From assembly GCA_009783445.1 (NCBI GenBank), contig WRFY01000109.1:1-41397 (forward strand): DNA of 41,397 nt. Direction: 5' to 3'. Origin of the DNA: Candidatus Azobacteroides sp. (GTDB lineage Bacteria; Bacteroidota; Bacteroidia; Bacteroidales; Azobacteroidaceae). Below are positions 1-41,397 of the stretch, piece after piece (position 1 is the stretch's first letter; every line of letters starts with the position of its first letter). The position numbers and the translations under genes are program-made. The notes below the pieces were generated by a model, which was not told where the DNA came from, searched no databases, and worked only from the letters and a program-made list of their open reading frames with translations.

Positions 1-61
1 TCGTGCATCGAATCTTTAGAACTTGTGCAGCTATACATAACTTTAAAATTAAAATCAATCC

Positions 62-268
62 ATGGCATTACAAAAACTAATTTACATAAACTCTAATGAT
101 TTGTTTCGGGAAAAGTCGGGCGATATAGTCATAAACCAACACAATACAGACAACAAAGATGGATCGATCAATGGGATAGTTCTTCCATTAACTGACAAAG
201 AGGCTGTTAATCAATTGGTTGAAATTATGAAGGAACGATTGGACGGTCTGAAATTTTCTAAGAGATAA
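62..268 (+). CDS. Small hypothetical protein (68 aa)
   Basis: I do not recognise this protein. It is an intact 68-residue, soluble, mixed-charge reading frame with no membrane segment and no cysteines. Its ATG follows an AT-rich leader, and an in-frame stop at 17-19 rules out a longer N-terminus, so it is not the tail of a bigger gene. The last third (LTDKEAVNQLVEIMKERLDG) looks like an amphipathic helix. The next gene is on the opposite strand, so there is no operon context. It could be a genuine small protein or a chance frame. Confidence 0.45.
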   Translation: MALQKLIYINSNDLFREKSGDIVINQHNTDNKDGSINGIVLPLTDKEAVNQLVEIMKERLDGLKFSKR

Positions 269-358
269 CCTCTAATCCCTCAATAGCGTTTTGTGTCGAA
301 AACGTTAAAATGTTTGCAAGAAAAAATAAAATGGATAGATTTTTCATAAAATTTATTC

Positions 359-1048
359 CTAATACGGATCAAGATTTTTATCCGCTTTAGATTTAGTTGT
401 AAAATTGTAATAAGGAGAAACGTAATATTGGTTCATCCATTTTCCCCTAAAAAGAACACGTTCCCAACCGACAAGAACGCCAAATTTGTCATTGAATTTA
501 ATATTAACTGAACCGCCATAGGAATTTTGTAGGTAAAAAGTTGATAAATAGAACGGAATATTATTGATATATGGCAAAAATTGTCCATGAAAATTAAAAG
601 TAAAATGTTCGTTCAGTTTGTAATTTAACCCGCTGGAGACGCCCATATTCAAGCGCTGTGCAAAACCGAAACTCGCATCTGAATATTTGCTCACAAAAGG
701 ATTAGCGTACAAAGATATATGATCATTTAATTGATAGTCGAGACGTGTCTGTAATGTATTAAATTGCAAAAAACCAATATTTTGACTTTGCAAAGGAATT
801 ATTGAAAATTTAAATTTTCTATCTATGGAAGATTTTTTTTGAAAAGTAAACTTTTCAAGTTGCAAAGCATCATTGTTCATTTTAATATCGGGTAGAATAA
901 AATCATTTTTTAAGCCAACAGATTCCAAAAATTGACTATTATTCTTTTGCTTTTCAAAATTCAATTTTGAAAAATTGTCTTGCGCACAAAGCAAACCGCA
1001 ATTCAAAAAAACAAGACAGAAAACAATATTTAATCTTTTTATAATCAT
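359..1048 (-). CDS. Putative outer-membrane beta-barrel protein with signal peptide
   Basis: The N-terminus (two Lys/Arg, then a hydrophobic stretch ending LLCAQ) is a typical Bacteroidota Sec signal peptide with cleavage after about residue 22. From about residue 75 the chain alternates polar and aromatic residues in short strands (RLDYQLNDHISLYANPF, SGLNYKLNEHFTFNFHGQF), as expected for a small outer-membrane barrel. A second hint is the tryptophan/tyrosine-rich C-terminal part. The cargo or role cannot be told. It stands alone, with roughly 90-235 bp intergenic gaps on each side. Similar Bacteroidales proteins are annotated only as hypothetical. Confidence 0.55.
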   Translation of the reverse strand: MIIKRLNIVFCLVFLNCGLLCAQDNFSKLNFEKQKNNSQFLESVGLKNDFILPDIKMNNDALQLEKFTFQKKSSIDRKFKFSIIPLQSQNIGFLQFNTLQTRLDYQLNDHISLYANPFVSKYSDASFGFAQRLNMGVSSGLNYKLNEHFTFNFHGQFLPYINNIPFYLSTFYLQNSYGGSVNIKFNDKFGVLVGWERVLFRGKWMNQYYVSPYYNFTTKSKADKNLDPY

Positions 1049-1255
1049 CGCTTTAGTTTATTTTATGTCGTCTGTATTTATTATTGCATTCATAACTTCT
1101 TTTTCATTGGCAAAATTACATAATGGTAGATTCAACCACTGAATGCAATTTAAGAGTTCAAATTTAGGAAGAAAATTTCTTTTGGCGAATAAAAATTTAA
1201 TTTTTCTCTACCTTAAGTTGCATTTGTTAATGGAATTACATATCAAATTTTTTTG

Positions 1256-1263
1256 TACTTTTG
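1256..1263 (+). promoter_or_regulatory. Bacteroides-type -7 promoter element
   Basis: TACTTTTG fits the -7 consensus TAnnTTTG and lies 20 bp before the ATG at 1284. No TTTG lies 19-21 bp upstream, so only half the promoter is recognisable. Its position argues that the in-frame ATG at 1143 is not the start. Confidence 0.5.
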
Positions 1264-1283
1264 CAACTTTAAATTCAATCATT

Positions 1284-1907
1284 ATGAATGTTTTATTAAT
1301 CAATGGCAGTCCGCACAAACAAGGATGCACCTTTACCGCCTTATCGGAGATGGCAGGAGAATTGGAAAAACAGGGAATCGCAACAAGCATTTTCCATATA
1401 GGAACAAAAGCTATTCGTGGTTGCATCGCCTGTCTGAAGTGTAAAGAAACCGGTTATTGTTCTTATTCCGGCGATGTGGTCAATGAATGTATAGATTTAA
1501 TGAAAAAGGCGGATGGCATAGTTGTTGGTTCGCCTGTATATTATGCGTCGCCTAATGGGGCTTTGTTGGCATTGTTGGACCGGGTGTTTTATGCGAGCAG
1601 CAACGCCTTTTCATACAAACCTGCCACCGCAATAGTCAGTTGCCGCAGAAGCGGATCTACTTCTTCATTTGATGTGTTGAACAAATATTTTACTATTTCC
1701 AATATGCCTGTGGTTTCTTCTCAATACTGGAATCAGGTTCACGGAAATACGCCTGAAGAGGTACGGCAAGATTTGGAAGGTATGCAAGGATTGCGGACAT
1801 TGGGAAGGAATATGGCTTGGCTGTTGAAATGCATAGATGCAACAAAAGAAACAATCCCCCGTCCTGAACCTGAACCGGTCAGGCAAAGAACAAATTTTAT
1901 ACGCTAG
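1284..1907 (+). CDS. Flavodoxin-family NAD(P)H-dependent oxidoreductase
   Basis: This is a 207-residue flavodoxin-fold protein of the NADPH-dependent FMN reductase family. The FMN phosphate-binding loop is GSPHKQGCT at residues 8-16. A cysteine-rich segment follows (GCIACLKCKETGYCS, about 50-64), as in iron-sulfur flavoprotein-like reductases. The second flavin loop is SPVYYASPNG (about 88-97). I start at ATG 1284, because the frame upstream (from 1143) lacks protein-like composition and contains the -7 promoter. The metallophosphoesterase gene follows six bases downstream, suggesting one transcript. The physiological substrate (quinone, nitro-compound or metal chelate) is not predictable. 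Confidence 0.8.
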   Translation: MNVLLINGSPHKQGCTFTALSEMAGELEKQGIATSIFHIGTKAIRGCIACLKCKETGYCSYSGDVVNECIDLMKKADGIVVGSPVYYASPNGALLALLDRVFYASSNAFSYKPATAIVSCRRSGSTSSFDVLNKYFTISNMPVVSSQYWNQVHGNTPEEVRQDLEGMQGLRTLGRNMAWLLKCIDATKETIPRPEPEPVRQRTNFIR

Positions 1908-1913
1908 ATATTA

Positions 1914-3035
1914 ATGACTAACCGTTTTTTAATTAGAACATTTGTTCTTTATCTGCCAATAAATGCGTATATTTTTATTCGCGGGTGGCAGGCAATGCCG
2001 TCAATTTTAATATATAAGCTGATTTTTACCGTTATATTTCTATGTCTTGCTTCACTATTTTTTGTGGCAATGATGGGTAGAAATAAATTTCCATTGTGTT
2101 TCTTGAAAATAATCTATGCCATTGGAACTACGTGGATGGCTTTCACGGTGTATTTCTTTCTGTTTTTCTTGGTTATAGATATTATTGGCTTGTTCAATCG
2201 CTGGATACATTTTTTGCCCGAAATCATTCACTTGCATTTCAGACAAATTGAAGTTTATGGATCAACTATGGCTATTACTGTTTTGTTAATATTTGGTTAT
2301 CACAAATTTACTCATCCCTCCGTCAATATTTTTAACATAAAGATAAATAAAAAAGCAGGAGAAAGGAAGAAATTACGAGTCATAGAGATAAGTGATATTC
2401 ATTTGGGACTGTTAATTGACAAAAAACGTTTTAGCAAATATGTTGATAAAATCAATGTACTGAAACCCGATATAATTCTTATTGCCGGAGATTTGATAGA
2501 TAATTCCACGCGTTCGTTAAATGCTGAACATATTGAAGTAGAAATCAACCGGATGCAAGCGCCGTTAGGAATATATATGTGTTTGGGAAATCATGATTAT
2601 AGAGGAGGTATAAATGAATGTTCAGCCTTTTTAAAAAAGACAAAAATAAATCTGCTGATTGATAATGCAGTATGTATTGACAACAGTTTTTGGATTATTG
2701 GGAGAAAAGATAAAAGTCTTGGATTACGCAAATCAGTGAAGAACCTGACGGCAGAATGCGATCAATCGGAACCAATATTTCTGCTTGACCATCAACCTTT
2801 TCATTTGGAAGAAGCCGGGGAAGCCGGAATCGACTTCCAGCTATCCGGACACACGCATAACGGACAAATTTTCCCCGGTAACTTAATTGTAAATAAAATT
2901 TATGAAGTTGGGCACGGGTATAAGCGGAAAAAGAATTTACATGTTTATGTATCATCGGGGCTTGGTATCTGGGGACCGCTTTTCCGGATAGGAACCGAAT
3001 CGGAAATTGCCGTTTTTGACATTCAATTTGATTGA
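1914..3035 (+). CDS. Membrane-anchored metallophosphoesterase (YkuE/LpxG-like)
   Basis: The protein has 373 residues. Residues 1-140 hold about four hydrophobic membrane segments, and residues 150-373 form a calcineurin-like phosphoesterase domain. The metal-ligand motifs are all present in order: DIHLG (about 160), GDLID (about 192), GNHD (about 225) and GHTHNGQ (about 311). This architecture matches the YkuE/LpxG type of phosphoesterase, some members of which act on lipid phosphates such as UDP-diacylglucosamine. The substrate here is inferred only. The start is the ATG six bases after the upstream reductase stop. The stop abuts the convergent yjbQ-type gene with no spacer. Confidence 0.85.
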   Translation: MTNRFLIRTFVLYLPINAYIFIRGWQAMPSILIYKLIFTVIFLCLASLFFVAMMGRNKFPLCFLKIIYAIGTTWMAFTVYFFLFFLVIDIIGLFNRWIHFLPEIIHLHFRQIEVYGSTMAITVLLIFGYHKFTHPSVNIFNIKINKKAGERKKLRVIEISDIHLGLLIDKKRFSKYVDKINVLKPDIILIAGDLIDNSTRSLNAEHIEVEINRMQAPLGIYMCLGNHDYRGGINECSAFLKKTKINLLIDNAVCIDNSFWIIGRKDKSLGLRKSVKNLTAECDQSEPIFLLDHQPFHLEEAGEAGIDFQLSGHTHNGQIFPGNLIVNKIYEVGHGYKRKKNLHVYVSSGLGIWGPLFRIGTESEIAVFDIQFD

Positions 3036-3446
3036 TTACGAATATAGGGTTGCCACAAATTTTCTTCGTCCGCTCGAATATCGAAACTCGCAAAGGTAAA
3101 TTCCCTGCCATGTTCCCAAATTCAACCGGTGATTGGTTATGGGAATCGTAAGCGATGATCCGATAACGGATGATTTAATGTGCGCAGGCATATCGTCCCG
3201 TCCTTCATAATTATGCTCGAATTTAGGATAATTTTCCGGAATCCAGTCTGAAAAGAAAGTTTTAAAATCGGAAAGCACAGACGAATCGGCATTTTCATTG
3301 ATGGTTAATCCTGCGGAGGTATGTTTAATGAATAGGTTCAAGAGACCTGTTTCCGGTAATTCGCCAATTCGGGATAGAATATCCTCAGTTATAAGATGAA
3401 AACCATAACGATATTGGGGAAGCGAAAATTCTATTTGGTAAATCAT
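3036..3446 (-). CDS. YjbQ-family protein (UPF0047, secondary thiamine-phosphate synthase-type)
   Basis: The family signature is clear: FIKHTSAGLTINENAD near residue 40, GRDDMPAHIKSSVIG near 85, and NHRLNLGTWQGIYLCEFR near 106. Some members have weak thiamine-phosphate synthase activity, but the cellular role is unresolved. I prefer the ATG at 3446, giving 136 residues (the usual length is about 138). A longer start at 3464 would add six residues and overlap tag by 11 bp. The gene follows tag closely on the same strand, so co-transcription is likely. Confidence 0.85.
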   Translation of the reverse strand: MIYQIEFSLPQYRYGFHLITEDILSRIGELPETGLLNLFIKHTSAGLTINENADSSVLSDFKTFFSDWIPENYPKFEHNYEGRDDMPAHIKSSVIGSSLTIPITNHRLNLGTWQGIYLCEFRYSSGRRKFVATLYS

Positions 3447-3453
3447 AGACGTT

Positions 3454-4032
3454 CTATTTTTCAATATATTTGTACGGACAATCTTCTAAGTGGTCGTTAA
3501 CATAACCGACAGCCTGTAAATGAGCATAACAAATCGTTGTGCCGAAAAATTTGAATCCCCGTTTTTTCATGTCTTTACTTATAGCGTCTGACAAAGGGGT
3601 GGAAGCCGGAATTTCACTCAACGATTTCCAATGATTAATAACTAATTGGCCTTCCGGAAGAAAAGATTTTAAATACCGGCAAAAACTGCCGAATTCTTTT
3701 TGAACGGCTAAAAAATGCTGCGCATTGGAAATAGTTGCCTGTATTTTGTTCCGGTTGCGGATAATTCCGCTGTCCTGCATCAAACGTTCTATATCCTCCT
3801 CCGTCATTCGGGCTACTTTTTCAACATCATAACCTGCAAAAGCATTTTTATATGCTTCGCGTCTTTTGAGGATGGTGATCCAACTTAATCCTGCCTGAGC
3901 GCTTTCCAATACCAAAAATTCAAACATTTTTGCATCGTCTGTTGCTTCTCTTCCCCATTCCTCATCATGATATTTGATGTACATAGGATCGGATTTACAC
4001 CATCCGCAACGGCGGGTCTCTTCCTGATTCAT
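3454..4032 (-). CDS. tag: DNA-3-methyladenine glycosylase I
   Basis: Base-excision repair glycosylase that removes 3-methyladenine from DNA. Diagnostic features are the N-terminal RCGWC with the zinc-binding cysteine, YHDEEWG, the FEFLVLESAQAGLSW block, the recognition helix region SGIIRNRNKI, and the C-terminal GTTICYAHLQAVGYVNDH with further zinc ligands. I start at ATG 4032 (192 residues, close to E. coli Tag at 187), because the longer frame from 4077 adds a non-conserved lysine-rich lead and would overlap the VOC gene. It sits between a VOC-family gene and a yjbQ-type gene in a three-gene minus-strand run. Confidence 0.93.
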   Translation of the reverse strand: MNQEETRRCGWCKSDPMYIKYHDEEWGREATDDAKMFEFLVLESAQAGLSWITILKRREAYKNAFAGYDVEKVARMTEEDIERLMQDSGIIRNRNKIQATISNAQHFLAVQKEFGSFCRYLKSFLPEGQLVINHWKSLSEIPASTPLSDAISKDMKKRGFKFFGTTICYAHLQAVGYVNDHLEDCPYKYIEK

Positions 4033-4051
4033 AAAATTATATTGGATTATT

Positions 4052-4444
4052 TTATTTTTCTTGTCCTGTAAATTCAATTAATTCTATGGGCGCCCCGTTA
4101 TGTTCAATCATCGCCGCCCTTACGCCGTCTGAAGGCGGATTAGGCTTCGTTATTACATTAAATGCATGATTTGCCAATTCATAATCCAAATCCGCAACTT
4201 CAAAAGCAATGTGAGGAACGGTCTGCACAAGTTCAGGAATCGAACTGCCTTCTTCAAATCTCATCCATTCTATACCAAACGGACTTGTCTCAAATCCGGA
4301 TACAAAAAAATGAAATGGAGGCAAATATCTCTCATTTTCCCTGTGGACATGGGTCGGAATACCTAAATGATGATATTTCCATCCCCATTTTTCAATACAT
4401 TGAGCTAACTCATGATCTAATCGGATTGTTTTATCGTTATTCAT
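4052..4444 (-). CDS. VOC/glyoxalase-superfamily protein
   Basis: This is a 130-residue small metalloenzyme-fold protein. The segments LDHELAQCIEKWGWKYHHLGIPTHV, PHIAFEVADLDYELANH and IEHNGAPIELIEFTG resemble one vicinal-oxygen-chelate unit, with likely metal ligands His (in PHIAFEV) and Glu (in IELIEF). The substrate is unknown. It is the first gene of the run with tag and the yjbQ-type gene. In Bacteroidales similar proteins are annotated generically as VOC or glyoxalase-like. Confidence 0.65.
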   Translation of the reverse strand: MNNDKTIRLDHELAQCIEKWGWKYHHLGIPTHVHRENERYLPPFHFFVSGFETSPFGIEWMRFEEGSSIPELVQTVPHIAFEVADLDYELANHAFNVITKPNPPSDGVRAAMIEHNGAPIELIEFTGQEK

Positions 4445-4672
4445 ATAAAGATATTTTCGTACAAAAGTACAGAAATTTTGATTAATTTTGGACTGCCTAT
4501 AGGAGGTCGGTATTGATGCAGATTAAAAATAAAAGAACAGACCGAAATCATAGTTGTGAATATTAACTATTTTCCCCCTTGCACTGCGCTGATTGCAGTC
4601 TCGATAACTTCTGTCGATTGCCAATAAGATTGTGTAACCCTGAATGGTTGAATTTGTCATTCACGAAAAAAA

Positions 4673-4697
4673 ACTCCTGCAAAAGGAGTACTATTTT
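4673..4697. terminator. Bidirectional hairpin terminator candidate
   Basis: ACTCC and GGAGT form a 5-bp stem (4673-4677 with 4685-4689) around a 7-nt loop. There is an A-run on the 5' side and a T-rich tract on the 3' side, so it could work in either direction, although the stem is short. Confidence 0.4.
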
Positions 4698-4710
4698 TAG
4701 AGATTTTTTG

Positions 4711-4718
4711 TATCTTTG
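4711..4718 (+). promoter_or_regulatory. -7 promoter element upstream of PAP2 gene
   Basis: TATCTTTG matches TAnnTTTG. The transcript would have an approximately 150-nt leader before the PAP2 start at 4875. No -33 TTTG is found at the expected distance. Confidence 0.35.
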
Positions 4719-4874
4719 CCCTATCCGTTTGAAATTTACCTTGTTATTGATTTACACCACTAAATTTAGGCGAAATTTTTCAAACTGCAAAGCGTTGTAC
4801 AAAATTTATTTACAACGGGAGATTTTTTTATAACTATTTATTTGCGGATTTAAGGCATTAAAAAAACGATGTAA

Positions 4875-5582
4875 ATGCTCGAACAGGAACTTCAATGGGA
4901 GAAAAACATTTTTCGCCTCTTAAACGGAAGTGAATCGACTTTTTGGGACAATTTTTTTTGGCTATATTCTTCCAAATGGATATGGGTTCCTTTTTATCTT
5001 TGTCTCTTCATTGTTTTTGCATACAAAAAAAAGGGAATGGAAATAGCGCTCATATTCTTGTCGGTAGCTGTCGTCATTCTTTTGTGCGACCAAATTGCTT
5101 CCGGATTTTTCAAGCCTGTTTTTCATCGCTTCCGTCCCTCGCATCACCCCGATTTTCAGGATCAGGTAGCAATTGTGAGAGGATATCGAGGGGGACGTTA
5201 CGGCTTTATTTCCAGTCATGCCGCCAATGCTTTTGGATTTGCTACTTTTCTGGCATTGGTTTTCCGAAATCGTCTTTTTACTTTCGTGATGCTTTTGCAT
5301 GCTTTGCTGACCGGATATTCGCGGATTTATCTGGGCGTACATTTTATTTCTGATATTGTGGCGGGAAGCTTACTGGGAATCGCAATCGGATATGCGATTT
5401 ATCTTCTATTCAATCAGGGGAGAATTCATTTTCTTTCTGTGAACAAAGCCGATTTGAAACGACCGCTCTATTCCATACAGCGTGTTTATTTGATCGGTCT
5501 TGTTTATCTTTTTATGATTATAATTTTATTATTATTTAGTAGTCAAATCATTAATTTGATCTATGAACCATCTGCATCCTGA
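4875..5582 (+). CDS. PAP2-family membrane phosphatase
   Basis: This is a 235-residue polytopic membrane protein with about six hydrophobic segments. The three phosphatase motifs are KPVFHRFRP (about 82-90, K-x6-RP), SSHAANAF (about 116, the usual PSGH region with Ser-Ser-His) and SRIYLGVHFISDI (about 150-162, with the catalytic His). Family members dephosphorylate undecaprenyl diphosphate, phosphatidylglycerol phosphate or lipid A. The last is common in Bacteroidota, but the substrate cannot be decided from these motifs. It is apparently monocistronic. Confidence 0.88.
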   Translation: MLEQELQWEKNIFRLLNGSESTFWDNFFWLYSSKWIWVPFYLCLFIVFAYKKKGMEIALIFLSVAVVILLCDQIASGFFKPVFHRFRPSHHPDFQDQVAIVRGYRGGRYGFISSHAANAFGFATFLALVFRNRLFTFVMLLHALLTGYSRIYLGVHFISDIVAGSLLGIAIGYAIYLLFNQGRIHFLSVNKADLKRPLYSIQRVYLIGLVYLFMIIILLLFSSQIINLIYEPSAS

Positions 5583-5697
5583 AATAATAAATATTTACAA
5601 AAAATAATTGGAGAATGGAATTATTTTGCTTAAGTTAGTAGCGTGAATCGGTAATATTTTAGTAATAACAATTTAATATTAATTTAATATAAGAGCC

Positions 5698-5976
5698 ATG
5701 AAAACGATAACATTTAACGAGTTGCGTAAAATCAAAGACAAATTGCCTGATGGCAGCATCCGCCGGATTGCCGCAGAGTTGGAACTTCCGGAAGAAACGG
5801 TAAGGAACTATTTCGGCGGAGTGAACCAAAGTACAGGAAATGGAGGCGGCATCCATATTGAACCCGGCCCTGATGGCGGCATCGTAATGTTCGATGATCC
5901 TATGATTTTGGAGAAGGCGCTTATTATATTAGGCGAAACAGATTACAATGTATCCACCGTTTTCGCAGACGTTTAA
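5698..5976 (+). CDS. Small HTH-like DNA-binding protein (Bacteroidota family)
   Basis: The 92-residue protein has an N-terminal helix-turn-helix-like part (ELRKIKDKLPDGSIRRIAAE then LPEETVRNYFGG), in which IRRIAAELELPEETVRNYF looks like scaffold plus recognition helix. A glycine-rich linker and a C-terminal tail (MILEKALIILGETDYN) follow. This short protein is widespread in Bacteroidota, where it is annotated only as a DNA-binding protein. It is transcribed alone and ends before a strong terminator. Confidence 0.7.
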   Translation: MKTITFNELRKIKDKLPDGSIRRIAAELELPEETVRNYFGGVNQSTGNGGGIHIEPGPDGGIVMFDDPMILEKALIILGETDYNVSTVFADV

Positions 5977-6004
5977 TTGTAATCAATAAAACAAAGACGA
6001 AGTT

Positions 6005-6053
6005 TACTTCGTCATTTCACCAAAAACAGGAAATGACGAAGTAGATTTTTTTG
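6005..6053 (+). terminator. Strong intrinsic terminator
   Basis: A perfect 14-bp stem (6005-6018 with 6030-6043, TACTTCGTCATTTC against its complement) with an 11-nt loop is followed by a T-rich tract (6046-6052). It sits 28 bp after the small DNA-binding gene. Confidence 0.85.
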
Positions 6054-6091
6054 TAGGAAATTTATTTTTTATTTTTTTAATATTCAAAACC

Positions 6092-7207
6092 ATGGACGAT
6101 AAATTAGTGACAATAGCTATTCACACTTATCAAAAAGCTTTGATACTCAAAACTATGCTGGAAAATGAAGGAATAGACGTATGCCTTCATAATGTAAATC
6201 TGATTCAACCGGTTGTTTCTTCGGGAGTAAGAGTGCGAATCAAAGAGAGTGATTTACCCCGCGCGCTGGAATTTATTGAAAATTCGGAATTGTGGAAGGA
6301 AGATATGGAACCGAAAGTCAAAACCGAGCAAACAGCAGAAATTCTGATTCCCATTGATTTTTCGGAATATTCGGTACAAGCTTGCGCTTTAGGTTTTGAT
6401 TTTGCCAAGGAAATTGAGGCTCATGTAGTGATTCTGCATGCTTTTTTCACTCCTTTTTTCCCAAACTCTATTTCGTTGGGCGATACTTTTGCCTATCAAA
6501 CAGTTAATGAAGAAGAAACGATCTTGATGCAAAACGAAGCGGAAGAAGAATTGGATAAATTTTCGGCAAATATAAAAGAAAAAATAGAAAAAGGAGAGTG
6601 GCCGGATGTTCCGTATTCCGTCATTCTTCGCAACGGTTTGCCCGAAGAAGAAATTCTCAACTACAGTAAAGAGCATAAACCGAATCTCATTGTTATGGGA
6701 ACTCGCGGGAAAACCCAGAAAGACATCGATCTTATTGGAAGCGTTACCGCCGAAGTGCTGGACAGCGTAAAAACGCCTTTGTTTGCCATTCCCGAAAAAA
6801 CGCCTTTCAGCCGGTTTTCGGATATAAAGCGCATCGCTTTCGGTACAAGCTTCGAACAAAATGATTTGATCGCTATTGATACCCTTTTCCATATGTTTCA
6901 ATCGTATTCCATCGAGTATTATTTGTTCCATATTACGCAAAAACACGACGATGCTTGGAGTGAAATTAAACTGGCCGGCATCAAAGAATATTTCGCTAAA
7001 CAATATCCCCAATTGACCCTTCATTACGATATCATCGACGGAAGTGATTATTTATTGAACGTAGAAAAATTTATTCGCGATCAACAGATCGACGTGATTT
7101 CTTTGTGTACTCGCAAACGCAATATTTTTGCTCGTCTGTTTAATCCCAGCATGGCAAGAAAAATGTTATTTCACACAGATACCCCATTGTTAGCTCTTCA
7201 TTCGTGA
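6092..7207 (+). CDS. DUF2007 plus tandem universal-stress-protein domains
   Basis: The protein has 371 residues and three parts. Residues 1-70 resemble DUF2007 (TIAIHTYQKALILKTMLENEGI ... VRVRIKESDLPRALEFI), a PII-like signal-transducing domain. Residues 83-230 are a first USP domain with the nucleotide-binding signature MGTRGKTQKDIDLIGSVT. Residues 240-371 are a degenerate second USP domain that has lost the G-2x-G-9x-G pattern (CTRKRNIFARLFNPS). The first domain is therefore the likely ATP binder. It probably acts as a cytosolic stress or energy sensor, but the ligand is inference. It follows a strong terminator, so it has its own promoter. Confidence 0.8.
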   Translation: MDDKLVTIAIHTYQKALILKTMLENEGIDVCLHNVNLIQPVVSSGVRVRIKESDLPRALEFIENSELWKEDMEPKVKTEQTAEILIPIDFSEYSVQACALGFDFAKEIEAHVVILHAFFTPFFPNSISLGDTFAYQTVNEEETILMQNEAEEELDKFSANIKEKIEKGEWPDVPYSVILRNGLPEEEILNYSKEHKPNLIVMGTRGKTQKDIDLIGSVTAEVLDSVKTPLFAIPEKTPFSRFSDIKRIAFGTSFEQNDLIAIDTLFHMFQSYSIEYYLFHITQKHDDAWSEIKLAGIKEYFAKQYPQLTLHYDIIDGSDYLLNVEKFIRDQQIDVISLCTRKRNIFARLFNPSMARKMLFHTDTPLLALHS

Positions 7208-7215
7208 AAAAAATG

Positions 7216-7223
7216 TACCTTTG
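7216..7223 (+). promoter_or_regulatory. -7 promoter element upstream of PLP enzyme
   Basis: TACCTTTG fits TAnnTTTG and lies 24 bp before the ATG at 7248. No TTTG sits at the usual -33 distance. Confidence 0.5.
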
Positions 7224-7247
7224 CAGGGTAATTTTAAAAAAGAGTGA

Positions 7248-8492
7248 ATGAAAAACGAACAAAAAAACATTTCAACGGCGATATTGAACCAACGATTTCG
7301 GAGAAGAGATAGCCAAGGGGCTATTTCCATGCCTATTTATTCGGGAGCAGCTTTTGAATTTGATACGGCTGAAGAAATGGAAGAGGCTTTTTTGGGAAAA
7401 TCGGGGAAACATACTTATTCCAGAATTTCCAATCCGACAGTTGAAGCTTTTGAAGATCGAATTGTGCACATCAGCGGCGCAAAACACGCAATTGCGCTAT
7501 CTTCTGGGATGGCGGCTATTTCCAATATTTTTATGACGATTGCCTATTCGGGAGCGAATATTGTGACTTCGCCTCATTTATTCGGAAACACTTTTTCTTT
7601 GTTTCTCTTTACCTTAGAGGCTTTCGGCGTCAAAGCGAGATTTTGCAACTTATTGGATTTGGAAGAAGTTGCGCGGAATATCGACGATAAAACTTGTGCC
7701 GTATTCACGGAAATTATTACGAATCCTCAGATGGAAGCAGCCGATTTACAGGCTTTATCCGAATTGGCGCACAGCAAAAAGACCCCTTTGGTAGTCGACT
7801 CTACGGTTGTCCCGTGGCCTGCTTTTGAAGCTCAAAAATGGGGAGTGGATTTAGAGGTGGTATCGAGTACCAAATATATTTCCGGAGGCGCTACCAGCAT
7901 CGGAGGATTAATACTTGATCATCAACGGTTCGACTGGTCGCATTCGCCTCGATTGGAAAAGTTGGTTCAAATGGCCGGCCCCAAAGCTTTTACGGTTAAA
8001 CTCCGGAATGAAATAGCGCGGAACATGGGCGCTTATATGTCTCCTTATACCGCTTATCTACAAAGTTTGGGTTTGGAAACGATGGATTTACGTTTCAAAA
8101 AAGCATCGAATACCTGCAAACAACTGGCGGAGTTTCTGCAAACGCTTTCTCCTGTCAAAAAGGTCTATTATACGGGATTAAAAGGGAATCCCTTTTATGC
8201 AGTCAGTTACAAACAATTTGGGGAATACCCGGGCGCGATGTTGACTTTTACCTTGGAAGATCAGGCGCATTGCTTCGCTTTTATGAACCGATTGCAGATT
8301 ATTCGCCGCGCAACCAACTTGTTTGACAATAAATCGCTCATCATTCATCCGCTTTCTACTATTTACGGAACCCTCAACGACGAATATAAACGAATGGTCA
8401 GCGTTCCTGCCAACCTATTACGCCTCTCGGCAGGATTGGAAGACCTGAACGACTTGAAAAACGATATTCTCCAAGCGCTTCAACTAATGTGA
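7248..8492 (+). CDS. Cys/Met-metabolism PLP-dependent enzyme (O-acetylhomoserine sulfhydrylase-like)
   Basis: This is a 414-residue fold-type I PLP enzyme of the trans-sulfuration family. The motifs are YSRISNPTVEAFEDRI (phosphate/PLP contacts), SSGMAAIS, the Asp of VVDSTVVPWP, and the PLP lysine in SSTKYISGG. Methionine gamma-lyase carries a catalytic cysteine in its YGCT-type loop, whereas this protein reads FGNTF. That argues against a classical methionine gamma-lyase and for a sulfhydrylase/synthase role in homocysteine formation, though specificity in this family is hard to predict. Its 3' end overlaps the convergent WYL regulator by 13 bp. Confidence 0.82.
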   Translation: MKNEQKNISTAILNQRFRRRDSQGAISMPIYSGAAFEFDTAEEMEEAFLGKSGKHTYSRISNPTVEAFEDRIVHISGAKHAIALSSGMAAISNIFMTIAYSGANIVTSPHLFGNTFSLFLFTLEAFGVKARFCNLLDLEEVARNIDDKTCAVFTEIITNPQMEAADLQALSELAHSKKTPLVVDSTVVPWPAFEAQKWGVDLEVVSSTKYISGGATSIGGLILDHQRFDWSHSPRLEKLVQMAGPKAFTVKLRNEIARNMGAYMSPYTAYLQSLGLETMDLRFKKASNTCKQLAEFLQTLSPVKKVYYTGLKGNPFYAVSYKQFGEYPGAMLTFTLEDQAHCFAFMNRLQIIRRATNLFDNKSLIIHPLSTIYGTLNDEYKRMVSVPANLLRLSAGLEDLNDLKNDILQALQLM

Positions 8493-9520
8493 GAAGGGCG
8501 GAATTTGCGTGGATAATTGCCTGCCGCTTTTTCCAGTTTCATTTGCATAAAATCGACTAAATGAGCGGGTTCCAAAACTTGTAGGCCATCGGCAAATCCG
8601 AAAAGTTCGCGTTGCAATTCCGGATTGAGAACGACCTCAATTTCAAAAACGACGCTTCCATCCTCTAAACGTTCGATCAATTGTTGACTTCTATGGAGGG
8701 GTTTGGTGTGGATGTAGGGTGCATCATTGCGGCTTGCGCGGAAGCGGACTTTTTCTGTTGGAGAATGAAGTCCTTTAGTGACTCCTACCAAATCGTCGAA
8801 AAAAGTAGCTGGATCAAAAAAAGTATTTTCAAGAAACGGTTCTTTTTCGGCCGTTTCCAATTGGCAGATGCGATCCAATGCCAGATTTCGTAAGGATCGA
8901 TCTTTCTTCATTACTCCAAAAACGAACCAACGATTGCGGTACTCTTTCAGTAAATAAGGATAAAAAAGGAACGAATTAGCCGAACGGGCTTTGAACGAAC
9001 GATACTTCAGCAACAAAGTCTGCTTGTGGGTAATCGCCTGATAAATTGCATCCAGATGTTCCAAACCTTTCAAACTTTCATTTTTTTCAAAATCAATTAC
9101 AGGAACGGTTTTCTGTTTGACTGAAGCCACATGATCTTCCAAGCGGCTCACAATATCGGTCATTCCGGAGAAATAAGAAAAACTTTTGAATTGCCTCAAT
9201 ACTTCGACCGCTTCCGACATTACGCGCAAATCCTGCTCGGTCAACGGCGTGTGGGTAATGCTGTAATCCGGATCGTCATACCTGTAATATTTATTGTCAT
9301 AAACGGAAATCGGTGCGTTGTAACCCAATTTTTCACTGCGCATGATCTGGATATCCATTTGGATGGCGCGTTTACTGATGCCTTTATCGATTCCTTCGTA
9401 TTCATACAAGGCGTCGGAACAAGCGTCCATCAAGTCTTCCAACGTCCATTGGCGATAGCGGTTGCGTAGACAAGCATCAATTGTTTTGTAGCGGATTAAC
9501 GCATTTCTATTCGCAGGCAT
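8480..9520 (-). CDS. WYL-domain transcriptional regulator
   Basis: The 346-residue protein has an N-terminal winged-helix DNA-binding part (residues 1-75: RYKTIDACLRN, ISKRAIQMDIQIMRSE) and a WYL sensor domain at about 150-240 (LLLKYRSFKARSANSFLFYP then RNRWFVFGVMKK). A C-terminal WCX-like extension follows (VLNPELQRELFGFADGLQVLEP). WYL proteins commonly sense nucleic-acid-derived ligands and control defence or DNA/RNA-damage operons. It is divergent from the TROVE gene with a 132-bp shared control region, so it is the obvious candidate regulator of the RNA-repair operon. That it binds RNA ends is only an inference. Confidence 0.88.
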   Translation of the reverse strand: MPANRNALIRYKTIDACLRNRYRQWTLEDLMDACSDALYEYEGIDKGISKRAIQMDIQIMRSEKLGYNAPISVYDNKYYRYDDPDYSITHTPLTEQDLRVMSEAVEVLRQFKSFSYFSGMTDIVSRLEDHVASVKQKTVPVIDFEKNESLKGLEHLDAIYQAITHKQTLLLKYRSFKARSANSFLFYPYLLKEYRNRWFVFGVMKKDRSLRNLALDRICQLETAEKEPFLENTFFDPATFFDDLVGVTKGLHSPTEKVRFRASRNDAPYIHTKPLHRSQQLIERLEDGSVVFEIEVVLNPELQRELFGFADGLQVLEPAHLVDFMQMKLEKAAGNYPRKFRPSHIS

Positions 9521-9564
9521 AAAAATATTTATTTGTAAATCAAATAATTATTGAAAATTTACAA

Positions 9565-9624
9565 CAAAGATAAAAAATATTTTTCATTGCGCAAAAAGAT
9601 TGCGCAGTCGGTTATTTATCTTTG
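9565..9624. promoter_or_regulatory. Divergent wyl/rsr control region with paired ATTGCGCA repeats
   Basis: The minus-strand wyl promoter is complete: TTTG (9595 to 9592), 19 nt, TATCTTTG (9572 to 9565). The plus-strand rsr promoter has TATCTTTG (9617-9624), 29 bp before its ATG, but no TTTG at 19-21 bp. Between the two -7 boxes lie two direct copies of ATTGCGCA (9586-9593 and 9599-9606, 13-bp period, each with a palindromic TGCGCA core). The first copy overlaps the wyl -33 element. This fits an operator used for autorepression of wyl and activation of rsr; that is inference. Confidence 0.6.
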
Positions 9625-9652
9625 CAATGTCAAACGATAAAAACAAAAAATC

Positions 9653-11167
9653 ATGAAATTTAATGTCAACAAAGAAAAAAATCAGGTTCGGAATTACGAG
9701 AATGCACCGGCCCATCCATTGTCTCCAGAGTGGAATTTATATACTTCTGTGGTTACCTCTTCTTTGAGCGATAAATTTTATGAAAGCGCTTCAGACCGAA
9801 TAGAAAAATTACGCAGGTTAATTCAAGAAAACGATACGCAGTGGGTAGCTCGTTTAGCAATTTATGCTCGCGAACAAATGAATCTTCGCTCGATTCCTTT
9901 GGTATTGGTGGCCGAATTGACGAAAATACATTCAGGGGATGCATTGGTGAGCCGAACGATCACAAGAATTATACAACGCGCGGATGAAATTACGGAATTG
10001 TTGGCTTACTACCAGCTGTCGAACGAGCGGAAGGGAACAAAAAAGCTCAACCGTTTATCGAAACAGTTACAAGCCGGTTTACAAAATGCGTTCAATAAAT
10101 TTGACGAATATCAATTTGCTAAATACAACCGAGAAGGGGAGATAAAGTTGAAAGACGCTTTGTTTTTGGTTCACCCGAAAGCAAAAGATGAAGAGCAACA
10201 ATCCATTTTCAACAAAATAGCTACCGACTCTTTGCAAACGCCCTATACGTGGGAAACCGAATTGTCGGCTTTAGGACAAAACAAGTTTGAATCGGAAGAA
10301 GCGAAAAAAGCGGCTTTCACTCAAAAATGGGAAGAACTAATTGAAAGCGGAAAAGTGGGCTATATGGCTTTGTTGCGGAATTTGCGCAACCTATTGGAAG
10401 CGGAAGTTTCTTTGAATCATATCCATCGCGTTTGCGAAACAGTAAGTTCCAAAGAAAAAGTACGTACATCCAAGCAATTGCCTTTCCGCTTTCTGGCAGC
10501 ATACCGGGAATTATCGAAAATTAATTCCGGTTATGCTTCCCAAGTAATGAATGCGTTGGAAGAAGCCGTAAAAATTTCGGCCGAAAATATAAACGGTTTT
10601 GATGAATCGACCAAAGTAGTGGTTGCCTGTGATGTTTCGGGTTCCATGCAGCGTCCGATTTCTCCCAAAAGCAAAGTGATGAACTACGACATCGGATTGA
10701 TGTTGGGCATGTTGTTGAAATCCCGCTGTAAGAATGTCGTTTCCGGCCTATTCGGAGATACTTGGAAAATCGTCAATCTCCCGAATAACGGAATCTTATC
10801 GAATGTGGACGCTTTTTACAAACGAGAAGGCGAAGTCGGATATTCTACAAACGGATACTTGGTAATCCAAGACTTAATTGACAGAAAAAAGGAAATGGAT
10901 AAAATCATGCTCTTTACCGATTGTCAATTGTGGAACAGCAAGGGAGGAAATATCCAATTGAAAGAGGTCTGGAAAAAATATAAAACGATTGCCCCGAAGG
11001 CCAAATTGTATTTGTTCGATTTAGCCGGATATGGGCAGACTCCATTGGATATTACAAACGATGATGTGTATCTGATTGCCGGATGGTCGGATAAGATATT
11101 CAATATTTTATCGGCTATAGAGAACGGAAGCGACGCTTTAAAAGAGATTAAAGCGATAGAAATATAA
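9653..11167 (+). CDS. rsr: TROVE-domain Ro60/Rsr-like RNA-binding protein
   Basis: The protein has 504 residues. Residues 1 to about 300 form the alpha-helical TROVE ring (for example WVARLAIYAREQMNLRSIPLVL, the segment YMALLRNLRNLLEAEV and LPFRFLAAYREL). Residues 320-504 form a von Willebrand A domain with an intact metal site, DVSGSM at 327-332. Ro/Rsr proteins bind 3' ends of misfolded or damaged RNAs in the ring and Y RNAs on its surface. In Deinococcus, Rsr with a Y RNA directs PNPase. Here it is the first gene after the divergent promoter, and is followed within ten bases by the Y-RNA-like array and then rtcB, which together form an RNA-repair operon. Length and domain order match bacterial Rsr. 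Confidence 0.93.
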   Translation: MKFNVNKEKNQVRNYENAPAHPLSPEWNLYTSVVTSSLSDKFYESASDRIEKLRRLIQENDTQWVARLAIYAREQMNLRSIPLVLVAELTKIHSGDALVSRTITRIIQRADEITELLAYYQLSNERKGTKKLNRLSKQLQAGLQNAFNKFDEYQFAKYNREGEIKLKDALFLVHPKAKDEEQQSIFNKIATDSLQTPYTWETELSALGQNKFESEEAKKAAFTQKWEELIESGKVGYMALLRNLRNLLEAEVSLNHIHRVCETVSSKEKVRTSKQLPFRFLAAYRELSKINSGYASQVMNALEEAVKISAENINGFDESTKVVVACDVSGSMQRPISPKSKVMNYDIGLMLGMLLKSRCKNVVSGLFGDTWKIVNLPNNGILSNVDAFYKREGEVGYSTNGYLVIQDLIDRKKEMDKIMLFTDCQLWNSKGGNIQLKEVWKKYKTIAPKAKLYLFDLAGYGQTPLDITNDDVYLIAGWSDKIFNILSAIENGSDALKEIKAIEI

Positions 11168-11175
11168 ATAGAAAA

Positions 11176-11310
11176 AGAAGCAAGCGCCGTAGATAAGGGT
11201 TACTTCGGAATATTACTCCCCAGGCCGCAGGTTCAATTCCTGCCATCGCAAGATGTAGCTCAGCAGGTTAGAGCAGGATATGTCTCTTGTCGCTTTTTGC
11301 CTTGCTTTTT
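11176..11310 (+). ncRNA. Y RNA-like (YrlA-type) tRNA mimic, copy 1
   Basis: Hand-folded. The outer stem is 11178-11184 with 11301-11307, running into a T5 tract. The asymmetric loop is CGCCGTA (11185-11191) against GCTTTTTGC (11292-11300). The inner 8-bp stem is 11192-11199 with 11284-11291, followed by a CTTCGG motif. The apical module is a tRNA elbow in permuted order: T-arm GCAGG-TTCAATT-CCTGC (11227-11243), the mini-helix CATC-GCAA-GATG (11244-11255, GNRA cap), TA, then D-arm GCTC-AGCAGGTTA-GAGC (11258-11274). After rotation it reads as a tRNA whose acceptor is closed by the tetraloop. Weak pairing of 11276-11280 with 11214-11219 would form a split anticodon stem. It starts 10 nt after the Rsr stop codon. 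Confidence 0.88.
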
Positions 11311-11317
11311 CAGAAAT

Positions 11318-11446
11318 AGAGTGAGCGCCGTAAATAAGAGTTACTTCGGTAGAGCAGAACTTAGGTTTGTGTCGAAGGTTCAATTCCTTCCATCGTAAGA
11401 TGTAGCTCAGTTAAACAGTCTCTTGTTGTTTTTTGCCTCGCTTTTT
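11318..11446 (+). ncRNA. Y RNA-like tRNA mimic, copy 2 (joint inside the D-loop)
   Basis: It has the same plan as copy 1. The outer stem is 11321-11325 with 11437-11441, followed by T5. The loop is CGCCGTA (11326-11332) against GTTTTTTGC (11428-11436). The inner stem is 11333-11340 with 11420-11427, with compensated changes relative to copy 1. The T-arm is GAAGG-TTCAATT-CCTTC (11374-11390), and the mini-helix is CATC-GTAA-GATG (11391-11402). The D-arm is split: TAGCTCAGTT (11403-11412) lies 3' while GGTAGAGC (11348-11355) lies 5'. Rejoined they give the canonical tRNA D-arm, with GCTC 11405-11408 pairing GAGC 11352-11355. A small GAAC-TTAG-GTTT hairpin (11357-11368) sits at the anticodon-arm position. 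Confidence 0.85.
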
Positions 11447-11450
11447 AAAA

Positions 11451-11481
11451 TACATAAGATGCCGTATAGAATTATAATTTG
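11451..11481 (+). ncRNA. 5' remnant of a fifth Y RNA-like copy
   Basis: TACATAAGATGCCGTA (11451-11466) differs at one of 16 positions from the 5' end of copy 4 (11629-11644), including the GCCGTA loop motif. No T-arm or 3' strand follows. The AT-rich stretch just after it (ATTATAATTTG) is also near a -7 box and could instead be reused as a promoter for copy 3. Confidence 0.45.
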
Positions 11482-11486
11482 AAAAT

Positions 11487-11627
11487 AAAACAGAATGTCG
11501 TAGAAAAGGGATACTTCGGTAACCATTTTAGGGGAGGAATAGTGAGGTCGTAAAATCGGCGAGACTATCCGGTTCGATTCCGGTATACCATGCCCTGTTT
11601 CTCTTTTCGCCTGTTACTTCTGTTTTT
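11487..11627 (+). ncRNA. Y RNA-like RNA, copy 3 (diverged tRNA-like module)
   Basis: The outer 9-bp stem is 11487-11495 with 11618-11626, ending in T5. The loop is TGTCGTA (11496-11502) against GCCTGTTAC (11609-11617). The GT/AC pairing in this loop replaces the GC/GC of copies 1 and 2, which is compensatory. The inner 8-bp stem is 11503-11510 with 11601-11608, again covarying. The ACTTCGG motif is kept. The T-arm is CCGG-TTCGATT-CCGG (11570-11584). A D-arm-like hairpin (GTC 11547-11549 with GAC 11563-11565, GG in the loop) lies upstream of the T-arm, so the order is not permuted and the GNRA mini-helix is absent. Confidence 0.78.
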
Positions 11628-11630
11628 ATA

Positions 11631-11724
11631 CATGAGATGCCGTAATGAAGGGTTCCTTCGCAAGTGGTCTCCGCCGGTTCGAATCCGGTCAAAAGTTCCT
11701 TCATGCTTGTCGCTCTCATTTTTT
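11631..11724 (+). ncRNA. Y RNA-like RNA, copy 4 (short, T-arm only)
   Basis: The shortest copy. The outer stem is 11632-11637 with 11714-11719, followed by T6. The loop is TGCCGTA (11638-11644) against GCTTGTCGC (11705-11713), the same 7/9-nt geometry as the others. The inner stem is 11645-11652 with 11697-11704. The T-arm is GCCGG-TTCGAAT-CCGGT (11673-11689). No D-arm or GNRA mini-helix is visible. It ends 23 bp before rtcB. Confidence 0.75.
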
Positions 11725-11747
11725 ACAATAATTAATTACAAATCACT

Positions 11748-12920
11748 ATGCAAAAAGTTATTTCAACGGAACGACTGCCTATCAAAATATGGTTGGATGA
11801 GGCAGAAGAAGGTTCCATCAAGCAAGCGAAAAATCTGGCCAATCTGCCTTTTGCCTTCAAACATATATGTTTAATGCCCGATACGCATGAAGGGTACGGG
11901 ATGCCTATCGGCGGAGTTTTGGCAACACGAGGAGTAATTATTCCCAATGCTGTGGGCGTGGACATCGGTTGCGGCATGTGCGCCGTAAAAACAAACATTC
12001 CGGCAGAAACCGTATCCAAAGAACAATTGAAGCAAATCATGAGCGGTATCCGCGAGCAGATTCCTTTGGGTTTTGACCATCACAAGGAACGTCAAGACGA
12101 AAGTTTAATGCCGCAAGATTTTAATTTGGAAGAGCTTCCGGTAGTAAAAAATCAATATTTAGCGGCATTGAAACAAATCGGCACATTGGGCGGAGGCAAT
12201 CATTTTATTGAATTGCAACGCTGCGGGGAAGGATATTTATGGATCATGATTCATTCGGGAAGCCGTAACTTGGGCAAGCAAGTGGCCGATTATTACAATC
12301 GTATGGCTAAAAAACTGAATGAACGTTGGTTTTCGTCTGTTTCTCTCCAAGCGGATTTGGCATTTTTGCCATTTAAAACCGATGAAGCCCTGCATTATTA
12401 CAAAGAAATGCGTTATTGCATCGAATTTGCATTTGCCAATCGAAAATTGATGACGCAACGGATTCAACAAGTTGTTTCGACTGTATTACAATCTGTTGCA
12501 TACGAACCCATTATTAATATCGCTCATAATTATGCCGCATGGGAGGAACATTTTGGCGAAAAAGTAGTGGTTCATCGCAAAGGGGCAACGTCCGCCAAAG
12601 CCGGAGAAACCGGGATTATTCCGGGTTCACAGGGAACTAAATCCTATATTGTGGAAGGTTTGGGAAATCCTGAAAGTTTTATGAGCTGTTCGCATGGCGC
12701 GGGGCGGGTAATGAGTCGTTCCGCTGCCGTTCGCAACTTGGATTTGGGGGCTGAAATACGCAAATTAGACGATTTGGGCATTATTCACTCCATTCGCGGA
12801 AAATCGGATTTGGAGGAAGCAACATCGGCATACAAAGATATTTTGCAAGTCATAGCGTTTCAATCGGATTTAGTGAAGATAAAAGTAGAACTGAGTCCGC
12901 TTGCGGTGATTAAGGGATAA
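11748..12920 (+). CDS. rtcB: RNA-splicing ligase RtcB (3'-phosphate RNA ligase)
   Basis: The 390-residue ligase joins RNA 2',3'-cyclic-phosphate or 3'-phosphate ends to 5'-OH ends using GTP and Mn2+. Signature motifs are MPDTHEGYGMPIGGV (about 43), DIGCGM with the metal-binding Cys (about 71-76), GTLGGGNHF (about 145-152), HNYA (about 265), HRKGAT (about 276) and SCSHGAGR (about 312-319), all intact. The guanylated His is elsewhere in the family pattern. No RtcA cyclase or archease is encoded nearby. Its position after rsr and the Y RNA array points to repair of cleaved tRNAs or rRNA. The U tracts of the RNA genes upstream may attenuate its expression. Confidence 0.96.
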   Translation: MQKVISTERLPIKIWLDEAEEGSIKQAKNLANLPFAFKHICLMPDTHEGYGMPIGGVLATRGVIIPNAVGVDIGCGMCAVKTNIPAETVSKEQLKQIMSGIREQIPLGFDHHKERQDESLMPQDFNLEELPVVKNQYLAALKQIGTLGGGNHFIELQRCGEGYLWIMIHSGSRNLGKQVADYYNRMAKKLNERWFSSVSLQADLAFLPFKTDEALHYYKEMRYCIEFAFANRKLMTQRIQQVVSTVLQSVAYEPIINIAHNYAAWEEHFGEKVVVHRKGATSAKAGETGIIPGSQGTKSYIVEGLGNPESFMSCSHGAGRVMSRSAAVRNLDLGAEIRKLDDLGIIHSIRGKSDLEEATSAYKDILQVIAFQSDLVKIKVELSPLAVIKG

Positions 12921-13056
12921 GTATTTAATTTTGTGAAATTAAGGACAATTCAATGTTTCAGAAAATACAAAAGTAATTACATTCCGCAAAATTATCGTTT
13001 TTTTCACCTCCAACCATACGGCACGCAAATAATTTTTCGTTTTAAATGGAAAATAC

Positions 13057-13064
13057 TAACTTTG
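13057..13064 (+). promoter_or_regulatory. -7 promoter element for the rhomboid operon
   Basis: TAACTTTG fits TAnnTTTG, 18 bp before the ATG at 13083, and marks a new transcription unit after rtcB. Confidence 0.5.
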
Positions 13065-13082
13065 TAAGATAAAAATAATGTC

Positions 13083-13820
13083 ATGATCAATTTCAATAGC
13101 AATAGTCTTTTTAGCACAATTCCTCCAGTTACTCGTAATATATTGATAATCAATTTTGCAGTTTGGTTGTTGTGTTATTTATGCGGACAAATGGTGAATA
13201 TTTTAGGTTTGCATTATTTATGCGGACAAATGGCGAATATTTTAGGTTTGCATTATTTCCAGTCTAAAGGATTCTATCTCTATCAGTTTATTACATACAT
13301 GTTCACGCATGAATCATTTAGTCATTTGTTTTTCAACATGTTTGCCTTATTTATGTTTGGCGGCGTGGTCGAAAGAATTTGGGGACCGCAGCGTTATCTT
13401 AGTTACTATTTGATTACCGGCATTGGCGCAGGACTTATCCAAATGCTGGTGTCCTATATTCAGGTTCGAACCTATATAAATCGTTTCGAGATGGACGGCC
13501 TTTTAAGTCCGTCGCAATTAACCTATTTGTACAACAGTATTCCTGTGACGATTGGGGCGTCCGGAGCGATCTTCGGCTTATTACTGGCTTTCGGCATGTT
13601 GTTTCCAAATGCTCCCATTTATTTCATGTTGATTCCAATCCCAATAAAAGCAAAATATTTTGTTGCCGGATACGGCCTGATCGAATTCTTTTTTGGCATA
13701 TCCAACCGAACAGGCGACAATGTCGCTCATTTTGCTCACTTGGGAGGTATGCTGTTCGGCATCATAATGATACTTTACTGGAGAAAAAGGGGGACAAACA
13801 ATGGCAGGAATAATTTCTAA
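13083..13820 (+). CDS. Rhomboid-family intramembrane serine protease (first of two)
   Basis: This is a 245-residue polytopic membrane protein. The catalytic serine lies in GASGAIFG (Ser about 160), and the catalytic histidine in AHFAHLGG (about 219). HESFSHLFFNMFALFMFG matches the conserved second-helix region with its HN pair. An internal in-frame duplication of 13 residues near residues 31-57 lengthens the loop after the first membrane segment. It overlaps the next rhomboid gene by 20 bp, so the two are surely co-translated. The substrate is unknown. Confidence 0.92.
   Translation: MINFNSNSLFSTIPPVTRNILIINFAVWLLCYLCGQMVNILGLHYLCGQMANILGLHYFQSKGFYLYQFITYMFTHESFSHLFFNMFALFMFGGVVERIWGPQRYLSYYLITGIGAGLIQMLVSYIQVRTYINRFEMDGLLSPSQLTYLYNSIPVTIGASGAIFGLLLAFGMLFPNAPIYFMLIPIPIKAKYFVAGYGLIEFFFGISNRTGDNVAHFAHLGGMLFGIIMILYWRKRGTNNGRNNF
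13175..13258 (+). repeat. 39-bp in-frame tandem duplication within the rhomboid gene
   Basis: Two 39-bp units (13175-13213 and 13214-13252) differ by one base (T to C, Val to Ala), and the first six bases of a third unit follow. The unit encodes YLCGQM(V/A)NILGLH. The near identity indicates a recent slippage event. Confidence 0.9.
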
Positions 13821-14682
13821 TATCGAGCATTTTTTCAAGCAAAAATCCATATTATCGTATTTGATAATCATTAATCTTTTCGTATTTTTTCTTCTGAAAA
13901 TATTGGAAGGAATTTGCAGGCTGTGTGATTTAGATTCCATCGATCCTCTTGCAATTTTTGCTGTTCCGGCTTCTTTTGACCGGCTCTTCCTTCACCCATG
14001 GACGCTTCTTACCTATATGTTTACCCATCTGGGATTTTGGCACATTTTATTTAATTTATTGTGGCTTTACTGGTTTGGTCAACTTTTTGTTCAATTTTTC
14101 AGCCCCAGGCAATTAGGAGGATTGTACTTGTTGGGAGGGTTCGCCGGCGGATTGTTATTCGTTTTGTCATACAATTTATTTCCTCATCTCTTGAAAGTGA
14201 ACGATACCGCTTATTTGATCGGCGCTTCGGCTTCTGTTATGGCGATTGTTTTTGCGACCGCTTTTTTCAACAAAGATTTTGAAATAAACGTTCTGTTTTT
14301 GGGCAATATTAAACTGATTTACATTGCGCTTTTTCTCTTGTTGTTGGATTTTATCTCGATTCGGGAAAATTCGGGCGGACATATTGCGCATATTGGCGGC
14401 GCCTTGATGGGATACGGATTTGCTAAATCGTATCGCAAAGGAAAGGATTTAACCGCTTGGATCAATGCGGCCATAGACTGGATCGTCAATTTTTTTACCC
14501 AAAAGCGCAAGAAAAAACGAATCAAAATGGTTTACAAACGTCCCGAAACGGATTACGAATACAATAAACGACGAAGCGAGCAACAGGCAGAAATAGACCG
14601 CATCTTGGACAAAATAAAAAAATCGGGTTATAACAGTTTGTCTGATAACGAAAAGAAAACATTGTTTAACGCTAACAAATAA
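13801..14682 (+). CDS. Rhomboid-family protein (second of two)
   Basis: The 293-residue protein has about six membrane segments. The serine motif is GASASVMA (Ser about 143), and the histidine is in GGHIAHIGGALMG (about 198). FWHILFNLLWLYWFG gives the conserved HxxxN. A cytosolic C-terminal tail of about 75 residues is strongly basic and then coiled (KRKKKRIKMVYKR, EQQAEIDRILDKIKKSG). Translation starts inside the upstream rhomboid gene (20-bp overlap). Both active-site residues are present, so it is probably active. Pairs like this are common in Bacteroidales. Confidence 0.88.
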   Translation: MAGIISNIEHFFKQKSILSYLIIINLFVFFLLKILEGICRLCDLDSIDPLAIFAVPASFDRLFLHPWTLLTYMFTHLGFWHILFNLLWLYWFGQLFVQFFSPRQLGGLYLLGGFAGGLLFVLSYNLFPHLLKVNDTAYLIGASASVMAIVFATAFFNKDFEINVLFLGNIKLIYIALFLLLLDFISIRENSGGHIAHIGGALMGYGFAKSYRKGKDLTAWINAAIDWIVNFFTQKRKKKRIKMVYKRPETDYEYNKRRSEQQAEIDRILDKIKKSGYNSLSDNEKKTLFNANK

Positions 14683-14686
14683 AAAA

Positions 14687-15796
14687 ATGCGCAAATTAAG
14701 AAAATATCTTCGGCGATTATTGATTAGCATTGCCTATATGGGTCTAATTGTTTTGCTTATTTCGTCTTTTTCCAATCGGGTTTCCCCTTTGACCAATATA
14801 TACTTGCCTTATTTGGGTCTGTTTTTTCCTATTATTCTGGCGTTTAATCTACTGTTTTTTCTTCTTTGGCTGATTACGGGACAATGGAAACAAGTAGGGG
14901 TTACGCTTTTGGTCTTTGTGATTTGCGGGGGAGCTATCAGCGCTTATTTTCCGTTGCACAGGCGAACGAAAAACGTTCCTGAAGATTGCATAAAAATATT
15001 GACATACAATGTGATGCGATTCGATTATTTGAAAAAGCACACATCAGACAGCCCCAATCCTATTGTGCAATATGTGATCGATCAAGATCCGGATATTGTT
15101 TGTTTTCAGGAATTTGCCGTGTCTACTTCCAGCAAGAGGCAACTAACGTTCTCCGACTTGCAGACTGCTTTCAACCGTTTGCCTTATTGCCGGATCGATA
15201 CCTTGCAGTTTCCTTATTCCTCGCAAGTTTTTGGACTGGCTATTTTTTCCAAATTTCCCATTTTATCGCTGCACTCTCTCCCGATCAAGAGCAATTTCAA
15301 TGGCTCTTTTATAGCCGAATTGGATATTCGCGGGCGAAAAGTTTGTTTGATCAATAATCATTTAGAATCCAATAAAATTTCCGCAGACGAACGAACCGAT
15401 TATTACAACCTAACTAAAGATCCCGATACGCAAAAATTGGAAACATTTACGCACTTTATGTTTCAGCGGTTAACTCCTGCATTTCGAATTCGGGCGAAGC
15501 AAGGAGAGTTAATTTCATCGGTTATTCGCGAAAATACCCATCCTTATGTTATTGTATGCGGCGATTTCAACGATACGCCTTTATCGTATGCTCGTTATAA
15601 AATAAAAGGAGATTTGAAAGACGCTTTTGTGGAGAGTGGTTCCGGCATGGGAATCACATTTAACCGGCACCGTTTTCTATTCCGAATTGATTATATTCTG
15701 CATAGCAAAAATATCAAAGCGTACAACTGTACCGTAGGCCGTTTGAAAAATTCCGATCATTATCCGGTGTGGACTTATCTGCAATTTCAGGAATGA
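14687..15796 (+). CDS. Endonuclease/exonuclease/phosphatase-family membrane protein
   Basis: The protein has 369 residues. Two or three membrane segments occupy residues 1-90, and an EEP-superfamily catalytic domain runs from about 100 to 369. Conserved elements are KILTYNVMRFDY (about 102), the metal-ligand Glu in VCFQEF, NNHLESNK, CGDFND (about 290) and the terminal SDHYPV. It is four bases downstream of the second rhomboid, so it is the third gene of that operon. The substrate (nucleic acid, phospholipid or inositol phosphate) is open, and the membrane anchor favours an envelope role. Confidence 0.85.
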   Translation: MRKLRKYLRRLLISIAYMGLIVLLISSFSNRVSPLTNIYLPYLGLFFPIILAFNLLFFLLWLITGQWKQVGVTLLVFVICGGAISAYFPLHRRTKNVPEDCIKILTYNVMRFDYLKKHTSDSPNPIVQYVIDQDPDIVCFQEFAVSTSSKRQLTFSDLQTAFNRLPYCRIDTLQFPYSSQVFGLAIFSKFPILSLHSLPIKSNFNGSFIAELDIRGRKVCLINNHLESNKISADERTDYYNLTKDPDTQKLETFTHFMFQRLTPAFRIRAKQGELISSVIRENTHPYVIVCGDFNDTPLSYARYKIKGDLKDAFVESGSGMGITFNRHRFLFRIDYILHSKNIKAYNCTVGRLKNSDHYPVWTYLQFQE

Positions 15797-15912
15797 ACGG
15801 ATGCTATTCCTCGCAAAAAACAGATTATAAATTCATTTATAGGAAATTCACGGCCCTTACTGTTCAAGCAGCCAGTTACAGAAGAATGGCAAGAACCTTT
15901 GGAACTTATGGG

Positions 15913-16305
15913 TTAAATTTGGCCCCCGCTTGATTTAGGATATACGGCAGAATAGTCAGTGATGATCCCCACGGCCGTTTCGCGAATATCTCCGCCAAAA
16001 GGCGGATTTTTTTTAGCCAAACGGATTTCAATGGATTGGATTTGAGGAAAATCGTTATGAAGTCGTTGAAGAATTCTGCCGGCTACATGTTCGATCAGGT
16101 GGGAAGGAATGGTCATCTCCTGTTTAATAATCTCATATACAAATGCATAATGGATCGTATCGTTTAAATTGTCGGTACGCATGGCTTCCCGAAAATCGAA
16201 GTAAATCTTCAAATCGACCGTATAAGTATTGCCGACTTTTCTTTCCTGCTCCATTACTCCATGGTAAGCATAGAAATTCATCTCTTTGAGTTCGATGTAT
16301 TGCAT
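15913..16305 (-). CDS. folB: Dihydroneopterin aldolase
   Basis: A folate-biosynthesis enzyme that converts 7,8-dihydroneopterin to 6-hydroxymethyl-dihydropterin and glycolaldehyde. Motifs are IELKEMNFYAYHGVMEQERKVGN at the N-terminus (with the active-site Tyr and Glu), LIEHVAGRI in the middle, and RLAKKNPPFGGDI with the catalytic Lys. I start at ATG 16305 (130 residues); an upstream ATG at 16317 would add only MCKF. It is divergent from the bactofilin gene. Confidence 0.93.
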   Translation of the reverse strand: MQYIELKEMNFYAYHGVMEQERKVGNTYTVDLKIYFDFREAMRTDNLNDTIHYAFVYEIIKQEMTIPSHLIEHVAGRILQRLHNDFPQIQSIEIRLAKKNPPFGGDIRETAVGIITDYSAVYPKSSGGQI

Positions 16306-16352
16306 AAATTTGCACAAAAATACGATTTATACTTCATATAATTGCAAAATAA

Positions 16353-16383
16353 TTGGATTTCCAACAAACAAATTGTATTTTTG
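16353..16383 (+). promoter_or_regulatory. Bactofilin promoter
   Basis: TTGG (16353-16356), 19 nt, then TATTTTTG (16376-16383). This is a good match to the Bacteroides -33/-7 pattern, 17 bp before the ATG at 16401. Confidence 0.6.
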
Positions 16384-16400
16384 TAGTGTTAAAAAAAACC

Positions 16401-16757
16401 ATGAATTTGATGAAAAACAAAGAAACCGTTTCTCTCGGAGGGGCTCATAACGCTTTGGCTCCGGGTACCGTCGTAAAAGGAAATATCATTGCCGAAGAAG
16501 ATCTGCGTATTGATGGCAAAGTAGAAGGAATTATCGAATCTGCAGGAAAAGTAGTTATCGGCCCACAAGCGGAAATCAAAGGAGATATCCATTGTACCAA
16601 TGTCGATATTATGGGGAAAGTAATTGGCAATCTGATCATAAAAGATACGCTCAGTTTGAAAGCGTCCGCCAATTTTAGCGGAGACGCGGCTACTGTCAAA
16701 CTGGAAATAGAACCGGGCGCTATTTTCAATGGCGCTTGCAAGATGGGCGGCGTTTAG
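16401..16757 (+). CDS. Bactofilin (polymer-forming cytoskeletal protein)
   Basis: This is a 118-residue single bactofilin domain. A short flexible N-terminus leads into the right-handed beta-helix with its regular hydrophobic repeat (LAPGTVVKGNIIAEEDLRID, KVVIGPQAEIKGDIHCTNVD and similar), ending near KLEIEPGAIFNG. Bactofilins self-assemble into filaments at the membrane and affect cell shape. I use the ATG at 16401, because a start at 16353 would lie within the promoter. Its stop overlaps the convergent malQ stop by four bases. Confidence 0.92.
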   Translation: MNLMKNKETVSLGGAHNALAPGTVVKGNIIAEEDLRIDGKVEGIIESAGKVVIGPQAEIKGDIHCTNVDIMGKVIGNLIIKDTLSLKASANFSGDAATVKLEIEPGAIFNGACKMGGV

Positions 16758-19444
16758 CTTTTTCGATTGCTTTCTGCGATCAGTTGGCGTATCTTGCCGT
16801 TTAATTCTTCCGCTTTCATTAACTCATTAATGGTGAGATGCATGCGGTACTTCCAATAATGCCGTGGATGAGAAGGAATATTGATCCTTTCGGCTTCGAT
16901 ATCGGAATGGCGTAAACGGCCGTCCATCGACAACCAGTCTTGAAACGGCACGATCGTCAACATGGAGGGAGCCAATAAATGATTGCGGATGATTGCTTCG
17001 CAGAGTTCGGGCGTACAATCCAAAGGCGCTACTCCTTCCTTCTTCAAGACTTTGTTGTAATATCCCTGCGTTTTTTTAGAATCTTCTTTCCACCAAGCGC
17101 GAAGAGGATGCATATCATGCGTAGAAGTGGTACAAACAGAGAGGTAAGGGAGGGTGCGCAGATTCGTAAATTCCGTGTTGGGCGTTTTAGGCATTCGTTC
17201 GATTTCGAGACTGAGAATTTGTAATTTATTCATTACTTCCTGAACGGAGGCGGGAATCATCCCTAAATCTTCTCCGCAAACCAGCATATCGGTGGAATTG
17301 ATCAAAGGGGTCAAGTGTTTGATAGCCTCCTTTTTCCAAAAGTCGTTGTGACGCTGGTAGAAATAGTTCCAGTACAAATATTCGAAAGCGTATTTCCCCG
17401 AAGCATCCAATTCTTGATAAACGTAAGAAGAGGAAGCGGAAATACGGGGATGATAGTAGGCAGACTTGTCGGCGTCTTCAATAAACAAAACCTCGTTGCA
17501 AATGGCAAAAAGCCCCGTTTGGATGCATTGACTCTTTGCGTCTGTTTTCTCCAAAAAATGATTTCGGATTTTTTGCTGGGTATCGAATTCTTGTTTCAAT
17601 ACAAAATGTTCTGCGTTTAGACCGTCCAAATAGACTTGCTTCACTTCCGGGACGTATTCTCCAAACAGTTCCGGCAAAAATTTTTCGTGAATGTGCGCGC
17701 GCGTGAATATTTCTCTTCTGAATTTTAAACCCGAATTTTCAATTTCTTCGACGGAAAAGGGTAAAGAAGGACTGAAGTAACCCAACAAACCTTCTACCGA
17801 ACTTTCCGGAATTTGCCAGATACGGAAAAACCCCAAAATATGATCGATGCGGTAAGCGTCGAAATAATCGCTTATCTTAAGGAAGCGTTTTTTCCACCAA
17901 CGGTAATGATCGTTGTCCATCACCTCCCAATTATAAGTTGGAAAACCCCAATTTTGGCCGGTAATGGAAAAATCGTCGGGCGGAGCGCCGGCTTGGAAAT
18001 GGATGTTGAAATAAGAAGGTTCGGTCCATGCTTCGATGCTTTCGCGGCTGATGCCTATGGGAACGTCTCCTTTCAATACGACTCCGTGATGATACGCATA
18101 ATTGCGCGCCTGAGTCAATTGTTGATGAGCATGGAATTGCAAGTAATAATAAATGGCAATGTTGGGATATTCTGCCGAATCGGGACTGCAAAGTTGTTCG
18201 ATGCTTGACCGGTTGTACACGGCATATTCTTTCCATAGGCGAAAATCGGGAGTATGGCGCTGATCTCTCAAATAAGAATAAGCGGCATAAGGGATCAACC
18301 ATTCTTTGTTTTCTTCAAAGAAATCGGCAAATTTCGATGAGGCCAACAGTTCTTTTCCTTCCTGCTGGAAGATTTCGTGAAAAAAAGCCCATTTGAAACA
18401 ATCGACTTGTTCGTAATCGACCGATGGCAAATCGTTCAATTCCTTTTGTTTTGCTTTGAAAAAAGCGTCTCGACCGGGTTCTTTCAGAACACCCATAGCT
18501 TCCAAATTGAGATAAAGCGGATGCAAAGCATAGATCGAAATTGCATTGTAAGGATAGGAATCCATCCACGAATGATTCATGGTCGTATCATTGACGGGAA
18601 GTACCTGAATCAGCCGTTGATCGGTCAACTTCACCCAATCAATCATTCGAAGCAAATCGCCGAAATCGCCAATGCCGAAACTGTTTTCTGTTTTTAGCGA
18701 AAAAACAGGAATCGCGATTCCTGCGCATTTCCATTCCGGTTTTTCGTCTCTGAAAAGCAAACCCGAAACGATTCCCGTTTCATTTTCTTTCAGATAAGGA
18801 ACATTCAAGTTGCGGTTTTCTCCTTTTTCCCAACGGACAATGGATTTATCTTCATTGTTGATAATACAGAATTTATATTCAATGGGATAGTGCACTTGGT
18901 CGGAATTGAATTGTACCTGCCATTCGGGAAATTTTTCACATCCCATCACCAAAATTTTCGAGCGGTCCCAATTGCCTATTTCTTCCTGATTGCCCAAAAG
19001 TGCGAGACTTTCGTTTTTGGCGACAGAGGGAGCTAAGGCTTTGAGCAAGATTTTTCGTTTGGACTTTACCACCCGTTCGAATTTATCGCAAGGATGCGCA
19101 TGCCAACTTTTGATAAATGCCGAAGAATAAAAAGCCATATTTTGCGGGCGGTTTTGCCAATAATCCAGCAAATAGTACGATTGGAGCGTATTCGTGATAA
19201 TCACCCGGTGGTTTTTGTTCCATTCTTCGAAAACCAAATTATTATTGGATTTTAGAAAATACCGGTATTCGATAAGAATTGCTTGGTCAGGCAAATCCAG
19301 CTCTAATGTCCAATTCCCATCGTATGTATAAAGCATTTCTTTTGCCTCCTCCGTCTTCCAATTTCCCAATTCAGGAATAGAACCAATAATAAACAAAGAT
19401 TGTCCCCATAGGGTATAAAAATTGATATTAAAACTGATTATCAT
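16754..19444 (-). CDS. malQ: 4-alpha-glucanotransferase with N-terminal CBM20 domains
   Basis: The 896-residue, GH77-type glucanotransferase is like plant DPE2. Two starch-binding CBM20-like domains occupy about 1-100 (IGSIPELGNWKTEEA) and 120-240 (LLGNQEEIGNWDRSK). The catalytic barrel follows from about 250, beginning GIAIPVFSLKTENSFGIGDFGDL. Later motifs are DAYRIDHILGFFRIW with the nucleophile Asp and VCGEDLGMIPASVQEVM with the acid/base Glu. It disproportionates maltodextrins in glycogen or starch metabolism in the cytosol. It is apparently a single-gene unit; the peptidase gene upstream on the same strand is about 30 bp away. Confidence 0.95.
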   Translation of the reverse strand: MIISFNINFYTLWGQSLFIIGSIPELGNWKTEEAKEMLYTYDGNWTLELDLPDQAILIEYRYFLKSNNNLVFEEWNKNHRVIITNTLQSYYLLDYWQNRPQNMAFYSSAFIKSWHAHPCDKFERVVKSKRKILLKALAPSVAKNESLALLGNQEEIGNWDRSKILVMGCEKFPEWQVQFNSDQVHYPIEYKFCIINNEDKSIVRWEKGENRNLNVPYLKENETGIVSGLLFRDEKPEWKCAGIAIPVFSLKTENSFGIGDFGDLLRMIDWVKLTDQRLIQVLPVNDTTMNHSWMDSYPYNAISIYALHPLYLNLEAMGVLKEPGRDAFFKAKQKELNDLPSVDYEQVDCFKWAFFHEIFQQEGKELLASSKFADFFEENKEWLIPYAAYSYLRDQRHTPDFRLWKEYAVYNRSSIEQLCSPDSAEYPNIAIYYYLQFHAHQQLTQARNYAYHHGVVLKGDVPIGISRESIEAWTEPSYFNIHFQAGAPPDDFSITGQNWGFPTYNWEVMDNDHYRWWKKRFLKISDYFDAYRIDHILGFFRIWQIPESSVEGLLGYFSPSLPFSVEEIENSGLKFRREIFTRAHIHEKFLPELFGEYVPEVKQVYLDGLNAEHFVLKQEFDTQQKIRNHFLEKTDAKSQCIQTGLFAICNEVLFIEDADKSAYYHPRISASSSYVYQELDASGKYAFEYLYWNYFYQRHNDFWKKEAIKHLTPLINSTDMLVCGEDLGMIPASVQEVMNKLQILSLEIERMPKTPNTEFTNLRTLPYLSVCTTSTHDMHPLRAWWKEDSKKTQGYYNKVLKKEGVAPLDCTPELCEAIIRNHLLAPSMLTIVPFQDWLSMDGRLRHSDIEAERINIPSHPRHYWKYRMHLTINELMKAEELNGKIRQLIAESNRKS

Positions 19445-19472
19445 ACTATTTTACTTTTGTTTCTGTAAGCTT

Positions 19473-21353
19473 TTATTTGATCATAAGTTGCAACGTCGAG
19501 ATTTGCAAACCTTGCTTAATCTTTACTATATAAATACCGGCAGGCAAACAGGCCGGAAACTGGTTGTGAGCGGTTTCAACTCGTTTTTGCAAAACCAATT
19601 GTCCGGAAAGCGCATAAAACGACACTTCCGCCATATTCGTATTTTCTCCCAAAAACAAATTCAGCATCGCACCCGCCTCCACAGGATTAGGATAAATAAC
19701 CGCTGCTTGTTGATATATATCCGACGGTAAAGCCAACTGGCTTTCCTGAGGCATAAAATAAAAGGATATCAAACGATTATTTTCCGTAATATTTGTAATG
19801 GGTTTTCCCAATTTTTCTCCCGTCCAGAGAAAGGCGGAAGGAGTTGTTTCGTCTGTAAAATCGCATCTCGATACAATGCCTGTTATCGGAAAAGTGCAAA
19901 AACTGGTATTGATAGCGCCGTACGAAGCGAGCGTTCCTGTCGGCTCGCTGAAATTCGAAGCCGCACAAACCGGATAAAGGCCTTGTGGATGTCCTACATT
20001 CACGGTATTTTCGGCAAAACGTTGTGCGTTGTAATTGACATGATAAATCAGCAAGCCCGTCCCGGGAATTTTTCCGTCAAATCCTACCTTTTGTCGGTTT
20101 TCCAAAACGTAATATTCATTGGGATTTTGTGTTTTGATAATGTAAGCAAACGGCGTTTCTGCCGAGTTAGGCATATCTTTTACCACTTGGGGCGAAGACA
20201 ATTCAATCGGATTCACCCATCCAAAGATGATTTTTTGAAACATGTTGATGTGCGCAGGCGTAGCCCCGTTGTTATTCCAGTTTCCGTCCCCCATCAAGTC
20301 CCAGCTTCCCGTGCCGTAAAATAAGCCTCCGCTTTCCTCTCCGTCGGTATCGTAGTAGTCCGGCGCTCCGAAAACATGGCACAATTCGTGGCAAATGACC
20401 CCGCTGTACGTAATATTTGCTCCTGTACGTCCTCTTAATTCCGAAGAACAAGAATAGGTAGCCAATCGTTTATTTTTAAAGATCAGCGACGGCCAGTATC
20501 CCGACATGTGCGACCAGATGCAATTGTCTCCCCCGCCGGATTCTTCGCCATATCCTGCAAAAATGAAATGAAAGGCATCAATGTATCCGTCGCCGTCGTT
20601 ATCGTAATCTTCCGGACGCACGTTTGGATCGTTGAAAGCAAAAGCAGCCGCCTCTTTGGCTAATTCGGCCACATTGGCGTCTATCGCATTCGCTCCTTTG
20701 TTTTCCCCATAGTAAACCGTATTGCGGCGTGCCGTATAAGGCCCTACTACCGTAACGATCATGTCGACCAGTCCATACGAATTTTCCCGATAAAAGTCTC
20801 TAACGCTCCCTTGCTGCGCACCTTTCACGTAACCAATTTGGTTCATTAACTGGGCAAAATCGTTGTTTGTATAGGTAAAAGCTCGGTCTGGAAACTGAAT
20901 TAACGCGCAAATAACCTTAGTGGTTCCAATAGCGGCATTGGAGGCAAACAAAGGAACATGGTCAGGGGGTGCAACAGCCCTCAATTGTTGTAAAATTTCT
21001 TTTTGACCTTCGCTAAAATGAAGATTCTTGGGAATGGTTTTTAACCACTGGGCCGTCTGATCCGAACGCAATCCCACATTTTGAGCAATTGTAGAGGAAG
21101 GCACCATATCTCCCTGCTCATTGCTTGCGGCATATACGATGAATTTGTTCTCATCGTATAAAAGCGAATAACCATCTTCCGATTCCATCCACTTCATTCG
21201 TTCATCGCCTCGCATTTTTACTGTAATTTCTTCTCCATCAGGTTGTTCTATTTGGATAAAGTATGGGTAGGCAGGTACGGAAAATACTTTATGCAAAGCA
21301 AAGAAGGAAAAAAACGTTATAATCAAATATGTTTTAGTTGTAGTAGTCATCAT
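19473..21353 (-). CDS. Secreted M6-family metallopeptidase with type IX sorting domain
   Basis: Extracellular peptidase, 626 residues from ATG 21353. A signal peptide spans residues 1 to about 25 (hydrophobic LIITFFSFFALHKVFSV). A propeptide-like region runs to about 140. The immune-inhibitor-A-type catalytic domain has the zinc motif HELCHVFGAPD (His at about 322 and 326). The C-terminal 75 residues (YPNPVEAG ... EVSFYALSGQLV ... PAGIYIVKIKQG) form a type A T9SS sorting domain, so it is probably exported by the type IX system. The longer frame from 21395 is rejected because it would begin upstream of the -7 box. Confidence 0.92.
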   Translation of the reverse strand: MMTTTTKTYLIITFFSFFALHKVFSVPAYPYFIQIEQPDGEEITVKMRGDERMKWMESEDGYSLLYDENKFIVYAASNEQGDMVPSSTIAQNVGLRSDQTAQWLKTIPKNLHFSEGQKEILQQLRAVAPPDHVPLFASNAAIGTTKVICALIQFPDRAFTYTNNDFAQLMNQIGYVKGAQQGSVRDFYRENSYGLVDMIVTVVGPYTARRNTVYYGENKGANAIDANVAELAKEAAAFAFNDPNVRPEDYDNDGDGYIDAFHFIFAGYGEESGGGDNCIWSHMSGYWPSLIFKNKRLATYSCSSELRGRTGANITYSGVICHELCHVFGAPDYYDTDGEESGGLFYGTGSWDLMGDGNWNNNGATPAHINMFQKIIFGWVNPIELSSPQVVKDMPNSAETPFAYIIKTQNPNEYYVLENRQKVGFDGKIPGTGLLIYHVNYNAQRFAENTVNVGHPQGLYPVCAASNFSEPTGTLASYGAINTSFCTFPITGIVSRCDFTDETTPSAFLWTGEKLGKPITNITENNRLISFYFMPQESQLALPSDIYQQAAVIYPNPVEAGAMLNLFLGENTNMAEVSFYALSGQLVLQKRVETAHNQFPACLPAGIYIVKIKQGLQISTLQLMIK

Positions 21354-21372
21354 AAATATAATTAAGTCAATA

Positions 21373-21380
21373 CAAAAGTA
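21373..21380 (-). promoter_or_regulatory. -7 promoter element for the M6 peptidase
   Basis: TACTTTTG on the minus strand, 19 bp before the ATG at 21353. It lies back to back with the ssrA promoter, so the two transcripts diverge from a region of about 45 bp. Confidence 0.6.
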
Positions 21381-21388
21381 TATTTTAT

Positions 21389-21419
21389 TTTGCAAATATC
21401 ATAATTTTTTGTACTTTTG
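21389..21419 (+). promoter_or_regulatory. ssrA promoter
   Basis: TTTG (21389-21392), 19 nt, TACTTTTG (21412-21419). A textbook Bacteroides housekeeping promoter, 15 bp before the first base of the tmRNA. Confidence 0.85.
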
Positions 21420-21434
21420 TCATCTCAAATTCAT

Positions 21435-21829
21435 GGGCTTGACTGGTTTTGACAGCGGGTAGAAGTGGTTTGTAAGCATGCAGTGCGTCGTTGTTCGGCA
21501 CTTTAATCTCGAATGATAAAAATTAATTGGCGAAAAATCTTACGCTCTCGCTGCTTGATCGAAGCATAGTAGATGGAAGCTTTATTCCGGTTCAAGGAAT
21601 CGGAACGAGACGTCGCCCGGAAGCTCTGGCTTCGAGGCAATCCGAAACGGCGGCGCAGCAATATCGAAGATAGTTTGAAGTAATTCCCGGACTTCAAGCG
21701 AAACAAAGGGAATAAGCTCAATAAGGGGTAGCCTTAGTCTTGTATTGAGTCGAAAATAAAATGAGGATAAGCATGTAGAAAGCAAATTAGTTCCTCGTTT
21801 GGACGAGGGTTCGAATCCCTCCAGGTCCA
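21435..21829 (+). ncRNA. ssrA: Transfer-messenger RNA (tmRNA)
   Basis: About 395 nt. The 5' end GGGCTTGACTGGTTTTGACAG and the 3' T-arm GAGGG-TTCGAAT-CCCTC with its acceptor strand AGGTCC pair as in tmRNA. The discriminator is A (21829) and CCA is not encoded. The tag frame is GGC GAA AAA TCT TAC GCT CTC GCT GCT TGA (21529-21558), giving GEKSYALAA, close to known Bacteroidales tags of the form GENNYALAA. It rescues stalled ribosomes together with SmpB and Clp/Lon-type proteases. Short frames overlapping this region are not genes. Confidence 0.95.
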
Positions 21830-21863
21830 CGATAAGCATTGATTATCAGTACTTTGTAAAATT

Positions 21864-21908
21864 AACGCCCGACTTTGCATTTTGAAATGGAGAGGGGGGC
21901 GTTTTCTT
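21864..21908 (+). terminator. ssrA terminator
   Basis: AACGCCC (21864-21870) pairs with GGGCGTT (21897-21903), followed by TTCTTGTTTT. It is 35 bp after the tmRNA 3' end and also lies just downstream of the convergent porin gene. Confidence 0.7.
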
Positions 21909-21914
21909 GTTTTG

Positions 21915-24092
21915 CTAATTAATAAAATTGATCGATAATCCTAATTTAATCATGGGGGGGTTGACCGGATAATTGGGTAAGGAAAAATAGTCCGGAGGAC
22001 TGATCATTTTGGCTCCGGCATTGTAATATTCGACAAAAAAGCGGGTTTGTTTCAAATGGCAATTCAAGAAAGCGCTGATCAAGGGATAGTTCCCTACTTT
22101 TGTTTCTTGCTGCAATTTAAACTGCTGGAGGGCCGGCTCGTACGACGGCGCATAATATCGGGTCCAATAATGGACGTTGCCTCCCATTTGAATCGTTAAT
22201 ACTTTAGCTATTTTGAATTGGATGTACAGGTTGGTATAGGCCGCAAAATCCGGTAGAGGAATAACGTCCTGATTGCTGGAGGTTTGATACACTAATTGGT
22301 TGTCCCAATGGAGCGCTTTGAATTTGAAATTTTGATCGAGACGAGCGGCCAGAATCTGAATATTCCCATCGTGTTGCTGAGGAATTCCTTTTTCGTCGAA
22401 ATAGATGTAGTAGGTTACGTTTTCGACGCCCAAATGAAATTGGGTTTGCGTGTGCGGAATATTCACAGCGCCCCCAATGAACACTTTTTTTACTTTACTG
22501 AAATCGTTGTCCCACCAGAAATACCGGCTTCGATAATGATTTTCGTAATAAGTAGGAGCCAAGTTTTTAATGGATGCGCTCGCACGAATCGAAGCGGTAT
22601 CGCCCCAGATTGGAATCCGCGTTTCGATGCTTCCCGAAAGATTCAAATCGCCCAGATTGTATCCCAATAAGCCAAAACTGCCTTGTGCATTGTAGCGGAA
22701 ATATTTTCCTATCCGGTTGTCCAATTCGCCGCCTATGTAAGTGGCCGATTGGTTCGCCGACTGATTGGCCGGAAGGCTATCCATCAAAGTGAAATTACGG
22801 ATATCTTGAGTCAGGAAAGCGGTTAAGTCGAATTTAGCCCACTCGCTGAATCCTTCTCGGAGCGACAGCGCTGCCGTATTGCTCAACGACCAATAAGAAG
22901 TAGAATCATTAACCGATGTGCTGTCGTTTGGCATAAAATCGACATTGTTGGCATAATAAGCGGCTAACAATTGGGGACTGGCCGTATAAAAATTCTTTTT
23001 CCGGTCTTTATAATTCAACGTATAAATGAAGCTGGCCACCGGAATAAACTGTTTAGCCGCCTGAAGGGTGTCCTCTTTGCTTTCCATTTCCCGTTCGAAT
23101 CCAAGATTGTAACGATAATTAGCATAAAACTGTTTTCCTTTCAAATGGTTCCATGTATCGCTCAATTGAGTGGGAATTTCGCGACTGTTGATGTTCCGGC
23201 TGTCCATATATTCGGGATGAGAAATATACTCGGGATCGGTGATTCCTCCGTTTTCAGCATTGGTATAGTCGGAAGGCTGAAAGAATACATGCAGTTGATG
23301 ATGATCGGAAAGATAATTTCCAAAAAAAATCCAATCCAAATGTTTGGCAGACTGAGAATTATAAGAACCGCGCGCATAGAGGTAATCCACGCCGAATCCG
23401 AAATTCAATTTTTTCCCCGCATTGATTGCCAAAAGCGCCTGAAAACGTTCTTCCCGTACCTGCTGGCCGCCCGCCCTCTGATAGGAAAGAACGCTATACG
23501 GAATTTTAGTGTTGATAAAATCGAACCGGTCGGGGGTTTTCAGATAAGCGTCGTAACCATCAAGAAACATGAACTCTGAACGATCTTTTCGTTCAAAAAA
23601 AACGCGCGATTCGCCCGGCAGTCCCAGATTACCCAGGTAAGCCATTGCGATTCCTTGTCCTTCTACATTGGTACGATGAAAATAATCGGTTAAAAAGGTG
23701 TCGGGACGAACAGGAATTATCTCTCCCGTTCGTTCGGTAATGTGCCAAAAGTTAATAGATTGGGTCGTGTCGATTTTCGCGGCAGAAGCTTGCACATGTT
23801 TGCGAGCAAAACTTAACGTCGAATCTCTCTCCAACTCATTTTCCATCAGTAAACTATCCGGCATCAATAAACTGTCTGGTATAATCAGGCTATCCGGCAT
23901 CAACAGCAAACTATCGGTAGATGTCACGGTCAATGAATCCGAAGATTCCTCCTCTTTCGTATTTTGTCCGGAAAAATGTATCGGACAAAATAAAAAAAGG
24001 AAAAAAACGATTGCAAAAGGATTTCGTACCAAGTCTACAACAAGGGTAAAAAATGTTTTTTTACTCTTTGTGCCTTGTCTTTCCTTTTTCAT
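21915..24092 (-). CDS. Putative outer-membrane porin (Porin_10 type)
   Basis: The 725-residue protein has a signal-anchor region (basic lead, then IVFFLFLFCPIHFSG, to about residue 42). A Ser/Asp-Leu-rich low-complexity segment follows with DSLL repeats (about 50-90). The remainder is a large beta-barrel-like chain ending in an aromatic-poor but strand-like GLSINFIN. The fold and composition match the Bacteroidota putative porin family (Porin_10). It is 12 bp downstream of the oxidoreductase gamma-subunit gene on the same strand and may be co-transcribed. The transported solute is unknown. Confidence 0.78.
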   Translation of the reverse strand: MKKERQGTKSKKTFFTLVVDLVRNPFAIVFFLFLFCPIHFSGQNTKEEESSDSLTVTSTDSLLLMPDSLIIPDSLLMPDSLLMENELERDSTLSFARKHVQASAAKIDTTQSINFWHITERTGEIIPVRPDTFLTDYFHRTNVEGQGIAMAYLGNLGLPGESRVFFERKDRSEFMFLDGYDAYLKTPDRFDFINTKIPYSVLSYQRAGGQQVREERFQALLAINAGKKLNFGFGVDYLYARGSYNSQSAKHLDWIFFGNYLSDHHQLHVFFQPSDYTNAENGGITDPEYISHPEYMDSRNINSREIPTQLSDTWNHLKGKQFYANYRYNLGFEREMESKEDTLQAAKQFIPVASFIYTLNYKDRKKNFYTASPQLLAAYYANNVDFMPNDSTSVNDSTSYWSLSNTAALSLREGFSEWAKFDLTAFLTQDIRNFTLMDSLPANQSANQSATYIGGELDNRIGKYFRYNAQGSFGLLGYNLGDLNLSGSIETRIPIWGDTASIRASASIKNLAPTYYENHYRSRYFWWDNDFSKVKKVFIGGAVNIPHTQTQFHLGVENVTYYIYFDEKGIPQQHDGNIQILAARLDQNFKFKALHWDNQLVYQTSSNQDVIPLPDFAAYTNLYIQFKIAKVLTIQMGGNVHYWTRYYAPSYEPALQQFKLQQETKVGNYPLISAFLNCHLKQTRFFVEYYNAGAKMISPPDYFSLPNYPVNPPMIKLGLSINFIN

Positions 24093-24104
24093 ATCGTTTG
24101 TTTG

Positions 24105-24656
24105 TTATTTATTGTCTACTTCTTTAATCAATTCCATTCCTTGCAAAATGGCTTGTTCGTTCATAGGCAAAAGTTTGTGGTGGCGTTCAGGAAGCGATTT
24201 TTTCAGACCGGCCATGACGCTTTCCATTTTTACCATGGGAACTATTTTCAACATACCGCCCAATACAATCATGTTGAACGCTTTGGCATTTCCTTCCTGC
24301 GCGGCTGTATTCATAGCGTCGATTTCAAAAATCCGGATATCTTTTCGCGACGGTTTATGCGTAATTCCGTAACCGTCGTAAATCAAGATTCCGCCTGTTT
24401 TGACCGAATGTTCAAACTTTTCCAAAGAAGGTTGATTCAGGATGATCGCTATATCGTATTCGTTCAATACCGGCGAAGAGATGCGTTCGTCGCTCAAAAT
24501 TACCGTGACATTGGCCGTGCCTCCGCGTTGTTCCGGCCCGTATGAAGGAAACCAGCTGACCTCTTTTCCTTCCATCAAACCTGAATAAGCCAGTATTTTT
24601 CCCATCGAAAGAACGCCTTGTCCTCCAAATCCTGCTATAATTATTTCGTACTGCAT
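24105..24656 (-). CDS. vorC: 2-oxoacid:ferredoxin oxidoreductase, gamma subunit
   Basis: The 183-residue gamma subunit has the N-terminal glycine-rich motif GFGGQGVLSMGK and the conserved PSYGPEQRGGTANVTVILSD. It is the last subunit of a four-gene operon (ferredoxin-like delta, alpha, beta, gamma) that oxidatively decarboxylates a 2-oxoacid to acyl-CoA and reduces ferredoxin. Branched-chain (Vor) and 2-oxoglutarate (Kor) enzymes share this organisation, so the symbol is a family-level guess. It lies 24 bp from the beta gene. Confidence 0.85.
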   Translation of the reverse strand: MQYEIIIAGFGGQGVLSMGKILAYSGLMEGKEVSWFPSYGPEQRGGTANVTVILSDERISSPVLNEYDIAIILNQPSLEKFEHSVKTGGILIYDGYGITHKPSRKDIRIFEIDAMNTAAQEGNAKAFNMIVLGGMLKIVPMVKMESVMAGLKKSLPERHHKLLPMNEQAILQGMELIKEVDNK

Positions 24657-24680
24657 ATTATTTCATTAAACGATCCGACA

Positions 24681-25451
24681 TTAATTGTTTGATTTATCTT
24701 TCAAGACGCCCAAGGGGAATAAGGGTACCATGTTTTTTATCATCCATTTGTTGGCCTGGTCGGGCGTCATTTTCCAACCGGATGGACAAGTGGAAACAAA
24801 CTCTATGACCGAAGTTCCTTTGCCGGCCATCGCGTTTTCGAACGCTTTCCGAAGCATCCTTTTTGATTTTTTCACGGCGGCAGCCGTGTGAACCGTTTCG
24901 CGCGAGATCAGGCAAGTTCCTTCCAGTTGCGCCAACAAGTCGGATATCTTTAGCGGATAACCGTTCAGTTTTACGTCGCGCCCATAAGGACAAGTAGATG
25001 TGGGCATCTCAACCAAGGTAGTAGGCGCCATCTGGCCGCCGGTCATCCCATAAATGGCATTGTTGATAAAAATAATCACAATATTTTCTCCCCGATTGCA
25101 AGCGTGAATGGTTTCGGCTGTCCCAATCGCCGCTAAATCGCCGTCGCCTTGGTAGGTGAAGACCATTTTGTCGGGGTTTAATCTTTTTGCTGCAGTAGCG
25201 ACAGCCGGAGCACGGCCGTGAGCGGCTTCTATCCAGTCGATGTCTAAGTAGTTGTAAGCAAAAACGGCGCAACCCACCGGAGCGACTCCAATGGTCTTCT
25301 CGGCCAGCCCCATTTCGTCAATTACTTCGGCCACTAATTGATGTACTACTCCATGACTGCATCCCGGACAATAGTGCATCGGGCAATCGTTCATTAAGCG
25401 AGGCTTCGCATATACCTGATTTTCGGGTTTTATTAGCTGATCTTGATCCAT
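24681..25451 (-). CDS. vorA: 2-oxoacid:ferredoxin oxidoreductase, beta (TPP-binding) subunit
   Basis: The 256-residue protein has the thiamine-diphosphate-binding motif GDGDLAAIGTAETIHACNRGENIVIIFINN and the conserved N-terminal HYCPGCSHGVVH. It catalyses decarboxylation of the 2-oxoacid with TPP. The CPGCSHG and GMTGGQMAPTT segments are diagnostic of the Vor/Kor beta subunit. It is encoded 45 bp after the alpha subunit. Specificity (branched-chain oxoacid or 2-oxoglutarate) is unresolved. Confidence 0.88.
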   Translation of the reverse strand: MDQDQLIKPENQVYAKPRLMNDCPMHYCPGCSHGVVHQLVAEVIDEMGLAEKTIGVAPVGCAVFAYNYLDIDWIEAAHGRAPAVATAAKRLNPDKMVFTYQGDGDLAAIGTAETIHACNRGENIVIIFINNAIYGMTGGQMAPTTLVEMPTSTCPYGRDVKLNGYPLKISDLLAQLEGTCLISRETVHTAAAVKKSKRMLRKAFENAMAGKGTSVIEFVSTCPSGWKMTPDQANKWMIKNMVPLFPLGVLKDKSNN

Positions 25452-25496
25452 AAGAATGATAATGATAGAGAAAACAAAAGCGACGGAGATGTTGTG

Positions 25497-26597
25497 TCAT
25501 TTTTCTTTGTTTCCTTGGATTAATTTTTTTAATTGTTCAAATACTTCCTGCGGCGTTGGGACGATTCCGCCCAAACGTCCGAAATGTTCAACCGGAACTT
25601 TACATTCTACGGCTAATTTAACGTCTTCTATCATTTGGCCGGCATTTAATTCGACGGTCAAAATGCCTTGGACTTTATTTTGATAAGCGTTTAATTCTTT
25701 TTTGGGGAAAGGCCACAGCGTAATCGGACGGAAAAGTCCAACTTTGATTCCTTCTTTGCGGACGATTTCTACCGCTTTCTGGCTGATTCTGGCTGCGGAG
25801 CCAAAAGCTACAATCAGGTATTCGGCATCTTCGCAAAACAATTCTTCGTACAAGACTTCGTTTTCTTCGATCCGTTTGTATTTGGCTTGAAAACGGATAT
25901 TGTTTTGTTCCATAATGGAAGAATCTAATTCGAGCGAGGTGATGACATTGGGTTTGCGGGTAGCCGGTTTGCCAAGCGTAGCCCACGGCTGTTCGTTGCG
26001 GATTTCTTCTTCGGTTTTGCGGGAGCGTTGCTCCGGAAGAACGACTTTTTCCATCATTTGTCCGATGACGCCGTCGGAAAGGATCATGACTGGATTGTTG
26101 TATTTAAAGGCCAAATCGAAACCTACGGCTACGTGATCGGCCATTTCCTGAACGGAAGCAGGCGCGAGGGTAATCAAACGGTAATCGCCATGTCCCCCTC
26201 CTTTGACCGTTTGAAAATAATCGGCCTGACTGGGTTGAATAGTACCTAAGCCCGGCCCTCCGCGCATCACATTCACAATCAAACCGGGCAATTCGGCGCC
26301 GGCCATATAAGAAATTCCTTCTTGTTTCAGGCTGATTCCCGGACTCGAAGACGAGGTCATGACTCTTTTTCCGCACGCGGCTCCTCCATAAACCATGTTG
26401 ATGGCGGCTATTTCGCTTTCGGCTTGAAGTACAACCATTCCCGTAGTTTCCCATGGTTTTTCTTCCATCAAGGTTTCCATGATTTCGGATTGCGGAGTAA
26501 TTGGGTAACCAAAATACCCGTCTGCTCCATAGCGAATGGCGGCATGCGCAATCGCTTCGTTCCCTTTCATTAATTTTACTTCTTCAGACATAATCAT
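25497..26597 (-). CDS. vorB: 2-oxoacid:ferredoxin oxidoreductase, alpha subunit
   Basis: The 366-residue alpha subunit carries the pyrimidine-binding region (KGNEAIAHAAIRYGADGYFGYPITPQSE), the mid-region SSSPGISLKQEGISYMAGAELPG with TIQPSQADYF, and a C-terminal transketolase-like domain (VGLFRPITLWPFPKKEL). The start at 26597 overlaps the stop of the ferredoxin gene as ATGA (26594-26597), so translation is coupled; an ATG at 26591 is also possible. It is encoded between the delta and beta genes in an operon typical of strict anaerobes. Confidence 0.9.
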   Translation of the reverse strand: MIMSEEVKLMKGNEAIAHAAIRYGADGYFGYPITPQSEIMETLMEEKPWETTGMVVLQAESEIAAINMVYGGAACGKRVMTSSSSPGISLKQEGISYMAGAELPGLIVNVMRGGPGLGTIQPSQADYFQTVKGGGHGDYRLITLAPASVQEMADHVAVGFDLAFKYNNPVMILSDGVIGQMMEKVVLPEQRSRKTEEEIRNEQPWATLGKPATRKPNVITSLELDSSIMEQNNIRFQAKYKRIEENEVLYEELFCEDAEYLIVAFGSAARISQKAVEIVRKEGIKVGLFRPITLWPFPKKELNAYQNKVQGILTVELNAGQMIEDVKLAVECKVPVEHFGRLGGIVPTPQEVFEQLKKLIQGNKEK

Positions 26598-26815
26598 TTA
26601 CTTTTGTAAACAGTAATGCAACCATCCGGACATACGTACCCGCAGTTGGCGCAACCGATACATTCGTCCGGTTGAACCATTTGAACATAGTTATAACCTT
26701 TGTTATTCACTTCTTTTCCCAAAATGAGTACGTCCCATGGACACGCAATTACGCATAAGTTGCACCCTTTGCATCTGCCGGAGTCTATCACCACTGTTCC
26801 TTTTGTTTTTGCCAT
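26594..26815 (-). CDS. 2x[4Fe-4S] ferredoxin-type delta subunit
   Basis: The 73-residue protein has two full cysteine motifs, CKGCNLCVIACP and CIGCANCGYVCP, each ligating a [4Fe-4S] cluster. It is the electron-transfer (delta) subunit and first gene of the 2-oxoacid:ferredoxin oxidoreductase operon. Its stop overlaps the alpha start by four bases. A 65-bp gap separates it from the upstream TPR gene. Confidence 0.93.
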   Translation of the reverse strand: MAKTKGTVVIDSGRCKGCNLCVIACPWDVLILGKEVNNKGYNYVQMVQPDECIGCANCGYVCPDGCITVYKSK

Positions 26816-26880
26816 AGATAATTATTGTTTGTAGGCCTCTTCTCTTTGCGGTTTTTTCCTGTAAAAAGACAGAGGAGAGG

Positions 26881-27981
26881 TTATTCTGGATATTGATCGT
26901 GTAATCTATCTAATTCTTTTTTCAAATCTCCTTCTGCATCATTTGTTTGCCGGATTCCTTCTTCCAACGCCAACATCGCCTTTTTTTGTTCGCCTAAATT
27001 AAGAAAGAAAGAACTTTTATACAAATAGAGCGAATCTACTTCCGGCGCTTTTTCCAAAGCGGCATCCACATACGAAAGCGCTTCTTCCCACATTTCCATT
27101 TCGGAACAAATATTTGCGGCAAAAATGTTTGCCATGTAATTATCGGGATACAAATGTAGCAAATCTTTTGCTTTTTCCAAAGCTTTATAATGATTGCCGT
27201 TTCCTTCGTAGGCCGTAATCAGGTATAAAAAATTTTTTTGTTTCTTGTACCCCAACGATTCAGCAAATTCAAAAGCATCGATGGCTTTTTCGGTTTCCTG
27301 CAAATCGGCATACACTTTGCCCAAATGATGCCACATTTCGCCATCCAAGGGGTTCATCTGTTCAATAATTTCGGCTATTTCTATCGCTTCTTTCTTGCAT
27401 TCCAATGCGATATAGGCTTGAAGAAGAAGCCAGTAAAAATATACGTCAGGTTCTATTATTTGAAGGATTTCTTCCGTGACATGGATAGACGCTTCGAAAA
27501 GGTCGACTTCTTGGAGGGCCTCGGCCATATCGACATAGATAAGAGCCAGCTTTTCCTTTTCTTTTTTGTATTTACTTTTTAGTTTTTGGAAGAAAAGAAA
27601 AGCATCTTCTTCCATTCCCAAATGCAAAAAGGCGGTCAACTTGTGCCCCTCCGCTCCTGTTCCCGGCATATCTAAATAATGTTCCGAATAAATAAGCAGA
27701 TCGTTCCATAATTCGAAATCGTTCAAAAGAAGCAAAATATCGAATATTAAGTCTGCATTGTCAGGATATATTTTCAAAGCATGTCGAATGGTCTGTTTGG
27801 CTTTTTGAATTTCGTCTTCATCCAGATAAATTTCAATAATTTCGCTAAACTCTTCTGCATCTAAAAAATGCAAGGTCGTATGATTCGTCAGCGCTTCATC
27901 CCATTCATAGAAAAAATCAGGATAAGGATCGTGCAGAGATTCATACGCATCGTTTTCGAAATCTTCGTCATTGTAAAACAT
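26881..27981 (-). CDS. Tetratricopeptide-repeat protein
   Basis: The 366-residue protein is made of degenerate TPR helix pairs. Clear units begin near WHHLGKVYADLQETEKAIDAF, YLITAYEGNGNHYKALEKA and NIFAANICSEMEMWEEALSY, each with the usual small/large residue pattern. The N-terminus is acidic (FYNDEDFENDAYESLHDPYPDFF). There is no signal peptide, so it is likely cytosolic. It probably acts as a protein-protein adaptor, but the partner cannot be predicted. It lies between glnS and the oxidoreductase operon on the same strand with about 70-bp gaps. Confidence 0.82.
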   Translation of the reverse strand: MFYNDEDFENDAYESLHDPYPDFFYEWDEALTNHTTLHFLDAEEFSEIIEIYLDEDEIQKAKQTIRHALKIYPDNADLIFDILLLLNDFELWNDLLIYSEHYLDMPGTGAEGHKLTAFLHLGMEEDAFLFFQKLKSKYKKEKEKLALIYVDMAEALQEVDLFEASIHVTEEILQIIEPDVYFYWLLLQAYIALECKKEAIEIAEIIEQMNPLDGEMWHHLGKVYADLQETEKAIDAFEFAESLGYKKQKNFLYLITAYEGNGNHYKALEKAKDLLHLYPDNYMANIFAANICSEMEMWEEALSYVDAALEKAPEVDSLYLYKSSFFLNLGEQKKAMLALEEGIRQTNDAEGDLKKELDRLHDQYPE

Positions 27982-28053
27982 AAAGCAATTATCAATTAAA
28001 ATTATAAATCAAATACTTTCTTGAATGGTAATTTCAAGGCCATAGTCGATTCT

Positions 28054-29727
28054 TTATTTATTTTTTGAATCTTTTAAAGATACCGTTCTATTGAAAATCA
28101 GTCGGTTTTCCGTAGAATCAGGATCTACATTGAAATAACCCAAACGTTGGAATTGAAAACTGTCAAACGGTTGAGCGGTTTCTAATTCCTTTTCCACCCG
28201 TGCATTGGTTTTGATCGCCAATGAATTTGGATTCAAGCATTCTCGGAAATCTTTTTCTTCTGCTGGATTTTCGATTTTAAAAAGACGATCGTACAAACGG
28301 ACTTCGGCAGGAATACTGTATGGAACTGAAACCCAATGCAACGTTCCTTTTACTTTCCGCTTGCTTTCAGGCGTTCCGCTTTTGGTTTGCGGGTCGTATT
28401 CTGCAAAAATTTCTTCGATATTTCCATTGGCATCTTTTTTGAATCCTGTGCACCGAACGATATAAGCATTTTTCAAACGCACCTCTTGTCCCGGAGCCAT
28501 GCGGAAAAATTTGGGAGGAGCCGTTTCCATAAAATCTTCTCGTTCGATCCACAATTCACGGGTAAAAGCAATTTCGTGGCTGCCCATGCTTTCGTCTTCC
28601 GGGTTATTGACCGCTTCCATCCTTTCTATTTTTCCTTCTGGATAGTTGACGATGGTCAGTTTGAGCGGGTCGATCACCGCAGAAACACGCTTGGCTTTCC
28701 CATTCAAGTCTTCACGAACGGAATGTTCCAACAGAGCAATATCAATAAGCGCTTCAAATTTGGTATAGCCTATCTTATGGATAAAATTGTGAATAGATTC
28801 GGGCGTGTAACCCCTTCTGCGCAATCCGGTAAGCGTGGGCATACGAGGATCGTCCCATCCATTGACAAGGCCTTCTTGCACCAACTGGAGCAATTTGCGC
28901 TTGCTCATGATCGTATAAGTCAGATTCAGACGGTTAAATTCGAATTGCCGCGGGCGGTAGTCGCCGTCTTCCGGCCGCATTATTTTCAATTCATCTATAA
29001 ACCAGTCGTACAAAGGACGGTGAACTTCAAACTCCAAAGTACAGATAGAATGGGTAACTCCTTCGAAATAATCGCTTTGTCCGTGCGCGAAATCATACAT
29101 CGGGTAAGCTCTCCACTGAGTTCCCGTCCGGTGATGCGGATAATGGATCACGCGATATATAATAGGGTCGCGAAAGTGCATATTGGGGCTGGCCATGTCG
29201 ATTTTTGCACGCAAAGCCATTTTTCCTTCTGGGATAAGTCCCTCATTCATTTGATGAAACAATTTGAGACTTTCTTCTATGGGGCGATCTCGGTAAGGCG
29301 AAAGAGTTCCGGCCTGGGTAGGAGAGCCTTTTTGCCGTGCAATTTCCTCTGCCGATTGTTCGTCGATATATGCTTTTCCCGCTTGAATCAGCTGAATAGC
29401 AAAATTCCATAGTTGTGGAAAATAATCAGAAGCATAATATATATTTTCCCAATGATAACCCAACCATTGAATATCTTCCATAATGGAATCTACATATTCC
29501 ACATCTTCTTTGGTCGGATTAGTATCATCGAATCGGAGATTGCAAATGCCGTCGTATTTTTGGGCAATTCCAAAATCCATGCAAATGGCTTTGGCGTGGC
29601 CGATATGCAGATAGCCATTGGGTTCCGGCGGAAAGCGTGTTTGAATTCTTCCCTCATTCAGGCCCTTGGCCAAATCTTTTTCTACGATTAATTCAATAAA
29701 ATTGAGATTTTTTTTATTTTCTTCCAC
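28054..29727 (-). CDS. glnS: Glutaminyl-tRNA synthetase
   Basis: The 557-residue class Ic synthetase charges tRNA-Gln. It has the HIGH motif in RFPPEPNGYLHIGHAKAICMDFG (about 38-46), the KMSKS-type motif in TYTIMSKRKLLQLV, the catalytic-domain signature LRFDDTNPTKEDVEYVDSI, and a C-terminal beta-barrel anticodon-binding region. Length is typical of bacterial GlnRS. It is divergent from guaA across a 164-bp gap. Confidence 0.97.
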   Translation of the reverse strand: MEENKKNLNFIELIVEKDLAKGLNEGRIQTRFPPEPNGYLHIGHAKAICMDFGIAQKYDGICNLRFDDTNPTKEDVEYVDSIMEDIQWLGYHWENIYYASDYFPQLWNFAIQLIQAGKAYIDEQSAEEIARQKGSPTQAGTLSPYRDRPIEESLKLFHQMNEGLIPEGKMALRAKIDMASPNMHFRDPIIYRVIHYPHHRTGTQWRAYPMYDFAHGQSDYFEGVTHSICTLEFEVHRPLYDWFIDELKIMRPEDGDYRPRQFEFNRLNLTYTIMSKRKLLQLVQEGLVNGWDDPRMPTLTGLRRRGYTPESIHNFIHKIGYTKFEALIDIALLEHSVREDLNGKAKRVSAVIDPLKLTIVNYPEGKIERMEAVNNPEDESMGSHEIAFTRELWIEREDFMETAPPKFFRMAPGQEVRLKNAYIVRCTGFKKDANGNIEEIFAEYDPQTKSGTPESKRKVKGTLHWVSVPYSIPAEVRLYDRLFKIENPAEEKDFRECLNPNSLAIKTNARVEKELETAQPFDSFQFQRLGYFNVDPDSTENRLIFNRTVSLKDSKNK

Positions 29728-29809
29728 TGGATTCCATTTTTTACTAAGACAAACACATGATTTTCGTTTTGCAAAATTACGGAATTTATTTGAGAAAACG
29801 TTTTCTTTA

Positions 29810-29840
29810 TTTGAAATGCCTTCAAAATTATGTACTTTTG
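29810..29840 (+). promoter_or_regulatory. guaA promoter
   Basis: TTTG (29810-29813), 19 nt, TACTTTTG (29833-29840). It is a full Bacteroides -33/-7 promoter, 51 bp before the guaA ATG. Confidence 0.8.
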
Positions 29841-29891
29841 CGGTGCGTTCATTTGAAATAGACGCATTTTTAAATAAAAAGACATTCGTTT

Positions 29892-31409
29892 ATGGAAAAA
29901 ATTGTCATTCTTGATTTCGGATCTCAAACCACACAATTAATTGCGCGGAGATTGCGTGAGTTGAACGTATATTGCGAGATTGTTCCCTATAATAAATTTC
30001 CTGCAAACGATTCTTCGGTAATCGGTACGATTCTTTCGGGAAGTCCTTTTTCGGTTAACGATCCTGAATCGTTTCGGCCGGATTTGTCCTTCATTCGAGG
30101 GCGACACCCTTTGTTGGGCATTTGCTATGGAGCGCAATATTTGGTCTATATTTCCGGAGGAAAAGTAGAGAAAGGCGATGCACGGGAATATGGCCGCGCC
30201 TTATTGACGCCCTGCGATGCAGAAGACGAATTAATGAAAAATATTCCGACGCGATCTCAAGTATGGATGTCGCATGGAGATACGATTACGGTTGTTCCGG
30301 ATCATTTCAAAATCGTTGCCCAAACAGCCGATATCCCTTGTGCCGCTTACCGCATCGAGGGCGAAAAAACATGGGGTGTTCAATTTCATCCGGAAGTTTT
30401 TCACACGGAAATCGGAATGACCCTATTGGATAATTTTGTTCGCATTTGCGGCGCAAAAAAGGATTGGACTTCCGCTAATTTCATTGAATCGACAGTCGAC
30501 CATTTGAAAAAGCAATTGGGCAACGATCGGGTAATCTTAGCGTTGTCTGGCGGAGTAGATTCGTCGGTGTGCGCCGTTTTGTTGCATAAAGCGATCGGAA
30601 AAAATCTTACCTGCCTGCTTGTAGACAATGGTTTGCTTCGAAAAAATGAGGTAGAAATTGTTTTGGAAAATTATGAACATCTGGGTTTAAATGTACAGGC
30701 AATCGATGCGAAAGATCATTTTTACAGTGAATTGAAAGGAATAACGGATCCTGAAGAGAAACGTAAAATAATCGGCAGGGAATTTATTCGTGTTTTTGAG
30801 TATATGGCCAACCGACTGAACGATGTTCGATGGTTGGCGCAGGGTACTATTTATCCGGATGTTATTGAATCGCTGTCGATTACGGGAACGACGATCAAAT
30901 CGCATCACAATGTAGGAGGACTTCCCGAAAAAATGAAACTGAAATTGGTCGAACCCATCCGTTTACTTTTCAAAGACGAGGTGCGTCGGGTAGGCCGCGA
31001 ATTGGGAATGAGTAAGTATTTAATCCAACGGCATCCTTTTCCCGGCCCGGGTTTGGGCGTTCGCATTTTGGGCGAGGTCACACGCGAAAAGGTATCTATG
31101 CTGCAAGAAGCCGACGCTATTTTTATTCAAGGGCTTCGCGAGTGGGATTTGTACGATCAAGTATGGCAAGCAGGCGTTATTCTACTGCCTGTTCAGTCTG
31201 TTGGAGTAATGGGAGATGAACGCACGTATGAAAATGCAGTTGCTTTGCGGGCCGTGACCTCTACCGATGCCATGACCGCCGATTGGGCAAGATTGCCTTA
31301 CGAATTTTTGGCAAAAATATCCAATGAGATCATCAACAAGGTTCAAGGCATCAACAGAGTAACGTATGATATCAGTTCTAAACCGCCTTCCACCATCGAA
31401 TGGGAGTGA
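29892..31409 (+). CDS. guaA: GMP synthase (glutamine-hydrolysing)
   Basis: The 505-residue enzyme converts XMP to GMP using glutamine and ATP. The class I amidotransferase domain (residues 1-190) has the nucleophile in GICYGAQ (about 77) and the His/Glu pair in FHPEVFH. The ATP-pyrophosphatase domain begins with the P-loop [11 protein letters not shown] (about 217-227). The dimerisation domain ends in the conserved KPPSTIEWE. It is slightly shorter than E. coli GuaA (525). Monocistronic, with its own consensus promoter. Confidence 0.97.
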
Positions 31410-31474
31410 AATAAATATTTTTTATTGGTTTTATCCAATAGAGTTATTGGAAGGCCTGTGTGATGCAGTTATAA

Positions 31475-31873
31475 TTAATACCATAAATCAATTCTTAAAT
31501 TTATTTTAAATTCTGTTTTCAAAGCTGTTTCAAGTTCAGATTTTACTTTTTCGGCAACATCATTACAAATTTCTTTTTCGAAAGGCTTAATAAAATATCC
31601 CATAATTCCGTCTAATTGCTCTTCATTGCTCAATGCAATAGAGGTAATCAATGTTCCTATTTTCGTGGGAATATCTAAATTATCGTATTCTTCAGAAGGC
31701 ATTGTTAAATATCCCAAACCTCCGCCAATAAACAGGATATTGTTTTTGTCAGCAATATTAGTTATTGCATTCAGCATTTCGTTTGCATTATCCGCATTTG
31801 CAGACGTAAAAAGCGAAATTCCAAATTGTTGAAATTCGTCTTTATGTAACTTTTTGCGAATTCGTCTTTTCAT
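31475..31873 (-). CDS. YggL-like (50S ribosome-binding, DUF469) protein
   Basis: The 132-residue protein starts with the family signature RRIRKKLHKDEFQQFGISL, resembling the YggL N-terminus (RRLRKKL.. DEFQELGF). A central part of unclear relation follows (FIGGGLGYLTMPSEEYD), with a conserved turn resembling YggL's GYxGG segment. YggL binds the 50S subunit and affects assembly or antibiotic tolerance in Pseudomonas and E. coli; that role is by analogy only. The C-terminal approximately 45 residues are longer than in E. coli. It lies next to the type IIG gene. Confidence 0.6.
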   Translation of the reverse strand: MKRRIRKKLHKDEFQQFGISLFTSANADNANEMLNAITNIADKNNILFIGGGLGYLTMPSEEYDNLDIPTKIGTLITSIALSNEEQLDGIMGYFIKPFEKEICNDVAEKVKSELETALKTEFKINLRIDLWY

Positions 31874-31928
31874 TTTTTATTTAAGTTTCTTGTTGATAAT
31901 AAATTTTATAGAATTTCCCTTTTTCTTC

Positions 31929-32021
31929 CTAATCTTGTTCTATCAAATTGCGGTTGTCCTGAATATAAATCTCAAAAATTGGATGCATAGAAGTATTTTT
32001 GTTAATAGAACGAGTTACCAT
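31929..32021 (-). CDS. Tiny ORF B downstream of the type IIG gene (30 aa)
   Basis: It reads MVTRSINKNTSMHPIFEIY and continues IQDNRNLIEQD, protein-like in composition. It overlaps tiny ORF A in another frame by 20 bp. Joining A and B by a frameshift near 32010-32025 would give one protein of about 54 residues. It could be a true small protein or a fragment left by a frameshift; there is no known family. Confidence 0.25.
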   Translation of the reverse strand: MVTRSINKNTSMHPIFEIYIQDNRNLIEQD

Positions 32022-32094
32022 TTCTATCTTTTTTATCAACTTCTTTTTTGCTTTCATCTGCAATCTTTTTATGCAAATCTGCAATTTTTTCCAT
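32002..32094 (-). CDS. Tiny ORF A directly after the type IIG gene (30 aa)
   Basis: A 30-residue, highly charged, probably helical peptide beginning MEKIADLHKKIADESKKEVD. Its ATG is one base after the R-M stop codon, which favours translational coupling. I recognise no family. See ORF B for a possible frameshifted continuation. Confidence 0.35.
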   Translation of the reverse strand: MEKIADLHKKIADESKKEVDKKDRNGNSFY

Positions 32095-32095
32095 T

Positions 32096-35000
32096 CTATT
32101 TTCTTTCAATTATTTCAATCTCCTCCTCTGTCAATCCATACAACCCATAAACCATCCCATCAATCGCTTTATCCGTTGCCTGTATCTGACTCACAAATTT
32201 ATCACATTTTTCCTTATATTCATTAAAATACTCTTCCCATTCATCCTGTTGTTTGAGCGAAAGAGTGATTTTTTGTTTTGCCAACTCTGCAAGGAATTGT
32301 TTAAACTCCAATTTTTCGAAAAACTCTAATGCTCCTGTTATTTTTATGGCGTTAAAATTATCGGACAAGCGTTTGAGAAAGCGTTGGCGTTTAGTTTGCA
32401 AATCAATAGAAAGATTTGCTCTGTTTTTTGCATGAGAAACAAATTGTTCTTGAATTTCTTTTGGCGCTTTGTAAATGTAGGCGTTCTGTAAATTAGGCGC
32501 TGAATACAATAAATATCCGCCGGACATTCTTAATCCATCAAACAAACACTCAAAAGTATAGTTATATAACTTGGAATTTAACCAACATAAAATATATTCA
32601 GGTAAAAAATCTTGACTAAAAGAATGTATGCAGTTTGTATTAATTGAAGCATATTCTCCAAGTTCGTCATAAAAGGATTCACAAGTTAACCCGATTTTAG
32701 CAATAATAATTTTGTTAGAGGAGTATAATTTGTGCCTATTTGAAGATATAGTATTTGAATCTTTTGGTAAAAATGGGTTTAAGTATTTTTTGCCTTTATC
32801 TACTAAATGTGAAATCCCCCACATATTGGAATAAGCATCTATTGTTCCTGTATTTATCAATTTATAACCTGCCGTTTCATTAATCAAAGTTGAATAATCA
32901 TCGGCTTCTTTTGCTGTAGATGTCGCATTAATTAAGCCTGTTTCTTTTAATGAACAACTTTTTGAAATAACTTTTTGCGTAATTGTCAATTTATCGTTTA
33001 GTAAAAATCCCCATATAGAATCAGCACTTAATGAAAGTTTATTTGAATTCATTTTTTGAGAAATCAACTCTTTTGTTGTTTCATCGAATTTTCCGCATTC
33101 AATATCATAAGATAAATAAGATTCTTTATTTTTCAGAAATGTAATTACCGGATATGTAGAAGCGTCCGTAAATACTTTTTTATCCGAATAATCAATAAGT
33201 TGATACAAGTAAAAATCTGTTTTTATAAATTCCCTTAATGCTAATCCGTAACTTGCTGACAAATAACGATTAGGCGTGATATAAGCTAAGCAGCCCTTTT
33301 TATTCAATAGCCATAAGCCTCTTTCAAAGAAATAAATGTATAAATCTACCGTTCCTTTTGCTGTCAAATAATTGTTTTTAAGAAAATTGTATTCTTTTTC
33401 CGAATAAGTTTTTTTCAATTCTATGGCATTTACATACGGCGGATTTCCAATCACCACATCGAAACCGCCTTTTTCAAATACTTGCGGAAACTCCTTGTGC
33501 CAATCGAATGCTTTCTCTCCCGCTATTTCGGGATCGGAAATCAGCGAATTTCCGCATTTGATATTGTTGTTCAGTGAATTGAGCTTGCGATGCGGTTTGG
33601 CGGTACGCAACCACAAGGCGAGCTTGGCTATTTCTACACTTTCCTCATTAATATCAATGCCATACAAATTGTTTTCCAAAATGGCGTTTTCGATGTCTGG
33701 AAACACGATTCCACTTCCAAATAATTTGGCTGTCAATTCATCAATGTACTTGTGTTCCGCCATCAGGAAGTCGAGAGCGGCATTCAGGAATGCGCCCGAA
33801 CCGCAGGCCGGATCGCAGATAGAGAGCGAAAGTAGCCATTCGCGATAGGTATTCAAGCAGTCCGCTAATTGTTTGGTTTGAGCTTTGGGACGTTTATAGT
33901 CGGCAACATATTCCGATTCGTCGATAGCGAGCGCTGTTTTTTTATCCGTACAAAGTTTACCCAGCGTATTTTCCACAATATACGCAGTAATATATCGGGG
34001 CGTATAAAAAACCCCGTCTTTTTTGCGTTTCGAAATCTGTTTCGCACCGGTGGTTATTTCGTTGGTTATCTCTTCAATCTCAGTCAAAGAATGTTCAAAA
34101 ATATGCCCCAGAATATTAACGTCTACTTCCGTATCAAAATCATAGACGATTAATTTCAAAATGTTTTCCTTTAAAACATCATCGTCAATGGCGATCGCAT
34201 CCAATAGCTCGTCCGGTTTGAAAAGCCCGCCGTTGTATCCGAAAATATCTTCGGCTTTCCCTTTATGCCCTTCGTTCATATATTTGAAATAGAGCTTGAA
34301 ACGCTCGTATAAAGACTGATATTCGTTGAGGGGGTCTTCGTTTCGCCTGTCCCATTGATCGATAATCCGCTTCATGGAATTAGGCGGAAGCAAACCTTTA
34401 TCTTCAGCAAAAAAGACAAACAAAAAACGGTCGAGTAATTTTTGCGTCTTGCGGAAAAGTTCAAGTTTATCGAACGCCGGATTGTTTTTTCGAATATGAT
34501 CAAACAGCGCCTGTTTAAATGTAGAATAATCCTTATATAACTTCTTGGTTATTCGGTCTTCATTGTTGGTCGACTCGCTTTTCAGCTGCTTGGGTAAGTC
34601 TTTTGCAATATTTTCGTAAGCCAAGCAAACCCACAAAACGGCAAAATCATCTTCTCTCAGCTTATACAGGTTAAATTCTTCGAAATCAATCGTATTTTCG
34701 ATATAAAACCGCAACTTTTCAAAATTAGAAATAATCACGTAAGATGTTTTGCGATTGTTGTTTTTGTAACCGAAAGCCTGTGTTTCAACTTGTTTTAAAT
34801 CAGTGGTTTTATGGTCTTTCAGTTCAATAACGGCTTTCACTTCGCCGTTGATGAGGATTGCTCCGTCGGCTTTTTTGGAATCTTTTTCGTTTTTCTTTTC
34901 GGTAATCAGATTGTAATCAGGTTCTGGATTCAGCGTATAGCCGAGAATTTTTACAAAAAGCTCCCGCAAAAAACCTTCCTGAAATTGTTCTTCCTTGCTG

Positions 35001-35125
35001 TTGCGGATATTCTCTTGAATCTCTGAATTTAGAAAATAAGCAGAATATGCTTTATAAGCTTCTCGAATCTTCCCCGAAGAAGCAAGTATTTGCTTTTTCA
35101 AAATAGTATGTTGAAACAGACCCAT
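32096..35125 (-). CDS. Type IIG restriction-modification enzyme (Eco57I-like)
   Basis: The 1009-residue single-chain R-M protein. The N-terminus (about 50-115) is nuclease-like (PDYNLITEKKN ... KADGAILINGEVKAVIELKD, a D-ExK core). The central gamma-class N6-adenine methyltransferase has motif I DPACGSGAFLNAAL (about 437) and motif IV GNPPYVNAI (about 560). The C-terminal half is a TaqI-like specificity domain (FLPEYILCWLNSKLYNY, LRMSGGYLLYSAPNLQNAYI). One protein therefore cuts and protects. No separate S, M or R gene is present, consistent with a solo type IIG system. Its AT-rich, lysine-rich C-terminal half differs from the surrounding housekeeping genes and suggests horizontal transfer. 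Confidence 0.92.
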   Translation of the reverse strand: MGLFQHTILKKQILASSGKIREAYKAYSAYFLNSEIQENIRNSKEEQFQEGFLRELFVKILGYTLNPEPDYNLITEKKNEKDSKKADGAILINGEVKAVIELKDHKTTDLKQVETQAFGYKNNNRKTSYVIISNFEKLRFYIENTIDFEEFNLYKLREDDFAVLWVCLAYENIAKDLPKQLKSESTNNEDRITKKLYKDYSTFKQALFDHIRKNNPAFDKLELFRKTQKLLDRFLFVFFAEDKGLLPPNSMKRIIDQWDRRNEDPLNEYQSLYERFKLYFKYMNEGHKGKAEDIFGYNGGLFKPDELLDAIAIDDDVLKENILKLIVYDFDTEVDVNILGHIFEHSLTEIEEITNEITTGAKQISKRKKDGVFYTPRYITAYIVENTLGKLCTDKKTALAIDESEYVADYKRPKAQTKQLADCLNTYREWLLSLSICDPACGSGAFLNAALDFLMAEHKYIDELTAKLFGSGIVFPDIENAILENNLYGIDINEESVEIAKLALWLRTAKPHRKLNSLNNNIKCGNSLISDPEIAGEKAFDWHKEFPQVFEKGGFDVVIGNPPYVNAIELKKTYSEKEYNFLKNNYLTAKGTVDLYIYFFERGLWLLNKKGCLAYITPNRYLSASYGLALREFIKTDFYLYQLIDYSDKKVFTDASTYPVITFLKNKESYLSYDIECGKFDETTKELISQKMNSNKLSLSADSIWGFLLNDKLTITQKVISKSCSLKETGLINATSTAKEADDYSTLINETAGYKLINTGTIDAYSNMWGISHLVDKGKKYLNPFLPKDSNTISSNRHKLYSSNKIIIAKIGLTCESFYDELGEYASINTNCIHSFSQDFLPEYILCWLNSKLYNYTFECLFDGLRMSGGYLLYSAPNLQNAYIYKAPKEIQEQFVSHAKNRANLSIDLQTKRQRFLKRLSDNFNAIKITGALEFFEKLEFKQFLAELAKQKITLSLKQQDEWEEYFNEYKEKCDKFVSQIQATDKAIDGMVYGLYGLTEEEIEIIERK

Positions 35126-35344
35126 GCGTTAAAAAAATCATTAATCTTTTATTGTTCCGTGGCAATCGGGCTGTTTAACCATTTGGTTTCGACTGAATCG
35201 AATACTTCCTAAAAAACATCTATAGAATGTGTTTTGTAATTGTTCATTACGAAAGTTATTTTTTCGTTTCCGGGTACATTTCATTCGCAATTCTTTTTTA
35301 CGACACTGTTTTTAAGAATGAAAAATTTGTAATAGCTTCCTATT

Positions 35345-36064
35345 TCACGCCTTCATATTGTGGAAAACATTTTGAATATCTTCATCTTCTTCAAATTTTT
35401 CCAATAATTTTTCCACCGCAGTCCGTTGCTCGTTTGTTACTTCCTTATAATCATTGGGAATCCATTCGAACTCGGCGCTGTGGATTTCATATCCTTTTTC
35501 TTCCAGATATTTTTGGATGGCCGAATACGATTGAAATTCTCCATAAATCAATAAAACGTTTTCTTCTTCGTCGTACTCAATTTCATCTACGCCAAAATCG
35601 ATCAATTCCAATTCAAGTTCTTCCGGATCAATGCTTTCCTTGGATGTAATTTTGAACACGCATTGGTGATCGAAGAGGAATTGCAAACTGCCGCTGGTTC
35701 CCAACGATCCGCCGTATTTATTGAAATAACTCCGCACATTGGCGACGGTGCGGGTCGGATTGTCGGTAGCCGTTTCTACCACCATAGCAATTCCATACGG
35801 GCCATATCCTTCGTAAACGATTTCCTTATAGTCTGCCGCCTCTTTGGAGGTCGCTTTTTTGATCGCTCGTTCCACATTGTCTTTCGGCATATTTTCTTTT
35901 TTCGACTGCTGCATCAACACGCGCAGGCGGGGATTGGTATCGGGGTCGGGACCGCCTTCTTTTACGGCAATCGTAATCTGCTTGCCTAATTTGGTAAACA
36001 CGCGGGCCATGTTGCCCCATCTTTTTAATTTGGTTGCTTTCCGGTACTCAAATGCTCTTCCCAT
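35345..36064 (-). CDS. YebC/PmpR-family regulatory or translation factor
   Basis: The 239-residue protein opens with the family signature MGRAFEYRKATKLKRWGNMARVFTKLGK. It has the central PRLRVLMQQSKKENMPKDNVERAIKKA helix and the YEGYGPYGIAMVVETATDNPTRTVANVRSYFNKYGGSLGTSGSLQFLF block. YebC-family proteins have been described as DNA-binding regulators and, more recently, as translation factors that help ribosomes through proline stretches. It is encoded 92 bp after pheT on the same strand, a common Bacteroidales arrangement. Confidence 0.93.
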   Translation of the reverse strand: MGRAFEYRKATKLKRWGNMARVFTKLGKQITIAVKEGGPDPDTNPRLRVLMQQSKKENMPKDNVERAIKKATSKEAADYKEIVYEGYGPYGIAMVVETATDNPTRTVANVRSYFNKYGGSLGTSGSLQFLFDHQCVFKITSKESIDPEELELELIDFGVDEIEYDEEENVLLIYGEFQSYSAIQKYLEEKGYEIHSAEFEWIPNDYKEVTNEQRTAVEKLLEKFEEDEDIQNVFHNMKA

Positions 36065-36156
36065 AACTTATTATGAACGTTGATTGTGGATTTATATCGT
36101 TTTTCAATTTTGAATTTTTCGATTTTCTCGGCTGAAACAGATGCGGCAAACGGGCT

Positions 36157-38637
36157 TCACCGGAGCTGCGCTCCTAACTGTTCTTCCAAATTTTTCCGGA
36201 TACGCAGCATTAGCGAATCTATCTGTTTATCGGTCAGTGTTTTTTCTTCATCTTGCAGAACAAGGCCGATCGCGTATGATTTTTTTCCTTCCGGTAAATT
36301 TTTCCCTTCATATACATCGAACAAGCTGACTTCTTTCAATAATTTTTTATCGGTTTGCCAAGCCGCTTTTTCGATTTCTGCAAACGAAATGTTTTGATCT
36401 AACAATAAGGCCAAATCGCGCCGCACCGGATGAAATTTGGAAATCGCTGTATATTTTACCTGCATCTTCCGGTTTTCTTGCATCAATGCCCCCCATTTTA
36501 ATTCGGCAAAATACACCTCTACAGGAATATCAAATGTTTTGCAAATGTTTTTCTGCAAAACGCCTAATATACCCAATGGCTTTCCCTCTAATGTTTCCAC
36601 AGACAAAGCGGCAGAAAAAATATCGTTGGCTATTGGTTTGTAGACGCTTTTTTTTCTGGTAATTCCCAAACGCAAGAGAATATTCTCTATATATGCTTTC
36701 AACTCATAAATTGACGTTTTTTCCGTCGGACGCAGCCAGCTATGGGTTACCGAGTTGCCTGTCAACCACAAAGCCAATTTAAATTCCTCCTTGATAGCGG
36801 ATAAATAATCGTTTCCTTTCTGTTGTTCCGGAATGATAGCGTATGTATTTCCGAATTCATAGAACTTCAAGTCCGGATTTTTGCGATTTCGATTGTATTC
36901 GATGGAGGCTAAACCGCCAAATAATAAGGTTTGACGCATCACGTTCAAATCGACGCTGATGGGATTTTGCAAGCAAATGCAATTCTTCTTCGGGAAAGCG
37001 CTTAATTCTTCGTAATAGGAGCTTGAAGAAAGCGAATTATTCATAATTTCGCTCAAACCGGCACCCGTCAATTGTTCGGATATGATATTTTGCAGCTCAA
37101 AGCTTCTGTCGGTAGCCGTTTCGAAGGAAAGTTTGGATTTCAATTCTTCACTCGTTTCCACTTGATTGTATCCATAGATGCGGAGAATCTCCTCTATTAC
37201 GTCGACATCGCGCGTAACGTCGACGCGATAACTGGGTACGCTCAGTTTCCACTTATCTTCTTTTTTTTCTATCGCTTGGATTTCCAAATTTTTGAGAATT
37301 CTTTCAATGACCTCTTCTGGAATTTGTTTTCCGATCAGGCGATGGGTTTTCTGAATGGAAAGTTCAACTTCCGCCGGAACGATGGGTACTGGATAAACAT
37401 CCTGAATTTCGCCCGTAATGCGTCCGCCGGCCACCTCCTTGATCAGCAAAGCCGCCCGTTTCAATACATATATGGTATTGTTCGGATCGGTTCCCCGCTC
37501 AAAACGGAAAGATGCGTCGGTATTCAATCCATGAAACCGCGCTGTTTTGCGAATCCAAGTGGGATGAAAACAGGCCGATTCGAGAAACACATCGGTAGTT
37601 GTTTCGGTTACGCCGGAATCCAATCCGCCGAAAACGCCGCCGATACACATGCCTCCCTCACTATTGCAGATCATCAAATCTCTGTCCGACAGTTTTCGTT
37701 CCACTCCGTCTAAAGTAGTGAATAAAGTCCCTTCAGGAAGCGTTTTCACAATTACCCGTTTGCCCAGAATGGCTTTCGCATCGAAAGCATGAAGCGGTTG
37801 CCCTGTTTCATGCAAAATATAATTGGTGACGTCTACCACATTGTTAATGGGACGGACGCCAATGGTTTCCAAACGGTTTTTCAACCAAGCGGGACTTTCT
37901 TTTACTTGTATGCCCTCTATGGTAAGACCTGAATATCTGGGGCAGGCTTCTGTATTTTCGACGGCCACCTCGATGGCGGGAGAAAAATCGTCGATCTGAA
38001 AATCGTCGACAGAAGGTTTGGAAAGAAGATCGGAAAGTTCGCTTCGTTCGGCTCCGTATTCCGCTAAATAAGCAGCCAGATCACGCGCAACCCCATAATG
38101 GGAAGCGGCGTCGATCCGGTTGGGGGTGATATCCACTTCCAACACATAATCGCTTTTTACTTGATAATATTCGCTGGCGGACATGCCCACCGGCGCGTCG
38201 TCTGAAAGAACAATGATTCCCTCGTGACTATTTCCCAAACCTATTTCATCTTCGGCACAAATCATTCCGTTGGATTCAACGCCTCTGATTTTCGATTTTT
38301 TGATGGTAATCGAATCGTCGTCGGAATAAAGCTTTGTTCCTATCATGGCCACAACTACTTTTTGTCCAGCCGCTACATTGGGCGCACCGCAAACAATTTG
38401 TAATGGAGGAGTCTCCGACCCTATCTCTACTGTGGTTATGTGTAGATGATCCGAATCGGGATGTTTTTCACAAGTTAATACTTTCCCAATAACCAATCCT
38501 TTCAGTCCTCCCCGCACGGTTTCCACTTCTTCGACGCTTCCAGTTTCCAAACCGATGGAGGTCAACACATCGGAGAGTTGTTTAGGCGATAAATCGAAAC
38601 GGACATAATCTTTCAGCCAATTGTATGAAATATTCAT
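36157..38637 (-). CDS. pheT: Phenylalanyl-tRNA synthetase beta subunit
   Basis: The 826-residue beta subunit of the alpha2-beta2 PheRS. It opens MNISYNWLKDYVRFDLSPKQ, then a tRNA-binding (OB-fold) domain with CEKHPDSDHLHITTVEIG. B3/B4 editing-domain, B5 (VELSIQKTHRLIGKQIP) and catalytic-like domains follow, and the C-terminal ferredoxin-fold anticodon-binding domain has FHPVRRDLALLLDQN. Length is typical. The alpha subunit pheS is not in this window, as is usual in Bacteroidota. Confidence 0.97.
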   Translation of the reverse strand: MNISYNWLKDYVRFDLSPKQLSDVLTSIGLETGSVEEVETVRGGLKGLVIGKVLTCEKHPDSDHLHITTVEIGSETPPLQIVCGAPNVAAGQKVVVAMIGTKLYSDDDSITIKKSKIRGVESNGMICAEDEIGLGNSHEGIIVLSDDAPVGMSASEYYQVKSDYVLEVDITPNRIDAASHYGVARDLAAYLAEYGAERSELSDLLSKPSVDDFQIDDFSPAIEVAVENTEACPRYSGLTIEGIQVKESPAWLKNRLETIGVRPINNVVDVTNYILHETGQPLHAFDAKAILGKRVIVKTLPEGTLFTTLDGVERKLSDRDLMICNSEGGMCIGGVFGGLDSGVTETTTDVFLESACFHPTWIRKTARFHGLNTDASFRFERGTDPNNTIYVLKRAALLIKEVAGGRITGEIQDVYPVPIVPAEVELSIQKTHRLIGKQIPEEVIERILKNLEIQAIEKKEDKWKLSVPSYRVDVTRDVDVIEEILRIYGYNQVETSEELKSKLSFETATDRSFELQNIISEQLTGAGLSEIMNNSLSSSSYYEELSAFPKKNCICLQNPISVDLNVMRQTLLFGGLASIEYNRNRKNPDLKFYEFGNTYAIIPEQQKGNDYLSAIKEEFKLALWLTGNSVTHSWLRPTEKTSIYELKAYIENILLRLGITRKKSVYKPIANDIFSAALSVETLEGKPLGILGVLQKNICKTFDIPVEVYFAELKWGALMQENRKMQVKYTAISKFHPVRRDLALLLDQNISFAEIEKAAWQTDKKLLKEVSLFDVYEGKNLPEGKKSYAIGLVLQDEEKTLTDKQIDSLMLRIRKNLEEQLGAQLR

Positions 38638-38672
38638 CTATTTGTATTGCTATGGTTTTCAAAAATGATTGG

Positions 38673-38680
38673 CAAAAATA
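38673..38680 (-). promoter_or_regulatory. -7 promoter element for pheT
   Basis: TATTTTTG on the minus strand, about 35 bp before the pheT ATG. No -33 partner was recognised. Confidence 0.4.
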
Positions 38681-38752
38681 CTAAATATATCCTATTTGCC
38701 GCTACGATTTATCCTAAAATTTTGGGACGCACAAACAGTAACCACAAATTTG

Positions 38753-40294
38753 TTAATCTCTTAAGAAAGCCGGTTCGGAATCCGTTTGCTTGATCAAACC
38801 GCGATTAGCATAGGGTTTTTCCGCTGGTATCAATTCGACCTGGCTGTTGATTCGCGATTTGTATTCGTCGATTACCCGGTCTTCATCCAAATTCTGGAAA
38901 CGAATGTATTCGCTTTTGAAGCTTAACAGAACGTCGCCGGTAGAACCGTTTCGGTGCTTGGCGATGATGATTTCCGCTTTTCCTCGATAATCTTGCCCTT
39001 GCGGCCCTTCGAAAATCTTGTAGTATTCGGGACGATGAATAAAGCATACAATATCGGCATCCTGTTCAATAGCTCCCGATTCGCGGAGGTCGGACAGTTG
39101 AGGACGTTTGGCATCGGGTCCCGTATCTTTTATCGAACGGGTTTCGACGCTCCGGTTCAATTGCGAGAGCGCTATGATCGGAATATTCAATTCTTTGGCC
39201 AATCCTTTCAGTGAACGGGAGATAATGCTTACTTCCTGTTCGCGGCTGCTGAAATTCATGCCGCTGGCATTCATTAATTGAAGGTAATCGATGATCACGC
39301 ATTTGACTTTGTGTTCTTTTACCAACCGTCGGGTTTTTGTCCGCAGTTCGAAAACCGATAAACTGGGCGTATCGTCTACAAAAATAGGCGCATCGTAAAG
39401 CTGTTTCACCCGCTGGTCTAATTGTTGCCACTCGTATTGAGCCAGTTGACCACTTTTTATTTTTTCGCCCGAAATTTCAGTTACATTCACAATTAATCGG
39501 TTTACCAACTGGACGTTCGACATTTCCAATGAAAAGACTGCTACCGGAATATTGAAATTCACCGCCATATTTTTGGCCATAGACAACACAAAAGCGGTTT
39601 TACCCATAGCCGGACGGGCGGCGATGACAATCAGGTCGGATTTTTGCCACCCCGAAGTGATTTTATCCAAATCTTTGAATCCGGTTTGCAATCCGCTCAA
39701 ACCGTCGGTTCGTTTGGCTGCTTCAGTCATCAGGTCGATGGCTTCCCGGATAATCGGATTGATGGGAGTGACCTCTTTTTTTACATTTCGTTGAGATAGC
39801 TCAAACAATTGGCCTTCGGCTTCCTGCATCAGATCGTCCACATCGTTTGTTTCGTCGAACGCCTTGCTGGCCACATTGGACGAAAAGGTGATCAATTCCC
39901 TGGCTAATGATTTTTGAGCCACAATACGCGCATGATATTCCAAGTGCGCGCTGGATACCACCTTTTGCGATAGCTGGGCAATATAGGGCAATCCTCCGAT
40001 TTGTTCCAAATCCCCTGTTTTCCGCAACTGGTCGATAACGGTCAGCATGTCGATGGGTTTTTGCTGTACGGCTAAACTTTGTATGGCCGTAAATATCAGC
40101 TCATGCGTTTTGTCGTAAAAACTTTGGGGAGTTAAAATTTCGCTAATCATGGAGTAAGCATCTTTCTCAAGCATCAAAGCTCCCAAGATAGCCTCTTCCA
40201 ACTCACGGGCTTGCGGTTGAATTCGCCCGACTTCTTCCGTATGAACGCTGGACTTTTTTTTACTATGCGAATTCGAAGTACTTTGTGTTGCCAT
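38753..40294 (-). CDS. dnaB: Replicative DNA helicase DnaB
   Basis: The 513-residue hexameric 5'-3' helicase of the replication fork. The N-terminal primase-interacting domain begins QPQARELEEAILGALMLE. The RecA-like ATPase has Walker A RPAMGKTAFVLSMAKNMA (about 229), Walker B CVIIDYLQLM, the LSQLNRSVE motif, and DLRESGAIEQDADIVCFIHRPEYY. No intein or insertion is visible. It is transcribed from its own -7 box at 40317-40324, TACTTTTG on the minus strand. Confidence 0.97.
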   Translation of the reverse strand: MATQSTSNSHSKKKSSVHTEEVGRIQPQARELEEAILGALMLEKDAYSMISEILTPQSFYDKTHELIFTAIQSLAVQQKPIDMLTVIDQLRKTGDLEQIGGLPYIAQLSQKVVSSAHLEYHARIVAQKSLARELITFSSNVASKAFDETNDVDDLMQEAEGQLFELSQRNVKKEVTPINPIIREAIDLMTEAAKRTDGLSGLQTGFKDLDKITSGWQKSDLIVIAARPAMGKTAFVLSMAKNMAVNFNIPVAVFSLEMSNVQLVNRLIVNVTEISGEKIKSGQLAQYEWQQLDQRVKQLYDAPIFVDDTPSLSVFELRTKTRRLVKEHKVKCVIIDYLQLMNASGMNFSSREQEVSIISRSLKGLAKELNIPIIALSQLNRSVETRSIKDTGPDAKRPQLSDLRESGAIEQDADIVCFIHRPEYYKIFEGPQGQDYRGKAEIIIAKHRNGSTGDVLLSFKSEYIRFQNLDEDRVIDEYKSRINSQVELIPAEKPYANRGLIKQTDSEPAFLRD

Positions 40295-40295
40295 A

Positions 40296-40690
40296 TTACT
40301 TTGCTTTTATTTGATGCAAAAGTAACAAAATAGGCAGGGCTTTTCTGAAATGAAAAATAAAAACTATAAACATGTTTTCAACAACAAGGGGACATGAATT
40401 ATATTGTTTGCGGTAATTCCCATGTGAAACGGGATAAGATTTGTAGAGGATTTCCTTTGCGGGGCCGTACAGACGGGCGTTCCTATTGATCAATCCGAAC
40501 TGCGGAAGATGTTCGTGATCAGTATAGCCGCGTCCCAGAAACAGGGTCTCAATTCCTGCACCCCAGGAAAGTCGTTGCTAATATACAACTTTTTCCTGAT
40601 TCCGCCAATAGTCAGACCTTCTATTTCGTAACAGTAAGAAAACAAAAAGTAGCTTTGCAAAAGCTGCTGCATTTTTTTGTAAAGCAGAGC
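40296..40690 (-). pseudogene. Degraded Rhs-family core fragment
   Basis: On the minus strand 40565-40455 translates as WGAGIETLFLGRGYTDHEH followed by LPQFGLINRNARLYGPAK. This is the RHS-repeat-associated core motif found before the variable toxin tip (consensus GRGYTGHEHLPxFGLxNxNARLYDPxxGRF). The frame is closed by a stop at 40578-40580 upstream, and after LYGPAK the usual continuation is lost. It is therefore a leftover of a larger Rhs/YD-repeat gene, not a functional ORF. Nothing else recognisable lies between dnaB and the IS element. Confidence 0.75.
40317..40324 (-). promoter_or_regulatory. -7 promoter element for dnaB
   Basis: TACTTTTG on the minus strand, 22 bp upstream of the dnaB start codon. 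Confidence 0.5.
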
Positions 40691-40696
40691 TTTATA

Positions 40697-41397
40697 GGTG
40701 GTGTTCTACAAAGTATGCTTATTAAACAAATCCAAAGTTGATATAAAAGAAAGCGAGATTAAAAGCTTTGAAATGATTTAGAAGTTTCTTAGAGAAACAA
40801 CAAGTTTTTCTGAAGGCTCTTCTGATACGGTGTCTTTAACGATAATTATTCCCTTCTATTCCAACCGTATATTCTTTTCCCACTAAATGATTATCCTTTT
40901 TGAAAGCAGCAATAAAACTATCCCATTTATCCGTAGCAATACTTCCATAACTAACGCCTAAATCCAACAGTTTCTTCTTCAACTTCATTGCTGTTTGCAA
41001 ATCACACTTGCCCAAACAAAACAGACGATTTCTCCACTTTCCCTATCGCAAGCATAAATTAATCTTGCCTTCTTTGATTTATTTTCAACGAAAGTCCAAA
41101 ATTCATCCACCTCCAAACAGGGATAATAGCTTTGTTTTGATGTAATTACATGCTCCGGCTTGGACAAAACCGATAACACTTTATCCATACTTATCCCTTC
41201 TATTTCTGCTGTATCGCGGATACCAACTCCCCATACAAGCATTTTTTCGATACGTTTATATAATTTGGAATGACAGCCTTTATAGGTCAGTGCATGGTCT
41301 CCGATAAACTGACGTCCGCAATCTTTGCATAAATAATTTTGCTTTTTGGACGATTTTTTGCCGTTTTTCTTTATTTTTGTGCTTTGGCAATGAGGGC
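40697..41397 (-). mobile_element. IS1-family insertion sequence, partial in window
   Basis: The element end is marked by a terminal repeat beginning GGTGGTGTTCTACAAAG at 40697, resembling the IS1-family GGTGATG terminus. The rest runs past the right edge of the window, so the other end and the target-site duplication cannot be checked. It is inserted next to the Rhs remnant. Confidence 0.75.
40722..41397 (-). pseudogene. IS1-family transposase, disrupted
   Basis: Reading from the window edge, the frame has a zinc-finger-like part (NYLCKDCGRQFIGDHAL), an HTH part (GVGIRDTAEIEGISMDKVLSVL), and the start of the DDE domain (CLEVDEFWTFVENKSKKARLIYACD). Near 41011-41013 a three-base C run (G in the coding strand) is one base short of the open frame, and the downstream part (LKKKLLDLGVSYGSIATDKWDSF) continues in another frame. 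A second lesion is an in-frame TAA at 40836-40838, followed by an intact tail RHRIRRAFRKTCCFSKKLL. The 5' end lies beyond the window. It is probably inactive, although IS1 elements can use programmed frameshifting. Confidence 0.85.

Follow-up and report, generated by a model that had tools for sequence, protein, structure and literature searches.

The window analysed here, 41,397 nt of a Candidatus Azobacteroides contig, holds an island whose layout is confirmed: a wyl gene divergent from rsr, four units that resemble Y RNAs, and rtcB. We think it fairly probable that the island is one RNA-damage response, in which a WYL-controlled Rsr particle carries a four-headed set of Y RNAs and RtcB does the resealing. 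The roles of bacterial Y RNAs, and their presence in RNA-repair operons, are largely unexplained. The study of the Salmonella operon states that it left Y RNA roles aside (PMC7790460). A constant handle with four heads at one small locus is a natural domain-swap series for the recruitment of partners and substrates, and the palindrome between wyl and rsr is a concrete candidate site for WYL control of RNA repair.

Genes of the island

The initial annotation placed a WYL gene divergent from a TROVE gene, and the Pfam matches bear this out (Table 1). The WYL-WCX protein has no Pfam match for an HTH, and a PDB sequence search with it as query gave no match. We infer that its N-terminus binds DNA.

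Table 1. Features of the island, with positions in the window.
Feature	Position	Strand	Evidence or remark
WYL-WCX regulator gene	8480..9520	-	divergent from rsr; Pfam WYL 45.9 bits, WCX 52.2 bits
palindrome TGCGCAAAAAGATTGCGCA (TGCGCAA-N5-TTGCGCA), predicted WYL operator	9588..9606	.	sole match in window
TATCTTTG, predicted -7-type promoter element of rsr	9617..9624	+	sequence
rsr, TROVE/Ro60-like protein gene	9653..11167	+	Pfam TROVE 102 bits, cut-off 23
Y unit 1, YrlA-order head	11178..11307	+	R1 E 1.6e-13
Y unit 2, cloverleaf opened in D-loop	11319..11443	+	R1 E 3.3e-12
probable handle 5'-half remnant	11450..11480	+	86% like unit 4 start over 22 nt
Y unit 3, type II head (T-arm domain + pseudoknot)	11489..11624	+	R1 E 9.1e-15
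Y unit 4, short T-arm head	11631..11720	+	R1 E 1.6e-10; T-arm 11674-11688
rtcB homologue	11748..12920	+	Pfam RtcB 383 bits

Judged by its sequence, the rsr product is a TROVE/Ro60-like protein outside the NCBIfam Rsr equivalog NF041674, against which it scores 21.6 bits with a cut-off of 900. Its profile recovers Ro60 (E 1.8e-6) and Rsr (E 6e-4) from the PDB. The Ro60 vWA model gives 26.9 bits, just below the cut-off of 27.7. The sequence contains DVSGS, which we take to be the vWA metal-site motif. In the rtcB product DIGCG, GGGNHF, HSGSR, AHN and HGAGR are presumably the catalytic residues of RtcB, and the homologue likely retains them. These motifs align with the solved RtcB 1uc2.

There is no ORF of at least 100 aa on the rsr/rtcB strand between the two genes, in keeping with the proposed lack of another protein gene there. 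A 102-aa ORF lies on the minus strand at 11732-12040 and overlaps rtcB. RtcA, archease and RtcR are all missing from the whole genome (99.85% complete). This extends the reported absence of the first two beyond the window, and with neither RtcR nor RtcA the genome does not have the RtcR-controlled rtcBA operon type.

Y units and their shared handle

A covariance model built solely from other genomes (R1) has exactly four matches in the window, with E values from 1.6e-10 to 9e-15. They fall where four tandem structured RNAs had been claimed, at 11176-11724. Their spans of 130, 125, 136 and 90 nt roughly match the earlier estimate of 95-140 nt, with unit 4 slightly below it. The units occupy the stretch from 10 to 553 nt past rsr, unit 1 beginning 10 nt from the rsr stop.

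The handle consists of a 7-bp stem, a single bulge, a CGUA/7-nt internal loop, an 8-bp stem and UUACUUCG. The bulge is U in 182 of 190 units and C in 7. The handle alignment, which omits one (L017_369) of 76 selected handles, was selected partly by pairing, so its pair counts lean towards structure. The swap control is independent of that selection: of 283 motifs chosen by their 5' side, 248 have the 3' partner, compared with 37 of 849 after swapping. This rules out chance repeats as the source of the units. A covariance search of the kind suggested at the outset finds the handle, with its helices conserved, in related Bacteroidota loci.

Three features of bacterial Y RNAs are present. The units have a lower stem formed from both ends, with a bulge. 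They lie next to rsr, in relatives as in the window. A tRNA-like domain, which one or more of a species' Y RNAs should have (reportedly a criterion of Chen 2014), is found in units 1 and 2. In single-sequence folding the energies of the RNA units do not stand out (z from -0.35 to -1.73 over five folds). At gathering score Rfam 15 reports a tmRNA as its only match in the window and only tRNAs in 13 related loci. For the window and these 13 loci, the handle model, the D-loop-open head and the pseudoknot head are searchable RNA families unrecognised by Rfam 15 at that score.

Distribution of the arrays

The initial annotation considered such an array not well described in Bacteroidota. It is not peculiar to this locus: at least three handle motifs follow rsr in 66 of 81 Bacteroidota loci. 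All 189 model matches in 80 loci are on the rsr strand. The relatives used are the best 80 of 573, at 60-83% identity, and represent the near part of the family. One early count included the window twice, as L001, and an early place-and-strand count took in both L002 and L012, apparently one contig; L001 and L012 were later dropped. Strict handle motifs are absent downstream of rsr in 6 of the 81 loci. L006, L013 and L014, which lack them there, do give model matches, that of L006 lying upstream.

Among 198 whole genomes, some of which may double as training loci, the model has a match in 12. The scan used strict filters that recovered just 1 of the 4 window units. Eleven of the 12 have rsr, and in every one of these the matches are downstream of it on the same strand; the other (G125) has a weak match and no rsr. 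Overall rsr occurs in 15 of the 198 genomes, 4 of them with no model match. Within the genus just 2 of 34 genomes have it, this one included.

Heads of the four units

The four RNAs had been described as tRNA-like. Several different units do accompany Rsr, but they do not share one YrlA-like form: a common handle bears four head architectures, and only one has the YrlA order. A uniform YrlA array is ruled out by these four types.

Unit 1 is the one with that order. It has a T-arm (11227-11243), a capped acceptor hairpin (11244-11255) and a D-arm (11256-11274), and its MFE contains all three. Against Rfam YrlA RF02553 it scores 34.9 bits, the best in the window, with a gathering cut-off of 69. 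In unit 2 the order is D 3' half (11349-11355), small hairpin (11357-11368), T-arm (11374-11390), capped acceptor (11391-11402) and D 5' half (11403-11410). The cloverleaf is visible in its MFE. In unit 3 a pseudoknot pairs GGTA (11518-11521) with TACC (11586-11589), GGGG (11531-11534) pairs with CCCT (11593-11596), and a T-arm occupies 11569-11583. The MFE of unit 3 has neither pseudoknot nor T-arm, and that of unit 4 lacks its T-arm. The pseudoknot covaries (23 of 27 distinct rows, 11 helix types; swapped, 50 of 486), and the head that contains it is conserved in 37 loci.

Relatives mix heads as well. With head types assigned through patterns, 51 of 55 loci that have two or more called units have at least two types. 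The D-loop-open head occurs in 8 of 81 loci under a looser pattern (9 units) and in 5 units under a stricter count. By eye, about 5 of the 9 have the full cloverleaf as MFE. A 23S rRNA stretch lies within a head at two loci.

The palindrome and proposed WYL control

That a WYL protein stands in place of RtcR agrees both with the RtcR-less genome and with a conserved palindrome before rsr. All 45 loci where a WYL homologue lies nearby, the window among them, have the palindrome ahead of rsr, as do 20 of the 33 loci that lack such a neighbour; 3 of 81 loci were skipped for having less than 250 nt upstream. From this co-occurrence the palindrome is a predicted WYL binding site. Since 20 loci retain it without a nearby WYL homologue, another protein could also bind it. 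In 26 of 67 loci WYL is missing within 3.5 kb.

Many flavobacteria have the palindrome additionally ahead of the Y array and of rtcB, and their arrays are preceded by their own palindrome and TTTG element. There are 17 sites directly past the rsr stop, and 11 of 32 loci with rtcB have a site within 450 nt upstream of it. In the genome studied here a degenerate palindrome is not enriched (3 and 4 matches, control 2 and 2). The -7-type promoter consensus is TAnnTTTG, and 48 of 65 loci have their first TTTG 13-14 nt past the palindrome. A sigma70-type scan gave zero terminators and 3 promoter-like sites where 1.3 are expected. We prefer repression as the sign of regulation, lifted by a damage signal, because the palindrome occupies the position expected for a -33 element.

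Proposed mechanism and alternatives

In the scenario that we favour, the WYL protein would act at the palindrome and govern synthesis of the Rsr particle, and an RNA-damage signal would lift its repression. The array would be transcribed and processed into the predicted Y RNAs. Their common covarying handle is predicted to dock on Rsr, while the differing T-arm heads would recruit or sort partners of the tRNA type. RtcB would reseal cleaved RNA, perhaps handed over by Rsr and its Y RNAs. The RNA-repair context first proposed for the window holds among relatives: RtcB is within 3.5 kb in 31 of 74 loci, and single loci have Pnkp/Hen1, RlaP, or an ATP-grasp RNA ligase with Thg1.

The strongest competitor is RNA decay of the RYPER kind, which we hold to be a serious possibility though not the likelier one. 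Here the Y RNAs would tether Rsr to the exonuclease PNPase and control the entry of structured or damaged RNA into it, and RtcB would be a neighbour that belongs to the same regulon but acts separately. This is established for the Rsr and Y RNA of Deinococcus in the accessible parts of the work on it (PMC4726728, PMC8394870). PNPase is encoded in this genome, and 43 of the 74 arrays have no nearby RtcB. However, decay explains neither the variety of heads nor the company of RtcB, Pnkp/Hen1, RlaP or Thg1.

It is less plausible that the heads are decoys, mimics of tRNA parts that would occupy RNases or other enzymes with affinity for tRNA and leave the repair of cut RNA to RtcB. The accessible parts of the Salmonella paper suggest this for YrlA (PMC7790460), and it would suit the several opened tRNA architectures and the 23S rRNA stretch. 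But the anticodon-like hairpin of unit 2 and several relatives has a tetraloop and so no classical anticodon-nuclease site, and a handle for Rsr would be superfluous.

Still more improbable is that the units are processing or attenuation elements inside a single rsr-rtcB transcript. A T run of at least four ends 102 of 190 units as against 27 of 1069 insert pieces, and the short distance from the rsr stop to unit 1 fits too. Yet some arrays have no rtcB, the covariation of handle and heads is that of self-contained folds, and the flavobacterial arrays have an upstream palindrome and TTTG to themselves. Decayed tRNA genes from a mobile element, for which one could cite the T-arms and D-arms and the tRNA runs that adjoin rsr (8 of the 55 loci scanned, and some viral contigs), are ruled out by a handle conserved with compensation, besides the permuted arm order and the conserved pseudoknot head.

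The damage response that we favour can be generalised, though only tentatively. Rsr particles of the Bacteroidota may use one handle with interchangeable heads, each of which would direct Rsr, along with the repair enzymes under WYL control, to its own kind of broken RNA. The heads would then be a tRNA body with the anticodon stem (unit 1) or the D-loop (unit 2) as its point of opening, one with its acceptor rebuilt with a pseudoknot (unit 3), and one reduced to the T-arm (unit 4), with the 23S rRNA piece as a further variant in some relatives.

Comparison with known systems

Among the matches listed, with most subscription papers outside the scope, we recognised no description of the D-loop-open head, the pseudoknot head or the palindrome. 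The papers cited below are compared by their accessible parts. The Salmonella rsr-yrlBA-rtcBA operon likewise encodes Rsr, Y RNAs and RtcB together, and control by an RNA-damage signal, shown there, is likely for the island (PMC7790460). The island differs in having WYL instead of RtcR and sigma54, no RtcA, and four Y units, each with a head type of its own. YrlA (RF02553) matches unit 1 in its order of T-arm, capped hairpin and D-arm, and its 3' handle consensus CUUGUCGCC recurs in Bacteroidota units. However, the window stays under the gathering score, its 5' handle is another one, and it has three further head types. At that score YrlA has no match in the 13 related loci.

Deinococcus RYPER has in common an Rsr-type protein, a Y RNA built on a handle stem, and PNPase (PMC4726728, PMC8394870), the last being encoded in this genome; the array, WYL and RtcB set the island apart. 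The lower stem of vertebrate Y RNA is likewise a 7-bp helix with one bulged nucleotide on one strand and unpaired bases on the other (PMC4726728), but here the bulge is mostly U, the opposite loop has 7 nt and the heads are unrelated. Jumbo-phage RNA repair sets also bring together a TROVE protein, RNA ligases and tRNAs (PMC7824862), whereas the island sits in a bacterial genome and has WYL. In 33 viral rsr loci, two of them with a shorter upstream stretch, the 450 nt ahead of rsr contain no palindrome.

The island and its shared handle

The island is flanked by ordinary-looking genes, one for a Cys/Met-metabolism enzyme before it and one for a rhomboid protease after it. The TROVE/Ro60-like gene, rsr, is rare in the genus (2 of 34 genomes, this one included). 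The nearest solved structures to its protein are PDB 9l5y and 9kop (E 1.2e-27), chains of about 500 aa described as 'TROVE domain-containing protein'. The 580-nt gap between rsr and rtcB is without an ORF of at least 100 aa on their strand. ARAGORN and Rfam at gathering score match nothing in this stretch; at a relaxed threshold Rfam's YrlA model scores unit 1 at 34.9 bits and unit 2 at 19.2 bits (cut-off 69). Repeats within the stretch hinted at four copies.

Coordinates of features in the window and in other rsr loci (L numbers; G000 is the window's own genome)
Feature	Position	Strand	Remark
WYL-WCX protein gene	8480-9520	-	domain matches
Divergent wyl/rsr promoter region	between 9520 and 9653		132 nt
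Palindrome TGCGCAAAAAGATTGCGCA	9588-9606		wyl-rsr gap; sole match to degenerate palindrome in window
TROVE protein gene (rsr)	9653-11167	+
Y units 1, 2, 3, 4	11178-11307, 11319-11443, 11489-11624, 11631-11720	+
RtcB homologue gene	11748-12920	+
Second RtcB gene	G000:C71:16128-17171
Y array, then Hen1 and Pnkp ligase genes	L030 7267-11189		Pontibacter
RlaP	L017 5682-6431; L035 7959-8735		directly after rtcB or array
Loci with tRNA runs	L026, L029, L050, L055, L056, L060, L061, L068		ARAGORN
Viral Y units	L087 6540-6993; L085 and L086 4856-4958		model matches

Relatives were taken from 80 Bacteroidota loci found by Rsr alignment (the best 80 of 573) plus L002, a locus from the genome set. Downstream of rsr (196 kb from 82 loci, one an apparent duplicate) the 5' motif G[CT]CGT-N8-20-TACTTC was counted 292 times; 659 kb of other sequence hold 17 copies and the opposite strand of 856 kb holds 12. 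With the duplicate removed, the motif is present in 75 of 81 loci, three times or more in 66. When motifs were chosen by this 5' side alone, a two-stem handle could be completed from the locus's own 3' flank in 248 of 283, whereas flanks swapped between loci gave one in only 37 of 849. The initial annotation had named a lack of helix conservation in relatives as one ground for refuting it; the helices of the handle are conserved.

The lower part of this handle, the base common to the Y units, is a 7-bp stem region with a bulged base, U in 182 and C in 7 of the 190 called handles, and a two-pair step. Above it come an asymmetric internal loop, CGUA opposite usually 7 nt, and a stem that in most cases is 8 or 9 bp long. 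Called handles carry UUACUUCG or near variants, and base 2 of the core covaries with its partner (C-G 113, U-A 66, U-G 11; n=190). A covariance model of 75 handles, none taken from the window, matches the four Y units and, with E values as high as 10 allowed, nothing else in the 41 kb; these are the four tandem structured RNAs claimed after rsr. Run on the Bacteroidota rsr loci, the model gives 189 matches in 80 loci, every one on the strand of rsr. At 11450-11480, in the gap before unit 3, is a probable remnant of the 5' half of a handle. It resembles the beginning of unit 4 (86% over 22 nt) and is probably a decayed fifth unit.

Of 198 whole genomes, 12 have a model match, 15 have a match to the Rsr protein and 11 have both. 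In these 11 the RNA matches lie downstream of rsr on the same strand within about 1.8 kb, as read from coordinates; in one of them what matches rsr is a fragment interrupted by a stop. The model finds nothing in four rsr genomes, and another genome has a weak match (E 4.3e-4) without rsr. Viral rsr contigs also bear Y units, with 16 model matches in 33 loci.

Head architectures

The heads of 190 called units from 75 of 81 loci were typed by pattern. The YrlA order (T-arm, capped acceptor, D-arm) is found in 59, a D-loop-opened head in 5 and type II in 32; a further 33 have a T-arm in another setting, 58 have none and 3 are unclear. Types are mixed in 51 of the 55 loci having two or more called units. 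The window array has one each of Ia (YrlA order), Ib (D-loop-open), II (pseudoknot) and III (short T-arm). The description of four tRNA-like RNAs is right that four units are present, but their heads are of four types and only one has the YrlA order.

From 5' to 3', the head of unit 2 is the 3' half of a D-arm, a small hairpin in the place of the anticodon arm, a T-arm, an acceptor stem capped by GUAA and the 5' half of the D-arm. This order implies that the handle enters via the D-loop. The whole-unit minimum-energy fold shows this D-loop-open cloverleaf. A looser search raises the count to 9, from 8 of the 81 loci. Judged by eye, the full cloverleaf is the minimum-energy fold in about 5 of the 9 (the window, L029, L048, L060 and one of L081), and is absent or partial in the rest.

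The type of unit 3 is strongly conserved (37 loci by pattern). It has GGGG/CCCC, an arm and a T-arm, and a short strand after ACUUC pairs with another 3' of the T-arm, crossing GGGG/CCCC as a pseudoknot. The crossing pairs are GGUA/UACC in the window, GUC/GAC in flavobacteria, and GAC/GUC, GUU/AAC, AGC/GCU and others elsewhere. Of 27 distinct rows, 23 pair at all 3 positions; when strands are exchanged between rows whose triplets differ, 50 of 486 combinations do. We infer that this pairing may build an acceptor-like stem on the T-arm. The minimum-energy fold of unit 3, by a method that ignores pseudoknots, has neither the crossing pair nor the T-arm.

Two loci (L068 9831-10213, L052 about 7989-8230) have Y-handle units whose head carries a stretch of 23S rRNA and is not tRNA-like. 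L068:9850-9910 is 97% identical to E. coli 23S rRNA over 34 nt (E 5e-6), and the 18-nt core is found in 2 of 84 loci.

The palindrome

The fixed-spacing palindrome has four places in the whole genome, not above the reversed-control level; by eye, both arms are full only in the window copy. The degenerate palindrome has 83 matches in 34.9 kb of sequence upstream of rsr vs 48 in 800 kb elsewhere. Every one of the 45 loci that have a WYL homologue no more than 2.5 kb away, the window among them, has such a palindrome in the 450 nt before rsr; of the 33 loci lacking such a homologue, 20 do. RtcR was not found in the window's genome, which together with the 45 of 45 supports the suggestion that a WYL protein stands in its place. 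The first TTTG follows the rsr-nearest palindrome by 13-14 nt in 48 of 65 loci, and a TTTG stands at 5-6 nt in 15. Where wyl and rsr are close, 15 of 25 loci have a second copy nearer wyl. Sixteen flavobacterial loci have a copy 13-14 nt past the rsr stop, ahead of the Y array. Among the 32 loci whose rtcB is no more than 3.5 kb away, 11 show a copy in the 450 nt preceding that gene. Palindromes at rsr, array and rtcB point to one regulator for all, a more direct tie than gene order. L007 has the palindrome and TTTG element (2762) before a WYL gene 2.3 kb from rsr. The 33 viral loci have no palindrome within 450 nt upstream of rsr, two of them containing less upstream sequence.

RNA-repair neighbours

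An RtcB homologue follows rsr on the same strand within 3.5 kb in 31 of 74 loci. Most are 35-38% identical to the window's RtcB, which implies that different RtcB types have been joined to the array. The window's RtcB retains its likely catalytic residues. The contig of the second RtcB gene has no match to the fixed-spacing palindrome. RtcA and archease, already noted as absent, were not found in the whole genome either.

Twenty neighbour proteins from 9 loci were scanned, many of them unrelated. In L030, where an rtcB homologue lies upstream of rsr, they include Hen1 and Pnkp ligase, and in two loci RlaP, of the RNA repair pathway polymerase-beta family. L029 has an ATP-grasp RNA ligase and Thg1 beside runs of tRNA genes, and L026 a ligase and tRNAs. 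In 8 of the 55 loci scanned, rsr and the Y units have at least 3 ARAGORN tRNA genes next to them on the strand of rsr, though a few calls may be Y heads. Perhaps these runs are spare tRNAs produced along with the repair enzymes.

Proposed mechanism and known systems

We argue that the best reading of the island is an RNA-damage response, on the basis of sequence, predicted structure and co-occurrence. The WYL protein would occupy the palindrome, and a damage signal would alter its hold. The analogy is RtcR in Salmonella, with tRNA fragments as the damage signal (PMC7790460). Rsr, Y RNAs and RtcB would then be produced. Rsr would bind the handle common to all units, the varied heads would serve as adaptors to tRNA-recognising partners or substrates, and RtcB would reseal RNA. 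Two rivals are live: decay with PNPase, as in RYPER, the Deinococcus Rsr/Y RNA/PNPase particle, and heads acting as nuclease decoys.

One study reportedly identified Y RNAs in over 250 species. Bacterial Y RNAs, the tRNA mimicry of YrlA and Rsr-RtcB operons are already known (PMC7790460, PMC8394870, PMC4726728). As far as our literature searches reach, the Bacteroidota handle model and the palindrome are new, and so are the heads opened in the D-loop, the pseudoknotted heads and the finding that arrays are as a rule mixed.
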